Below, piece by piece: positions 1 to 64,000 of a stretch of DNA of 64,000 bases (position 1 is the stretch's first letter; each line of letters starts with the position of its first letter). The stretch is from Liolophura sinensis (lineage: Eukaryota; Mollusca; Polyplacophora; Chitonida; Chitonidae): assembly GCF_032854445.1 (NCBI RefSeq), contig NC_088306.1, positions 22,603,764-22,667,763 on the forward strand. Direction: 5' to 3'. Under the pieces are notes generated by a model. The model was not told where the DNA came from. It did not search any database and saw nothing but the letters and a program-made list of their open reading frames with translations. The translations under genes and the position numbers were made by a program.

Positions 1-35
1 TCCCTCAGAATATGCTGCATCTCTCCTGACTTAAC
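1..35 (-). CDS. RUBCN: RUBCN exon 20, cut by window edge
   Basis: Acceptor TACTTGTTTGTAG at 36-37. The visible 35 nt encode [11 protein letters not shown], resembling the VKxGxLxxxLREL segment that precedes the C-terminal Cys/His cluster in this family. The exon and the rest of the RH domain continue below base 1. Confidence 0.75.
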
Positions 36-3000
36 CTACAAACAAGTACAACTCACTGCTGTAATTCTTCAACCTTTTTGCATGTTTACAAGATGTTTAT
101 TCAAGTATATTCAGAGGGCATTGTTCTGTGTAGACCAATAAAATTATACTTTTTTTGAAGCCCTGAAATTGGTTAATCCAACCAATGTAGTTTTTTCTAC
201 AAAATCAAATAAAAAATGTGTATAAATTGCACTCAAAGTTGCTCTTTGATAGGCGAAAAGGTTGAGGAATTAGGGTATATACAAGTATATACAGGTATAT
301 ACAGGTATGTATATGTAACACATGGTTTATCAGGTCTAGTTATTTATTTATTTATTTCATTGTTGAAATACTCAAGAATTTCCACTTGTACAAAGAAGGT
401 TAAAGATGGTTGGTTTCTTTGGAGGAATCCAAAGTGCCGAGCATAAACCACTGACCTTTGGCAACATACTGATGAACTTTCCTAATTATGATGCATAGAT
501 ATGCACATCATAATAGTGGTGGAAGACAACTGGTTTACAACGAACCCTAGAGTGTGCGTTACACCAATGCGGTCTCTGTGAGTTCAAGTCCAGCTCATGC
601 TGGCTTCCTGCCAGCAACCTGCAGGTCTGCCAGCAAACTGCAGATGGTCGTGGATTCTGCCCGGTTTCCACCCACCATAATGCTGGCCGCCATCATATAA
701 GTGAAACATTCTTGAGTATGGCGTAAAACACCAATCAAATAAATAAATAAATAAATTACGAAAATGACACCAAAATGATCTGTTTCTGTCAATAAAGATG
801 AAAGCATCATAACACTGTGCAAATGATTTCACTACACCCAATAGTTCTCTCAGAATGTTCCAAAATACTGGAGTGGTGGTTGAAGAACAAAGGTATGCAC
901 ACACTAGTACCACATTGATTCACACATTCCTAGATTTATCTTTACTCAGACCATACCTTGAGCAAATCTGCCACAGAGTAGAGCTGACTCTCGTCTGTCC
1001 AGTGGGAAGGTAACCTTTGTATGTCCTCATACAATCTGGGGGATAGAGAGAGAGAGAGAGAAATGACTAGGTTTGAATCTGCCAGACTAGGTTTGAATCT
1101 GCCAGATTAGGTTTGAATTTGCCAGATTAGGTTTGAATCTGCCAGACTAGGTTTAAATCTGCCAGACTAGGTTTGAATCTGCCAGACTAGGTTTGAATCT
1201 GCCAGATTAGGTTTGAATTTGCCAGACTAGGTTTCAATGTTTAAGGTAGAAATAAAGCTTCTGTCAAGTAGCCTGCTCATTTACCTGTTGGCTGATTTAC
1301 AAATCCTCAGCAAATTTCCCAGGTGATGTAACTGTGTACGTAAGTCTCTCACTCCGGTCAACGATCCCACTTTCCTATACAAGCCTGGGTTGACGTCCTC
1401 TAGGTTAAACAAAGGGTTGTCAAACAGCTTAGTTAACAAGTCCCGCGAGAAGTTTGAGACGGCGTATCGCGTGAAGTCCCACTTCTGTAGAATGCGACCA
1501 GGGATGTAGCAGAGGGAGTTTGTGTGGCAGCACTGACAAAAGTATTTACCCAAGTATTCGCAGTACCGAAATCTCTTCACATAGCCTGGCAACATTGGAA
1601 GTAAAATGTACATGTAATTTGTGCATAGCAATAACAAAGTTCAAAATTGTTTATTTATTACTGTTAATACACCACAATGTAGACCAAGTACAGAAACCAT
1701 CAAACTTAACGAGCAATCAAGTGAAGTTTTCATTTAACAAAAGGTTTCCAAAAAAAAAGTTTGTGCAAATAATATTCTCTTGCAAACTAGGGATTTATGT
1801 TAAATCATGGTTCTGCCCATTCAAGTAAAAATGATGCTGAATTTCGATTGAAGCACTGTATGAAGCAACAAGATACTAGAATACAATGGCTAGTGACCTA
1901 GCTCTCAGAAGTAGGCATCGTCTAACTACATGTAGCTCTTTGTTCTCTGTGTGGACTACATGCTGATGGGCGTTGTTCTAAAGCTGATGCTAAATTATTT
2001 GTTGTCACATCTTTAAACAGATCCATAATATTAAGATCTTTTAACAATTCCATAATATGTACTATATCTGTATAGGACATAAGACTCACCTGGTTCCACC
2101 TTCATACCACAGCCTGCACAGCGGTCGTTCTGTTTGGCCAGGATCACATTACGCCTGAAAGAAACAAACACAGCAATGGGTAAGTGACTGAGAAAAAATG
2201 CATCGAGTAAAATGACCTAATGTTTCACACGAGTTACTGTCCTTCACTTTCACATAATCTGAGTTGGTGGCCAGACCACAGAAGAGAGTGATTAGCTGCC
2301 TGCTTGTTCGATTACCGTGCATGGCACATAGCAACTCTGGTTGCTAAACCTCGCCACATGGGATCAAGTCACTAAAACTAAGGTGTGCAAATCTCCCATC
2401 TAGCAGGCCTACATGTACATCTCTAAATATACCCATGAATGAAAATAAAGAAAGAACAAACCTTTAAAACACTGTCTCAAAGCATGATCACTCCTAACAA
2501 GAAATGTGCATGCACAACGTACACTGTAGACGAACTGATTATTCGGGTTAGGCTACCTGAAAGTCACCTCACATCGTTATCTGGTGAACGGTTGTCTGCT
2601 GAGAGCCCTCATTATGCAATGAATACGTGTATACATGTATTTTAGCTAAAAATGCATTTCACTGAGAAATATCTAAGGGCCATATCTAGAAAAACATTAA
2701 ATGTTCTGATCCCAAACTTCAATGGTGACATTCTGACTGTACATAAAGAAATTTGAAAAATGCAACTTAAAATGATGCTTTCTAAGAGCTTTAAAGCCTG
2801 TGAGGTAAAAGAAATTTGTATAAAAACTAAATTTTTTATTGGTAAACCATCACATTTTTGTTTAATTTATGTCCTAGTTTCAATAAAGCTTGATTAGTTT
2901 GGGCGGCAAACAGTTTGGGAGCCCAAACGTTTTCCAGAACCAAAATGACTCTAGATGTGGCCCTGATCTGTCATTAGCTTCCCGTGTCCATGTAATTCCA

Positions 3001-6000
3001 ATTTAGAATGTCAGTTTACATGCACATTTTGTTTCTTTACAGTCGAAACCGTTTTCCTATTGCAGAAGAGTTCCTTTTCCCCCGTTTTTTTTAATATCTC
3101 CATTAAACACAGGAAACATACTCCACACGGGGATTCCCAAAACTACCATGATATACTTTTATCCCCTTTCGGTAGCGCTGTGTTCGAGTCCAGGATATCG
3201 GGAGACAGGATTTGTTTGAATTGTTATCACATTAACAGTTCACACAACACCATCAATGGCTTTATAAACAAAATGTTTTATGATTTCCTGTATACAGTTT
3301 TGCCCAGACGTGACACACGTATCACTAGCAAGCAGTAAGATTATAGTTTTGCCCTTCACCAGCAAAAAAACCTATGACAGATGGGTAGACACACAGAAAT
3401 GTTGAGTCCTGTGATTGTAAGGGGATTGTATCTATCTACATGTAGATAAAAACAATCTGTAGGACTAAAATTTCGTCTGAGGGGAGTCGATTGAATATTA
3501 AGTAAATAAAGTACTCATGTTTACCAAATATGGGCAGTGGTTGACAGTTTTTCAAATTATGCCAGAATGAACAAGAAATGTATAGCTGGAGCTGTGCACA
3601 TGCACGTGTGTAGGTGTCACGTTGATCGCAATTTGACATCTTCATCTTGTCTGCTGGTGGGCCTTTTTGCATGTATGGATTTGGGGTGTGCTAAATTCTG
3701 CAACAGCTCTGTAAACGGAGACCCTTACAGATTAAAAACGGATATTTGACAGGACACTGCACATGCGTAAAGGTACTGGGTAGGCCTAATCACCCTTAAT
3801 CTCCACAGCATTTTCTCCCAAAATCCCAATTGTCACACAACAAGGATAATATAACAATCAACCTGCTGCGAAGTGCACGTACTAAAATTGTTATGATCAA
3901 AACTGAGAAAAACATGAACTGCTGGTGGTAGGTGCACAGGCTAACTACTCAGTGAAGTGAAGTGTGAGCTTGTTTATTACATTCTTGAACTGTCAGTAGA
4001 TCAACCCTGATGCTCTCCTGTGGCGCTCAGCCCCTATCAATGCAGTGAATCCTGCGATACATCTTCCGAGTCCCAGGGCAAAGCTTTAGGTCATTTACTG
4101 TATGTATAGTGAATGCATATACATGTGTGTGCACATGCAACTGAAGAGTTACAAGCATTCTATATCCCTTTGTCTCGTATCCCAATAAAACCTTTTGAAC
4201 ATGATCATATTATCATGACACTTTAGTATAACCATGCAAGAAAACCCCAAGCCAACCCAAAACCCAATTCTAACTGTATCACAATATATCACGTAACATC
4301 CAAACTGTATTGATGAAAATCAAAAATGTTTTAAATAGTTCTACACGGACAATAAAACTCACGCTAAACAGACGTTTATAACAAATTTCTCTTATATACA
4401 TTTTTAGTTTACCTGTAAAAATCTAGTTATTTAATTATTAAATATTATTTAATTAGGCAGTTAGTTAATTAATTACCTAGTTGATTTACTCCTCTTTCTG
4501 CAGGGCGAAGTACACACTATAATTTTCTCCAAAATGTTCACACGTACAGAATGTCTACAAGTGATAAAATTAATAAAAAGAGGGCAGTTGAACTTACTTC
4601 CTGTACGGCTGAATGTTGAAGATGATCTGAGCTCTTGGTGGAGCCCATTCTAAGTTGCCTCGGATACGTGGCTGAAATGACAAAGATAAACAGTTGAAAT
4701 AGTGCCCCAAAATCATTCAAATCAAAAGAGAACTTCACCTCTGAGTGAAACCATACATGTGCCTCACTTATAAATTGATATCACGTACACAGAAATTTGA
4801 CAACACATACCAGGTACAGGTACACGTATAAACTTAAGTATGGAGAGGTTACAGCGTGAAGCGCAGTGTTTGCAGCTTTATGAAAAGCTAGATCTTGTTA
4901 GATTTGGTTCCATAATGTGTAGAATCCTGTCAATGCTTCTAGTAACATGTGGTGGTGAATAAGACTCTTAGAAATGTAAGGTATATTAGCATGTTCAGTT
5001 AGTTGTTATTTTTAGTCTCTATTTTTTTATGTGTATCTTATAGTTTACAATATCTGGCACTCAAACTGAACAAGACAATTCTCTAGCAAATGCTATACTT
5101 TGTGTTGTTTCAATGTACATTAAACAGAATTTAACGACTGAGGTTCCAAAAATATTATTTTATATGAACTGTATCAAAACACTTACTCTTTTTGTTGTTC
5201 TAAAAAGATCAGAGTTTTCGCCATCATCAGGTGAGATGGGATAGGAGTCAGGAAGGGGGAGTAACTGTGCAAAAACAACAGTTCATATTTCAATTCACAA
5301 GGTGTGCATGTGCATCTATTACATGCATATTTGGCAATATTAACCTAACAAATATCAGTTTCATGTGTACATTGTTTTTTTTATTTTTCAGTTAAAGTTA
5401 AAAAAACTAAGCTCAAATATATAATACAATAGCAGTAACAAAGACATAAGTGCAAGGAAGTTTACAGAAACAGAAAAGAAGTGTACAGAAACAGAAAGGA
5501 AGTGTACAGAAACTAATGATACAGTTCAGCTTTTTCTTGCTGTTGACATTGTATCCAGACGCTGAGTTGTTCAAAATTAATCTTGAAATAACAGTGAAAC
5601 TGTGTTTTTGCCAGAAAACAGCAACAGAACGTCCTGTTGCAGAGACAAGATTTTTTTAATGATCTAGAGTTGATTAAGCTATTGTACTAGCACAACTTAC
5701 GGCTTGTGGAGCATCTTGTTCTGACACAAGCCACTCCAGGTCTGACGCTTTTGGTAACTGTTTCTCAGAGAACTTCTTCAGCAGGGAAATAGCCACAGAC
5801 TCAGCCGACACATATGACCCTGTACTCTCCAATATAGAACTGAAAATGAAAACGTACAAGAAAAGTCAGGTTGTGACCCATCAGAGATTGTCATGAGTCA
5901 TTTAATACTAGTTTAATATGAACTCACCATCTTTTACAAGTTAGAGAACTGATGTAGTTTTGTAGATTAACCACCTTCTGTCCAAGTAGACCACCTATTC

Positions 6001-9000
6001 TAAATTTGAGACCCAAATTTTTGGTAAATAAGCAGTAACTCCTCACCTGACCTTTCCTAACACTTTAGGTGAGGTAGAGAGATGATGATTCCATAAACTG
6101 AATGAAGAAATTTGAAGGAAGGAGTTTTCTAAATTTCTTACATACACCATAATTACTGTACACGATATAACATTTTGTTTGTTGTTAACTTGCTTATTCT
6201 GTCAGGTTCTAAGGGTTGATCTCAGAAAGGTATTCTGAAGGTTCTTTGAAAGGTCGCAAGATAAATCCACCGGAAAAAGGGTAAATTTTAGTAACAAAAG
6301 TAATTTTATGACTATTATTGACTTTAAAAATGCACTTTTTGGGGCAAAATTTTAGGTCATTAACCACAGTCCTGAGAATGGTTTGACCCGTTCCTGCACT
6401 GATTCTTAATATGATATGTCCACAGTTTGACATAATTCTTATTCATCTAAGGGTTCAATACAATGTAATTTCAATGACCATGTTCTCTTCTGGTTTACCT
6501 TTGCCATTCCACCATAACTGTGTTGGTCCGCACAATATCAGCATCTGTAACACACACATTACACTTTAAATTTTATCATTAGCTCTCATAACCACTGCTT
6601 GTCACAATACGGCTGAAATACTCTCAAGCCATAATCATTTATTCATGACCACTGCTTCTAGCCACGTTTCTCCCGTTTTCTCCAACCATGATCCTTCCAC
6701 ACTGTGTAAGTGGAATATTCTTGGGTTTAGCGTAAAAACCTAATCAAACAAAAAATCCAAGCTACTGAAACTCCTGAAATACAGTACGAGTACTTCAGCA
6801 TAAAAATGAAACTAACTACTGTTAATCTTCAACCTTTTCGATGTCCTCAGCATCTTTTTCAGTGAAATTTATGAATACAATTATAATGAAAATGATGCTA
6901 AATTGATTTGTTTGTGTCCCTAAAGATGCAAGCTACATATTAACAGTGCAATTATTTCTCTACACCCTGCGGTTCTCTTGAAATTTTTAAAATATCAGTC
7001 TCAGGGGTGGTTGAAAAGGTTGAAGAATTTGGGTAAGAATTAGGTAAGCTTTAATCAAATTGTTGCCAGGCCATACAGAAACTACTGACCATTGTTCAAG
7101 TTCTAACACTACAGAGACTACAAACTTATATCTGAGTAGTTTCATAAAGAGGATATAAATTTCAGGAGGCAAGCGAACATGAGTTAAAATTCCAAGTTAC
7201 TTCCTCTTGTTTTGGATTACAAGGGTTTTATTTTTTGTTTGTAAAGAAGATTCTGTGGAAGAACACAAAAAAACCTATGCAGATGTAGAATATTGCCTAA
7301 TACTAAGTTTGTCAACAATTTAAACACAAAGTTTTAAAGAACTAAGTTTTGTGAAAGGGAAGAGTTAGGGTAAGTCTGCAGGTAAATGTAAAGGTGTAGA
7401 TACACATCATATAAGAGCTCAATATCAGGTAGATGTTTGACTGCTTAACACCTACCTGAGTAGAGTGAAGCCATGGAGAGGGAAAGTCCAGAGTCCTTGA
7501 GGGTGGTCAGGTTGGAGGACTGAGTATCACCCACTGGGGAGGAGAAATAGGCTGATCGAACAACTGATTGATTGATTGATTGACTGACTTACTGGTACGT
7601 GACAAACATTACTGACTGGGTGGGACCCACTGGGGAGGAGAAAAAGGCTAACTGAACAACTGATTGATTTACTGATAAGTGTCAAAAATTAGTGACTGGG
7701 TGGGACCCACTGGGCAGAGAAACAGGCTGACTGAACAACTGATTGACTGATTTACTGATAAATCATTAGAGGACTGGATGTGAACCACTGGGGAGGAGAC
7801 ACAGGCTGACTGAACAACTGATTGATTGATTGATTGACTGACTTACTTACTGGTACATGACAAACATTACTGACTGGGTGGGACCCACTGGGGAGGGGAA
7901 AAAGGCTGACTGAACAACTGATTGACTGATTTACTGATAAGTGTCAAACATTAGTGACTGGGTGGGACCCACTGGGGAGAGAAACAGGCTGACTGAACAA
8001 CTGATTGACTAATTTACTGATAAGTGTCAAACATTACTGACTGGGTGGGACCCACTGGGCAGAGAAACAGGCTGACTGAACAACTGATTGACTGATTTAC
8101 TGATAAATCATTAGAGGACTGGATGTGACCCACTGGGGAAGAGACACAGGCTGACTGAACAACTGATTGACTGATTTACTGCTAAGTGACAAACATTAGT
8201 GACTGGGTGGGACCCACTGGGGAGAGAAACATGCTGACTGAACAACTGATTGATTGATTTACTTATAAGTCAAAAGAGGATTGGGTGTGACCCACTGAGG
8301 AGGAGAAACAGGTTGATTGTTTGATTGATTGATTGGCTTATAAATGACAAACATTAGAGGTCTGGGTGTGACCCACTGGGGAGAGAAAGAGGCTGACTGA
8401 ACAACTAATTGACTGATAACTGACACATCAGTGACTGGGTGTGACCCAATGGGGAGGAGAAACAGGCTGACTGATTGATTGATTGACTGATTGGCGAATA
8501 AATGACAAACATCAGAGAAATAGGTAGACTGATTGGCTGATTGAAGGGTTTATTGATTTGCACAAAAAAAGGCACAGTAACTTTGAGAATTGTATACAAT
8601 GGGAATCGGGTTGGCCACTTATTAGTGAATTTATAATTCACTTGTCATCGCTTGTCATCTGGGATGGATATCAGGAAATTAGTGGAAGTGACTGACAGAC
8701 TGTGAAGTCATAGATGAGGACAAATTGTACAAGAATTTATAGATTATTCAGCATTATTTTTAACATGAATTTTACAGGCTTCATGAAAATTTATAGACAA
8801 ACAGAAAATTGGCATTTTTAAGAGTTCCAACATCACAAATAAACATAAATTTATTTGTAGTCTACTTCTAGGAAATTGCACACTGATATCTTGTAATTGT
8901 AGTTTTGAACATTTTCTGTACAAAGTTGGGAGGCGTAATGATGACTCACGTGTCAGCTCTATCTCTCTGTCATCAACATCATCGTCACTGGATCCAGATT

Positions 9001-12000
9001 CATCTGTAACAAGGGGAGACAACTCTTTACAAACCACAACACCCACAATGAAAGGTACATGTATCACATATGGAAAATCCCCACGATGACATATTATTCA
9101 TCTAGAAGGAGATATTTTGTGAAATGCCTACATGGAAGAAATGTAATACATACATGAAAGAAAGGTAATACATGCATGCAAGAAAGTTACATGTATGTTT
9201 TAATTATGATACACATTTATTGATTTGAGCAGTGTTTTTACACAGCACACGAGAATACTTCACATATATGACAGTGTTTTCAGGTTGTAGAAAACCCCAC
9301 ACTAGTGAATCAGCCAATGGTTGATGTTTGTTTTTACAGATAGAGTATATGACTGTGTTTCAGGTTGTAGAAAACCCCACACTAGTGAATCAGCCAATGG
9401 TTGATGTTTGTTTTCACAGATAGAGTATATGACAGTGTTTCAGGTTGTAGAAAACCCCACACTAGTGAATCAGCCAATGGTTGATGTTTGTTTTTACAGA
9501 TAGAGTATATGACTGTGTTTCAGGCTGTAGAAAACCCCACACTAGTGAATCAGCCAATGGTTGATGTTTGTTTTTACAGATAGAGTATATGACTGCGTTT
9601 CAGGTTGTAGAAAACCCCACACTAGTGAATCAGCCAATGGTTGATGTTTGTTTTTACAGACAGAGTATTAAAAGACGATTATTTTATGGAAAAACGCCAA
9701 TTTTATTTGGTCTTTTATGGGTGAGTCAACACTCACAAAATCCAGAAATAGTATTACAGTAAATCTACCTTTTTATTTATTTATAATTATTTTTTAATGA
9801 TTTTCCTATATTTCGTGGCTTTCCGATCACGTAAATATGTCTTTAACACATTTCCCACACATTAGACGATGTTTTCAGTTTATTTTTCATTCCATAGCCC
9901 CCACCGACATTGAAAAAGATTCACCCTGCCCATAAACAAATATTTAAAATGGTGTAGCCTAGGTGAAGTATAGAATGAATGTTTATCCAACTATATGCAC
10001 TGTTCCAAATTTGTGATCCAACAGCTAAATTTTTGGTAATTAAGCGATGCCCCCTTACCTGACCCTTCGTAAGACTCATTGGGTGACGTAGGAGAATAAG
10101 AACTGTTCGTTGTGGCTATAAAATCAACACAAACAATAACAACTTGTAACAATATACAAGAAAATAAAACTGCCAAATAAAACGGAAGAGTGCACTATGA
10201 CTCAAATAGATTACAATGTCATCAAAAGGTACACACCTGTTGCTTGAAATGGATGCATAAATAAATGGGCCATAAGTCACATACCTTTATATGTATTCAT
10301 GAAAACATCCACAGCTGGTAACCGCTACCATTTAAATCCCACCCCTTTTTTTTTTTGGCCAACACTGATATTCACAAAAAACAACATTTGTGCATTTGAT
10401 GACATTTAAACCAAAAAGAACACAATATCTTTTTCACACAATCTATAGCACCAAAAACAATAAACAACAATTTTTTAGAAAGTGGAAAGCATTCAGAGAA
10501 ATATGACAATACTTGTGACCAAATAGTTTGATTTTATACGAAAAGGACATATTACATGCAAGCTTCAACACATGATACACAATTCACCACATTTCACAAA
10601 AACAATGAAATCTTATGGGTCATGTTACAAAACTGTTGCAGCTGCTTTGCCTTCTTCAACTGCCTTTTTCACATTCTGTGACAGTTTTGGTCAACTTGTC
10701 AGATAGTCTTTCTGTTACATTTTGACATGATTTTGGTTAATTATCACAGGATGGGGTTTTTTTTCTGTCACATTTTGGGTTAAACTTTCACATGGCATTT
10801 TGTTGTAACAGTTTTGGTCTTTTGTGCTTGACACCACCAACAAAAAAAAATCACACAACATTAAAATGTAAAGAATTTGCGTTGACTTACTTTCTGTTCT
10901 CCCATCACTTAACAGCCGATAGCCCTTTGCTTTCTGGAATGTAGAATGGCCTTTATTAACATTTACTCATTCATTTCATTGGAGTTTTTATGCCCTACTC
11001 AAGAGTATTTCACTTGATATATGATGGCGGCCAGCATTATGGTGAATGGTAACTAGGCAGAGCCTGGGAGAAACACATGGCCCTCAGCAGATTGCAAGTA
11101 ATGTTCTGTAAATAATCTGATAATTACTGAAAAGAATTACTGCTCTACGAAACAATCTGACACTAAGCAAAACTCTCTGCCTCGTGGATTGATGGTTATA
11201 ATTTTTTTAAAAATAAGAATACCTCATATTTCTTTGATCACTTGGTGAATACATAATGCTACAGTCCACCTCCAACAGGAAAACACCAATGATTGCATCT
11301 GCCAGATATTGACACTTAACTTTGTGTTCAATTCAACAATGAAAATTACTACCTGTACATGTATGTTCTACAAAATATCCCCTGCCCCCGACTCTCCAAG
11401 GGGGTCATTCTTGTTGGCAATTGAAAACTAAAATTCCAAGTATAAGCAAATGCAGAGACATATCCCTGACCTCATGGGCTCGTTCCTGATTGAAGATTAC
11501 AAAAACTGTAAATCAATTCCTCAGTCTCTCACCATATATTATTGGTCACATGGTTACCCAGTGACAGGATATGGTAATATATGGTGTCTGTAACCCTCAT
11601 ATTTTTTCTGTATTGTGTCACTGAGTAATTGTGTGACAAATTTATCCTTCAAAGGGCATATTAATTCAACGCAGAAGGCTGATGTATAGGTGAATTGCTT
11701 CAGGGCTGTTATTGTTTTCACAGCTGAATAAAGACAGATAACCTAGTCAGAAAATGAATATGGCATCGGCTGCACCAAACGGGTAAATACACATCCCCCA
11801 CATCACTGTTTCTGTCCAATGAAAACTGGAGTATTTTGTCTAATGCTGGATAATATAACAAGTCCCTTACCTCGTGGAGTCGTTCTCGTCGGCGGATCCG
11901 GATCCTCTGTTTCAGCTCCTGGATCTCCTCATCAGAGTCACCCTCCTCATGATCCGATGCCGAGCGAGGAGTCAGCACGTGGTTCCACTTCATCTGCTCT

Positions 12001-15000
12001 ATCGCTGCGATCAGCGCCTCTGATATACTGAAGTGAGCATTCTCCTGCAAACATGTGACAAATGATACATTTGAAGCAAACCAGTTCTCTGCAACCTAAA
12101 ACCCCACCCTAGCCATTTAAGGCTGGCCTTAGTTTTATCCATCACAAGTTTTGTGCAAAGGGAGATAATCATGATTAATGGGTCATCCAAACTGAGTCTT
12201 GATGTTACCTTGTAATTCAATTTGTGGATGCACTGCTAAAGTATTTCAAAATAACAGACACATTTTTGTGTCCTTGGACATTATACTGTTACTGCCCCCC
12301 CAAAAAGTTTTTAATAAATTTTGTTAACCATGGTCAGATACATTCTACACAGAAATTTACAGAAGTTGCTTAAGACCTGAAATATTTCTCAAATGATCCA
12401 AACTGAAGTTCTGACATGGGCAGTTGTAACAGCTTCAGCGAGAACATGTGTACAACAAATGAATAATTATGGTTTCAGGTGCAAATTGACAGACCTTGTC
12501 TATGTTGGCACAGGTGTGAAAATCCTGAGAAGAGAGGTAACTCCGTAAGGACTGTCCCTGAGCAGGTTTGGGAAAATACCCTTCTGTGTTCTCGGTAAAG
12601 CTTGCACGTTTAAAGTCTAACAAGGAAAGAAACGCTGCCATTACAAAAACAATCAAAAAGAAATTGAATAAATAAATTAAGGAAAAAAAAAAAAAACAAA
12701 ATTATATGATAGCAACAAGTTTTAAGATTTATTTATTTGTTTGTTTATTTTATTGAATATTTTACTTATATGAAAATTGATGGTGTTCAGTTTTATGGTT
12801 GGATGAAAACGCAATGTCCTGTGTAAACCATCGACCTTTGGCAAGTTACTGACAAACTTTTCCATATGTGCACACCACATTGGTGGCAGACGAATGTTCA
12901 CCAAGGAATATGAGACTCTACTAATGGCCAGAAGTATGCATGTGCATGTGATGAGAATTAGGGAGGAAAATTTACATTAATAAATATTTGTAATTCCAGA
13001 AATTCTCCATATTTGAATGTCTTCTTTTCTATAATCTGATGAGACATTAGATTAACCATGTGACCCAAAGTACAAACGTGTACCTTATCATAAATGCCAC
13101 AGCACCTTCTTTATTACACAAACTTGTATTGACCCTAGCACTTTTGATGATTTTTTATTTCTTAGCCTCTAAAATCAAAATCTGTCGCTCTATTCAGCTT
13201 TACCATTTGTACGAAAAAATGTTAAACCATATACACATAAGCGAAACTAGGATAACTGGAGACACATGTTATACAGATTTTAAAATCACAGGATGTACGA
13301 CTTCCAAGACAGACTCCTACGCCCCCTCCCCAGTTCGACACCTTCTGCTAAATACATGTGAATTGTGCTATAAACTGTCAAGTAGTTTCAATGAAACATA
13401 CTGTATCTGTTAACAATTAAGAGTTTTTACCATGTTCATTCCACTTTTGACTCTGCAGTCCAGACTTTGGGAGTGAAGAGGAATGATTGGTCGGCTCAAC
13501 CAAAGTAGAATCTGATTGGTCGCTTGGATTATCGACACAAGAATTGTTCCGGTTCACTAGGGATAGGGAGTGCTGCAATGGCTGCCTATTAAGCCTGGAT
13601 GCAGCTGCTTCGGGTTTCACTGGTCGATGTAACACTTTCGAATTCCGCTGTTGTTGTGCTGAATTGTTATTCACACTTTCACAAGAGTTATTTCCCTTGG
13701 ACACTGTTAAATCACTTGACTGATTCCTCGATAAAGTGCTTCGAAAGCTATTTGCTATTTCTTGATCAAAGCTGTCATGCTCGTAGTTGAGGATATCGTC
13801 CAATAAATTATCTGGGCTAGTGGCCGTCAAGCCGCTGTCCGGACTCCGTGAAAATGTTTCCTCAGCATACTCTGAAGCTGACAAGGATTTGTGTTTAACG
13901 TTGCCATTTGAAATCTTTCCATTGGCACTGTGATAACTCCCTGTAGACATGTTCCGAGGTTTGGATTTCCTTGAAGCAAGCTTTCGTAAATTGTCAGAGC
14001 CCGACAAAATCTCCACATTCATTAAAGGGTCACTGTTTACCTTGTCCACTAGACTAAAACTGGTGTCCAACAAAGGAGAGTTAGACAAAGAGGAAGAACT
14101 CCCGCCTGACTTTTCTAACACGGATATCAAGGCATCCTTCGCTGATGTCATAGAATCATCCATTGCAGATTCTGCCAAACAATGAAAGTACATACATAAT
14201 TTAATTTATTAGGTACATGCGAATACAAAGTTCAAGTCCTTCCACTAATAACAATATTGCACTCACTACCCATCTGCCTACACACACACACACCAGGTAT
14301 TGTCATTACGCATATTTTCTTGAAAGATACTGACTCCCCCCCACACACCCCACCCCCACCCCCACCTTTGCTGGAGTTTTATACATGACTTATAACATCA
14401 CTTTGGTCAGGCCATCCAGGAGTCACCTTGTATCAAGAGTGTCTATACTGACATATATATAATGCTGCCTCAGTAAAACACCATGCTGCGGACACCATTT
14501 ACCTTTATGCCGCCCACTAAGCCAGGATTGTTGATGTCAAAGTTTTACGTATGATTTAACTTAGTCTTGAAGCCATTCAGCTATCTCAATACAGTTCTTT
14601 CAAAGTGAGGCTAGTGGTCAATACACCCACATTTAGTCTTGTTGACACAACTTAGTATGGGAAATCTCAGAGATCAATGGTTCAAATTCCCAACTGCATG
14701 GTAAGCCCCATCAAACATAACACGCACTGACCTATATTATAAGGTAGAACATGTTCCACTGATGGTCCCAGGATGCTCTCTGATTTGGGAGAGGTGAAGG
14801 GTGGGGCCAATGCCCAGACATCCTGACTTGAACCTTTCCGCCGCCCCATGTCGGCCAATGAGGAGAGCTGGTTGATGGGCAGAGAAGCACTTCGGATGTG
14901 CGAGACTCTCTTGTGGCGTGTTATCTGAAATGAACAAGAACAAACCATGTAGGCATATAACGTGTCAGAGTCAATACAGACGATGGAAATAGTTAACTGG

Positions 15001-18000
15001 TTTCTATCTGTAATGCTTTTCATTAAACTTCATCAAACTCATTTTTGAAACATTTTCAAAACAAACACAAACCAATTGTATAACACAGACAAACTTAATC
15101 AAATTCAATCTAAACACACACATGTACATGTATAACAGAGACAAAATTACACAAATTCAATCTAAACACATACATCTACATGTATATACAATTGGGTTCC
15201 TTAAGCCCCCACTGAATTTTGATAAAATCATATTTATATAAATGTATCAAGTTTACACTTCTCTCAAGAACATGTCATTCTTTGAGAAACAAGTCAAGCA
15301 TGCGTAAGAGAGACAAAATTGACAGAATTCAATCTGAATACATATGTATCAATAACAGGGTCCCTCAAGCTCCCATTGAAGTTTGATGAAGTTCAATTTT
15401 ACATGTTTATTTCACACTTCACACAAGAGTGTCACTCAATATGTACAATATGTACGATGTACATGTACGAATGTATAATCAAGTAGATTCGCTGATAACA
15501 CATGTACGAGTGTATAATCAAGTAGATTCACTGATAACACATGTACGAGTGTGTAATCAAGTAGATTCACTGATAACACATGTACGAGTGTGTAATCAAG
15601 TAGATTCCCTGATAACACATGTACGAGTGTATAATCAAGTAGATTCCCTGATAACACATGTACGAGTGTATAATCAAGTAGATTCACTGATAACGCATGT
15701 ACGAGTGTGTAATCAAGTAGATTCGCTGATAACACATGTACGAGTGTATAATCAAGTAGATTCACTGATAACACATGTACGAGTGTATAATCAAGTAGAT
15801 TCGCTGATAACGCATGTACGAGTGTATAATCAAGTAGATTCACTGATAACACATGTACGAGTGTATAATCGAGTAGATTCACTGATAACACATGTACGAG
15901 TGTGTAATCAAGTAGATTCATTGCTAACACATGTACGAGTGTGTAATCAAGTAGATTCACTGATAACACATGTACGAGTGTGTAATCAAGTAGATTCATT
16001 GACAACACATGTACGAGTGTGTAATCAAGTAGATTCATTGATAACACATGTACGAGTTAATAATCGAGTAGATTCACTGATAACACATGTACGAGTGTAT
16101 AATCAAGTAGATTCACTGATAACACATGTATGAGTGTATAATCAAGTAGATTCCCTGATAACACATGTACGAGTGTATAATCAAGTAGATTCACTAACTT
16201 TCAAGTAATACACTAGTAGTTGACAGCTCTGAAAAAAAAGAAAGCTTGATGCAAAAATAAAATGCTGAAATACTGAGTTAGACTACCTGCATATCAAGTA
16301 TATGATTGAAGTAAAAGAAAGCTAAAATATGAAGTAAGGTTCATCATACAGACAACCGAAAAATATGAGTAAAAATATTTTCAATTATTTTTTTGGAGTC
16401 ATGAAAGGCATTCAAATATTTGAAAACTATGGTGGGCTTTATAAACCATACAGACCTTTTCTAGAAACTCCTCATGTTCACCAGATATAAGGAATTTTTT
16501 GGGAACATTATTTCAGTAATCTTCCACTTGTGGGTAAAAATAGTTATTTCAACATTGAGTGTCATGATAAGAGTTGGATAATCTTCCTGTGACATCAGAG
16601 CTCCTAACCTTTGATAGAAGGGCCCATAAAGCCCATCTTAGAGGTCAAATGTTTAAGTGCCTTTAACTCTTTCCACAAAACTCTAAACAAATAAAAGGAA
16701 GTATATTTATGTGCAGTTTTAAGCAATCTACTTATTGATTCTTACTTCCATTTCTAGAGGCCTTTTCCTTTAAAGTCTCACGGGTCCAGAGAGGACAAAA
16801 CACCACTTGTGATATATGACACCTGGACAATCTCCAGATTTATTTGATTGGTGTTTTTTATGCAGTACTCAAGAATATTTGACATATACGATGGCGGCCA
16901 GCATTATGGTGGGAGGTAACCAGGCAGAGCCAGGTGGAAACCCACGACCAACCACAGGTTGATGGAAGACCTTCCCACTTACAGCTGGAGAGGAAGCCAG
17001 CATGAGCTGGACTTGAACTCACAGTGACAGCATTGGTGAGAGGCTCCTGGGTCATTACACTATGTTAGCGCGCTAACCAAATGAGCCACAGAGGCCTGGA
17101 CAACCTCCAGAAAATCATATCCTACCATACAGTTACACCTGTTACCCTAGGTATAAATCCTAGAAGTAATCCTCTAGTGGGCTACAAAAAAAAGAAAAAA
17201 AACATCAAAACAAAGATGGCTCACCAACCAAATCACTCCACACTGTACACTACACATAATTCCAATTAACACAATATGCACAATAATTAGCACGATCATT
17301 TTGAGTCAACATCCTGCGGTGTTTATTAATCTTATCTCAGACTGACATCTGATCCTAAACACAGGCTTTTTTAATCTTCCAAGCATGATGCTCACTAGGC
17401 TAAAGATGCCACCAGTCAGTACCATGGTTAACCATGCTCAGCATTTGTACATGTTACAGGGCTACTTTTTTTCTCAGCTTTCACCCTACTATCTCTAAGG
17501 TCAATGATATTTACCTGCACTATTATAACATGGTCTGATTCACACAAACATCCACAGGTGAACGACCGTGACCAAAAGTACATTTTCACCTGCCCTTAAG
17601 CTTACATACTGTCTAAAACTTTTAATGAACCTTTACGAACCGGTACTTGCTCTTAATTTCTATCTACACAAATATGTGCATGTACCATTCAAATCTACAC
17701 ATTACACGTTCCTTGTTTTAACAGTTCAAGGAAAAAGAACAACAATAAAATGTCCGCAGGCACTTTTGCTATGGAGCTCTAGTGCCTTTAGGGTTACAAT
17801 GTCAAAACTTCAGCTCAGTTTTAAATTGATTTATGATCAGCATCTAACTCTACTGAATTTTTTTATATTCCTTAGGACACACACACAAATAAAAAACATT
17901 GTAACTGCAACATTTTTTTTACAGGTAAGTATTACATGTTACTGTGCCACATGTACTTTAATGAAAAGAAAAAGGAATACATGATTGGGTTTTGACAGTC

Positions 18001-21000
18001 AAGTTAAAATAAATACCTCTCAAAGCATGAATATGTACATTATGCATACTACTTAAACGGCCTTGAGGTTAACTTGCTACCACAGCCCGATGACCCAGGA
18101 GCCTCCCTCAAATGCGATCAGTGTGAGTTCAAGCCCAGCTCAGGCAGGCTTCCTCTCCAGTCATACATGAGGAGGGCCTGCGAATAGTTGCGGGTATCCC
18201 CAGGGTTCTACTTTGTTTTCTCGCACTACAATGCTACATGTAGCTGTTACCATATACAAGTAAGTGAAATATTCTTGAGAACTGCATAAAACACCAGTCC
18301 AATCAAAAATTCATTTTACTCAAAGAACATACATGACTTGACCATAAGAATTAGTGGAGAAACAGTTTGACTAAAAATTAAAGTTTTTACCAAACTTACC
18401 TAGCAGTCTACAGGACTCATGGATCTCAAAACGGATCAAATGGTACCTATATACAGTGTGTCACTATTCATGTATCATCTAAATACTAAAGAGATGACCA
18501 GTGATAGCCACAGATCACCCTCACTGATGACATCTGCTCTACCCTAAAAAAACTACATGTATGATGCACGGTAAGTGGTCAAGAACAGTGGGTCAGATGA
18601 GATGTACCACAGATATAACACATGTTTTGTGGTACTGAAATACATGTAGCTGGGGTTGGAGATGAGCAGTACTGATGCTATCTTTATCATCCTAGATACA
18701 TGTTAATATAATTATCTGGTCAGTAGTTTATGTGCGGTATAATCGGTCAATTCAGACCACAAATTCATGTGCATGTGATACACAGAATGACAAAGGGAAG
18801 GTCAGAGCCAGATGACCAGTGTCGATGGCAAACAAAAAAGGCCCATTATTATGGAACTCATACTGCATGTCAATGTGAAGGGATGGTTTGTAATATCTAC
18901 CTATACATATACTTGCTCTACAATACATCCTATTCGGCTCAATTTCCTACACCTGAAATCTTATAATCTTTTCAAACATGGCTAATGCATGTACATCTAT
19001 CCTATCACATAAAATAAATCCTTAATGCATAATTTACCTGACCTAAACATCTGCCTAAATGAGTCCACTTTTAAGATGCAAATAAATCACTACTTTTTTG
19101 TGTGTGAAACTGTCAGTTTTTCCTGTAGGATATCACCCTACCTTCCACACAAATCTCAAAACATTTTACTGGCAAAGTCAGTAAATTACATGTAGTGATA
19201 GGTATTAAAAATTTTAAGTCATTTAAAATGCCCATTTTTCCTGATTCTGAGAGTTCTGTTGAGTTTACAAAGGTGTTTTGAGGTTTGCTTTGACCATGGG
19301 ATGATATTCTGCTGGAAAAATGTAAGTGTCAGCATCAAAAGTAGTATTTTGTAACATTTACTAGCCTCTAAAAAGTGGAGGATAATTTTAAGCCATTTAC
19401 AGCAGACATCTACTTCACAGGAGAAGAAAAAATTTAAATATTAATCAAATACCATTGAAAAGAGTATGCATTTCCTCACGGATGCATGCCATAAAAAAAT
19501 TCTAATATGTACCTCAAGTTGATAAAATAATATAATAATAAAGTCAGAACCAACATTTGCTGCGGGCGACCCCATTTTCCCTAGGAACTAGTCCTGAAGT
19601 CTTCTGTGTTAGGAGGAGTAATGCTGCTTCACTAATGTGCCATGCTACTGTATGACCACACAAGAACAAACACCTGCATGAGACTTATCTGCCTTTAATA
19701 CATTTTCCACTTACAGCCTGATACAATCTTCACAAGTCAATACCCGAGATTCCATATCAATTCACCAAATCTTAATACTGAAACATATAAATCTAAATGT
19801 ATGTGTGAAACACAAGTGAATACAGGTATAAAATATCACTACAGTAAGTGACTCAAATATCACTACAGTAAGTGACTCAAATATCACTATATTAAGTGAC
19901 ACAAATATCACTATAGTAAGTGACTCAAATATCACTACAGTAAGTGACTCAAATATCACTACAGTAAGTGACTCAAATATCACTACAGTAAGTGACTCAA
20001 ATATCACTATAGTAAGTGACTCAAATATCACTACAGTAAGTGACTCAAATATCACTACAGTAAGTGACTCAAATATCACTACAGTATACACAAATCCATA
20101 CGCTGCAAAACTGTTACATGTACATGCATATGTACATGTATACACAACAATATTCCTGTCTATACATGTATGGTTAGTAAGTGGCTGACCCTGCACACTA
20201 CACACATGTATGTCTGCGCATGGAATAATTACGTTTAATCATGTAGTACATGGTGCAACTGACAAAAATATTCAAGAGCAAAGTCTGAGCGATAAAAAAT
20301 CTTTACCTATTCAAATGTGGCTCAAGTACCATAAGCGAGGGTTATATTTATACTGAGGGCCTCTGTGACCGAGCATGCTCGCCCAGCGCAATGACCCAAA
20401 GGGGCTTCTCACCAATGTGGTCAATGTGAGTTCAAGTCCAGCTCATGCTGGCTTCCACTCCGATTGTGCACGAGAAAAATTGCCAGCAACCTGTAGACGG
20501 TCATGTTTTTGCCCTGGTATGAGATACCACCATAATGCTGGACACTATCATATAAGTGAAACACTCTCGAGTATGGTGTATAACACCACTCAAATAAATA
20601 AATAGATAAATAAACAAATTTATTCTGGTCCCTTTAATTTTCTCATCCTTTGATTAAATAAGCATTTATACTCGTATTTAATGTTAATCGTCACATTACA
20701 CAAAATAAAGTTCACTAATATATAAAGATAAATTTAAGGATACTGACACAGCTATAAAGATTGGTAAAACACATTTATGAACACATACATAGTGTGTCTA
20801 TCCATTTTTCTGACAATTCACACATTCCAGTATTAAAATTATACAATATATACAATTATTCTGCATTTTCACATACAAAGCTTAACACACGAGAGTCATA
20901 CATGTTGATACTGTATTAGCACCATTCATTAACATATTACCAGTTTCCTCCCACCATAATGCTGGCCGCTGTCGTATAAGTGAAATATTCTGGAGGATGG

Positions 21001-24000
21001 CGTAAAACACCATCAAAAAAAATAAATTAACAGATTACCTGTTCATAGTATACCTGAGATTTTTGTAACGCTGGGAAAAGTACGTGACCTTGCTAAGAGG
21101 TTGAATACGGGTTGGCCAGCATACCAGTACATTGTGTAACTTCATGCACCCAGGCAAACTTCCTAATCCTTCACCAAGACACACATACAGCAAAACACGT
21201 TAGGACAAATCCAACCCCTTATATTACATACACCACAATTTGTCAACAAGATTTACTCTCACACTGTGACGTACTGTGACCTAAACATGCCACTCATCCG
21301 ACCAAGTGTCAATTAGCTCAGGAAGTAGATTACCCATATGCAGGTATGAACATGTGAGATCAGGTGAGGTGTTCAGCTCAGGTAAACATGTTGAAATCAT
21401 AACTGACCTACCTCAACAGTAATCTAGCTTATCCGCTCCATGCTAATAACAACCTTCCTTTACCCTGGACTAATCCACATGCCTGCACGCCTGAACTAAA
21501 CACCAGACTAGCTACAGTTAACAACTTATGACTTGTCTGATTGGCTGATGACTAGTGCTTTGATTTAAACTGTGTCGGGTCAGCTAATCCTGCTTAATGA
21601 ATGAACAACAACCCAAGGACGTCTGACATTTCTCAGAGCATGTATACATATATATGGGCTTCGTAGTAATAAATTACATGCATACACAATAGCTAGTTCT
21701 TAGATAAAAGCATATCTATACAAACTTGTAAAACCTGCTGAAAGTACATAGGTTGCAAGGAGAAGTCACTGCATTCCTAGTTTCATTTTTCTTTTTATAA
21801 CTACACTGTACATGCAGGTGTAAAATTCTGTCCCTGACTACCTTAGTAATTATGCCTGACTCCGAGAGTTCTGTTGATCTTAGAAAGGTATGCTGAGGTT
21901 TGTTTGCAACGTTCATGTCAAACAATACCTACCGCACCTACAACTAATACTTGTGACCAAGCTCTAAAAACGCACCACTTGGGTGGAATTTTTAGGAGCA
22001 ATCCATAGGCACAAATTAGGGAATTAGATAGAGGTCAAGTTCTATCAATATCCCATAATAAGGACAGGTAGCCTAGGGCATTAGGTGCCTGTTAAATGAG
22101 GCGTGTCCTTGTACACATCAAAGGTTAGCTTAATCTGACCACAGAAGTCCATGTATCCACTCAAGCTTTACTCAGGCTGTCTGGAAGGCAATATGAATAA
22201 CTCAACCAAAGAATACATGTAATTACATTTATACTGGATGAAATATTCAAAGTAAGAATACCTGATTTAATACAAAGTCACATTTAATCATGACCAACAC
22301 TATTTATTATAATCATACTTGGAATAATTCAGAATTACACAAAATCAAAACAGCACTATCACTTTCCGCTTTTTCCATCATGATATTAGAAAGATTTCAG
22401 GCAAACTGCAATATTTGACCTCTTCAAAAAATGCTGCCACTCATTCATTATATACAATGCCTTTACGGATTTCTCATTGAACTTGGCTGGATGAATCACA
22501 AAACGTTTAATAAATACACTCGTCATCAAAACTTAGTTCACAATCACATGCCCTTTCGTATCATACCACAATGAAGAGTATACTATGATTTACTTGTGTC
22601 TATTTCAGCTGTGTACACAGTGGGTGCTGAATAGAGTATACTATCATTTACTTGTGTCTACTTCAGCTGTGTAATACAGTGGGTACTAAAGAGAGTATAC
22701 TATCATTTACTTGTGTCTATTTCAGCTGTGTATACAGTGGGTACTGAAGAGAGTATATTATGATTTACTTGTGTCTATTTCAGCTGAACATACAATTGGC
22801 TCTGAAGACAGTATACTATGATTTACTTGTGTCTACTTCAGCTGTGTACACAGTGGGTGCTGAATAGAGTATACTATGATTTACTTGTGTCTATTTCAGC
22901 TGTGTACACAGTGGGTGCTGAATAGAGTATATTATGATTTACTTGTGTCTATTTCAGCTGTGTACACAGTGGGTGCTGAATGGAGTATACTATGATTTAC
23001 TTGTGTCTATTTCAGCTGTGTACACAGTGGGTACTGAATAGAGTATACTATGATTTACTTGTGTCTATTTCAGCTGTGTATACAGTGGGTACTGAAGAGA
23101 GTATACTATGATTTACTTGTGTCTATTTCAGCTGTGTACACAGTGGGTACTGAATAGAGTATACTATGATTTACTTGTGTCTACTTCAGCTGTGTATACA
23201 GTGGGTGCTGAAGAGAGTATACTATGATTTACTTGTGTCTACTTCAGCTGTGTACACAGTGGGTGCTGAAGAGGGTATACTATGATTTACTTGTGTCTAC
23301 TTCAGCTGTGTATAAAGTGGGTACTGAAGAGAGTATACTATGGTTTACTTGTGTCAATTTCAGCTGTATATACATGTATAACGGGTTCTGAAGAGAGTAT
23401 ACGATGATTTACTTATGTCTATTTCAGCTGTATATACCACTGGTTCTGAAAAGAGTGTACTATAATTTACTTGTGTCTATTTCAGCTGTGTATACAACTG
23501 TTTCTGAAGAGATTATACTATAATTTACTTGTGTCTTTTGCAACTGTGAATGCAGTATAGTACCCATATGACTTCATATGAGTCTGAGTCTACACCAGTT
23601 AAACTTTGGGTGTGGCTTACTGAATCAGTTTTCTCTGAATTTTTGCTCAAAGCTTATAGTTTCATGCTCTAGTTGAGGTCCGCGCTCCTACAATATTAAA
23701 CTAGCCTGATCTGTATTTGTCCTGCACAGAGACTAGCTCGCTAGCTTGTGTATGGATGTTTGTATATCTGCAGATAACAGCCACATTCTCTACAAGTGTA
23801 TATACAAACCCGACGCAAAAAAGCTTGAGACGCCAGAGTGGCCAAAGCGTATATGCTCGGTCCACCACAGCTGCTAGAAGAATTTCTTCTAAGTCAAGAG
23901 TATTAGGCCGTTATGCAAAATTTGCTATATGCTATCCCACATCCCCACAATCATTACGCTGTTTCCAGGCACACTGCACAGCAGTTCACCTGGAAAGTAC

Positions 24001-27000
24001 TGAATTTCACACTGTTAAAAAACGACACACCCAAAATCCATCTATCTATGGGATACCAACACACTGGCCCCCATAATCTCAGTGTTACAATACTACAGGT
24101 ACACCCAGCTCTGTTTAGATGTTATATAGCATTCAACATGTTAACAGCGCTGTCATGAACATCTGACACATCCAGTTGTTTGCCTACGTTTTCATGAACA
24201 TCTGACACCTCCAGTTGTTTGCCTATGTTGTCATGAACATCTGACACCTCCAGTTGTTTGCCTACGCTGTCATGAACATCTGACACCTCCAGTTGTTTGC
24301 CTACGTTTTCATGAACATCTGACACCTCCAGTTGTTTGCCTATGTTGTCATGAACATCTGACACCTCCAGTTGTTTGCCTACGCTGTCATGAACATCTGA
24401 CACCTCCAGTTGTTTGCCTACGCTGTCATTAACATCTGACACCTCTAGTTGTTTGCCTATGCTGTCCTGTCATGAACATCTGACACCTCCAGTTGTTTGC
24501 CTATGTTGTCAAGAATATCTGACACCTCAAGTTGTTTGCCCATGTGTCATGAACATCTGACACCTCCAGTTGTTTGCCTATGTGTCATGAACAACTGACA
24601 CCTCCAGTTGTTTGCCTACGCTGTCATTAACATCTGGCATTCCAGTTGTTTGCCTATGCTGTCATGAACATCTGACACCTCTAGTTATTTGCCTATGCTG
24701 TCCTGTCATGAACATCTGACACCTCCAGTTGTTTGCCTATGTTGTCAAGAATATCTGACACCTCCAGTTGTTTGCCTATGCTGTCATGAACATCTGACAC
24801 CTCCAGTTGTATGCCTAAGCTGTCATAATCATCTGACACCTCTAGTTGTTTGCCTATGCTGTCATGAATACCTGACATCTCCAGTTGTTTGCTTATGCTG
24901 TCATGAATATTTGACACCTCTAGTTGTTTGCCTATGCTGTCATGAACATCTGACACCTCCAGTTGTTTGCCTATGCTGTCATGAACATCTGACACCTCCA
25001 GTTGTTTGCCTATGTTGTCAAGAATATCTGACACCTCCAGTTGTTTGCCTATGCTGTCATGAACATCTGACACCTCCAGTTGTTTGCCTATGCTGTCATG
25101 GACATCTGACACCTCCAGTTGTTTGCCTATGTTGTCAAGAATATCTGACACCTCCAGTTGTTTGCCTATGCTGTCATGAACATCTGACACCTCTAGTTGT
25201 TTGCCTATGCTGTCATGAATATCTGACACCTCTAGTTGTTTGCCTATGCTGTCATGAACATCTGACACCTCCAGTTGTTTGCCTATGCTGTCATGAACAT
25301 CTGACACCTCCAGTTGTTTGCCTATGTTGTCAAGAATATCTGACACCTCCAGTTGTTTGCCTATGTTGTCATGAACATCTGACACCTCTAGTTGTTTGCC
25401 TATGCTGTCATGAACATCTGACACCTCCAGTTGTTTGCCTACGCTGTCATTAACATCTGGCATTCCAGTTGTTTGCCTATGCTGTCATGAACATCTGACA
25501 CCTCTAGTTATTTGCCTATGCTGTCCTGTCATGAACATCTGACACCTCCAGTTGTTTGCCTATGTTGTCAAGAATATCTGACACCTCCAGTTGTTTGCCT
25601 ATGATGTCATGAACATCTGACACCTCCAGTTGTATGCCTATGTTCTCAAGAATATCTGACACCTCCAGTTGTTTGCCTAAGCTGTCATAATCATCTGACA
25701 CCTCTAGTTGTTTGCCTATGTTGTCATGAATACCTGACACCTCTAGTTGTTTGCCTATGCTGTCATGAATATCTGACATCTCCAGTTGTTTGCCTATGCT
25801 GTCATGAATATTTGACACCTCCAGTTGTTTGCCTATGCTGTCATGAACATCTGACACCTCTAGTTGTTTGCCTATGCTGTCATGAACATCTGACACCTCC
25901 AGTTGTTTGCCTATGTTGTCAAGAATGTCTGACACCTCCAGTTGTTTGCCTACACTGTCATGAATATCTGACACCTCCAGTTGTTTGCCTATGCTGTCAT
26001 GAATATTTGACACCTCCAGTTGTTTGCCTATGCTGTCAGGAACATCTGACACCTCCAGTTGTTTGCCTATGCTGTCATGGACATCTGACACCTCCAGTTG
26101 TTTGCCTATGTTGTCAAGAATATCTGACACCTCCAGTTGTTTGCCTATGCTGTCAGGAACATCTGACACCTCTAGTTGTTTGCCTATGCCGTCATGAACA
26201 TCTCACACCTCCAGTTGTTTGCCTATGTTGTCAAGAATATCTGACACCTCCAGTTGTTTGCCTACGCTGTCATGACTATCTGACACTTCCAGTTGTTTGC
26301 CTACTCATGGTTATTCTCTCTATCTAGGCGAACCCTTACACACTGGATACAATCCAGAGGTCGTCCACAACTTGACACCACAGAGATATAAAACTTGCAT
26401 GAAATTCTGCAGATAACATTCCACTTTAGCGCTGACTACTGATGAGGGTAGACATGACCATACAGGCCCGAAACGCCTACATCTTTAGCATATCTACATA
26501 TATGTGAACCATATTACCTGATGTGTACATACACGTAGCCATCTTTGTACAATTACTGTACTTTTTACACACTGGACAGTGTCGAGTCTGAGTCTACCCC
26601 AGTTAAACTTTGGGCGTGGCTTACAGGATCAGTTTTCTCTGAATCATGTATATACTCTAACTTTAAAGAAATTACCACAGCACTAAGTTGTACAGCTCAT
26701 AAAAGGCTTTTTTTCAATCTACACATACTTCCATCAAAACAATACTAAAATCTATAGACTGGCTCTTTCCATCAGTAAGCTGTTCCCATGAACAGGCTAT
26801 TCCAATCAATATGCCTAAATTCACATGATCAATATACAGGCCCAACTTCACACCAACAGGCTATTCCAATCAATATGCCTAAATTCATATCACCAACTTC
26901 ACATCACTAACTTCACAACAACAGGCTATTCCAATCAATATGTCTAAATTGACATCACCAACTTCACATCACTAACTTCACACCAACAGGCTATTCCAAT

Positions 27001-30000
27001 CAATATGCCTAAATTCACATGATCAATATACAGGCCCAACTTCACACCAACAGGCTTTTCCAATCAATATGCCTAAATTCACATGATCAATATACAGGCC
27101 CAACTTCACACCAACAGGCTATTCCAATCAATATGCCTAAATTCACATGATCAATATACAGGCCCAACTTCACACCAACAGGCTATTCCAATCAATATGC
27201 CTAAATTCACATGATCAATATACAGGCCCAACTTCACACCAACAGGCTATTCCAATCAATATGCCTAAATTCACATCACCAACTTCACATCACTAACTTC
27301 ACAACAACAGGCTATTCCAATCAATATGCCTAAATTCACATCACTGATATACAGGCCTAACTTCACAACAACAGGCTATTCCAATCAATATGTCTAAATT
27401 CACATGATCAATATACAGGCCTAACTTCACACCAACAGGCTATTCCAATCAATATGTCTAAATTCACATGATCAATATACAGGCCTAACTTCACACCAAC
27501 AGGCTATTCCAATCAATATGCCTAAATTCATATCACCAACTTCACATCACTAACTTCACAACAACAGGCTATTCCAATCAATATGTCTAAATTGACATCA
27601 CCAACTTCACATCACTAACTTCACACCAACAGGCTATTCCAATCAATATGCCTAAATTCACATGATCAATATACAGGCCTAACTTCACACCAACAGGCTA
27701 TTCCCATCAATATGCCTAAATTCACATCACCAATATACAGGCCCAACTTCACACCAACAGTCTATTCCAATCAATATGCCCAAATTCACATGATCAATAT
27801 ACAGGCCCAACTTCACACCAACAGGCTATTCCAATCAATATGCCTAAATTCACATGATCAATATACAGGCCCAACTTCACACCAACAGGCTATTCCAATC
27901 AATATGCCTAAATTCACATCACTAACTTCACAACACTAACTTCACAACAACAGGCTATTCCAATCAATATGCCTAAATTCACATCACTGATATACAGGCT
28001 TAACTTCACAAGAACAGGCTATTCCAATCAATATGCCTAAATTCACATCATCAATATACAGGCCTAACTTCACACCAACAGGCTATTCCAATCAATATGT
28101 CTAAATTCACATGATCAATATACAGGCCTAACTTCACACCAACAGGCTATTCCAAACAATATGCCTAAATTCACATGATCAATATACAGGCCTAACTTCA
28201 CACCAACAGGCTATTCCAATCAATATGCCTAAATTCACATCACCAACTTCACATCACTAACTTCACAACAACAGGCTATTCCAATCAATATGCCTAAATT
28301 CACATCACCAATATACAGGCCTAACTTCACAACAACAGGCTGTTCCCTTCAACCATACATGTAAGTTTTTCCCATCTATATAGGCTTTTCTGTTGTAAAT
28401 GATGCCCACATGAGCCTGCTAAGAACTAATTTTAACATACTTGTAAACCGTATAATTACACGCCCTTAGGGTCTTTCAAGGGATATAATGAAAGAATTAA
28501 CTTGGTCTATTGATGTAAGTTTCAATACGCCAGGTCACTGACCTCTATCTGCTGCAGGTGAATCGTGTAAATACAACAAAGCAAAGATAGCTTGAGGAAC
28601 AGCATAACCTCTGATACTGTAGCTTAGTACCATAATAATAATAATAATAATAGTGATGATAGTCTGATGAATTTCCATGATGCTGAATTATTTGTTCTTC
28701 AATTTTGCCAAAACTCAAGGGGAATTCACAGCCAGTTAACACATGCCATTAAAATTATAAGTTGACTAATTTCCTAAAATCTGTACGTACATATAGTTCC
28801 ACTGATAAGTTTCCTAAAAACCTGTACACAGTTCCACTGGTAAGTTTCCCAAAACCTGTACATAGTTCCACTGATAAGTTTCCTAAAAACCTGTAAATCG
28901 TTCCACTGGTAAGTTTCCCAAAACCTGTACATAGTTCCACTGATAAGTTTCCTAAAAACCTGTACATAGTTCCACAGGTAAGTTTCCCAAAACCTGTAAA
29001 TCGTTCCACTGGTAAGTTTCCCAAAACCTGTACATAGTTCCACTGATAAGTTTCCTAAAAACCTGTACATAGTTCCACAGGTAAGTTTCCCAAAACCTGT
29101 ACATTGTTCCACTGATAAGTTTACTAAAACCTGTACATCGTTCCACTGGTAAGTTTCCTAAAAACCTGTACATAGTTCCACTGATAAGTTTCCTAAAAAC
29201 CTGTACACAGTTCCACAGGTAAGTTTCCCAAAACTTGTACATAGTTCCACTGATAAGTTTCCTAAAACCTGTACATCGTTCCACTGGTAAGTTTCCCAAA
29301 ACCTCTACATGGTTCCACTGATAAGTTTCCTAAAAGGTTACATCGTTCCACTGGTAAGTTTCCTAAAAACCTGTACATAGTTCTACTGATAAGTTTCCTA
29401 AAAACCTGTACACAGTTCCACAGGTAAGTTTCCCAAAACTTGTACATAGTTCCACTGATAAGTTTCCTAAAACCTGTACATCGTTCCACTGGTAAGTTTC
29501 CCAAAACCTCTACATGGTTCCACTGATAAGTTTCCTAAAAGGTTACATCGTTCCACTGGTAAGTTTCCTAAAACATGTACATCATTCCACTGATAAGTTT
29601 CCCAAAACCTTTACATAGTTCCACTAATAAGTTTCCCAAAACCTGTACATAGTTCCACTGATAAGTTTCCCAAAACCTGTACATAGTTCCACTAATAAGT
29701 TTCCCAAAACCTGTACATAGTTCCACTGATAAGTTTCCTAAAAGGTTACATCGTTCTACTGGTAAGTTTCCTAAAACATGTACATCATTCCACTGATAAG
29801 TTTCCCAAAACCTGTACATACATGTAGTTCCACTAATAAGTTTCCCAAAACCTGTACATAGTTCCACTGATAAGTTTGAAGAGCATAGTTCACTGGAAAG
29901 ATATGAGGCTTCATATTCAGGTTCAGTATTTTATTACATACTTCAGCATCATCAGGCAGGAAACTATTGAACTAAGATAAATGAGGAAAAATTGAACTCA

Positions 30001-33000
30001 CCTAAATGAGGAAATACTGAACTCAGCTAAATGAGGAAATATTGAACTAAGGTATAAGATAAATGAGGAAATACTGAACTAAGATAAATGAGGAAATATT
30101 GAACTAAGATAAATGAGGAAATATTGAACTAAGATAATGCTCTCTCTCATTTTTCAGATTAGTACAACATGTTTAATTTTACTTGTTTGTACTTTTTTTT
30201 GTGACAAATTACTCAACATCTGTTGAGACAAAAGACCTTTAAACCTGTTCTAAATGGCTGACGTTTTCTCATATATATGTACATATTTTTCTCATGTACA
30301 TTTATAAATATATATAAATATATGCATAAATACAAATGAAGACCATTTAATTGTAGTCACAGTGTGTATACACTTATTTCACAGAACAAAATGTACACAT
30401 ACTGTAAATATTCAACCTTTTCGCATGTTTGCACAGTGTTTATTCCAGAAAATTCTGAGGGCATTCTTCTGTGTAGACTGACAAAATTGTACTTTTTGTG
30501 AAGCCCTGAAACTGGGCAACCCAGTCAATGTGGTTTTGTCTCCATACATCATATTAAAATCATACATAAATTGCACTGAAATTTGCTCTTTCATATGTGA
30601 AAAGGTTGAGGAATTAGGGCATGAATCCAAGCAATCCTGTCAATTAATCTACTCCTTAAGCTAAGAACACATCTACATAGAAAGAAAAGACAAACCTAGT
30701 CTGATATGGTTGAACAAGAATGAGCATGGGACAGCCTCAGGAAGATGGTTCAGCTTTGTATCTCTGCTATATATACATGTACTAGACCAAGCTGCCTTCA
30801 GCATGTATCTGTGTGGTCAGAACCAGTGAGACCTCCCCTCCCCCACCTCCAGCCCCTGTTTTCTTTCCCTCCCTCAGTAATTACATGTACATTTACCTCC
30901 CTGCCCTCACTCCACCCCCCCTCCCCAAACCTTATATAAATATTCTCACTCTGACTGACAGCTTGTTGTCTGACATCAGACTACCAATGTGTTTCTAATA
31001 ACTTACAAACCTATTTCTCTGGTGATATATATGAAGGCACATGTACACATTGTCCATGTTCCCAGGAAGTAAAGAACACACTACATACGAAGTCGACTTC
31101 TGGTCATGTACATGCATTTGTGATAGTTCATTAAAATCCTACCAAAATCAGGTATTTAAACTTCACGCTGCAGAATTCTGTGATTACAGACTTGGTCTAA
31201 CATGTACAATATCATGAAGGCTTTACTTCACCTTTCCACTTCCAATGCACATGAACTTTGCAGAATGATGGCGATGTTATACATGCATTCTTCAGTTTAG
31301 ATAGAGTAAGATAAAGTTAACACATGCTGAGTACATTTCTCTCTGTACCCATATCAAACGGTCATCGTTAAAAATTGGCTGCCTCTGAACTGATAAAAGC
31401 AAGCCAGTTTTCAGGGCTTCCAGGTCACTTAAAGCACTTATTTATTAAAATGTGGTTTTCTGAAATAAAATAAATTAACAAAAATGTTGGTAAAGTGAGA
31501 AAGAGTGGGTTTCATTGAGGGACATGTACCACACACTTTTAGGTACATGTGTGAGTTGTATCTGTCATGTACATACAGTAAATGCAGTCCAGAATTCTGA
31601 AATACCAGCTGGTACCACAGTAATTATTTGTTCTAGAAAAATAGAGCAAAGAATAGTTGATACTTGGTGGTGATCACCCTTACTACTGCTGCCACCACAT
31701 CTACATATGTATACATATACCGTAACACGAAGATGGTGAATTGATACATGTATGTACAGCAACTAGCACAAATTCACAACACTGCTGCTACATTTTACAA
31801 GGAGGCTCTCAATAAGTGAATGGTCTATATCGAAGATATATGACATGAAAAAAATTTATACATCTGCAGATCTCGACTGGTACAGCTTCTTGTTGCTTCC
31901 AAAAAGCTGTCAAAACTAAACGTTAAACAAACTTCTTTTGTGACATCAGATAATATTGGGTGTTTTACACCAAGTGCTGACCGCCATGACCTTGACCTCT
32001 TGTGATATTAACCTTTACATAAACCTATACATGGTGTGTCCTAATTCCTAAACAGTTTTGTATAGCAACTTTCAGTGCCACTTATCCACATTTTTAATAT
32101 GATTTTGAGGACAAAACTACATTGGTTGGATTGGCCAATTTCAGGGCTTCACAAAAAGTGCAGTTTTATCTGTTAACACTGAATAATGCCTTCAGAATAT
32201 ACAAGGTGCTGCATATAAAACAAGTGGCATTCCAGTTACTCCTGTTCAGTGGTGAAATTACTCAAGTGACCAATATAAGCTATATGGCAACATATGCAAG
32301 TGACAGAGCAGTCTTTTCAAATTCAGCAGTGCAGACACCATGCATATTTCACTAAAAAGCCTATGTGCTCTGAAGAAGGTATATTCGATAGGGTATAGTT
32401 AAAAAAAAACACAAAAGTTTGTTTACACAAGGCCTCAGAATATCAGGTTTGGGATCCATCCAAAAATTCTCAAACATACATATACACATGTACTGCACAA
32501 TATTTCAAGTTTATCATTTCATGGAAGAGTTTTTCAAATTTCATGAATTCCCCCCCCCCCCAAAAAAAAATAAAAATGTTCTTTCAGCCTAGTTTGCTTA
32601 ATTCTTTGATTCTTGCAATAACCATCCAGCGTACATGTATATGCCCCAGAAATTGCACCAAAAAGTGTTTTTCACAAGGCAAATAAGGGTTATTAAATAT
32701 TATCTTTCATGCTGAAACAACTTTTTAAAATCAACAGAACTAAGAATCAGGTGAAACTATTAAATTACTTTGCAATGGCTGAATTTTTTGTCAATTTACA
32801 GTAATTTAAAGACAGCACAGAGTATGAATGTGTTGGAGTGATTTATTTGTTTGAGATTTCTCCTGAAAATATTCTGTAATGGACAATTACAAAGAAAAAA
32901 TGAGCCAGAACACAGGTAATTTTGTGGGGATGATCAAATTATCAGCAGTCACAAAGTTAAAGAGTTTATAAAGTTGTTTATGCAATGGTAAAAATGCTGA

Positions 33001-36000
33001 ACTGCATTGGATATACAAGTAATATAACAAAAAAACTTACAGCATAGAGAGTAAAACCAGAGCACCAACGACAGTGCGATAGACGTACAGCATAGAGAGT
33101 AAAACCAGAACAGCGATGACAGTGTGATAGACGTACAGCATAGAGAGTAAAACCAGAACAGCGATGACAGTATGATAAACGTACAGCATAGAGAGTAAAA
33201 CCAGAACAGCGATGACAGTGTGATAAACGTACTGCATAGACAGTAAAACCAGAGCACTGATGTCAGTGTGATAAAACAGTCACAAATGGTCACACATAAC
33301 CCCTGAAATAGAGCCTCTTGTCAATTCACCCCAGTTAAAGGGTTTCATTGACTGTTCATGTAAATGCTTAAATAGTAGCAAAGTACATGAAACTGGGAAA
33401 GAAGGATAAAGGAGTACAACTTACCAGGCTTAAGTCAATCTCTGTCAGCAGGGAGACCTTGTTTAACTCTACGGCCTGTAGGCACAGGTACATGGCCTGA
33501 AAGTAGTCCCTGTTACACAGGAATGCATCATCTACAACAGAGAGAGAAGTTGCCGTATATTAAAGCCCTGTTTACCACCTTGTGTAGTATGACAGTCTGC
33601 AGGCATAAGTACAATGTACACTGCCTAGCTGAAAGTATCTAAAACTGCTTACAAAAGAAAACATGACCTTCAAATTGAAGATGTGTCCACACCATATAAA
33701 GGCTGAGATTGCATGAAAGTTTGATGTACAATATACAGCACAGAGACAATTTAGGTTCCTGAAAGGGCCAACCATTCTTGGAAATTCTTGGAACACAAAT
33801 AAGACTGTTTTAAGACTAACTTCAGAGAAATGTTTACAATCCTTGGTGTGGTAGAAGAAATACAATGGCTTTGCTGCTTAATGCACTAAGCTAAGGACGA
33901 ATGCACTAAGCTAAGGACGAATGCAGTCCTGCATTCAACCTCCTTACTTTGTGTCAAATACATACACAACACTAACAAAAGCAAGCGCATTCTGAGTCAT
34001 GAATACAAAGTTATCAATGGACATAGGAGTTTAATTAGGTTAATGCAAGTCAGATGCTGACAACAGTATTTATCAAAACTGATCGAGTTTAGAGCAGATA
34101 CTGATCTATAATACTGAAAACATTCGATGTCACTATAAACATTCTGCAACCTTTTTCAGCAGAATTAATGGTTTGTTTAGCAAAATACATACATTCCAGG
34201 ACCTTCCTCACATAAAATTGTTCTAAACTGATCAGCACTGTGTACATATAGTGTTTTCTGCTTTTTGGTGGACATTTGACCAGGCATTAGCCATTTGCAC
34301 ATATCTCACAATGTTATAAAGTGCAAACAACAGAATCATCAATAACAAATTACAATTTTGCTCCACTTAAATCCTAAGATTTGAGACCTAAAACAAGCAA
34401 ATCTTTACACAGGTAAGCTTTTTCCATGACTTTCAATGACCTGAAAACAAATCCCATGACTTTCAAGGTCTGGAAATTTTAATTTCAAACTGCATGACTT
34501 TCAAGGGTTTTCCAGGTCTGCATGAACCTGTCTAGAATATTTCATTCATAGGAAACTGGAGCGCACAGAGTAAAGCCATCGGCCTTTGGCAAATAACTAA
34601 TGAACTTTCCATCAATGACCCTGGGATTTTCACCTGAAGCGATCTCAATGTATGTCATATTTGTTGAGGGTGAGTAATCTTCAACAAACAGCATGTATAT
34701 ATAAGACCACCTGAATTTCTGCCCGAAACACAGTGTCTAAGGCTGGGATTGAATTGAACACCCTTTAACTGTCACTGGAACAATATTAACAATAGACAAA
34801 AAAATTCCACCATAAATTCATCTGCATAAAAATGGAAAAAATAAAATAAATAAATACAATAAAATAAAAGGCAGAGAAATCAAAATAAGTTCATTAAACT
34901 GGCTGCAAACAACCAGACAATGTGAAACAAAATTCAATGCGAATAAGGCTACTGTCAGGTTTTGTAGGCGCGTAAATCAAGGAAAGAACGACGTTAATAA
35001 AGACTGGTCAAAATAAACAAGCAAATAAAAAAATGTCACCTCAAACTTGTCCCAGCCAGATTCTGTATGGTGCACAATCTAATGAATTTCAGTGCTATGT
35101 GTACATGTATATTCAAACCAGCAAGACAGTAACATGCATTTGTAAAAGCATGCAGATGTCTTCAGAAGTAAACAGTGTGATATTATTATTAGCGATAACC
35201 AACCAGCTGTCAAGTCTAACACCTAACCACTACAATAAGTAATTCAGGGCAATAACCCTGGCCATAGTATATATGCCACGCTGTCTGCACAAGCTGTCGT
35301 TATTCTTCCTATATGTAAGTCTGTGCTTATTGAACCTTCAGAACTGTGATCTTTATCACAAGCCTGTCAATACAGTTTGATATAGTGTCCGAGATCTGCG
35401 CAGCAACAAACAATAAAAATGCCAGAATGCCTCGCTACTGGAGAGTACATATACTCTTTAAAAATTCAACAAGAAAAGCATTTTTCAGGTTAAAAACATG
35501 GGTCAAAACACATTACTTTTGGAGCCAAAGCTTACATTTTTCTAGTAATTATTTATTTTTATTTGATTAGTGTTTTATGCCATACACAAGAATATTTCAC
35601 TTATACAACAGGCACCAGCATTATGGTCAGAGGAAACTATGCAGAGCCTGGAGAAAAACCACAACCATCTGCAGTTTGTTGCCAGACCTTGGCTGGAGAG
35701 GAAGCCGGCATGAGCTAGACTCACAGCTACATGTAGTTACCACATTGTTGGGAGGCTCTTGGATCATTGTGCAGCACTGGTATCCTAACCTCCTAGGCCA
35801 CAAATGTCTCCCCCCACCAGTTTTCTGGTAGGATTTTGTCCTACATTCCAAACAAACCTCAAGACACCTTTCTAAGAGCTACAGAATTATCAGAATGCGG
35901 CACAATGAGTACCTTATGGATGGTCGGAAGTTTAGGTCACATACAGTCCATCAGCAGGAAAATATGATAAACTCCACTGATGATGATACAAACTGTGAAA

Positions 36001-39000
36001 ATCTGTAAATCTACAAGTAAGTCTATATGTTACGAAAAAAAGACACATACACGTGCACATTTTAATGTCATAAAATCATACGGCAGTCATACAAGTACAG
36101 GCTCCTTGGCCGAGGTAGTTAGCATGTCAGTGCTGCGTAATGATCCAAAAGCCTCTCACCAATGCAGTCGATGAGAGTTTGAGTTCCCTGCATGTGAACT
36201 CGCTGTGAGTTTTTTGTCCAGTTCTGATATTTTTCTCATTTTCCTGTTTTTCAAAGATTTCCCATACATGTATATGTCTTCAACATAAAAAAAATCTGGG
36301 ACAGTCCAAATTTCTCACAAATTCGATTTTGATTGTTCATTTTTATTTCTACACCTCCTCAGCCATTGCAAAAATATTTGTGTCACCTGTAAAACAACAA
36401 TTTAAATTGGAGTGGCCTTTATGGAAAGGTGGAAGACGGAGTATCTTGATGACTCCCTGTTAAACTCTGGGGCTGAACCGACACCTCCTGTGACTCAGCA
36501 GTTGATATCATTGTAAACAAGCATTAGAATTGGCCGCTGGTTACATTATATCCATGTATGTCACTGGGTTAATCGTCTTCATCATATCAACCTTGTTCTC
36601 TGTGCATACCCCCAAAATATGGTTAAGAGGTTAATCGAACGACGCAGTCCACGAGCAGGCGTGTGACTTCAGTACTGTATATGCGAACATAATAATACAG
36701 AGACGTTAATTCCCCAATAATAAGCATAATGGTTGACCATTAACACAGTTTTGTGGCAGATGTTGGTCAGCTATTCATTAAGTGATCTGATCAATACTAA
36801 ATAGGAAGATTGGGGGCAAAGTCTATCCGTGAACAAACACAATAGTTGAGCTTCAACCAAGGTTTGAACAATGTGACTGATGAGGCTGTGAGTTCAAATC
36901 CAGGACTGGCTACCCTCAAATCTGAAATTAATCTGAAATGTTAATCAGTCACTTGCCAGGTCAGAGTTTACTCCAGGCCCTGTTAAAAGAGACTTTTTAC
37001 TAAGAAGGAGAGAACACTTCTATAACATAATAACTTGCACTACTGTGTTAACAGCCTCAGTGGGAATGTTAATCCCTAGGTTGCCAGAGGTCAGTGTGTT
37101 TTACTCCAGGCAATCCTGCAATTCCCTTGTATGAGGATTTTTAACAAGGAAGTGAGTTCTGACTCACTGAATGCAATGTATAGCAATAATAACTTTTACT
37201 ACTGCCTTGAACAGCGTAAGTATGTTAATCAGTAACTTTCCAGAGGTCAGTGGTTTACTCCAGGCACTCCTCACTGGTACAACAGGTACAACCAAAAACC
37301 TGACTACCACTGTATACACGCACACAGGTGGATTTTTCTTTTGAAGTACAACATTATTAACGCTAATGAAATAAATCAAATAGGTTACCATCATTTACAT
37401 TAAAAAATAGTCTGCCACCAACCTGCGGATTGTCATGGGTTTCCCCTAGGATCTGCCTGGTTTTGTCCCATCATACTGGTCGACACTGTGGTGTGGAATA
37501 TTCTTGAGTGCGGTGTAAAACACCAATCACATAAATAAATGAATAAATAAATTGAAAAATAAATATAAAAGAATTTTTTATAAATCAATAAAAATGTAAA
37601 AGACCCGAGCCTACTCTAACAAGATAGTGATAAAATCTACATCAAAAAGGGGCATAGCAGCTGCTGTCAAATCTAGCTGTCTTTTCTGTGTTAATGTGCT
37701 AAAAACTGAAGCACCCAGGTAGGCCATGCATTTAACAAGTCCACCAGAAAAGACATGTCCTACTTGTACACTCACAAATGATAATAAACATAAACACATA
37801 CAGCCTCCTCTTACACCATCTCAGAAAATACACACTAATGCACTTGCCGTAATTCCTCAACCGTTTTGCACATGAAGGAGCAACTTTCAGTGTGATTTAA
37901 ATGCATTTTTTCTACCTGATTTACTTACTTAATTGGTGTTTTACGCTGTACTCAAGAATATTTCACTTATACGATGGCGGCCAGCATTATGGTGGGTGGA
38001 AACCATGCAGAGCTCGGGAGAAACCCACGGCCATCTGCAGCTTGCTGGCTGACCTTCCCACATACGGCCGGAGAGGAAGCCAGCATGAGCTGGACTTGAG
38101 CTTACAGCGACCGCATTGGTGAGAGGCTCCTGGGTCATTGTACTGCCCTGATGTACTAACCAACTGAGCCACAGAGGCCCCTAGCATTTTTTCTGAGTTG
38201 ATATTAGGCACAAAACGGTATGGGTTGGGTTGCCAACTATAGGCCTCCCGAACTTCAATAAAATTATTAGTCTACACAGAATAATGCTCTTGGACTATAC
38301 TTCGAGGAACATTTTTCAACCCAGTGAAAAGGTTGAAGAATTACAGTAGCTCTACTGTCTTCATAAGTATAATTAAAATTATTATTATTATTTTTTTTTT
38401 TAGCAAAATGAGGTACAAGTGCACACTTAAAATACACAGCCTGAGCGATTTATCCATACAGTGGTCTTCATATTACAATTTTTTTCATAGGCTGAAAAGC
38501 AGTATCCATGCAAAAGCAAGGATAAAAGGCTGTCAATTTTATTAGTGGAGAAATCTTGAAAAAGAACTTAAAAATTTCCTGCCTATGACTGGGAGTGATC
38601 CAGTGGTTAACTGCAAGCGGTTGTATCTCACCAATGATCTCACCAATGATCCACGTCAAGCTTTCTTACAAAAACAGGAAACAGTTCGTGGACACTGGAG
38701 TGCGATACAGACATCACCTGTTACTAACTAAGCCGTGATAGTTCGAGTACATTTACACCATGATAAATTGGAAAAAGTAAAATAGTTCATGACCATTAAT
38801 TTCAAACAAATAATGGTAAAGAGAAAATTGTCCAGAGTGTTACATAAGATATACATATATATATACACACATGTATATTATACCTACCATGCATCCATTA
38901 ACCAACATACATGTTAAAACTGAAGATACATGTATTTGTATCTTTGGAAAATCACAAAGGATACTTTCATTATAGCTCCTTAATTACATGTACATTGTCC

Positions 39001-42000
39001 ATACATATCACTAACATTCAGGATGCCACACTTTACAGCAATGCAACACTATACTGTAGACAAATTGACAGCACCTGCACTCAGAAAAAGCAATTTCCAA
39101 ACTAACCGGATATATTTTCTGTAGATAAGAGTCAAAACATTACATATATAACACATCACATCATTCCTACAATAAATGTAAGTCATCCTTCCTGAGATGA
39201 ATAACTCATCCAATCAGCTTCCAGTAAAGTAGGTCACTTGGCCACTTCACCCAGAAAAGGAACAATAGCTGGGATGCACGGGAAATAGGTCAGACATGAT
39301 TCATACTTTGTTATGAATTTGCGGACAAGGAATTGATCTGATCACTCAGACAACATGATGATGCACACAAAGAAACAGTTTTAGTACGCTGTTGTCAATA
39401 TGTGTTTTGATTTCTGACAAGATGAATTATTTACATCCAGCCTTTAATTAACAATTAATCAATTAACCACAGACTTAATTCACTGGGACACATGAACACT
39501 TTCTATACGAATGTTGAAACAAGGTCGTATTGAATTGGTGAGAAGAAACTCTATAGTTTAAAGAATTTACACTTTAATTATAAGTTCCTATAAGACAAGA
39601 ATCTTCAAAAAACACAATCTTCCATAAATTTTGTAAAATTTTCTTATTGTGTAGTATTAATATTCCTGATGTAATGTTGAATCATGTAAAAAACATCGAG
39701 TAAGGCAATTATGCTGGGATGATGTGAACAGCATTTGAAAGTACAGCGTCATTTGTGGCTATGTGTCAGTGATGGGTGACCTCGTGTTCCTGCATGACAT
39801 CACACTAGCCAAAATTCGAAACGACATAAAACTTTTGTAGTTATTGACTTCAGACTATCTCGTTCACTATCATTTAACTTTCCTTTTAAGACACAATGGT
39901 TTTGACACTGAAATAGGTCTAAAGAGAATCTTTAGATTTCTAATGATCAGTATGTTATCTGCAGGTTTCTCTAATTGTTGAATTTAAGCAAATCAAACGT
40001 TTGATGTGTAGGTATATGATTATACTATATGTATTGCCGTTGTGACCTTTAATTTCTAACCACTCCATTTGATGTGCTTTCTAACTTTTGTACCGCTAAC
40101 TTAGATGTACCTGGCCATGTTCACAAATAATGCTCAGCCATGTATATTTGGTGTACGATGTTGCCAATGTTTTTGGATTTCTAACAACACACATTTTTTC
40201 TCTTATTTATTTATTTATTTATTTGATTGGTGTTTAACGCTGTACTCAAGAGTATTTCACTTACATGATGGCAGCCATCATTATGGTGGGAGGGAACCGG
40301 GCAAGGCCCGGGGGAAACCCACGACCATCCGCAGGTTGCTGTTAGACCTTTTTTCTTTTAGTTTCACAACTTACACCAACACAAATGCATTTGGGTATCT
40401 GTTTAAAAAAATGTATCAATACAATGAGTCTGTTTGATTTAACCCATACACTTTTTCTAATATTCAACCTTATACACTGTATATTGTAAATCTTCAACCT
40501 TTTCAACCTCTGATGAACTTTTTTCAGTAGAATTTATGCACTATTATTATAAAAATAATGATAAAATGATTTGTCTGTGTCACTAAAGATGCAAGCTTCA
40601 TAAAACTATGCAAATTGTTCCTCTATGGCCCAAAGCGATCGCAGAATTTTAAGGGTTTAACACTGCCGTAGTGGTGTTTGTTGTCTAACCCGATACCACT
40701 GAACCTGCTTTTGTACACCAAAAACACCAAGACGAAGGTGTTAAAGTCTAATCTACTCCAAAAAATGAAGAAAAATGAGACAAAAAGGTGTATTTGAAGC
40801 AGCTTTTCGCTGCTGTTCCTTTCACTCCCTCCGCAGAGGTCCTGCATTTTAGATCAATCAACAGCAAGCTTAAGCCACTGTAGTTGACCTGGATACTTCA
40901 CAGCTGTGTATGTACGACAGTGTCTTATTGTTGCGTGATGCAGGAATGTAAAAGTACACCGTACATGTATTATGACGTCACACCGCTGAGCTCAGATTGG
41001 AACATCATGAAACAAATGTTTCGTTTTCCAAGGGTATAAACTATCAAAAATGTAAAAATAGAAGCGATATTTGTAAACTGTGTGAAGTAACACTTTTATC
41101 ACTGAAGGAAGTTCTGATAGTTTGCCTATGTATAAATCATAAAAGCAAATCTAACAAGTAAACAAACTCAACTTTTCTTATTTGTAAACATACACAGTAT
41201 GAACTGATATTAAGTGGGGAGGTAAAGGTACCGACACATTCAATGTTGTTTGCAAAGTCATCTCTATTTAATATGTATATTTGCACACGGCCCGCAAATG
41301 GCAGCGGGCTAGAATTCAAAAGATTGGTTGCAGAGGTGGTTGGAAAAGTTAAAGAATTAGGGTACATGTATGTGCACATGTCCATTTTGTCAACAACTGC
41401 ACAACTAGACAAGCAGACATACATGACATATACATGTACATGTAGGTAGTACAAACATTTAAAAAAAAAATCAATGACATGTTATTAAATTATATTTCCA
41501 AAATTAAGGCAAAAGACCAGAAAACCTATATGTGCATTAACAGCAAGAAAACCATGTTTTAGCACATTTCACAAAGCATAATTTGAAAAAAATAAAGGTG
41601 TTTCAAATGGCTCAATGTTGAAAGGAAATCAATGTGTGGGCTTGGATGCAAACACCATTCACATCTTCAAGTCAGTGAATCCTGTAAGTGGGTGACTATA
41701 AGATTCAATCCCATGCCAGGCCATACCTAAGTTTAAGACTTTAAAATGGGTCAACTTGTTAATTTGCTGCTGACTGCTTAGCTTTCAAAAAAAAGGCTAG
41801 GTGCTGCTTGTACATGGAAATGTATTAGTATACTGATACAGGGTAATGTGTCATCGCCGGTGTCCCTGGCATGGCATTACAGTGATGTGGCACTTTAATA
41901 ATGTAGGCTAGGCTTTGGGCCCACCCTGCTAGAAAGATGAGACGAAACCAACAGATCAACAAACACATGAGCAACATTGGAATGGTTCTAACCTGTGGAA

Positions 42001-45000
42001 GTCAGGGAGTGAACTGAGATAAAAGGTTAAGCATGCATAAACAGGCGTCCTAACATTAAGTTGGACAGAATAAGGAGTTTCTAATCCCTGATAGGGATGG
42101 TACAAGAAAATGGTATTACATAGCCGACCTGACATTCAAGAATAATTCCATCAGAGTAATCCAATTAGTGACCTAAAATTTTGTCCATGAATTAAGTTAC
42201 TCATTTTGTCTAATCCTGAGAGTTTTATTCATCTCATTAAGGTGCTCTGGGGTTTATTTGGTAGGTATCATGACACTCCTCTTGAAAAATGTTTCAGCCC
42301 TAAAAGCAACATTTCATACCTATTATCTGCTTTGAAAACGGCAGATTTGAGGTGATTTTTTAGGTCAAATATTTGGAAATATTAAAGATTTGTTATTATC
42401 ACTACTTGTTCATAAGCACCAAAACTAAAGATTCTCAAACCCTATAAACGAACATGGGGTTCAAAATCAGTATAATGGATCAGGCCCTAACAGGGATCAA
42501 CTTCTCCATGTTATGTCTTATAGACACCTGAACAACTTACCATGGTAGAACTGGGACACATGAGCGTAATTCATCACCAGTATCTTCAGCTGTGAGGACA
42601 AGGTATGAGCCTGTAAGCTCTCCCTTACCCACACTGGTCCCTTGCCCAGCTGCTCTGTGGTCTGGGCCGTCCTATTCAGACGGTCAATGGTGGGTGCGCT
42701 GGTGGGCTGTAGCCACTTCAGTCCCTGGATGAACGGCCAATAGTCAGGGACGCAGCCTAAGTCACCCTGGATAAGGTGGAAAAAAAAGAGGTTGACTTTA
42801 TCTTTCATACTTAATTAATGGTTTTCATTTTGTAGAAAAGAATAGAAAGTAAATATATTTTGGCATTTAAGTTTTTTCTACTTGTAACCTACATGTAGTA
42901 TACTTGATATTATGAACCTTCAAATAGAAAATGCATCCATTGAATTAAATCCAGGCACAATAATCCACTGTTGTAAATATACACAGGCTCTGTCAATTCG
43001 TCATCTTAGTCACTAATCAAAATGTTTTGTACTAACTTTATCAGTCATTGCAGAAAAATGCCCTTAAAATAGGCCCTTTAAAGGAGATTACGAAACAGGA
43101 TGTACTAGAACATGGACATGTAGGCCTACAAATGTTTAATGGCATGCTGAGACATTTCACTATTCACAGAAATGTCATTTTCTTGACTGAGTCGCTACTG
43201 TGTCCAGCATCACTATACTGGCTCTGTTTCCTTTTTTTAACTGTTTTTGTCGGTCGTGTTTTCACCCTTAATTTAAATTCACCATGGCACAGTTATCTGA
43301 TTTTGTTTTCACATGCAGCTACAAACTGTACACTATAAATTAGATATGTACTGATCAGAAACATTTTTCAGACATTCTATACAATGTCACACAGCTGTCC
43401 TTGATTTAAACAAGATTTGGTGAGTATTAACTTATTTATGAATTACAATTATTTGCAATTTTGTCATAGACGTCTCAGACAACTTATAAACAAAAATTTC
43501 TAAGGTACACGTATGGCAAATGTAAGCCACAATTTTAGTACAGTGAACAGTTTTGAAGTTACTAAAAAGAGTGATTTACATGCACATGCAAGTCTAGGTT
43601 AGCTTCATGATTCTAAGCCTGGTATATAAAACTTTAAGATTCTACTTACCCGGTAGTGATAAACTTTAAGTCGATGGATAAGGATATTCTCCACGGCAAC
43701 ACAAAGCCGCGAGAGTCCTCCATATGTTGACCACACATTGTTACTGTGTGTCGCTAAAAGACCCTCTACTGTTCTCTTCAAACCCAACAACAATGTCTGC
43801 AAGTCAGGACTGAAACAGAAACAAGTCATTAAGATTATTAATCAAACCAATGTGTTTCTGACAACAAAAGGCTACCATGGTATTCCACAGCACCAATCTG
43901 TGAGCTTTGGGGCTGTTTGGGTCCCAGGATCTGCACCTGCATCATCTCTGATTAAATCGAGCAGAAACTAGGCAACTCAAATCCGACTGTGTCAGGGTGT
44001 GTTTGGTACATCTGCATGGGTATATCTAGGTGTACAGGTAACAACACGCATGGGCTGAAAAGTAGCTTTATGTCCTGTTATGAAACCACAGGGTATTTTG
44101 TATGTAATCTCCACTCAAATACGTAAGTGCATGCACATACTGTACATGTACTAAAGTCACAAAAAGCAGGTTTTACTACAAGTTTGTCTTCCATCAATAT
44201 GGTGTGAATATCTGTATGTAACGTGGGAAAGTTCCTTAGAATCTTGCCAAAAGTCAGTGTTTTTTTCCCTGAGGAACTCTGGTTTTCTTCACCCCTAATA
44301 CTGACCACCAGGTGAAATATTTTTGAGAATGGTATTGAACCAATTATCAAATAAATAAATAAATAAATAAATAAAATGCACTAATCAGAAATTAAATCAG
44401 GTTTCTCATTTTCAAATTTCTTATACTGGGAGTTACACCAAAGAAACACTGCTGATGCCGATTTTGTTGTTCTCAGACATCTTTTATTGCTGCAAAAAGA
44501 CAGACATCATGAAAGTTAGCACTGCATCAAATCCACCTTGGTTCAGAATAAATGTCTACAGGATGTTTATAAAAAGTGTAACAGCTCTGTTTACAAAAGG
44601 GCTGTCTGAGTCCATGAATCAGTCTGTTACCTGTCTCCGATAGAAGACTATATTGATCACAGATGTTCCCAACATAACGCATCAGGCTATAAATAGGACC
44701 AATTTTTCTCACCTCATCCTATTGTATCCTGTAAAATTCTCTCGTAACACATCATAAAGTTTACTTGGTACAGGCCTTACACAAGTATATGTACATGTAC
44801 ACATAGATATATATATATATATATATATGTACATTTATATGTAGATTACTGTAGGTTTGTGGGGTGATTCATCTGGTTAGATTTACACTTGCCAGCTGTC
44901 ACTAGAAGCTGTAAACAGCTGATCACTGCGGACACCCATGGGTGGAATCCCTCCAGCATGGTCTGCCGAACTCTATGTACACATATATGGTTCATTACCT

Positions 45001-48000
45001 GGATATCAAGTATACATATACACAAATAAATGAATTCCTTTACATGTACTAAGCAACTGACAGATATGACTACATCTATTGACATTATTTGATCGATTGA
45101 CTCATTTACCTTGGGGCAAATGTACCTGCATTTACATGTGGTTATGGATGTACCCTTTGGTACTGACACTGACACTGGTTCTGTATATACCAGGTTCATC
45201 CTGATTAAATGACTGATTGACTTATTTATGAATTTAAGACTACGTGTGCATGTATATACACATGTGAGTGAAACCCTTGGAATTCTGCATATACAGATTA
45301 TATTTATTGCTTCCCTTTGCAAGGATTTGCCTCCCTTGACAGCAGGTATCAGTTCAACCATGCCATGTTGTGTGCATTTAGAAACAAGGGCCTATCTAGC
45401 CAAATAGTTTGAGTACCTTTTCTGATTTGCAAATCTGTAGGTTTCACCACTTCTGTATATGCAAATAACACAAAAAATATGAAAATTTTTATCACTTCCA
45501 ATCCTAAACTTGAGACTCCCGAACCCTTCTCAGGGGTTCAAAAACGCTCTTGATCAGGCCCTGGAAATTGCCGGCTGGCTCAGGTTTATCCACCCTTTAT
45601 TACTGAACACCAACAGGTTCCCCTGAAGAGATGTCACAATATTTTTGATTAGACAATGAATCAGGCAGAGTCAGGTAGAGTAAGTCGGTCATGTCAGTTG
45701 TGCTGGAATGATGTCATTTGTGGCTATACATCAGCGATGGCTGATGTCCAGTATTCTTGCAGGACGTCACTCCATGCAAAATTAGAAATGGCAGAATGCT
45801 TTTAATTCCATATTTAATTATCCTCTGAAACTAACAACAGCAGTTTCAATGCAATTCCATTTCTTTTTTTGAGCAATTTAGGAAAGCAATTCAAACTATC
45901 TTGATCCTTATCATTTAACATGGTTTTAAGACATACAGACAAGGGAGTAGTTTCCCTTCAAGGCCAAAAGTACTGGTATATTTCGCATGAACCCTCAGTA
46001 AGGAAGCTGTTACAGTTAGCTGTGTTAACATCAGCTTTGTCAACCCACACTGACTAACTTATTGAACAATTTGCTTACTCAGCTTAAGACCTGGGGCCAG
46101 GATCACAGAGTGATCTTTACATAGACTTATAGTCAAAATTTCAATCACGAAGCGATCTTTATATAGACCTAAGTCAAAATTTCAATCATTAAATTTGGTA
46201 TGTTCCTTTCCCGTATTTTAGCTAAACTTTGTTATACAATAACTTACCCTGAATTTACGCTATCAAACAACATTTTCACCTTGTTACATCAGAAATAAGA
46301 ATTTTAAGTGGCCTGAAAATTTGACATGAGTGTAAGATTGCTTTGTGACCCCAGTGTCTCAAGTAAATGTATCAGTATTTCTGCTGGACCTGCTCAGTAT
46401 AGAAATTGACAGTTGTCTTGAGTCAGTTTTGTTGACTCACAATGATTGATCAAGTGATCGACTGACCACCTGAAGATTAAAAATATCAGTAGTATGGAAA
46501 CCACTATAGCAATTCTAATTTCATGGTTTGTCCAGCTGCTGATCAACTAATAAAGCTATCGAAATATACAGCTTGGAAAGAAAAAAGAAAAAAAAAAAAA
46601 ATAGCTACACAAGCCTATCTAAATAAGATCCATGTAAATTACTGTACACATGTATAAACTAATATTACTTTTTCTTATAAATTCTTATATTTAATTTCAT
46701 ATATATGTTTGAAAACAAATGTTTCACTAACGTAAGATACAAGCAAACAAAAGATGGATAAATGATACATAATTAGAGCCATTTCCATAAATTTTGAAAA
46801 TTTATACATTTTCAGCTACTGTTCAATATTTCTTATTATGAAAATATGTTCTGATTTATGGAGTTGTATGATTCTTTACAGTGCTCACGGACTAAAGATT
46901 TTGACATTTCGTAACTTATTACATGCTGGCAGTAAAAATTCAAAGGAAAAGACTGAGCTATAAATTGATGTAAGTATCACTAAATAGACCACTTCAAACT
47001 ATGCAAAAATATACTTTCATATTTTTTACATATATTTTTGTGAAGAGAGTTCTAGGCATTCAAACATCTGAATTCTATGGTGGGCTTTATGGATCATACT
47101 ATCAGAGTTTAGGAACTCTGCCGTCACAAGGAGTTCAACTTCTTCCAACTCTAATCATGACACTGAATATTTGCATTTATAACTCTTTTTTCCCATGAGT
47201 AAAAGATTACTGATTCCCAAAAATTCCTTTATCTAGTGAACATCAGGAATAAAAAAAGGTGGTGTGACATCAAAGTTCCTAGATACTGTCAATATGGCCC
47301 ATAAAGCCCACCACAGTATTCAAATATTTGAGTGCTCTTCAACACTCTTAAAAAGAAAAAATAAGAAATAAATGAAAGTACTTTTACATACATGTATAAC
47401 TTTCAGTTGTCTGTATGATGAACCTTAATAAACATTTTAGCTTTCTTTTATTTCAATGAATTTTCTCAGCACAAGGCTCCCCTTGAAAAGTGGCCAGCTA
47501 CAGGTACATGTACATGACAGAGAATAAAAAGATTAGTAGTACAGAAGGTTTTCTGTTTCTCCACAAAAAGTACTGCCGGTTACTGCCTTTCAATGAACTA
47601 CATGGTAGATTGTCACACCAATGTGACAATTCTCCAACATTTAGCTAATAGTGGAATGTCTATGTGTATATCCACAAGACAGTCCAAGAAAATTAGGTAA
47701 TGTTTGCTCGCTTAGTTCACTTCAAGGAGTCCACTTTGTTTGCATCAAGCATGACTATTAAGTGGTTGCACAGGAACTTCAAAAGGCCAAGCGTAACTAA
47801 TTGGCATGCGTTACAGTGCATGGCAATGGCAAACACTCATGCATGTCACAACTCCTTGACCTGTCGTGTGTGTAATGGGAGGGATACAAATTACATGTAT
47901 GCTATGAGATGAATGCAATGTGGAAAAGATTAATGATGGAAGTGGATGTTATCTGAGTTTAATACATAAGCAGGGTCAAACACAAGGACATTTTGCATGG

Positions 48001-49670
48001 TTAAACACTCTTAAAAATTCTTCCTATTCATCATGTATTCTGAATGTACAAATATTGATAAGTACACTATAAGCCATTATGGTCATGAATGGGAAGGTCT
48101 GCCAGCAAATTGCTAATGGTTATGTTTTCCAAAGGGCTATGCCCTGTTTCCTCCCAAAATGCTGCTAGCCAACGTATAAGTGAAATAATCTAGAGTAGAG
48201 CGTTAAACACCAATCAAATAAGCAAATAAATATATTTATTTGATTGGTCAAAAATGATCAAGAATATTTCACTTATATGACAATGCAAAAATAAATACAA
48301 GACATTAAGTTAATTGTTTCTTAATCATGTTATTATTTCAAAATATTTTAGCCCAATTAAAAAGCTGTAGAAGGCTCTGATAAGTGTAAATGTAGCAGTG
48401 GTGTAACTTTACTTTTTCAACTGGTTGCCATCAACCCAAAAATCCTAAAACTGATTGCTCCGGAATATTTTCACTTGCCCAGAATTTTGTTTCATGCCAA
48501 AACTTGTATAACATGGGGATTCAAAAATAGCAAAGTTGGACACAAAACAAAGGATCTGTCCTTGTAAACTATAGATATAATCATGATAATTATTAATGCT
48601 AGTATATTGTACATTAGAAAGCTGGCTAAATCCTTGCTTTTAGCCTTCTTTCTTAAATATGTAATGTGATTGCCATTCGTCCTTGAAATTCACACACATT
48701 TTATTGGATTATTCCAGAAATGGATAGGTACAATCATGATAATGATCAATCAAAAACTCTACAGACAGATATAATCATGGAGCACACAATGCATTTATAT
48801 CTATCTGGTGCATGCTCGTGTTCCACTTTACAATGTTTGAGCTTTCACAGCTAGCAGAAGGGAAAGCTTCCTTGTTTGGTCTAGATTTATATTACGTCTT
48901 TATTTGAATGTAATATTTAAAACTACGTGAGCAACTATTTGCTCCTAGTCCATCTCAAAAGACTCCAGCATGTTATTTAAAATTCTGACAGTCATCAGTG
49001 TCATGTTGAATGTCAAAATTTTAAAATAACTCACTGAAATGGACTAAATTACATGGAAGAAAACATCATGCTTTTGATGACTCTCACGGAAAGTCAGTAT
49101 TTAGTTTCCATTTCACACTTAAATATGTCACAGTATGTTTTCCTGTCATCTGCCAAAAAGATTTGAATCTGACACAGCCCAAATAACAGAAATACTCCTG
49201 CCTGCAGCATGTACATGTACATGTATGTACAATAGCTGGGGCATTTGAACTTTCACAATATCGGGGCCTATACACTGTACATCATTACATACCGCCCAAA
49301 AATACAACAAATAAAACCACTACACTTGTAGTCTACAGACAAATTGGCGAATATTTTCATCTCTCATAAATGAGAATCACACACTGACCGAGTGACAGAC
49401 AGTCTGACACTGTGATCAGCGGAACTGAATGAGTGAATGTCAGATGATCTACATCATGCACTCCCGCAACACCCAGCCCCCCGTGATTTCATGTCAACAC
49501 AGAAAGACTTTTTACCAAAACACATAAGTAAAAACTGGGGTAGCGAGAAGAATATATGAAGACTATTCCATGTTAAGCAGAAGCCTGCGTCCAGTCCACA
49601 TCACGCGTCAGTAACAAATAATTGAAACTCACCACCCATTTTTGTCGGCGTCGTCTGACTTTTCCGCCAT
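1..49670 (-). CDS. RUBCN: RUBCN (Rubicon), 3'-truncated by window edge; 20 coding exons
   Basis: Rubicon binds the Beclin1-UVRAG-VPS34 PI3-kinase complex and RAB7 on late endosomes, restrains autophagosome and endosome maturation, and supports LC3-associated phagocytosis (family knowledge). Joined exons (high to low): 49633-49670, 43650-43809, 42541-42766, 33425-33531, 14732-14924, 13431-14171, 12495-12616, 11871-12044, 10891-10933, 10059-10115, 8950-9003, 7456-7533, 6499-6544, 5701-5839, 5187-5264, 4598-4671, 2090-2154, 1285-1585, 957-1035, 1-35. All 19 junctions are GT-AG and keep one open frame of 2810 nt (936 codons plus 2 nt). Visible parts: RUN domain (residues ~14-170, with [13 protein letters not shown] and [11 protein letters not shown]), a Ser-rich linker (~178-490), a VPS34-complex-binding-like part (~495-590, with GQSLRSYLS and [19 protein letters not shown]), acidic short exons, [11 protein letters not shown], and the start of the Rubicon homology domain with Cys789, Cys792, Cys807, Cys815, Cys817, Cys818 and His819. 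The C-terminal zinc-binding end lies outside the window. Human Rubicon has 972 residues; this one would be somewhat longer. A small in-phase exon could still be missed in the long introns. Confidence 0.95.
62..272 (+). mobile_element. MITE-like element, family M1
   Basis: About 211 bp bounded by inverted repeats TAATTCTTCAACCTTTTT and GAAAAGGTTGAGGAATTA. It has no coding capacity. Near-identical architecture recurs at 30404-30618 and, more degenerate, at several other sites. Confidence 0.75.
340..545 (-). mobile_element. Dispersed SINE-like repeat, family E
   Basis: Begins with a TTTATTTATT run and carries the block GACCTTTGGCAACATACTGA. The same block with flanks occurs at 12725-12925, 34538-34620 and 49848-50030. 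Confidence 0.5.
546..757 (+). mobile_element. tRNA-headed SINE (truncated 5' end)
   Basis: Contains the B-box-like GTTCAAGTCCA, the shared body CCACCATAATGCTGGCCGCC, the 3' block AAACACCAATCAAATAAATA and a (AAAT)n tail. It is inserted next to an M1-type MITE fragment. Confidence 0.8.
758..893 (+). mobile_element. M1 MITE fragment (subfamily 2), left part lost
   Basis: Internal sequence and right end (GGTGGTTGAAGAA) match the copy at 6822-7031; the left half has been replaced by the SINE before it. Confidence 0.55.
957..1035 (-). CDS. RUBCN: RUBCN exon 19
   Basis: Acceptor CTATCCCCCAG, donor GTATGG, 79 nt. Encodes [19 protein letters not shown], similar to VPGHLTEDLHLYSLNDL of the family. 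Confidence 0.92.
1066..1240. repeat. 20-bp minisatellite in RUBCN intron 18
   Basis: About 8.5 copies of a unit around AGGTTTGAATCTGCCAGACT, with a few C/T and A/G changes. Confidence 0.9.
1285..1585 (-). CDS. RUBCN: RUBCN exon 18, Rubicon homology domain
   Basis: Acceptor AATGTTGCCAG, donor GTAAAT, 301 nt. Encodes [18 protein letters not shown], then [16 protein letters not shown] and [15 protein letters not shown], all highly conserved Rubicon-family blocks involved in zinc binding and RAB7 recognition. Confidence 0.97.
2090..2154 (-). CDS. RUBCN: RUBCN exon 17, Rubicon homology domain start
   Basis: Acceptor TTTCTTTCAG, donor GTGAGT, 65 nt. Encodes [20 protein letters not shown] with the first CxxC pair (Cys789, Cys792) of the zinc-binding RH (DUF4206-type) domain. 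Confidence 0.95.
2155..4597. other. RUBCN intron 16, no recognisable element
   Basis: AT-rich intron of 2.4 kb. Only a TTAATTAATT-rich patch at 4425-4475 stands out; no coding exon, RNA gene or repeat copy was identified. Confidence 0.6.
4598..4671 (-). CDS. RUBCN: RUBCN exon 16
   Basis: Acceptor GTCATTTCAG, donor GTAAGT, 74 nt. Encodes [18 protein letters not shown], matching [17 protein letters not shown]; this leads into the Rubicon homology domain. Confidence 0.95.
5187..5264 (-). CDS. RUBCN: RUBCN exon 15
   Basis: Acceptor GTTTTTGCACAG, donor GTAAGT, 78 nt, phase 0. Encodes [20 protein letters not shown], matching LLPIPDSLPISPDDG of the vertebrate protein. Confidence 0.95.
5455..5513. 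repeat. Short ~21-bp tandem repeat in RUBCN intron 14
   Basis: Three copies of a unit with GTGTACAGAAACAGAAA. Confidence 0.7.
5701..5839 (-). CDS. RUBCN: RUBCN exon 14
   Basis: Acceptor CATTTTCAG, donor GTAAGT, 139 nt. Encodes [13 protein letters not shown] and [13 protein letters not shown], near-identical in pattern to SAEAVAMGLLKQF and LEWLVPEHDAPQ of Rubicon. Confidence 0.95.
6203..6420. repeat. Dispersed repeat, family C
   Basis: Carries the block GATCTCAGAAAGGTATTCTG and downstream AAAATTTTAGGTCATTAA. Similar blocks occur at 19103-19410, 21840-22010, 35815-35935 (inverted) and 42205-42370. Confidence 0.4.
6499..6544 (-). CDS. RUBCN: RUBCN exon 13 (46 nt)
   Basis: Acceptor GTGTGTTACAG, donor GTAAAC, phase 1 in and 2 out. 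Encodes [15 protein letters not shown], which aligns with DADIRRNTASS of vertebrate Rubicon. Confidence 0.87.
6655..6757 (+). mobile_element. SINE 3' fragment, degenerate
   Basis: TGTAAGTGGAATATTCTTGG followed by AGCGTAAAAACCTAATCAAA corresponds to the 3' half of the tRNA-headed SINE. Confidence 0.6.
6822..7031 (+). mobile_element. MITE-like element, family M1 subfamily 2
   Basis: About 210 bp between AATCTTCAACCTTTTC and GAAAAGGTTGAAGAATTT. It shares its ends with subfamily 1 but has a different interior, with ATGATGCTAAATTGATTTGT. Confidence 0.7.
7456..7533 (-). CDS. RUBCN: RUBCN exon 12 (78 nt, frame-neutral)
   Basis: Acceptor TATTTCTCCTCCCCAG, donor GTAGGT, phases 1-1. Encodes [20 protein letters not shown] and then ASLYS. 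Its 3' splice site is the founder, or a member, of the ~80-bp tandem array that begins immediately upstream (7534-8500), so about eleven other copies of the junction compete with it in the pre-mRNA. Confidence 0.85.
7534..8500 (-). repeat. ~80-bp tandem array of RUBCN exon-12 3' splice-site copies
   Basis: On the minus strand each unit contains a pyrimidine tract, CCCCAG, then TGGGT and up to ~25 bases resembling the start of exon 12 (for example CAGTCCTC). About 11 copies are seen, near 7628, 7705, 7780, 7880, 7965, 8048, 8128, 8210, 8288, 8370 and 8442, besides the genuine site at 7534. Between them lie GATT-rich stretches. The array directly abuts exon 12. Confidence 0.9.
8950..9003 (-). 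CDS. RUBCN: RUBCN exon 11 (54 nt, frame-neutral)
   Basis: Acceptor CCTTGTTACAG, donor GTGAGT, phases 1-1. Encodes the acidic [18 protein letters not shown], similar to the SDSGSADEVDEFEI block of vertebrate Rubicon. Confidence 0.88.
9264..9670. repeat. 80-bp minisatellite, 5 near-identical copies
   Basis: Exact 80-bp period (ACTAGTGAATCAGCCAATGG recurs at 9301, 9381, 9461, 9541, 9621). The plus strand of each copy contains GTTTGTTTTTACAG, a good-looking acceptor, antisense to RUBCN. Lies in intron 10. Confidence 0.95.
10059..10115 (-). CDS. RUBCN: RUBCN exon 10 (57 nt, frame-neutral)
   Basis: Acceptor GATTTTATAG, donor GTAAGG, phases 1-1. Encodes [18 protein letters not shown], a Ser/Pro-rich disordered segment. 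Confidence 0.72.
10660..10830. repeat. Degenerate ~45-bp internal repeats in RUBCN intron 9
   Basis: Four loose repeats of TTCTGTNACANTTTTGG followed by variable sequence. Weakly conserved. Confidence 0.4.
10891..10933 (-). CDS. RUBCN: RUBCN exon 9 (43 nt)
   Basis: Acceptor CTACATTCCAG, donor GTAAGT. Encodes [14 protein letters not shown]. Support comes from strong splice sites and correct phase (0 in, 1 out); there is no strong sequence match to the vertebrate protein. Confidence 0.72.
10965..11098 (-). mobile_element. tRNA-headed SINE, 3' part
   Basis: TACTCAAGAGTATTTCACTT and GATGGCGGCCAGCATTATGG, reverse orientation; the head is missing. Confidence 0.75.
11530..11585. repeat. Inverted repeat (hairpin) in RUBCN intron 8
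   Basis: Perfect 11-base arms ACCATATATTA and TAATATATGGT separated by ~32 bases that include a GGTCAC/GTGAC pair. Confidence 0.6.
11871..12044 (-). CDS. RUBCN: RUBCN exon 8
   Basis: Acceptor ATGTTTGCAG, donor GTAAGG, 174 nt. Encodes [19 protein letters not shown] followed by the charged [20 protein letters not shown] coiled-coil-like segment, both diagnostic of Rubicon. Confidence 0.95.
12495..12616 (-). CDS. RUBCN: RUBCN exon 7
   Basis: Acceptor TTTCCTTGTTAG, donor GTCTGT (weaker than the others), 122 nt. It encodes a stretch with [13 protein letters not shown] that aligns with GQSLISYLSEQDF of vertebrate Rubicon, at the start of the VPS34-complex-binding region. Confidence 0.93.
12725..12925 (-). 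mobile_element. Dispersed SINE-like repeat, family E
   Basis: Contains CATCGACCTTTGGCAAGTTA and GACAAACTTTTCC after a TTTATTTATTTG start; lies in RUBCN intron 6. Confidence 0.55.
13431..14171 (-). CDS. RUBCN: RUBCN exon 6, large serine-rich linker exon
   Basis: A 741-nt exon, the largest of the gene, from acceptor GTTTGGCAG to donor GTAAAA. It encodes ~247 residues rich in Ser, Asn, Asp and Gln, without a folded domain that I recognise. The length and continuous frame across the exon, with correct phase on both sides, support it. It corresponds to the disordered phosphorylatable middle part of Rubicon. Confidence 0.92.
14335..14366. repeat. C-rich simple repeat
   Basis: CCCCCACACACCCCACCCCC-type low-complexity run in RUBCN intron 5. 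Confidence 0.8.
14440..14530. mobile_element. Fragment of dispersed family F
   Basis: AATGCTGCCTCAGTAAAACA and CCATGCTG resemble blocks at 19615-19680, 41838-41895 and 50385-50420. Confidence 0.35.
14732..14924 (-). CDS. RUBCN: RUBCN exon 5, linker
   Basis: Acceptor GTTCATTTCAG, donor GTCAGT, 193 nt, starts in phase 0. It begins [16 protein letters not shown], resembling the basic/serine segment after the RUN domain of Rubicon. The remainder is low-conservation linker. The distance to exon 4 leaves room for an undetected in-phase exon. Confidence 0.85.
15466..16200. repeat. 39-bp minisatellite, ~19 copies
   Basis: Unit ATGTACGAGTGTATAATCAA plus GTAGATTCACTGATAACAC, exact 39-bp period, few substitutions. 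Because 39 is divisible by 3, both strands stay open over the array, but the translated repeats are a by-product. Confidence 0.97.
16290..16745 (+). mobile_element. Inverted-repeat element, family M2
   Basis: About 450 bp with subterminal ~36-bp inverted repeats around TATGGTGGGCTTTAT (16406-16441) and ATAAAGCCCATC (16626-16661). A homologous copy in opposite orientation is at 46975-47465, and the similarity extends through both outer arms. Confidence 0.65.
16838..17097 (-). mobile_element. Full-length tRNA-headed SINE
   Basis: Reverse complement starts GGCCTCTGTGGCTCATTTGG (A-box-like), then GTTAGCGCGCTA, B-box-like GTTCAAGTCCA, the body with CATAATGCTGGCCGCC, and ends in CCAATCAAATAAAT. 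About 260 bp. Confidence 0.9.
17098..18057. other. Part of RUBCN intron 4, nothing recognised
   Basis: AT-rich sequence with an open 138-codon plus-strand frame at 17568-17984 that has no recognisable domain, repeat or family similarity. Confidence 0.5.
18058..18308 (+). mobile_element. tRNA-headed SINE, diverged
   Basis: Head with ATGACCCAGGAGCCTC, B-box-like GTTCAAGCCCAGCTC, and 3' block AAGTGAAATATTCTTGAG; clearly older than the copy at 16838. Confidence 0.75.
18310..19100. other. Part of RUBCN intron 4, nothing recognised
   Basis: AT-rich intron sequence without tandem array, transposon copy or exon-like signal that I can support. Confidence 0.5.
19103..19410. repeat. Dispersed repeat family C, two fragments
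   Basis: An inverted piece with CTGTAGGATATCACCCTACC and a direct piece with TGAGAGTTCTGTTGAG, both matching the family seen at 21840 and 42205. Confidence 0.4.
19831..20090. repeat. 24-bp minisatellite, ~11 copies
   Basis: Unit AAATATCACTACAGTAAGTG plus ACTC. Every plus-strand unit holds ACAGTAAGT, a consensus-like 5' splice site antisense to RUBCN. Confidence 0.95.
20357..20618 (+). mobile_element. Full-length tRNA-headed SINE
   Basis: Head GGGCCTCTGTGACCGAGCAT, B-box-like GTTCAAGTCCA, body CCACCATAATGCTGGACACT, tail AAATAAATAAATAGATAAAT. Confidence 0.88.
20939..21027 (+). mobile_element. SINE 3' fragment
   Basis: TTTCCTCCCACCATAATGCT to GGCGTAAAACACCATC; the 5' two-thirds are missing. 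Confidence 0.8.
21028..22572. other. Part of RUBCN intron 4, mostly unrecognised
   Basis: Only a family C copy at about 21840-22010 (CTCCGAGAGTTCTGTTGATC) is recognised; no exon or array. Confidence 0.5.
22573..23560. repeat. 58-bp minisatellite, ~17 copies
   Basis: Unit with ATTTACTTGTGTCTATTTCA then GCTGTGTACACAGTGGGTAC. Each plus-strand copy has the acceptor-like GTGTCTATTTCAG. Divergence rises toward the right end. Confidence 0.95.
23581..23640 (+). repeat. Left copy of a ~60-bp direct repeat flanking the 39-bp array
   Basis: AGTCTGAGTCTACACCAGTT, then AAACTTTGGGTGTGGCTTAC and CAGTTTTCTCTGAAT, repeated at 26585-26644 about 3 kb away. Confidence 0.8.
24140..26310. repeat. 39-bp minisatellite, ~55 copies with higher-order structure
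   Basis: Unit CTGTCATGAACATCTGACAC plus CTCCAGTTGTTTGCCTATG. A marked block (CATTAACATCTGGCATTCC followed by a GCTGTCCTGTCATG variant) occurs near 24621 and again near 25443, a ~0.82-kb period of about 21 units. Frames of ~250 codons are open on both strands only because the unit is 39 bp. Confidence 0.97.
26431..26480 (+). ncRNA. Hammerhead-ribozyme-like core, probably degenerate
   Basis: CTGATGA at 26439-26445, a short GGGT/GCCC stem II, then GAAA at 26470-26473, in the order and spacing of the hammerhead catalytic core. CGCCTA after GAAA can pair with TAGGCG at 26325-26330, but the cleavage-site uridine (16.1) is not present and no stem I is seen. Confidence 0.25.
26585..26644 (+). repeat. 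Right copy of the ~60-bp direct repeat
   Basis: AGTCTGAGTCTACCCCAGTT and following bases match 23581-23640 with few changes; the pair brackets the large 39-bp array. Confidence 0.8.
26780..28345. repeat. ~64-bp minisatellite with two unit types, ~1.6 kb
   Basis: Core ACAGGCTATTCCAATCAATA followed by TGCCTAAATTCACAT, then either a GATCAATATACAGGCC or a CACCAACTTCACATC connector. The two connector types alternate irregularly. Confidence 0.96.
28620..28652. repeat. (AAT)n microsatellite
   Basis: ATAATAATAATAATAATA in RUBCN intron 4. Confidence 0.9.
28796..29880. repeat. ~34-bp minisatellite, ~32 copies
   Basis: Unit GTTCCACTGGTAAGTTTCCC plus AAAACCTGTACATA, with a GATAAG/GGTAAG alternation. 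Many plus-strand copies carry CTGGTAAGT, a perfect 5' splice site antisense to RUBCN. Confidence 0.96.
29967..30136. repeat. ~25-bp minisatellite, ~6 copies
   Basis: Unit TAAGATAAATGAGGAAATAT plus TGAAC. Confidence 0.92.
30404..30618 (+). mobile_element. MITE-like element, family M1
   Basis: About 215 bp, ends ATTCAACCTTTTCGCATG and GAAAAGGTTGAGGAATTA. The interior (GGGCATTCTTCTGTGTAGAC) matches the copy at 62-272 closely, so this is a full element. Confidence 0.8.
30640..33030. other. Right part of RUBCN intron 4, mostly unrecognised
   Basis: Pyrimidine/CCTCCC-rich patch near 30825-30925, a C12-A9 run near 32550 and an M1 MITE remnant at 32041-32210. No exon-like signal found. Confidence 0.5.
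32041..32210 (-). mobile_element. M1 MITE remnant
   Basis: Left end CTAATTCCTAAACAGTTTTG and interior ATTGGCCAATTTCAGGGCTT match 61773-61985; the second terminal repeat is lost. Confidence 0.6.
33035..33275. repeat. 48-bp minisatellite, 5 copies, next to RUBCN exon 4
   Basis: Unit AGCATAGAGAGTAAAACCAG, AACAGCGATGACAGTGTGAT, AGACGTAC; 150 bp downstream of the exon-4 donor. A 16-residue repeat on the minus strand is a by-product of the 48-bp period. Confidence 0.95.
33425..33531 (-). CDS. RUBCN: RUBCN exon 4, RUN domain end
   Basis: Acceptor CTCTGTTGTAG, donor GTAAGT, 107 nt. Encodes [19 protein letters not shown] and on to IDLSL, matching the last RUN helices of Rubicon. It sits between a 9-kb and an 18.5-kb intron. 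Confidence 0.93.
33881..33925. repeat. 22-bp direct duplication
   Basis: AATGCACTAAGCTAAGGACG appears twice in tandem. Confidence 0.85.
34538..34620. mobile_element. Family E fragment
   Basis: CATCGGCCTTTGGCAAATAA and following ATGAACTTTCC match the family E block. Confidence 0.45.
35553..35806 (-). mobile_element. tRNA-headed SINE, diverged, near full length
   Basis: TTTGATTAGTGTTTTATGCC, ACCAGCATTATGGTCAGAGG and GGAAGCCGGCATGAGCTAGA in reverse orientation, ending at the degenerate head CTAGGCCACAAATG. Confidence 0.82.
36100..36200 (+). mobile_element. SINE 5' (tRNA-like head) fragment
   Basis: GGCTCCTTGGCCGAGGTAGT, then AATGATCCAAAAGCCTCTCA and a B-box-like AGTTTGAGTTCC; the body is missing. 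Confidence 0.6.
37417..37555 (+). mobile_element. SINE 3' fragment
   Basis: GGATTGTCATGGGTTTCCCC to GTGTAAAACACCAATCACAT with (AAAT)n tail. Confidence 0.78.
37850..38343 (-). mobile_element. M1 MITE interrupted by a SINE
   Basis: Left end TAATTCCTCAACCGTTTTGC at 37850 and right end GTGAAAAGGTTGAAGAATTA at 38343. The two halves are separated by the SINE at 37914-38183. Confidence 0.75.
37914..38183 (-). mobile_element. Full-length tRNA-headed SINE with target-site duplication
   Basis: Head GGGCCTCTGTGGCTCAGTTG, B-box-like GCTCAAGTCCA, body, and tail ending AATTAAGTAAGTAAAT. It is flanked by an 11-bp direct repeat GCATTTTTTCT (37903-37913 and 38184-38194), the expected trace of LINE-driven insertion. 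Confidence 0.92.
38350..40200. other. Part of RUBCN intron 3, mostly unrecognised
   Basis: AT-rich. A dispersed family D copy lies at 39690-39845; otherwise no exon or array. Confidence 0.5.
39690..39845. repeat. Dispersed repeat, family D
   Basis: GTCATTTGTGGCTATGTGTC and GATGGGTGACCTCGTGTTCC have counterparts at 45655-45800 (GTCATTTGTGGCTATACATC). Confidence 0.5.
40202..40349 (-). mobile_element. tRNA-headed SINE, 3' half
   Basis: TTTGATTGGTGTTTAACGCT, CATTATGGTGGGAGGGAACC and CCACGACCATCCGCAGGTTG in reverse orientation; well conserved, the head is absent. Confidence 0.85.
40486..40660 (+). mobile_element. M1 MITE subfamily 2, degenerate
   Basis: AAATCTTCAACCTTTTCAAC and interior ATGATAAAATGATTTGTCTG match 6822-7031; the right end is decayed. 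Confidence 0.55.
41245..41362 (+). mobile_element. M1 MITE right-end fragment
   Basis: Ends GGTGGTTGGAAAAGTTAAAGAATTA-like at 41337-41362; the left boundary is uncertain. Confidence 0.35.
41838..41895 (-). mobile_element. Family F fragment
   Basis: Reverse complement reads AATGCCATGCCAGGGACACC followed by GGCGATGACAC, a block I recognise as part of a dispersed molluscan repeat. Confidence 0.4.
42205..42370. repeat. Dispersed repeat, family C
   Basis: AATCCTGAGAGTTTTATTCA and GGTGCTCTGGGGTTTATTTG; similar to 19235 and 21840. Confidence 0.4.
42541..42766 (-). CDS. RUBCN: RUBCN exon 3, RUN domain core
   Basis: Acceptor ACCTTATCCAG, donor GTAAGT, 226 nt. Encodes residues 67-141, with the motifs [14 protein letters not shown] and [11 protein letters not shown] of the RUN fold. 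Confidence 0.95.
43650..43809 (-). CDS. RUBCN: RUBCN exon 2, RUN domain start
   Basis: Acceptor CTGTTTCAG, donor GTAAGT, 160 nt. Encodes residues 13-66, including the RUN-domain block [14 protein letters not shown], which closely matches vertebrate Rubicon (NVWSKYGGLERLC). Confidence 0.95.
43810..45650. other. Start of RUBCN intron 1, mostly unrecognised
   Basis: A degenerate SINE 3' end at 44240-44374 with a long (AAAT)n tail and an (AT)n run at 44808-44828. An open 171-codon minus frame at 44846-45361 shows no recognisable domain. Confidence 0.5.
44240..44374 (+). mobile_element. SINE 3' end, degenerate
   Basis: GTGAAATATTTTTGAGAATG and ATCAAATAAATAAATAAATA. Confidence 0.55.
45655..45800. 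repeat. Dispersed repeat, family D
   Basis: GCTGGAATGATGTCATTTGT and following sequence match 39690-39845. Confidence 0.5.
46975..47465 (-). mobile_element. Inverted-repeat element, family M2
   Basis: Subterminal inverted repeats with CTATGGTGGGCTTTATGG and GGCCCATAAAGCCCACCA; outer arms match the copy at 16290-16745 in reverse orientation. Confidence 0.68.
48093..48230 (+). mobile_element. SINE 3' half
   Basis: AAGGTCTGCCAGCAAATTGC, GTATAAGTGAAATAATC and AAACACCAATCAAATAAGCA, followed directly at 48231-48285 by an inverted short SINE piece (ATTTATTTGATTGGTC). Confidence 0.75.
48290..49632. other. End of RUBCN intron 1, nothing recognised
   Basis: AT-rich. The palindromic motif ACATGTACATGTATGTAC occurs near 49209-49228; no exon-like signal other than exon 1. 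Confidence 0.5.
49633..49670 (-). CDS. RUBCN: RUBCN coding exon 1 (start codon)
   Basis: Encodes [12 protein letters not shown] plus two bases of a Cys codon. The context AAAGATGGCGG is a good initiation context. It ends at a consensus donor GTGAGT. No further in-frame methionine was sought upstream because the reading frame joins the RUN domain directly. The 5' UTR and promoter lie above 49670, but no clear TATA or initiator element is visible. Confidence 0.85.
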
Positions 49671-49847
49671 CTTTATTGACAAGTGAAAGAACACGTAGAT
49701 TTAAAGCCACAGTTTCGTATTCGGCGCACGTCTGCATAAATAGCCTATATGTGCTGTCAAATTGGGGGCAAACGACCCACAGCATTTACACTAGTATTTT
49801 AGACTCACCATTATTAGGTTTTTGTTTCAATTCTTTTCTTTTTCAAT

Positions 49848-50030
49848 TGATTTATTTATTTGATTGTTGTTCAAACACCATAGGCCTACTCAAGAATTTT
49901 TCACTAGCAGTGACTAGGAAACAAGTGCCTAAATGACTAAAGCAATGACCTCTGGTGACTTACTGATGATCTTTTCCGTGTGATGTACAGATATGCATAC
50001 CATCTTGATGAATGCCCAGAAGTTTTCAGT
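49848..50030 (-). mobile_element. Family E repeat
   Basis: GATTTATTTATTTGATTGTT start, GACCTCTGGTGACTTACTGA block and GTACAGATATGCATACCAT, paralleling 340-545. Confidence 0.5.
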
Positions 50031-51929
50031 GATGTCAACCAACTCCACATTCCAGTTTATTTATAATCAATTTTCTTTGACCTTTTATTAAATACTGTTG
50101 GGGTTCAACACAGAATCATCATACAGACAACTTAAACATCAGTTAGTGTATTTCACCTAATGATTAACTCATTACTGGTCATGCCCGTTTCAGTACAATG
50201 AGATTGGATGGAGTGTCATGTTTAGTGTCTTCAGCATGGTGTTTCAGTGAGGTGGCTCCATACTAGAAATGTCTAACCTTTGCTACTGGTTGGTTACAAG
50301 GAGACACTGCTGTGATGTGGCCGAAATAATGTTAAAATCAATGGCAAACCCAAATCAAACAATTTTTTTTGCTTTATTTTTTAGTGCTGCCTCACTAAGT
50401 TATCATGCCTAGACACCAGAGAATGGTCAAAGGCTGGCCAGTTCTTCTGTCACCGAATCCATGCAGTGGTCAAACACTGCATGGATTCAAACTTAGAAAA
50501 ACAGAAATATGCACACAGCCTCAGTTGGCCTATGCTGTGAATACTGAATCAAAACTTTCCTTTGGTTCAAGCAGCTGTGCCAATAAAGCCTGACAATTTT
50601 GCTGACATAAAACAATATGTGGATTTATGTCTTAAGTGATGGATTAAAATTTTGTTTTGGAGCTGGAATAAATAATTGATAAAAATTGCTTAACACCAAT
50701 CCGGCAACAATGCAACCATATCAGACACTGTTGACTCAAGCAGAAGCAGACGAAAGGTATATTCAGAAGGGTGGTATTACTGAACCATAGTTTATTTACA
50801 AAGGGCACGCAACTGCATTGTACACAGTGATAAATATGAAATTATTATATGATTAGGACTAATGAATGACATGTTCCTTCTTCAGGTTTTCCCACAAAGA
50901 CATTCGTTTTTTGCCTCTCCACATATCCCTTAAAAATCATTTTACTTATGTGCAAGAATTTTTATTGTATTTGTCAGCCTATTTTCTTTGTTTAAGGATA
51001 AGATTTCTTCAGCCTTTCTCTTCACGTGCTTCACTGTAGCTTTAAGCCAAGGTACTCAAGAATAATTCATTTATCCATTCTGTGCAGAGTGGCATGCTGG
51101 CATAGCTCTGTGGACATGGTGGAAATCATGCACTCTTCATTAACAGGTACCTGACAAACTGTCATAAAATTTAGCTTGAACTGGATTTGAACTGTTAACC
51201 CAACAAACTAGGGACTACTAAGACCCTTCATGTCTTTAAGGAAACTTGAATACATATATTTATATGTAATATAATGTTTACATATGGATAATCCAAGATA
51301 AACCCTTAGAAATTATAAAATGCACATGTACAAATTATGTATTTATTGTGGGGAAAAAATAGTTCTATTCGATATTGGTACACTAACAAAAGTTCCTTAT
51401 GGATATACAACTTCTTGGTTAGTTTCATAACACAATATTATTTAATATACAAACTAACATCTAAATACTGTGCTAGTAACTTGTATATCTATAAAGAATG
51501 TCTTGTTAGCATACTTCCTCACAATCTTTGAAATGCCACTGAAAGCAGTTATAACAGATGGTCACAAGCCGAACACATATATGCAGTAAGGAAACTTGTA
51601 TTGAACATAACATCAAGGATGATGATTAGAACTGCCAATAGCCTACTGAACCATGTATTACAGTAGATTTACACAGTCACTATCCTTTCATTGTAGCACA
51701 GTTCTGTACCTGTAAATGACTTTGGTGGGGAATATCCAAGGTGGAAAGCAGGAATGTATACAAAAAAATGACGGACATGTAGTCTAACAAGTCACTGGGT
51801 AAATGCCCAGATTGTCCTTATACAGGAATACTTTCATCATGGTTTTGTTACCATTTCTGCGTCGACTTTGAATGCTGAATTTCTCCACACGTAATTTAGA
51901 CTGTAACTTCTCCGTTTTCAATGCGCTAT

Positions 51930-52095
51930 AATAACTCGTGCCCCTAGCCAGGTTTTTTATAAGGGTGCTGTACCCTGCCCGTTTTTTTGTCTGGCAAAAT
52001 GTAAATACATTTAGATAAGCAGTAGAAATTGTCACTCTGCCACTTTTTTGAAGAATGTTCCACAGCACCCTGCCCTTTTTATTTCTAGCTAGGGG
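51930..52095. mobile_element. Small palindromic element
   Basis: Ends GTGCCCCTAGCCAGG and CTAGCTAGGGGTTGAC are partly inverted repeats, with GCTGTACCCTGCCCG and CAGCACCCTGCCC as internal repeats. Confidence 0.4.
52078..52083 (-). promoter_or_regulatory. Possible poly(A) signal of CWC15
   Basis: The first AATAAA seen on the minus strand below the CWC15 stop codon, about 400 nt downstream. It lies inside a palindromic repeat element, so it may be incidental. Confidence 0.25.
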
Positions 52096-52479
52096 TTGAC
52101 CAATGGTTCCATTTCATGTCATCACTGATATATTTTCCACGTTTGCAGACAAGATGAATGTAGGACTCTACTGACAAGGTGGTACTTTAGTGTTATTGCA
52201 AGCATCAACTGTTACGGCAGTTCTTAAAGATACTGATGCTCAAGACTTGTTTTATGGTAGTGCAGTGTCAGTCTTCTCAATGGTTATCATTCTGAGGTTA
52301 CTGCTGGACACAGTTCCACATTTGCAGATAAAATGTAAGAATGCACTGATGGGGTTGTACTTCCAGCGTGTTGTTGCATTCATTTACTGCAATGGGTAAG
52401 AATACTGAAACTCCAGCATTACGTTCCTGAAACTGACGGTGTCACAGCTGATTTCTCATCTGTAATCTGTTCAATTTTA

Positions 52480-52609
52480 TCACTTGACGTATTTCTCCAT
52501 GAACTTTTTGTGGAATTCAGACCTCAGTGTATCATTGATAAAACCCCGACCTTTCTGTCTCTCTTCATCTCCTTTTGCACAATTTTTGAAAACAACATCA
52601 TCATCCCAT
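52480..52609 (-). CDS. CWC15: CWC15 exon 6 with stop codon
   Basis: Acceptor ACCCTTTCAG, 130 nt including TGA at 52480-52482. Encodes [27 protein letters not shown] and MEKYVK, the most conserved part of the family. Confidence 0.96.
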
Positions 52610-55600
52610 CTGAAAGGGTAAATTAGATCATAGATAGATTTAAAGGCAGACAGATTATGGGATCGCTGAACGTATACACTTTTTAAAGAGCTACTCACAT
52701 CTTATTAATCTCTATGTTTAGAAACAAGGTTAATTGATACATATCAAAAAATCTGGATTGTTCTATGAACAACTAATTGGCATAATATTAATACCTTTTT
52801 AGCAAGTTTCCAAGAATCATACGAAAAAAAAAATGTTCAACTTTAGCCTGACATCACATCACACAAGAACACATCTTCAAATCTTCAACATGAGGCCAAT
52901 TATACAAATACTAATGAAGATTTTGGTTTTGTGTGAATGATTATGGCTTAATGCCACATCTGATTTTGTTTTTGCAGGAACTCCAGGTGTTAAATTGTAC
53001 ATGCTAACCCTTCTACAATCATGGTGCCACTTCTGTTTTGCTAAGTTCCTTTGTCAGTCTAGTAAATCTGACATGATACATGGCCACAAAATGCTAACGC
53101 TGTCAAGTTTACCTTCTCTTCACTTTGAACTCAGCCATCTTTTCCTGGTTCAAAAGGGGATTCCCCTTGAGAATGTTCTCTGTTCTGATTCTCTCTTCCT
53201 CTACCTTCTTCTCAGCTTCCTATTCAAACAAAAACAATACGTCATAATGGTGTGTATGTACAACATTCCTAACAATTTTTCAGTCATATGACGACGAGGT
53301 GTGTGTGTATATATAGACATGTACATGCTGTATCTTCTCTTGTGGCAACTTGTTTATTTGCCAGCATTATATCTCAAAAACTTATTCAGAGATTTTCATG
53401 CAACTTGTGAAGAACAGTTTAAACTAGATTAACTTCTTCATATTGAAACGATATTGAAATGATAAGAATAAGGGGAGGTAACTTAATGATAAAGACGCCT
53501 TGGTGGAAGTGCCCTTCCAGAACTCTCTTCCTTATTCAAGACTACATCACACCAATCTTTCTCAGCCCAGAACACCTTTGAATTTATATGCCAATGTATA
53601 CATAGTTCTGAATGTGTACCTGTTTGGCTTTTTCTGAAGCCCTCTCTTTCTTGATTTTCTGCAGTTCTGCTAGCAGAGCAGCTGTGTCATCTTCATCATC
53701 AGAGTCGGAATCTTCATCCTGAAAAACAACACACAGCAAGATAGCGGCTAGCCATCACCTTCAAAATCTGACAAAATATAAACTGGTATGGTCACATCAG
53801 TACAAAACAATTCTCATACCTGGAATGCTTATTGGCTGCTGCCTTTCAGCCAATCAGAGCCATACTCGGAATCTATAATTCCTTGTCAGCTGGGGAACCT
53901 GCTCCCGGATCTAGAATAATTCTTTTAAGGTCTGAGCGCATGTATTATTCTGTCAGATACACTCTCTGGATTTAATGGGCATGAAATAAACAAACAGGTC
54001 TTTGGACGAAACCATTACCTCAACTTATGGAGCTAATGTTACTTGGGAATTGACAAGGACTGAAAGCACAGAGATTTGGCAAACACTTGTCAACAAGATT
54101 AAGAATGCAAATTCAAACCAAAACACAGAAATATCTTCAACAAAGGGAAATGACTTTTACATGTCTTCCCTAACTGCTTCAATTCTCAAATACAAATACG
54201 ACTGGTGTATTTCTCACTTTTGCTTTATACCCAAAGGAAACAAGACTGTTAAAGACTTGTTCTCAAGTATAACATGTAGCAGACACACCTCAAGACGTAG
54301 CTACACTGTGAAACTAAAGAATTGCATCATCATGGGAGATCTGCTAAAGACCTAACATCATAACAACTGCAGGGTTGACGACTTACTTCATCGTCCACAG
54401 GGTCATCAGCATCAAGATTAGAGGCTGGCACTTGTTCTATCCTGGGTCTCTTACTGGTACTACTGCTGCTACTGCTGGCACCCCCACTGGAAGACTCTGT
54501 TCAACAAGGGAGGTAACTGCATTATGCTTCTATTCATGAACGAGACCTGTACTGCATATAGAATCAAATTTAATTCAAGTTTTGCATTTGAAAATTTGAA
54601 TGTTTTATTCCAAACAACAAATTGCTTGCATGTAAAAATGTTTATTATAAAAATGCAGACATCAAAACAAAATTCTTATTTCTGTCATAAAGATGATAAT
54701 ACCAACGATTTTATAAACAAATTTCAGTTTGGGATCCAGATAACATACATCATCTTTTGATTCATGAACACATCCTATCTCTACCTCTGTTTCTATCCCG
54801 TTTTTCTCGTGCAGCTCGCTCACGATCTTCAAGGTCTCTCCTGAAGTCACGCCCACGCACTTCCTCGTTGGAGTTTTGCCCTTCTTGCCTGATAAAACAA
54901 ACAGGATTCATATTAACAGAGTGTATTAGCATGAATAACTGTTAATGCGAGTTTTACAAGAGGATATACCAGAGACTTTGAGCAAAACATCCATATACGC
55001 TACTGAAATCAAATTTTTTTTCATTCACCAAAAACAGCTCCAACTATTGCCGTTCAGTACCTCTAATTTTCGCAGTGCTGAAATGAATCTAAGGCTTGAA
55101 AACAGTTATGCTAAGACCTGAATAACAAGGTTTACAAACTTTACTATGGATTACAAGTGGTAATACATGCTTGTAATAGATGAGGTTGATAATGCATGCC
55201 AGGCAATTTTGGAGGGCATTCTAAAACAGTAGCCAAAATTTGATTGCATCTGCAATGATCAATTTTTTGCCAAAAATCTATGGTATAGTCTCTTTAATGC
55301 AATAAATACTCATATCTCCACAAACACTACTTTATTTATTTGGTGTGAGGAAAACGGGTAGAGCCAGGGTAAACTCACAACCATCTACTGGTTGCTGGCA
55401 GACCTTCCCACGTACGATCGGAGAGGAAGCCGGCATGAGCTGAACTTATAGCGACCACATTGGTGATGGGTGAATATTATCTCATATAAATTATTTGCAA
55501 TAATCAAGTGCTGAAAGTTGCCAGAGAAAAATCCATGTTTCGAGTTATGTACCCACACACATTTTGCATTCAAACTTTGGTATAGTTTGATGTGAACAGC

Positions 55601-56630
55601 AACTCACCTTTATTTGAGTTTGTCATAAACAGGCAGAGCCACACACCTGCATTTGAGTTTGTCAAAAATGGGCAGAGTCACACACCTGCATTTGAGTTTG
55701 TCAAAAATGGGCAGAGTCACACACCTGCATTTGAGTTTGTCAAAAACAGGCAGTCACACACCTGCATTTGAGTTTGTCAAAAACAGGCAGAGTCATACAC
55801 CTGCATTTGAGTTTGTCATAAACAGGCAGAGTCACACACCTGCATTAGAGTTTGTCATAAACAGGCAGAGCCACACACCTGCATTTGAGTTTGTCAAAAA
55901 TGGGCAGAGTCACACACCTGCATTTGAGTTTGTCAAAAATGGGCAGAGTCACACACCTGCATTTGAGTTTGTCAAAAACAGGCAGTCACCCACCTGCATT
56001 TGAGTTTGTCAAAAACAGGCAGAGTCATACACCTGCATTTGAGTTTGTCATAAACAGGCAGAGTCACACACCTGCATTAGAGTTTGTCATAAACAGGCAG
56101 AGCCACACACCTGCATTTGAGTTTGTCAAAAATGGGCAGAGTCACACACCTGCATTTGAGTTTGTCAAAAACGGGCAGAGTCACACACCTGCATTTGAGT
56201 TTGTCAAAAACAGGCAGAGCCACACACCTGCATTTGAGTTTGTCAAAAACGGGCAGAGCCACACACCTGCATTTGAGTTTGTCAAAAACAGGCAGAGTCA
56301 CACACCTGCATTTGAGTTTGTCAAAAACGGGCACAGTCACACACCTGCATTTGAGTTTGTCAAAAACGGGCAGAGTCACACACCTGGATTTGAGTTTGGC
56401 ATAAACAGGCAGAGCCACTCACCTGTACTTGAGTTTGGCATAAACGGCAGAGCCACTCACCTGCATTTGAGTTTAGCATGAATAGGCATAGCCACTCACC
56501 TGTACTTGAGTTTGGTGTGAGCCGGAAGATCTCTACTTGAGTATTGTTTTGATAAAGCACCTAAATCTCCCTCATTTTTCCCTCGACCCCCTCGAGCCGG
56601 CTCAAATGTTGGCCTAGCTGCTGTCGTCAT
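52480..56630 (-). CDS. CWC15: CWC15 spliceosome-associated protein (AD002), complete
   Basis: CWC15 is a small, largely disordered subunit of the Prp19/CDC5L-related part of the activated spliceosome and acts in nuclear pre-mRNA splicing (family knowledge). Coding exons (high to low): 56500-56630, 54785-54888, 54387-54496, 53620-53718, 53113-53219, 52480-52609. They total 681 nt, 226 residues plus TGA, against 229 in human. Every junction is GT-AG and the frame is continuous. The N-terminus [18 protein letters not shown], the internal [18 protein letters not shown] and [10 protein letters not shown], the acidic run before [18 protein letters not shown], and the C-terminus [14 protein letters not shown] to [11 protein letters not shown] are almost those of the human protein. 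The start lies in a CACCATGA context. Unusual: the exon-1 donor forms the edge of a 39-bp tandem array made of copies of that donor. CWC15 lies about 2.8 kb upstream of RUBCN on the same strand. Confidence 0.97.
53113..53219 (-). CDS. CWC15: CWC15 exon 5
   Basis: Acceptor TTTGAATAG, donor GTAAAC, 107 nt. Encodes [19 protein letters not shown] and FKVKRR, matching ERIRMENILSGNPLLN. Confidence 0.93.
53268..53300. mobile_element. Family F fragment
   Basis: CAATTTTTCAGTCATATGAC followed by GACGA, a block of a dispersed repeat common in molluscs. Confidence 0.45.
53620..53718 (-). CDS. CWC15: CWC15 exon 4
   Basis: Acceptor GTTTTTCAG, donor GTACAC (weak), 99 nt. Encodes [20 protein letters not shown] and then KIKKERA. 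Confidence 0.94.
54387..54496 (-). CDS. CWC15: CWC15 exon 3
   Basis: Acceptor TTGTTGAACAG, donor GTAAGT, 110 nt. Encodes a polyserine stretch and [19 protein letters not shown], matching SKKPRLDQIPAANLDADDP. Confidence 0.95.
54785..54888 (-). CDS. CWC15: CWC15 exon 2
   Basis: Acceptor GTTTTATCAG, donor GTAGAG, 104 nt. Encodes [19 protein letters not shown] and the charged continuation, matching the conserved arginine-rich part of CWC15. Confidence 0.93.
55331..55470 (-). mobile_element. tRNA-headed SINE with internal deletion
   Basis: TTTATTTATTTGGTGTGAGG joins directly to ACCATCTACTGGTTGCTGGC and GGAAGCCGGCATGAGCTGAA, so the CATAATGCTGGCCGCC region is missing. Confidence 0.78.
55598..56499 (-). 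repeat. 39-bp tandem array of CWC15 exon-1 5' splice-site copies
   Basis: About 23 units. On the minus strand each ends ..CAAACTCAAATGCAG followed by GTGTGTGACTCTGCC. Copies at 56461 and 56423 keep CAG/GTGAGTGG, like the true donor at 56500. The middle copies read GTGTGTGA, and the farthest one (about 55605) again reads GTGAGTTG. The true exon end (ACCAAACTCAAGTACAG then GTGAGTGG) differs by about one base from the copy at 56423. Confidence 0.95.
56500..56630 (-). CDS. CWC15: CWC15 coding exon 1
   Basis: 131 nt encoding [15 protein letters not shown] to HTKLKY, ending at donor GTGAGTGG. Read through in frame, the codon after the junction is TGA, so failure to use this donor would truncate the protein. 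The last ~17 exon bases and the donor are repeated downstream in the array at 55598-56499. Confidence 0.97.
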
Positions 56631-56660
56631 GGTGATGCTTTTGAGATTAAAGTCTTCCCT

Positions 56661-56670
56661 CTATTTATAC
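56661..56670 (-). promoter_or_regulatory. TATA-like box upstream of CWC15 start
   Basis: GTATAAATAG lies 31-40 bases upstream of the CWC15 ATG. If it is used, the 5' UTR would be only a few bases. The alternative is a 5' UTR intron: the sequence at 56680-56690 reads CCATGCAG as an acceptor, giving a ~49-nt leader piece joined to a distant first exon. The sequence alone does not decide. Confidence 0.35.
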
Positions 56671-56927
56671 ACTGTTTACCTGCATGGTACACAAAAATAT
56701 GAACATTACAAAACCATATTAATATCCCTTTAAATGGATGATTAAGAAAAGTCCAAATGATGCAGTTAAAATCTGATCATCCTAATCAAATATAAAGGCT
56801 GTCGGTTAATTGAAAAACAATCATTACTCGTAATGGAGATTTACACAAATGCCAGGCTGTTTACCTCTAATAACAAATATCTTAAAATCGAAGTTTTTAC
56901 TGAATGGCACCCCGAACTTCTTAACGC

Positions 56928-57170
56928 TGTGTTTAACGCTGTACTCAAGAATATATGTTTCTTGTATGATGGCGGCCAACATTATGGTTGGAGGAAACAG
57001 GGCAGTGCCCGAGGGGGAACCTATGATCATCCACAAGTTGCTGGAATACCTTTCCCCTAGCAGGAAGCCAGCATAAGCTGGACTTGAAGTCACAGCGACC
57101 GCATTGGTGAGAGGCTCCTCGATCATTGCCCTGCCCCGACACGCTAACCACCTCGGCCATTAAGGCCCCA
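56928..57170 (-). mobile_element. tRNA-headed SINE, near full length
   Basis: Reverse complement: GGGGCCTTAATGGCCGAGGT head, B-box-like position with CTTCAAGTCCA, body, and 3' block GTACAGCGTTAAAC. Confidence 0.85.
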
Positions 57171-57174
57171 AACA

Positions 57175-59815
57175 TCATAATAAATAACTTTAGCTAATCA
57201 ATAAGACCCACATATGATCTTCTCTAAAATTATTATGGGCTGATCATGTTGATTTAGGGAAGGCAGGGATTGGGGTAGTTTAAGTTAAGTTTTCCTGAGC
57301 ATGTCCTGGCATATCTGTTGTTTATATATATGCTTTACAAAGTTTTTAATGATGTGAATGTAGACAGTCAGTTAAGTTAGTGAGTAGTCAATTAAGCAAA
57401 TGAGCTGAGAAGGATGAAGTAAAAAGGTGTATGAATCATGGTGAAGATAATGATGGATGGCTAATTCGCGCTGTTCTTTCACCACTTCGGTGAATGGCGG
57501 GGGTGTCAGTCTAGAGGTAGAGTAGCCTAATGAAATAGACATTGTATAGGACCTATGACATACGCGTTCTCCAGAGTTCTGTGCGGGCGCTCGCACATAT
57601 ACTGGAACAGCCTTTGGGGATAACATTTTTGTTGGTCCACATTCAGTTCCTGTTACACTCATATTGACCTTATTTTTTTTTGTCCACCACCCAGGAAAAC
57701 TTCCAACAGACAGCCATGCTTCCCATCTCTAACCTTCATGTGCATGAGTATGGTACTGAATGTGGTACTAAAAACTGAATATTGGGCTAAGAAAAACTAA
57801 GTTGTGTGTTTTTCTGGTACAGATACTCAAATTTTTGGATAAAAACTGAATTGCATTCGAAAATACATGTTTATGGTGATAAGCGATCAACTTCAATCGC
57901 CAACAGCTGCATTTGTGACAAGCCGAAGCGGTCATGCGTGTACTGGCTGTAATTAAAATTAAGCCTTAAATATATTCAAACCATGGTGATAAGGTTTAGT
58001 GGCTATAAAAGAAAGTGGAAGTCCATTTGTATTTGTTGGTTCTCAACAAACATGGCACGAATTTCAAACTCCCACCTCCTTCCCACTTATGGCAATCTAA
58101 CTCACCTCATCAGCTCATTTATATGTAATTTTTTGATGGAATCTCTAATAACATCCTCTTAAATTCCTTTCCTCACCTATGAAACTAATTAACTCACTGT
58201 GGTGGTCACATTAACTGCTAGAACTTCGACGGTACCAAGTGCCTTGCAATCGACAGCCAAAAAGGCACCAAAAAAAAACTATTTTAAGTGCAGGGGAGTC
58301 TGGGTGCCGTGAATGCACTGAGATTGGCTTCCTTAAGTTGGACTGAAGTTTGTTTGAGAATTTTAAACTTTTTAGACTTTTAAGTTAGCACACTGAGTCC
58401 ATCTAGATGGATTTCTTCTTACATAGTGATAATCCATCCCTCTTGTTTTAATCTCTGATCCAGATTATGCGGATTGGCAACACTGCAGGAAACAAAAGAG
58501 GATTAAGCCACTCTTGATGATACCTATTTGACGTGCTTGAGTAATTTCGGCCATATTACAACTTGAGAAATTAAACACGTCTAAGATTTTTTTTTTTAGC
58601 ATTTCCTTGACTGATTACGCAAAATTAATTCCTACAAACCCATCTTTGAAGTAAATCCTACACTGAACAATACTTTACAGTATATACCTCTGATCAAAAT
58701 AAGCCTTGTCTCTAGTGTTTGTAGGCCAACATATGTTTGTTTTATATGTTAAAATTATTTATTTCTTTCTTTCTTCTAATATTTAATTTATAACAACCAA
58801 CAACACACAACTGAACACTCATGGTTTATAACTGTTTCAATATATACCTTTGAGCAGGATATAAAGCTTTATCTTGTATTTTGCACATGTCTACTTTTGA
58901 TACAATGTTTGTTATTTCCTTTCTTTCCCTTAATATAACGACCATCAACTGAACATGCATCACCATGGTTTATAACTGTTTTAGTATACAATGTATATCT
59001 CTGATATGGATAATATACTTGTAAAACTATATGTATGTATCAGCAATAAAATCGTGATCAGATATGAACCTCAAATGAAAATGAACTTTCTCTCTCCCAT
59101 ATATATATAGGTAAATATATCTTTATATGATATAGGCCTATACATAACGTTCACAAATCTATCCATTGCTAAAACAGAATTAAACTCAATACGTGGTTTT
59201 AGTTGGCGTTTAAAATACAAATAGACTCAATCTGGACCAGAAAAAAATTCAATTATGAAGTTTCCAGTTGTAAGAATTTGGACTTTAATGAATCCCTGAT
59301 TCCTTTTCTACCATTATACCAGAACAAATGCTAAATGACACATATCAGATCACAAAGACATTAAAGGGACACTTATATCTATCAGTTTCCAAAACACTGC
59401 TGGCTTGGTAAGTACTTTCCGAGGTCAGTGATCAAAACAAAAATGCAGTGTAACGAAATCTGGATATTCTATAAACCTATTTGTCAAAACAATGTACAAC
59501 ATGTCTATACCACAATTTTTTGCATTAGCGCATTACAGCAACACAGACCGGCCCGACCCAACCGTTCAACAAAATAGTCATGCTTTTTCTCAATACTTTA
59601 CCTCAAAAGATCACTTCAGAACGACGAGAAGTCAATGCAAATATAGACTAAATTTCTTCAGTACAAAAATTTCAGCCATGTTTTCCTAATACCCTCTAAT
59701 AAAATATCTCAATTATATGATACCACCATTTCCTCTTTGATGAACTAAATATTGCAATGTAAGGCATGTCTAAAATTTACTTTCTTCAAAATATGACAGC
59801 TTTGGTTACACTTGT
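57175..59815. other. Intergenic, no supported gene
   Basis: A slightly GC-richer patch with CpGs at 57465-57665 holds a 96-codon minus frame with no family that I recognise. The remainder is AT-rich without a recognised repeat. Confidence 0.5.
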
Positions 59816-59819
59816 GGAA

Positions 59820-60300
59820 CTTGTCAATGCATGAAAGCAGGAAAGAGTAGCGCGCATTGGTTAGAGAGTACAGGCCTGAAAGAAAACAAACGAGTGCTCG
59901 GCGCAGTCATTCAATGCACAAAATTTGGGCCGTCGGGATTGGAGGTGTAAGTCGGAAAATAATGCGTACCCCCTTTGACGATTGTGTGGCTGGTAGCATG
60001 GCTACAATGCCTTAGCTTTACGAAGGACGATTGAACTTGTATATGGACTCGGTGGAAACTTACCGTTTGCTAGGTAAGTGTGCATTTTTTGACAGTAAAG
60101 TAGGATCGGGTTTGAGCGTGGATGACCGACATGTGCACATAGTCCCGTTCGCCCGGGTTTGGTTTACTGCTAAGCCCCGGAGTGGCGGATCACTAGAGAG
60201 CCGGGCACCGCTTTCTCCTGACCTAGCCTCAGAGTTAGCATTTTCTACGCTGGCTTCACGGCTTTTATTTTACCACCCTCAACATTGACTATCACCAAAG
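59820..60300. promoter_or_regulatory. CpG-bearing promoter-like patch with donors on both strands
   Basis: GC and CpG content rises clearly above the surrounding AT-rich DNA. On the plus strand an ATG at 60043 opens MDSVETYRLL and runs into a perfect donor, CTAG then GTAAGTG, at 60073/60074. On the minus strand ACG then GTAAGTTT forms an equally good donor at 60064/60063. It could be the first exon of a plus-strand gene leaving the window and/or a leader exon of CWC15. No downstream coding exon for the plus strand was found before 64000. Confidence 0.35.
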
Positions 60301-60527
60301 GTTCATATGGCACAAGCCTGTATGTGGACTTGTCAAAGATGTATCAGTTTTCAGTCGCCTCTAAACTTCATCTCAAACGTCAGTTTTAAGTCGGCTTGTG
60401 GTGACCACCTTCGTGTATGGACTCGGTATATTCGCCTTCCCTTTGATCCCAGAATGGCATGTGTACACTGATTAGGACGCAAAAATGTGGACCATAGGAA
60501 TTTTAGTGTTAGGATTCCCCTCCCCTC

Positions 60528-60690
60528 TGGCCATATGTGGGAAGGTCTGACAGCAACCTGCAGATGGTCATGGGTTTCCACCCGGGCTGTGCACGGTTTC
60601 CTCCCACCATAATGCCTGCCGCAGTCGTATAAGTGAAATATTCTTGAGTACAGCGTAAAACACCAATCAGATAAATAAATAAATGGATTT
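60528..60690 (+). mobile_element. SINE, 3' two-thirds
   Basis: GGGAAGGTCTGACAGCAACC, TTTCCTCCCACCATAATGCC and CGTAAAACACCAATCAGATA with (AAAT)n tail. Confidence 0.85.
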
Positions 60691-61772
60691 ATTACAGTAG
60701 CTGCCTGGTAGTGTAGGTGTATATAAAATTAAACATACAATGAAGTGTCCGTTCCTGCTGGTGATCTACATGTCACATTTACAGTGTAATGTAAATATAC
60801 ATTATGATTTAAGACATTCCTTCCAGCCATTCGCAAAATTAAAACAGTTGCAGTGTTATTTACGTGTACAAGTACATGGCTGCCCTCTGTTTATTTCCAG
60901 GCTTGAACATTCAAATGTATATTTATGTACGTATTGCCGTCAAATGCAGGAGATTATGAGTCAGCAAAACAGTTTATGTTTTCAAAGAACATATTTATTT
61001 TGTTACTGTGAAACTGCTCCTTGCGATTAGGATTTTAGAGGAGTGTTTGCATCATGTACACATATATATATATAAAATATTCAAGAGCCATTTTGTGGTC
61101 ATTGAATGGCTGTACAGCATGTTTTCTCCAAGATGTATCTTTTGACATGCATTGAAAAAATTAGTTAGTGAGTGAGTGCTTGGGGTTTAACGGTGAAAAA
61201 ATGAATGTGGAAGGATCAACTGAATCAAAATTTGTGCGTTTAAATTGTCATCGAAACATGTGCCTCATCATAGACTTATACATCATATATCTTTACGCCA
61301 TTCCACTCCTGATGGTTTTTAGCTGATTCAGGTTCCAGAAGCAGAAACAAGATTTTATGCACAAAAACAATCATGTTAATGTTCATTGCTTTAGTCCTGA
61401 ATACATTCCTGCCCTGCTTCCCCCTACCCCCTACCCTCCAAGTGGCATACTGTAGTTGGCTAATGTCTGTGAAGCATGTGTTTGCATCATGGCTCAGTGG
61501 ATGCATGAAGACTATTTATACCTGCTTCTCTCCCCATGACGATGTGCACATTAAGCCTGCATCCAAGCACATGGTGTGCGCATTTTGACAAGAGAGCTCT
61601 CCAGTCTGTCTCTATATATCAGCGTGTAGACACATATCTCATGGTAAAGAGTCGACCACGGAAGATTTTTGGGGTTGTAAAAATTTAAAGATTTTTAGTT
61701 ATTATCTTGAGCATCTGCTTTATGACATTGTTTCGACTCTGAATGTGGCCATGACTGCTACAGAGAGTTACT
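60691..61772. other. Intergenic, no supported gene
   Basis: A family F fragment at 61163-61192 (GTGAGTGAGTGCTTGGGGTT) and a short (TA)n run near 61060; nothing else recognised. Confidence 0.5.
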
Positions 61773-61985
61773 CTAATTCCTCAGCCTTTACTCATATGAA
61801 ACAGCAATTTTCAGTGCAATTTATGCACCTTTTTCATTTAATTTTGGAGACAAACTACGTTAGTTGAATTGGCCAAATTTAGGGCCTCAGAAAAAGTATA
61901 ATTTTGTCAGTCTACACATAGTTCTGTTCTCAAACTTTGCTTACATAAACACGTTGCAACCACGAGAAAAAGTTGAAGAATTACT
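61773..61985 (-). mobile_element. MITE-like element, family M1
   Basis: About 213 bp, ends TAATTCCTCAGCCTTTACTC and AAAAAGTTGAAGAATTAC; interior matches 62-272 and 30404-30618. Confidence 0.72.
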
Positions 61986-64000
61986 GTATATATGTAAATG
62001 TCTTTGGGACACCCTACTTTGTAGTTCTCTTTCCATGATACACCACTCTAACCTGTCAGTACAGTGGACCGACAAGTATAGATATATGTATGGACCACTG
62101 TGCTCTCCGAGGAGAGTTCACTAATGATAATTTTCTGGTGAAATCACATTAGAGGCCAAACAAATGTGAAGTGAAATCCCCTCGCAGTCTTCACATAGAC
62201 CTAGTACATAGAACATGATCAGTATGAATCTGACAGATTTTTAAAATCATTAGAAGTAAGTAATGATCCTTTGAAAATTCAAATGCCGGTGAAATCGAGA
62301 TCTGTCTATACTTAATTTTCTTTCTTAGACAAGCATACTTGTGAAATCGATAAATTATTGGTGTTTCTTTTTATTTATGTATTTTTTAAATGAATACGGT
62401 CTGCTCCTATTCAAGTTACTATAAATTGAGATCCTTTCCTTTTAGCTCTTGTGTATGCGTTGTATATTTAGGTCGTTTTAGAACTTGAGGATTAAAAAAA
62501 AATTGTTATGTAAGTCTTCTCATTTAAATTTTCCTGTCCTCATAAATCATATGGAAAAAAAGTTAATGTGAAGCAGATATAAAAGTTAAAAAAATTATCT
62601 AAATCTTTTTCATAGGTGCTCAAATTTTATGAGAATTAAAGTAGTTAAATAGTAGTTAAATGCTTTCCAGGTTTAAAATTCTTTTTTAATTTTGCATCGA
62701 CACATTTGTTAACCATTTCCTCTCTTGACATACTTTGTTAACACTCCTCACAATGATTGCCTTTGATCTTCTTATAAATTCTGCACCTGTGCAATTCAGC
62801 TTGCAAATTGATCTCGGCAACTGCAGTATGTGCACACATTTCTGTGATTATCGAAGAGTAAATGCAAACATCTGGCCCAGGGAGGGTCTTTTTACGCAAG
62901 CTGGTGAACTGAGTAATGCAGAGCTAATCTCTATTATGTAAGGTATTAAGAAAGCCTGCTAGGATTGCAACGCTCCGTCCCTTTTACAAAGCTCTGTTTA
63001 TTTTTGCGCTTAGTGAAATTAGATTTACTTCGAACAACCTCGCATTTCTTGGTGCACTAGGAATTTGTACATGTGGTTTAATTAAAACTTTGAGGGACAA
63101 GATCTTTAGAACGTTAAAAAGTGTTACTTAAGATTTATGCCCAGCAGTATTTATAATCAAATAAGGTTTATTACTGTAGGTTTAAAAAGCACTCCGTCTG
63201 CACCAGAAGGCGTGCATAGATATATTAAACAGAATTGGTGATATCATGTTTTGCTGTCGGCAAAGTTAAGATGTTTTATCTTTTCAAAATCTGTCTGTGT
63301 TTTTTTTTTATCCTAGGAGTTAAACTAATGAATTGATAATGCTGTCTTCTGTACTTTTTTTGTATTGTTTGACAGGTTAGTATGTGGCAGAAAAGTTGCT
63401 AATGCTACAACATATATATACATTGTGTATTGTTTTTTACCATTAGAAAGAAAAGCTACATTTTTCCCAGGAGTTATTTCAGGAGCATTATTTTAATTTT
63501 TTTAATTATTGAAATGTTGTTACATTAGTTCGTGTAATTTTGTGTTTATAAACTTATTGTACTATCCTTTACAACTACTGTAGTTCTGGTTGGCAGTTTC
63601 TAAACTCTTGTCCAAAATAGGTCTTGATTATGGCATTAAAGTTCAACACCAATCAGATGAAAAAAAACTTATTAATAAAGCACGCCTTTAAGAATTTCAC
63701 TTTAAATATGGCCTGTAGTGCTGCTCTAGGGATTAAACAAAAACATTATAGCAGTGATTTGGAGGATTTACTTTGAGTTGTACAGTAAGTTCTAACGCTC
63801 TTGTACTTCACTTTGTGCATGTTTACTGTAAAACCTGCATGTTTTAGCGAACTAATTGATCTGTTTGTTTGCACTGATGTCATGATACGCCATGTATGTA
63901 CATGAAGGCAGGTGAGAATGTATGGGTGTCCAAAGCGACTAGAATGCGCCCAGAAGTTGATGAGCGCAGAATGTTGTTTAGAAAAGTTTTGGTGTGTGTA
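61986..64000. other. AT-rich end of window, nothing recognised
   Basis: No exon, array or transposon copy that I can support. If a plus-strand gene starts at about 60 kb, this would be its first intron. Confidence 0.45.

Follow-up and report, generated by a model that had tools for sequence, protein, structure and literature searches.

A minisatellite made of copies of the exon 1/intron 1 junction of CWC15 in the chiton Liolophura sinensis, probably a neutral product of repeat growth

The window, which is the whole stretch of 64,000 nucleotides that was analysed, comes from the chiton Liolophura sinensis, named L. japonica in the published assembly paper (PMC11068029), and contains the gene for CWC15 on its minus strand. 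Amphioxus, where arrays of this build are known, was first considered as the host and rejected: the order of mitochondrial genes on contig C632 appears molluscan, from open reading frames named by eye, of which COX1 alone was matched to a family. The coding part of exon 1 (positions 56500–56630, with its final codon split AG|G) matches Pfam family PF04889 and human CWC15 (PDB entry 5mqf, E 9.4e-33). It is followed by an intron of 1611 bases (54889–56499), in which AATAAA is found at 55614, 55340 and 55336 and ATTAAA at 55298. Exon 2 has its first base at 54888, behind the acceptor TATCAG|GCAAGAA; its start portion (54765–54888) is assigned from the open reading frame, a Pfam match below the family's own cut-off, the acceptor and the match to the human protein. 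The later exons (52483–53754, with approximate ends) show PF04889 matches in the open reading frames 53587–53754, 53112–53219 and 52483–52701.

At the 3' edge of exon 1, the consensus donor cag|GTGAGT (56494–56502) belongs to the first, outermost unit of a 39-bp minisatellite that has 24 copies and was placed by TRF at 55605–56514 (period 39, 23.5 copies, 92% matches). The exon-intron boundary is inside the repeat unit, to which the exon contributes 16 bases and the intron 23. The word AGGTG occurs 24 times in register on the minus strand, with donor G coordinates running from 56499 for the genuine site to 55607 for the last, leaving 23 donors beyond the genuine one. AG|GT is present in all 24 copies, and the steps between copies are of 39 bases in 20 of 23 cases, 37 in two and 38 in one. 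Exons 1 and 2, when joined, align to human CWC15 without a gap (E 9.4e-33) across the outermost copy, which is therefore the true junction. The preliminary description, made from the letters of the sequence, had recognised a minisatellite built from a 5' splice site, with about 23 extra donors and the genuine junction at the outer end, and was right in each respect. The copies have up to 16 exon bases (median 15) in common with the junction. When the copies of nine arrays were compared with junctions taken from genes other than their own (922 comparisons), the shared exon part had a median of 2 bases, was at most 7 in 95% of cases and reached a maximum of 14.

The donors fall into four six-base types: GTGAGT (4 of 24; copies 1, 2, 3 and the last), GTGTGT (17), GTGTAT (2) and GTGGGT (1), confirming that GTGAG is kept in two proximal copies and the terminal one while the centre mostly reads GTGTG. 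The genuine site forms a duplex with U1 of −11.9 kcal/mol, and copies 2 and 3 (56417–56463, donor G at 56460 and 56422) have the same cag|GTGAGT. The 20 central copies (55641–56386) have duplex energies of −7.4 kcal/mol for GTGTGT, −6.7 kcal/mol for GTGTAT and −11.1 kcal/mol for the single GTGGGT, located at 55993. The final, diverged copy (55602–55610) reads aag|GTGAGT, with −10.4 kcal/mol.

The array has a homogenised centre and diverged edges, as computed for copies 1 to 3 and judged by eye for the last copy: copy 1 matches the central consensus at 29 of 39 positions, copy 2 at 30 and copy 3 at 32, and the central mean is about 0.95–0.99. Two adjacent blocks of six units, each 232 bp long (55895–56126 and 55663–55894), differ at only one of 232 bases, so the array has turned over recently; the published heterozygosity of the species is about 1.24% (PMC11068029). 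From this pair, array length is predicted to differ between haplotypes or tissues, one haplotype being known here. Of the 20 central copies, 18 have the full length of 39 bases; among these, one of the nine donor columns is variable, compared to eight of the 30 others, with mean column conservation of 0.988 and 0.946, respectively. By the counts, the donor columns are not clearly more fixed, as neutrality would have it, and their slightly higher mean points the other way; the difference is small and nothing was drawn from it as a signal of selection.

Assemblers can be misled by repeats, and a single copy of the locus is readable here, so one might suspect a mis-assembled or over-collapsed repeat. 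This is very improbable: the HiFi reads, reported to average 8,347 bp (PMC11068029), far exceed the 910-bp array, and the private differences among its copies stand in a definite order. A search of the genome DNA with a two-unit query returned 11 matches, each within the CWC15 array, a missing match being no proof of rarity. Insertion of a member of a dispersed repeat family was discarded as the origin, the unit being matched in this array alone in that search.

Similar arrays are present elsewhere in the same genome. In a genome-wide pattern count, tandem triples number 2184 for AGGTRAGT and 1161 for that word reversed. Of 26 other AGGTRAGT arrays fetched, eight begin at an exon that can be identified by homology (a comparison with PDB sequences was included for five of the 26). 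Their host genes are BTAF1-like (twice), OGDH, BMS1, Fe-hydrogenase-like, fucosidase, ankyrin and a branching glycosyltransferase; by the names found, none is a splicing gene. Seven of the eight have exon sequence in the unit (12–42 bases) and thus span the junction, in six unrelated genes, although the 12 exon bases of array L020 are below the control maximum. The fucosidase array is donor-only, its unit sharing just three exon bases. Periods seen in other arrays are 31, 33, 38, 40, 46, 48, 52 and 59. The Fe-hydrogenase-like array (L029) contains 11 strong donors in the part fetched, and for its extra donors the exon part in common with the true junction has a median of 35 bases.

As a control, 40 single AGGTRAGT sites were fetched from 100 listed, all on the + strand of C1 below 1.51 Mb; 45 sites standing in groups and 15 further along C1 were left aside, and PDB comparison was applied to none of the 40. 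Two of them, L040 and L058, look repetitive by eye. The longest frame gave a Pfam match with E of 0.01 or less for 6 of 19 arrays and for 3 of 40 single sites, L061 being dubious (one-sided Fisher 0.025). With Pfam's own cut-off applied, the numbers are 4 of 19 and 2 of 40 (Fisher 0.078). The difference is only suggestive, as arrays and single sites were drawn from stretches of C1 that coincide only in part.

All 23 extra CWC15 copies pair with U1 at −6.7 to −11.9 kcal/mol, better than each of the 45 GT sites scored in the intron outside the array (54890–55599, best −5.7 kcal/mol). The copies could be imagined as a docking platform, binding U1 snRNP without being spliced and shielding the first intron from cleavage at AATAAA. 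Such telescripting has a literature of its own, and AATAAA is located in the last copy (55614) and twice past the array, a count that chance may explain. We nevertheless regard this role as unlikely. In our judgement, an intron of 1.6 kb should need little more protection when the true donor at its start is strong, and seven of the eight other homology-supported junctions map to the interior of the protein or profile, so that a role in first introns fails to explain the class.

The reading frame over the true donor is TAC AGG TGA. The suggestion that use of any distal copy would give a poison transcript is correct for extension of exon 1, which meets this TGA, and fails for most single units included as cassette exons: from 56383 on, 15 of 20 are open in the frame of exon 1, the stop-bearing ones being those at 56110, 55993, 55878, 55761 and 55646. 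Those open units would suit a store of in-frame microexons, in which the AG of one unit and the GT of the next bound exons of 39 bases (13 codons) that are frame-neutral if included. An open frame is unremarkable, however, where the seed is coding and the unit divisible by three; the consensus ACAAACTCAAATGCAG stands ahead of each AG without a pyrimidine tract, and other arrays have periods such as 31, 38 or 40. Of the readings considered here, this has the least chance of being correct.

The preliminary description had also conceived of an autoregulatory decoy, in which an excess of CWC15 or spliceosomes would lead to use of a distal donor, and the extended exon 1, with its TGA, would direct the message to nonsense-mediated decay and lower its level. 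The stop is in frame directly past the true donor, two strong donors matching the true one lie 39 and 77 bases downstream, and unproductive splicing is reported as a route of self-control for many splicing regulators. Against it, the same structure is found at the seven other junctions in BTAF1-like, OGDH, BMS1 and further non-splicing genes, with the donor-only fucosidase array in addition; 20 of the 23 extra donors have lost GTGAGT; and copy number changed recently, the two blocks differing at one of 232 bases against a heterozygosity of about 1.24%. CWC15 is not named among the best 10 of 544 literature matches on unproductive splicing of splicing regulators. Apart from its logic the decoy is unsupported, and we consider autoregulation by the array quite improbable.

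Most probably, the CWC15 array is a neutral minisatellite born from the junction, a "mirage", in which selection on the protein maintains the outermost copy as the working donor. A segment of about 39 bp over the exon 1/intron 1 boundary would have been duplicated in tandem, after which slippage and unequal exchange would have multiplied the copies and made them alike. The copy adjacent to the exon presumably remains the used donor, because with a later one the message gains intron sequence and, in frame, a TGA. The remaining copies would be carried in the intron as donors that are unused or rarely used, probably with no function. Replication slippage, previously offered as the null explanation, is the better-supported cause, given the arrays of other genes and the 232-bp block pair. 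Since repeats that likewise arose at junctions are present in genes unrelated to CWC15, the array looks like a quirk of how this genome grows repeats, not a special switch for self-control. What speaks against neutrality is that the donors of copies 2 and 3 are the same as the true one, and that those at 55993 and 55607 are strong too.

Genome-wide pattern counts show donor-word arrays to be commoner than three control words predict, while acceptor-word arrays show no excess over their control. Donor-born arrays thus appear to exceed acceptor-born ones, and blind slippage alone would be insufficient. Tentatively, and with considerable doubt, 5' splice sites of this chiton may seed minisatellites several times oftener than comparable words and 3' splice sites may not; by extrapolation, rows of near-identical donors would then exist in at least 100 genes and would amount to an experiment of nature, across the genome, on the choice of the exon-proximal copy among equals by the spliceosome. 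If donors truly seed more arrays than acceptors, an asymmetric mutation process or tolerance by the splicing machinery would be implied, and could be measured. In classic work on duplicated donors, the intron-proximal of two equal sites was reportedly often preferred. The Fe-hydrogenase-like gene and others like it are natural tests of splice-site choice, as such a preference would spoil the protein.

Several known systems resemble the CWC15 array in part. In recursive splice (ratchet) sites, GT is immediately preceded by AG and a pyrimidine tract, and the host intron is very long. The CWC15 copies have no such tract, ACAAACTCAAATGCAG being the consensus before AG|GT, and intron 1 is not very long. 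In Caenorhabditis elegans, the intronic minisatellite CeRep25B lies near alternative exons and is likewise linked to splicing decisions; as described, it is a clustered repeat with regulatory motifs across many introns, not copies of a host junction (PMC4039745). Intron gain by duplication of AGGT (PMC4974935, PMC3443670) also involves tandem copies of an AGGT-bearing segment. There, a duplication within an exon makes an intron, whereas in CWC15 an intron already present is extended from its donor end. In human genes of segmental duplications, minisatellites with units of around 30 bp are reported at exon-intron boundaries and tied to new introns and alternative splicing; they differ in having about four units on average, in belonging to recent primate paralogs and in the transcript support for their alternative forms (PMC2812944).

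An ADH array was considered as a second mirage by analogy with amphioxus Adh3 and rejected: the array (L010, 21 bp × 8, 5889–6057) has an exon match on either side, the nearer one at a distance of about 190 bases. The chiton ADH locus was taken as the best match to TIGR02818, all matches to which are under its cut-off.

The closest likeness is to the mirages of amphioxus, reported in Adh3, the globins BflGb6 and BflGb9 and troponin C, with like repeats in PGBD5 (PMC3087553, PMC3902484). These are also minisatellite-like tandem copies of an exon-intron boundary, many with AG/GT signals, homogenised except at the ends of the cluster and with the authentic junction adjoining the array. Their authors suggest, from the Adh3 data and globin RT-PCR, that regular splicing is undisturbed (PMC3087553, PMC3902484). 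The chiton array has 24 copies, compared to six and three in two amphioxus BflGb6 haplotypes, and chiton donors appear favoured over acceptors, whereas amphioxus mirages are reported at both boundaries. The host of the CWC15 array is a mollusc and not a lancelet; a structure known from a handful of lancelet genes is thus extended to a different phylum, where it is suggested to be common.

CWC15 lies on the minus strand (52483–56630), with Pfam family PF04889 matched in five of the six open reading frames scanned, two of these matches being under Pfam's cut-off. In exon 1 (coding part 56500–56630, minus strand) the last bases are AAA CTC AAG TAC AG, with GTGAGT directly after them, and exon 2 starts at 54888 (minus strand), preceded by TTTTATCAG. 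Joined (KLKYR-QEGQ), the two exons give an ungapped alignment with human CWC15 (PDB entry 5mqf, E 9.4e-33), which bears out the claim of the preliminary description that the true junction is the first copy of the array. Intron 1 is 1611 bases long and the array occupies its first 895. A SINE-like core, AGCGACCGCATTGGTGA (pattern match with up to 4 differences), occurs seven times in the window, at 55450, 57094, 38106 and 17023 on the plus strand and at 36156, 20409 and 561 on the minus strand; one occurrence is within CWC15 intron 1.

TRF assigns the array (55605–56514) a period of 39 and 23.5 copies; anchored on AGGTG, it contains 24, separated by steps of 39 bases (20), 38 (1) and 37 (2). 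The first being the true junction, the expected 23 or so extra donors are present. GTGAGT is found in copies 1, 2, 3 and 24, and the remaining copies read GTGTGT (17), GTGTAT (2) or GTGGGT (1). GTGAG is thus kept in two proximal copies and the terminal one, as described, while the GTGTG reported for the central copies holds for 19 of 20, GTGGGT being the exception; the earlier observation is confirmed in nearly every detail. With the 5′ end of U1, predicted pairing energies are −11.9 kcal/mol for copies 1 to 3, −7.4 for GTGTGT, −6.7 for GTGTAT, −11.1 for GTGGGT (at 55993) and −10.4 for the last copy. Outside the array, 45 GT sites of the intron were scored, and none pairs better than −5.7 kcal/mol. 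The true donor equals the best copies in strength and exceeds most central ones.

Of 39 bases, copies 1, 2 and 3 share 29, 30 and 32 with the central consensus, and copies 1 and 3 share 36 with each other. A six-unit block of 232 bases (55895–56126) is repeated at 55663–55894 with a single difference. Given a heterozygosity of about 1.24% for the sequenced animal (according to PMC11068029), this duplication, or a conversion imitating one, is recent, and copy number probably varies between animals. Elsewhere in the window, another 39-bp array (24149–26303, minus strand, 55 copies) can be read without a stop for up to 256 codons, giving a 13-residue repeat, and the 12 larger TRF arrays alone cover 9,579 of the 64,000 bases of the window (15%).

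Duplication of an exon–intron boundary would be tolerated as long as the exon-side copy remained the one used, because all else would fall inside the intron; after the initial duplication, repeat turnover could do the rest. Were a later CWC15 donor used, an in-frame TGA would be added and the message would probably decay. Variable columns number one of nine in the donor versus eight of 30 elsewhere, so the columns do not clearly show that the extra donors are selected, either positively or negatively. Self-regulation of CWC15 through them is possible but unsupported, and like arrays at other genes of the same genome make it less likely.

Junction-born donor arrays are indeed not peculiar to CWC15. 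The genome searched comprises 609,464,459 bases in 632 contigs, contig 1 (C1) having 96,433,062; the published assembly is given as 609,495,693 bases in 632 scaffolds, of which the largest has 96,433,062 (PMC11068029), and the animal, first published as Liolophura japonica, is renamed L. sinensis in a correction (PMC12441733). Its mitochondrial contig, with genes named by eye, has a gene order that looks molluscan. On contig C99 (8348–102844), seven COX1 matches at steps of about 15.5 kb represent mitochondrial genomes arranged head to tail, which would be a concatemer made in assembly or else an array in the nucleus. Three AGGTRAGT words spaced 30–60 bases apart occur 2184 times genome-wide, versus 1161 times for the reversed word; all three copies are preceded by C in 1104 and 254 of these, respectively, as expected if many donor matches are true donors. 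The 100 donor triples listed form 19 clusters (C1, 0.32 to 5.48 Mb). The exon-side end was fetched for all 19, and for 7 further clusters among the C-preceded matches listed, giving 26 arrays.

The longest reading frame reaching each array was scanned with Pfam (E 0.01 or less), and seven of the 26 loci give a match: ankyrin (L013), a branching glycosyltransferase (L017), an SNF2 domain (L019), HEAT (L020) and a fucosidase (L028), both under Pfam's own cut-off, Fe-hydrogenase (L029) and the BMS1/TSR1 C-terminal domain (L075). Five promising frames were cut back to the presumed exon and searched against the PDB: L075 matches BMS1 (5.4e-26), L070 2-oxoglutarate dehydrogenase (6e-21; its Pfam match reaches just 0.017) and L029 Fe-hydrogenases (1.6e-7), for which the animal relative would presumably be CIAO3. 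L019 and L020 match different places of the same helicase-like chain, which we take to be Mot1/BTAF1. Located at 4.18 and 4.19 Mb of C1, each with its own junction-born array and different units, they apparently represent two introns of one BTAF1-like gene. Homology thus supports an exon at eight of the 26 arrays. Left out of these eight are L011, L014, L018, L071 and L073, where coding exons are recognised by eye alone; at the other 13 none was seen by eye or homology, and one may still be present. At L074 (C1, 15.60 Mb; position about 966), an ABC-transporter-like exon (by eye) has a different array a few bases past its donor, the donor-word match of this locus lying about 2 kb beyond.

At the nine homology-supported junctions (CWC15 and the eight others), each copy was extended against its own junction. 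The median shared exon part is 15 bases for CWC15, 23 for L013, 39 for L017, 21 for L019, 12 for L020, 3 for L028, 35 for L029, 34.5 for L070 and 36 for L075. Copies compared with junctions of other genes (922 comparisons) share a median of 2, with 95% at 7 or less and a maximum of 14. The unit includes exon sequence at eight of nine junctions, the value for L020 being over the control's 95% mark and under its maximum; the fucosidase array (L028) starts at the donor and does not clearly take in exon sequence. Copies were sought on the intron side of each junction; the exon is directly upstream in all nine. The periods are 31, 33, 38, 39, 40, 46, 48, 52 and 59.

Since the 100 matches listed form 19 clusters, the 2184 would correspond to about 400, of which, at 8 in 26, about 130 would have a homology-supported exon; these are rough figures, one cluster holding 28 of the 100 matches and all coming from one minisatellite-rich end of one contig. 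Per 100 single words, triples number 4.28 for AGGTRAGT (2184/50,973), 2.42 for its reverse (1161/47,894), 2.37 for AGGARAGT (945/39,866), 1.11 for the reverse of that (529/47,729), and 0.62 both for the acceptor-like TTTTNCAG (1714/274,877), of which true acceptors can be only a small part, and for its reverse (888/143,936). Clusters were counted as well, because matches that share an array depend on one another and the copies in arrays also enter the single-word counts. Among the matches listed (C1 up to 5.48 Mb, by eye), there are 19 donor, 5 reversed, 4 AGGARAGT and 10 acceptor clusters; per single word, donor clusters exceed the other three 3.6-, 3.7- and 10-fold (one-sided binomial 0.005, 0.007 and 2e-9). 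With three control words that are twofold apart and cluster counts from one end of one contig, the apparent favouring of donors as array seeds is a lead, not a result. Tandem AGGARAGT on C1 forms 16 clusters by eye among the matches listed, 12 of them either within the initial 15 Mb of this 96-Mb contig or between 90 and 93 Mb.

In human segmental-duplication genes, minisatellites at exon–intron boundaries are described as accompanying new introns (PMC2812944). Titles and abstract starts listed from the open-licence literature (12 of 62 papers for one search) revealed no mollusc arrays of this kind, and a search directed at molluscs listed the PGBD5 paper alone; this is weak evidence of absence, as open-licence papers alone are covered. 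Tandem duplications of exon–intron boundaries, termed mirages, are described in amphioxus for Adh3, troponin C and two globins, and PGBD5 has similar repeats; the BflGb6 mirage has 6 units in one haplotype and 3 in another, and the authors find no sign that splicing is disturbed (PMC3087553, PMC3902484). With the chiton arrays, a kind of structure already described in lancelets extends to a mollusc, where it is apparently frequent.
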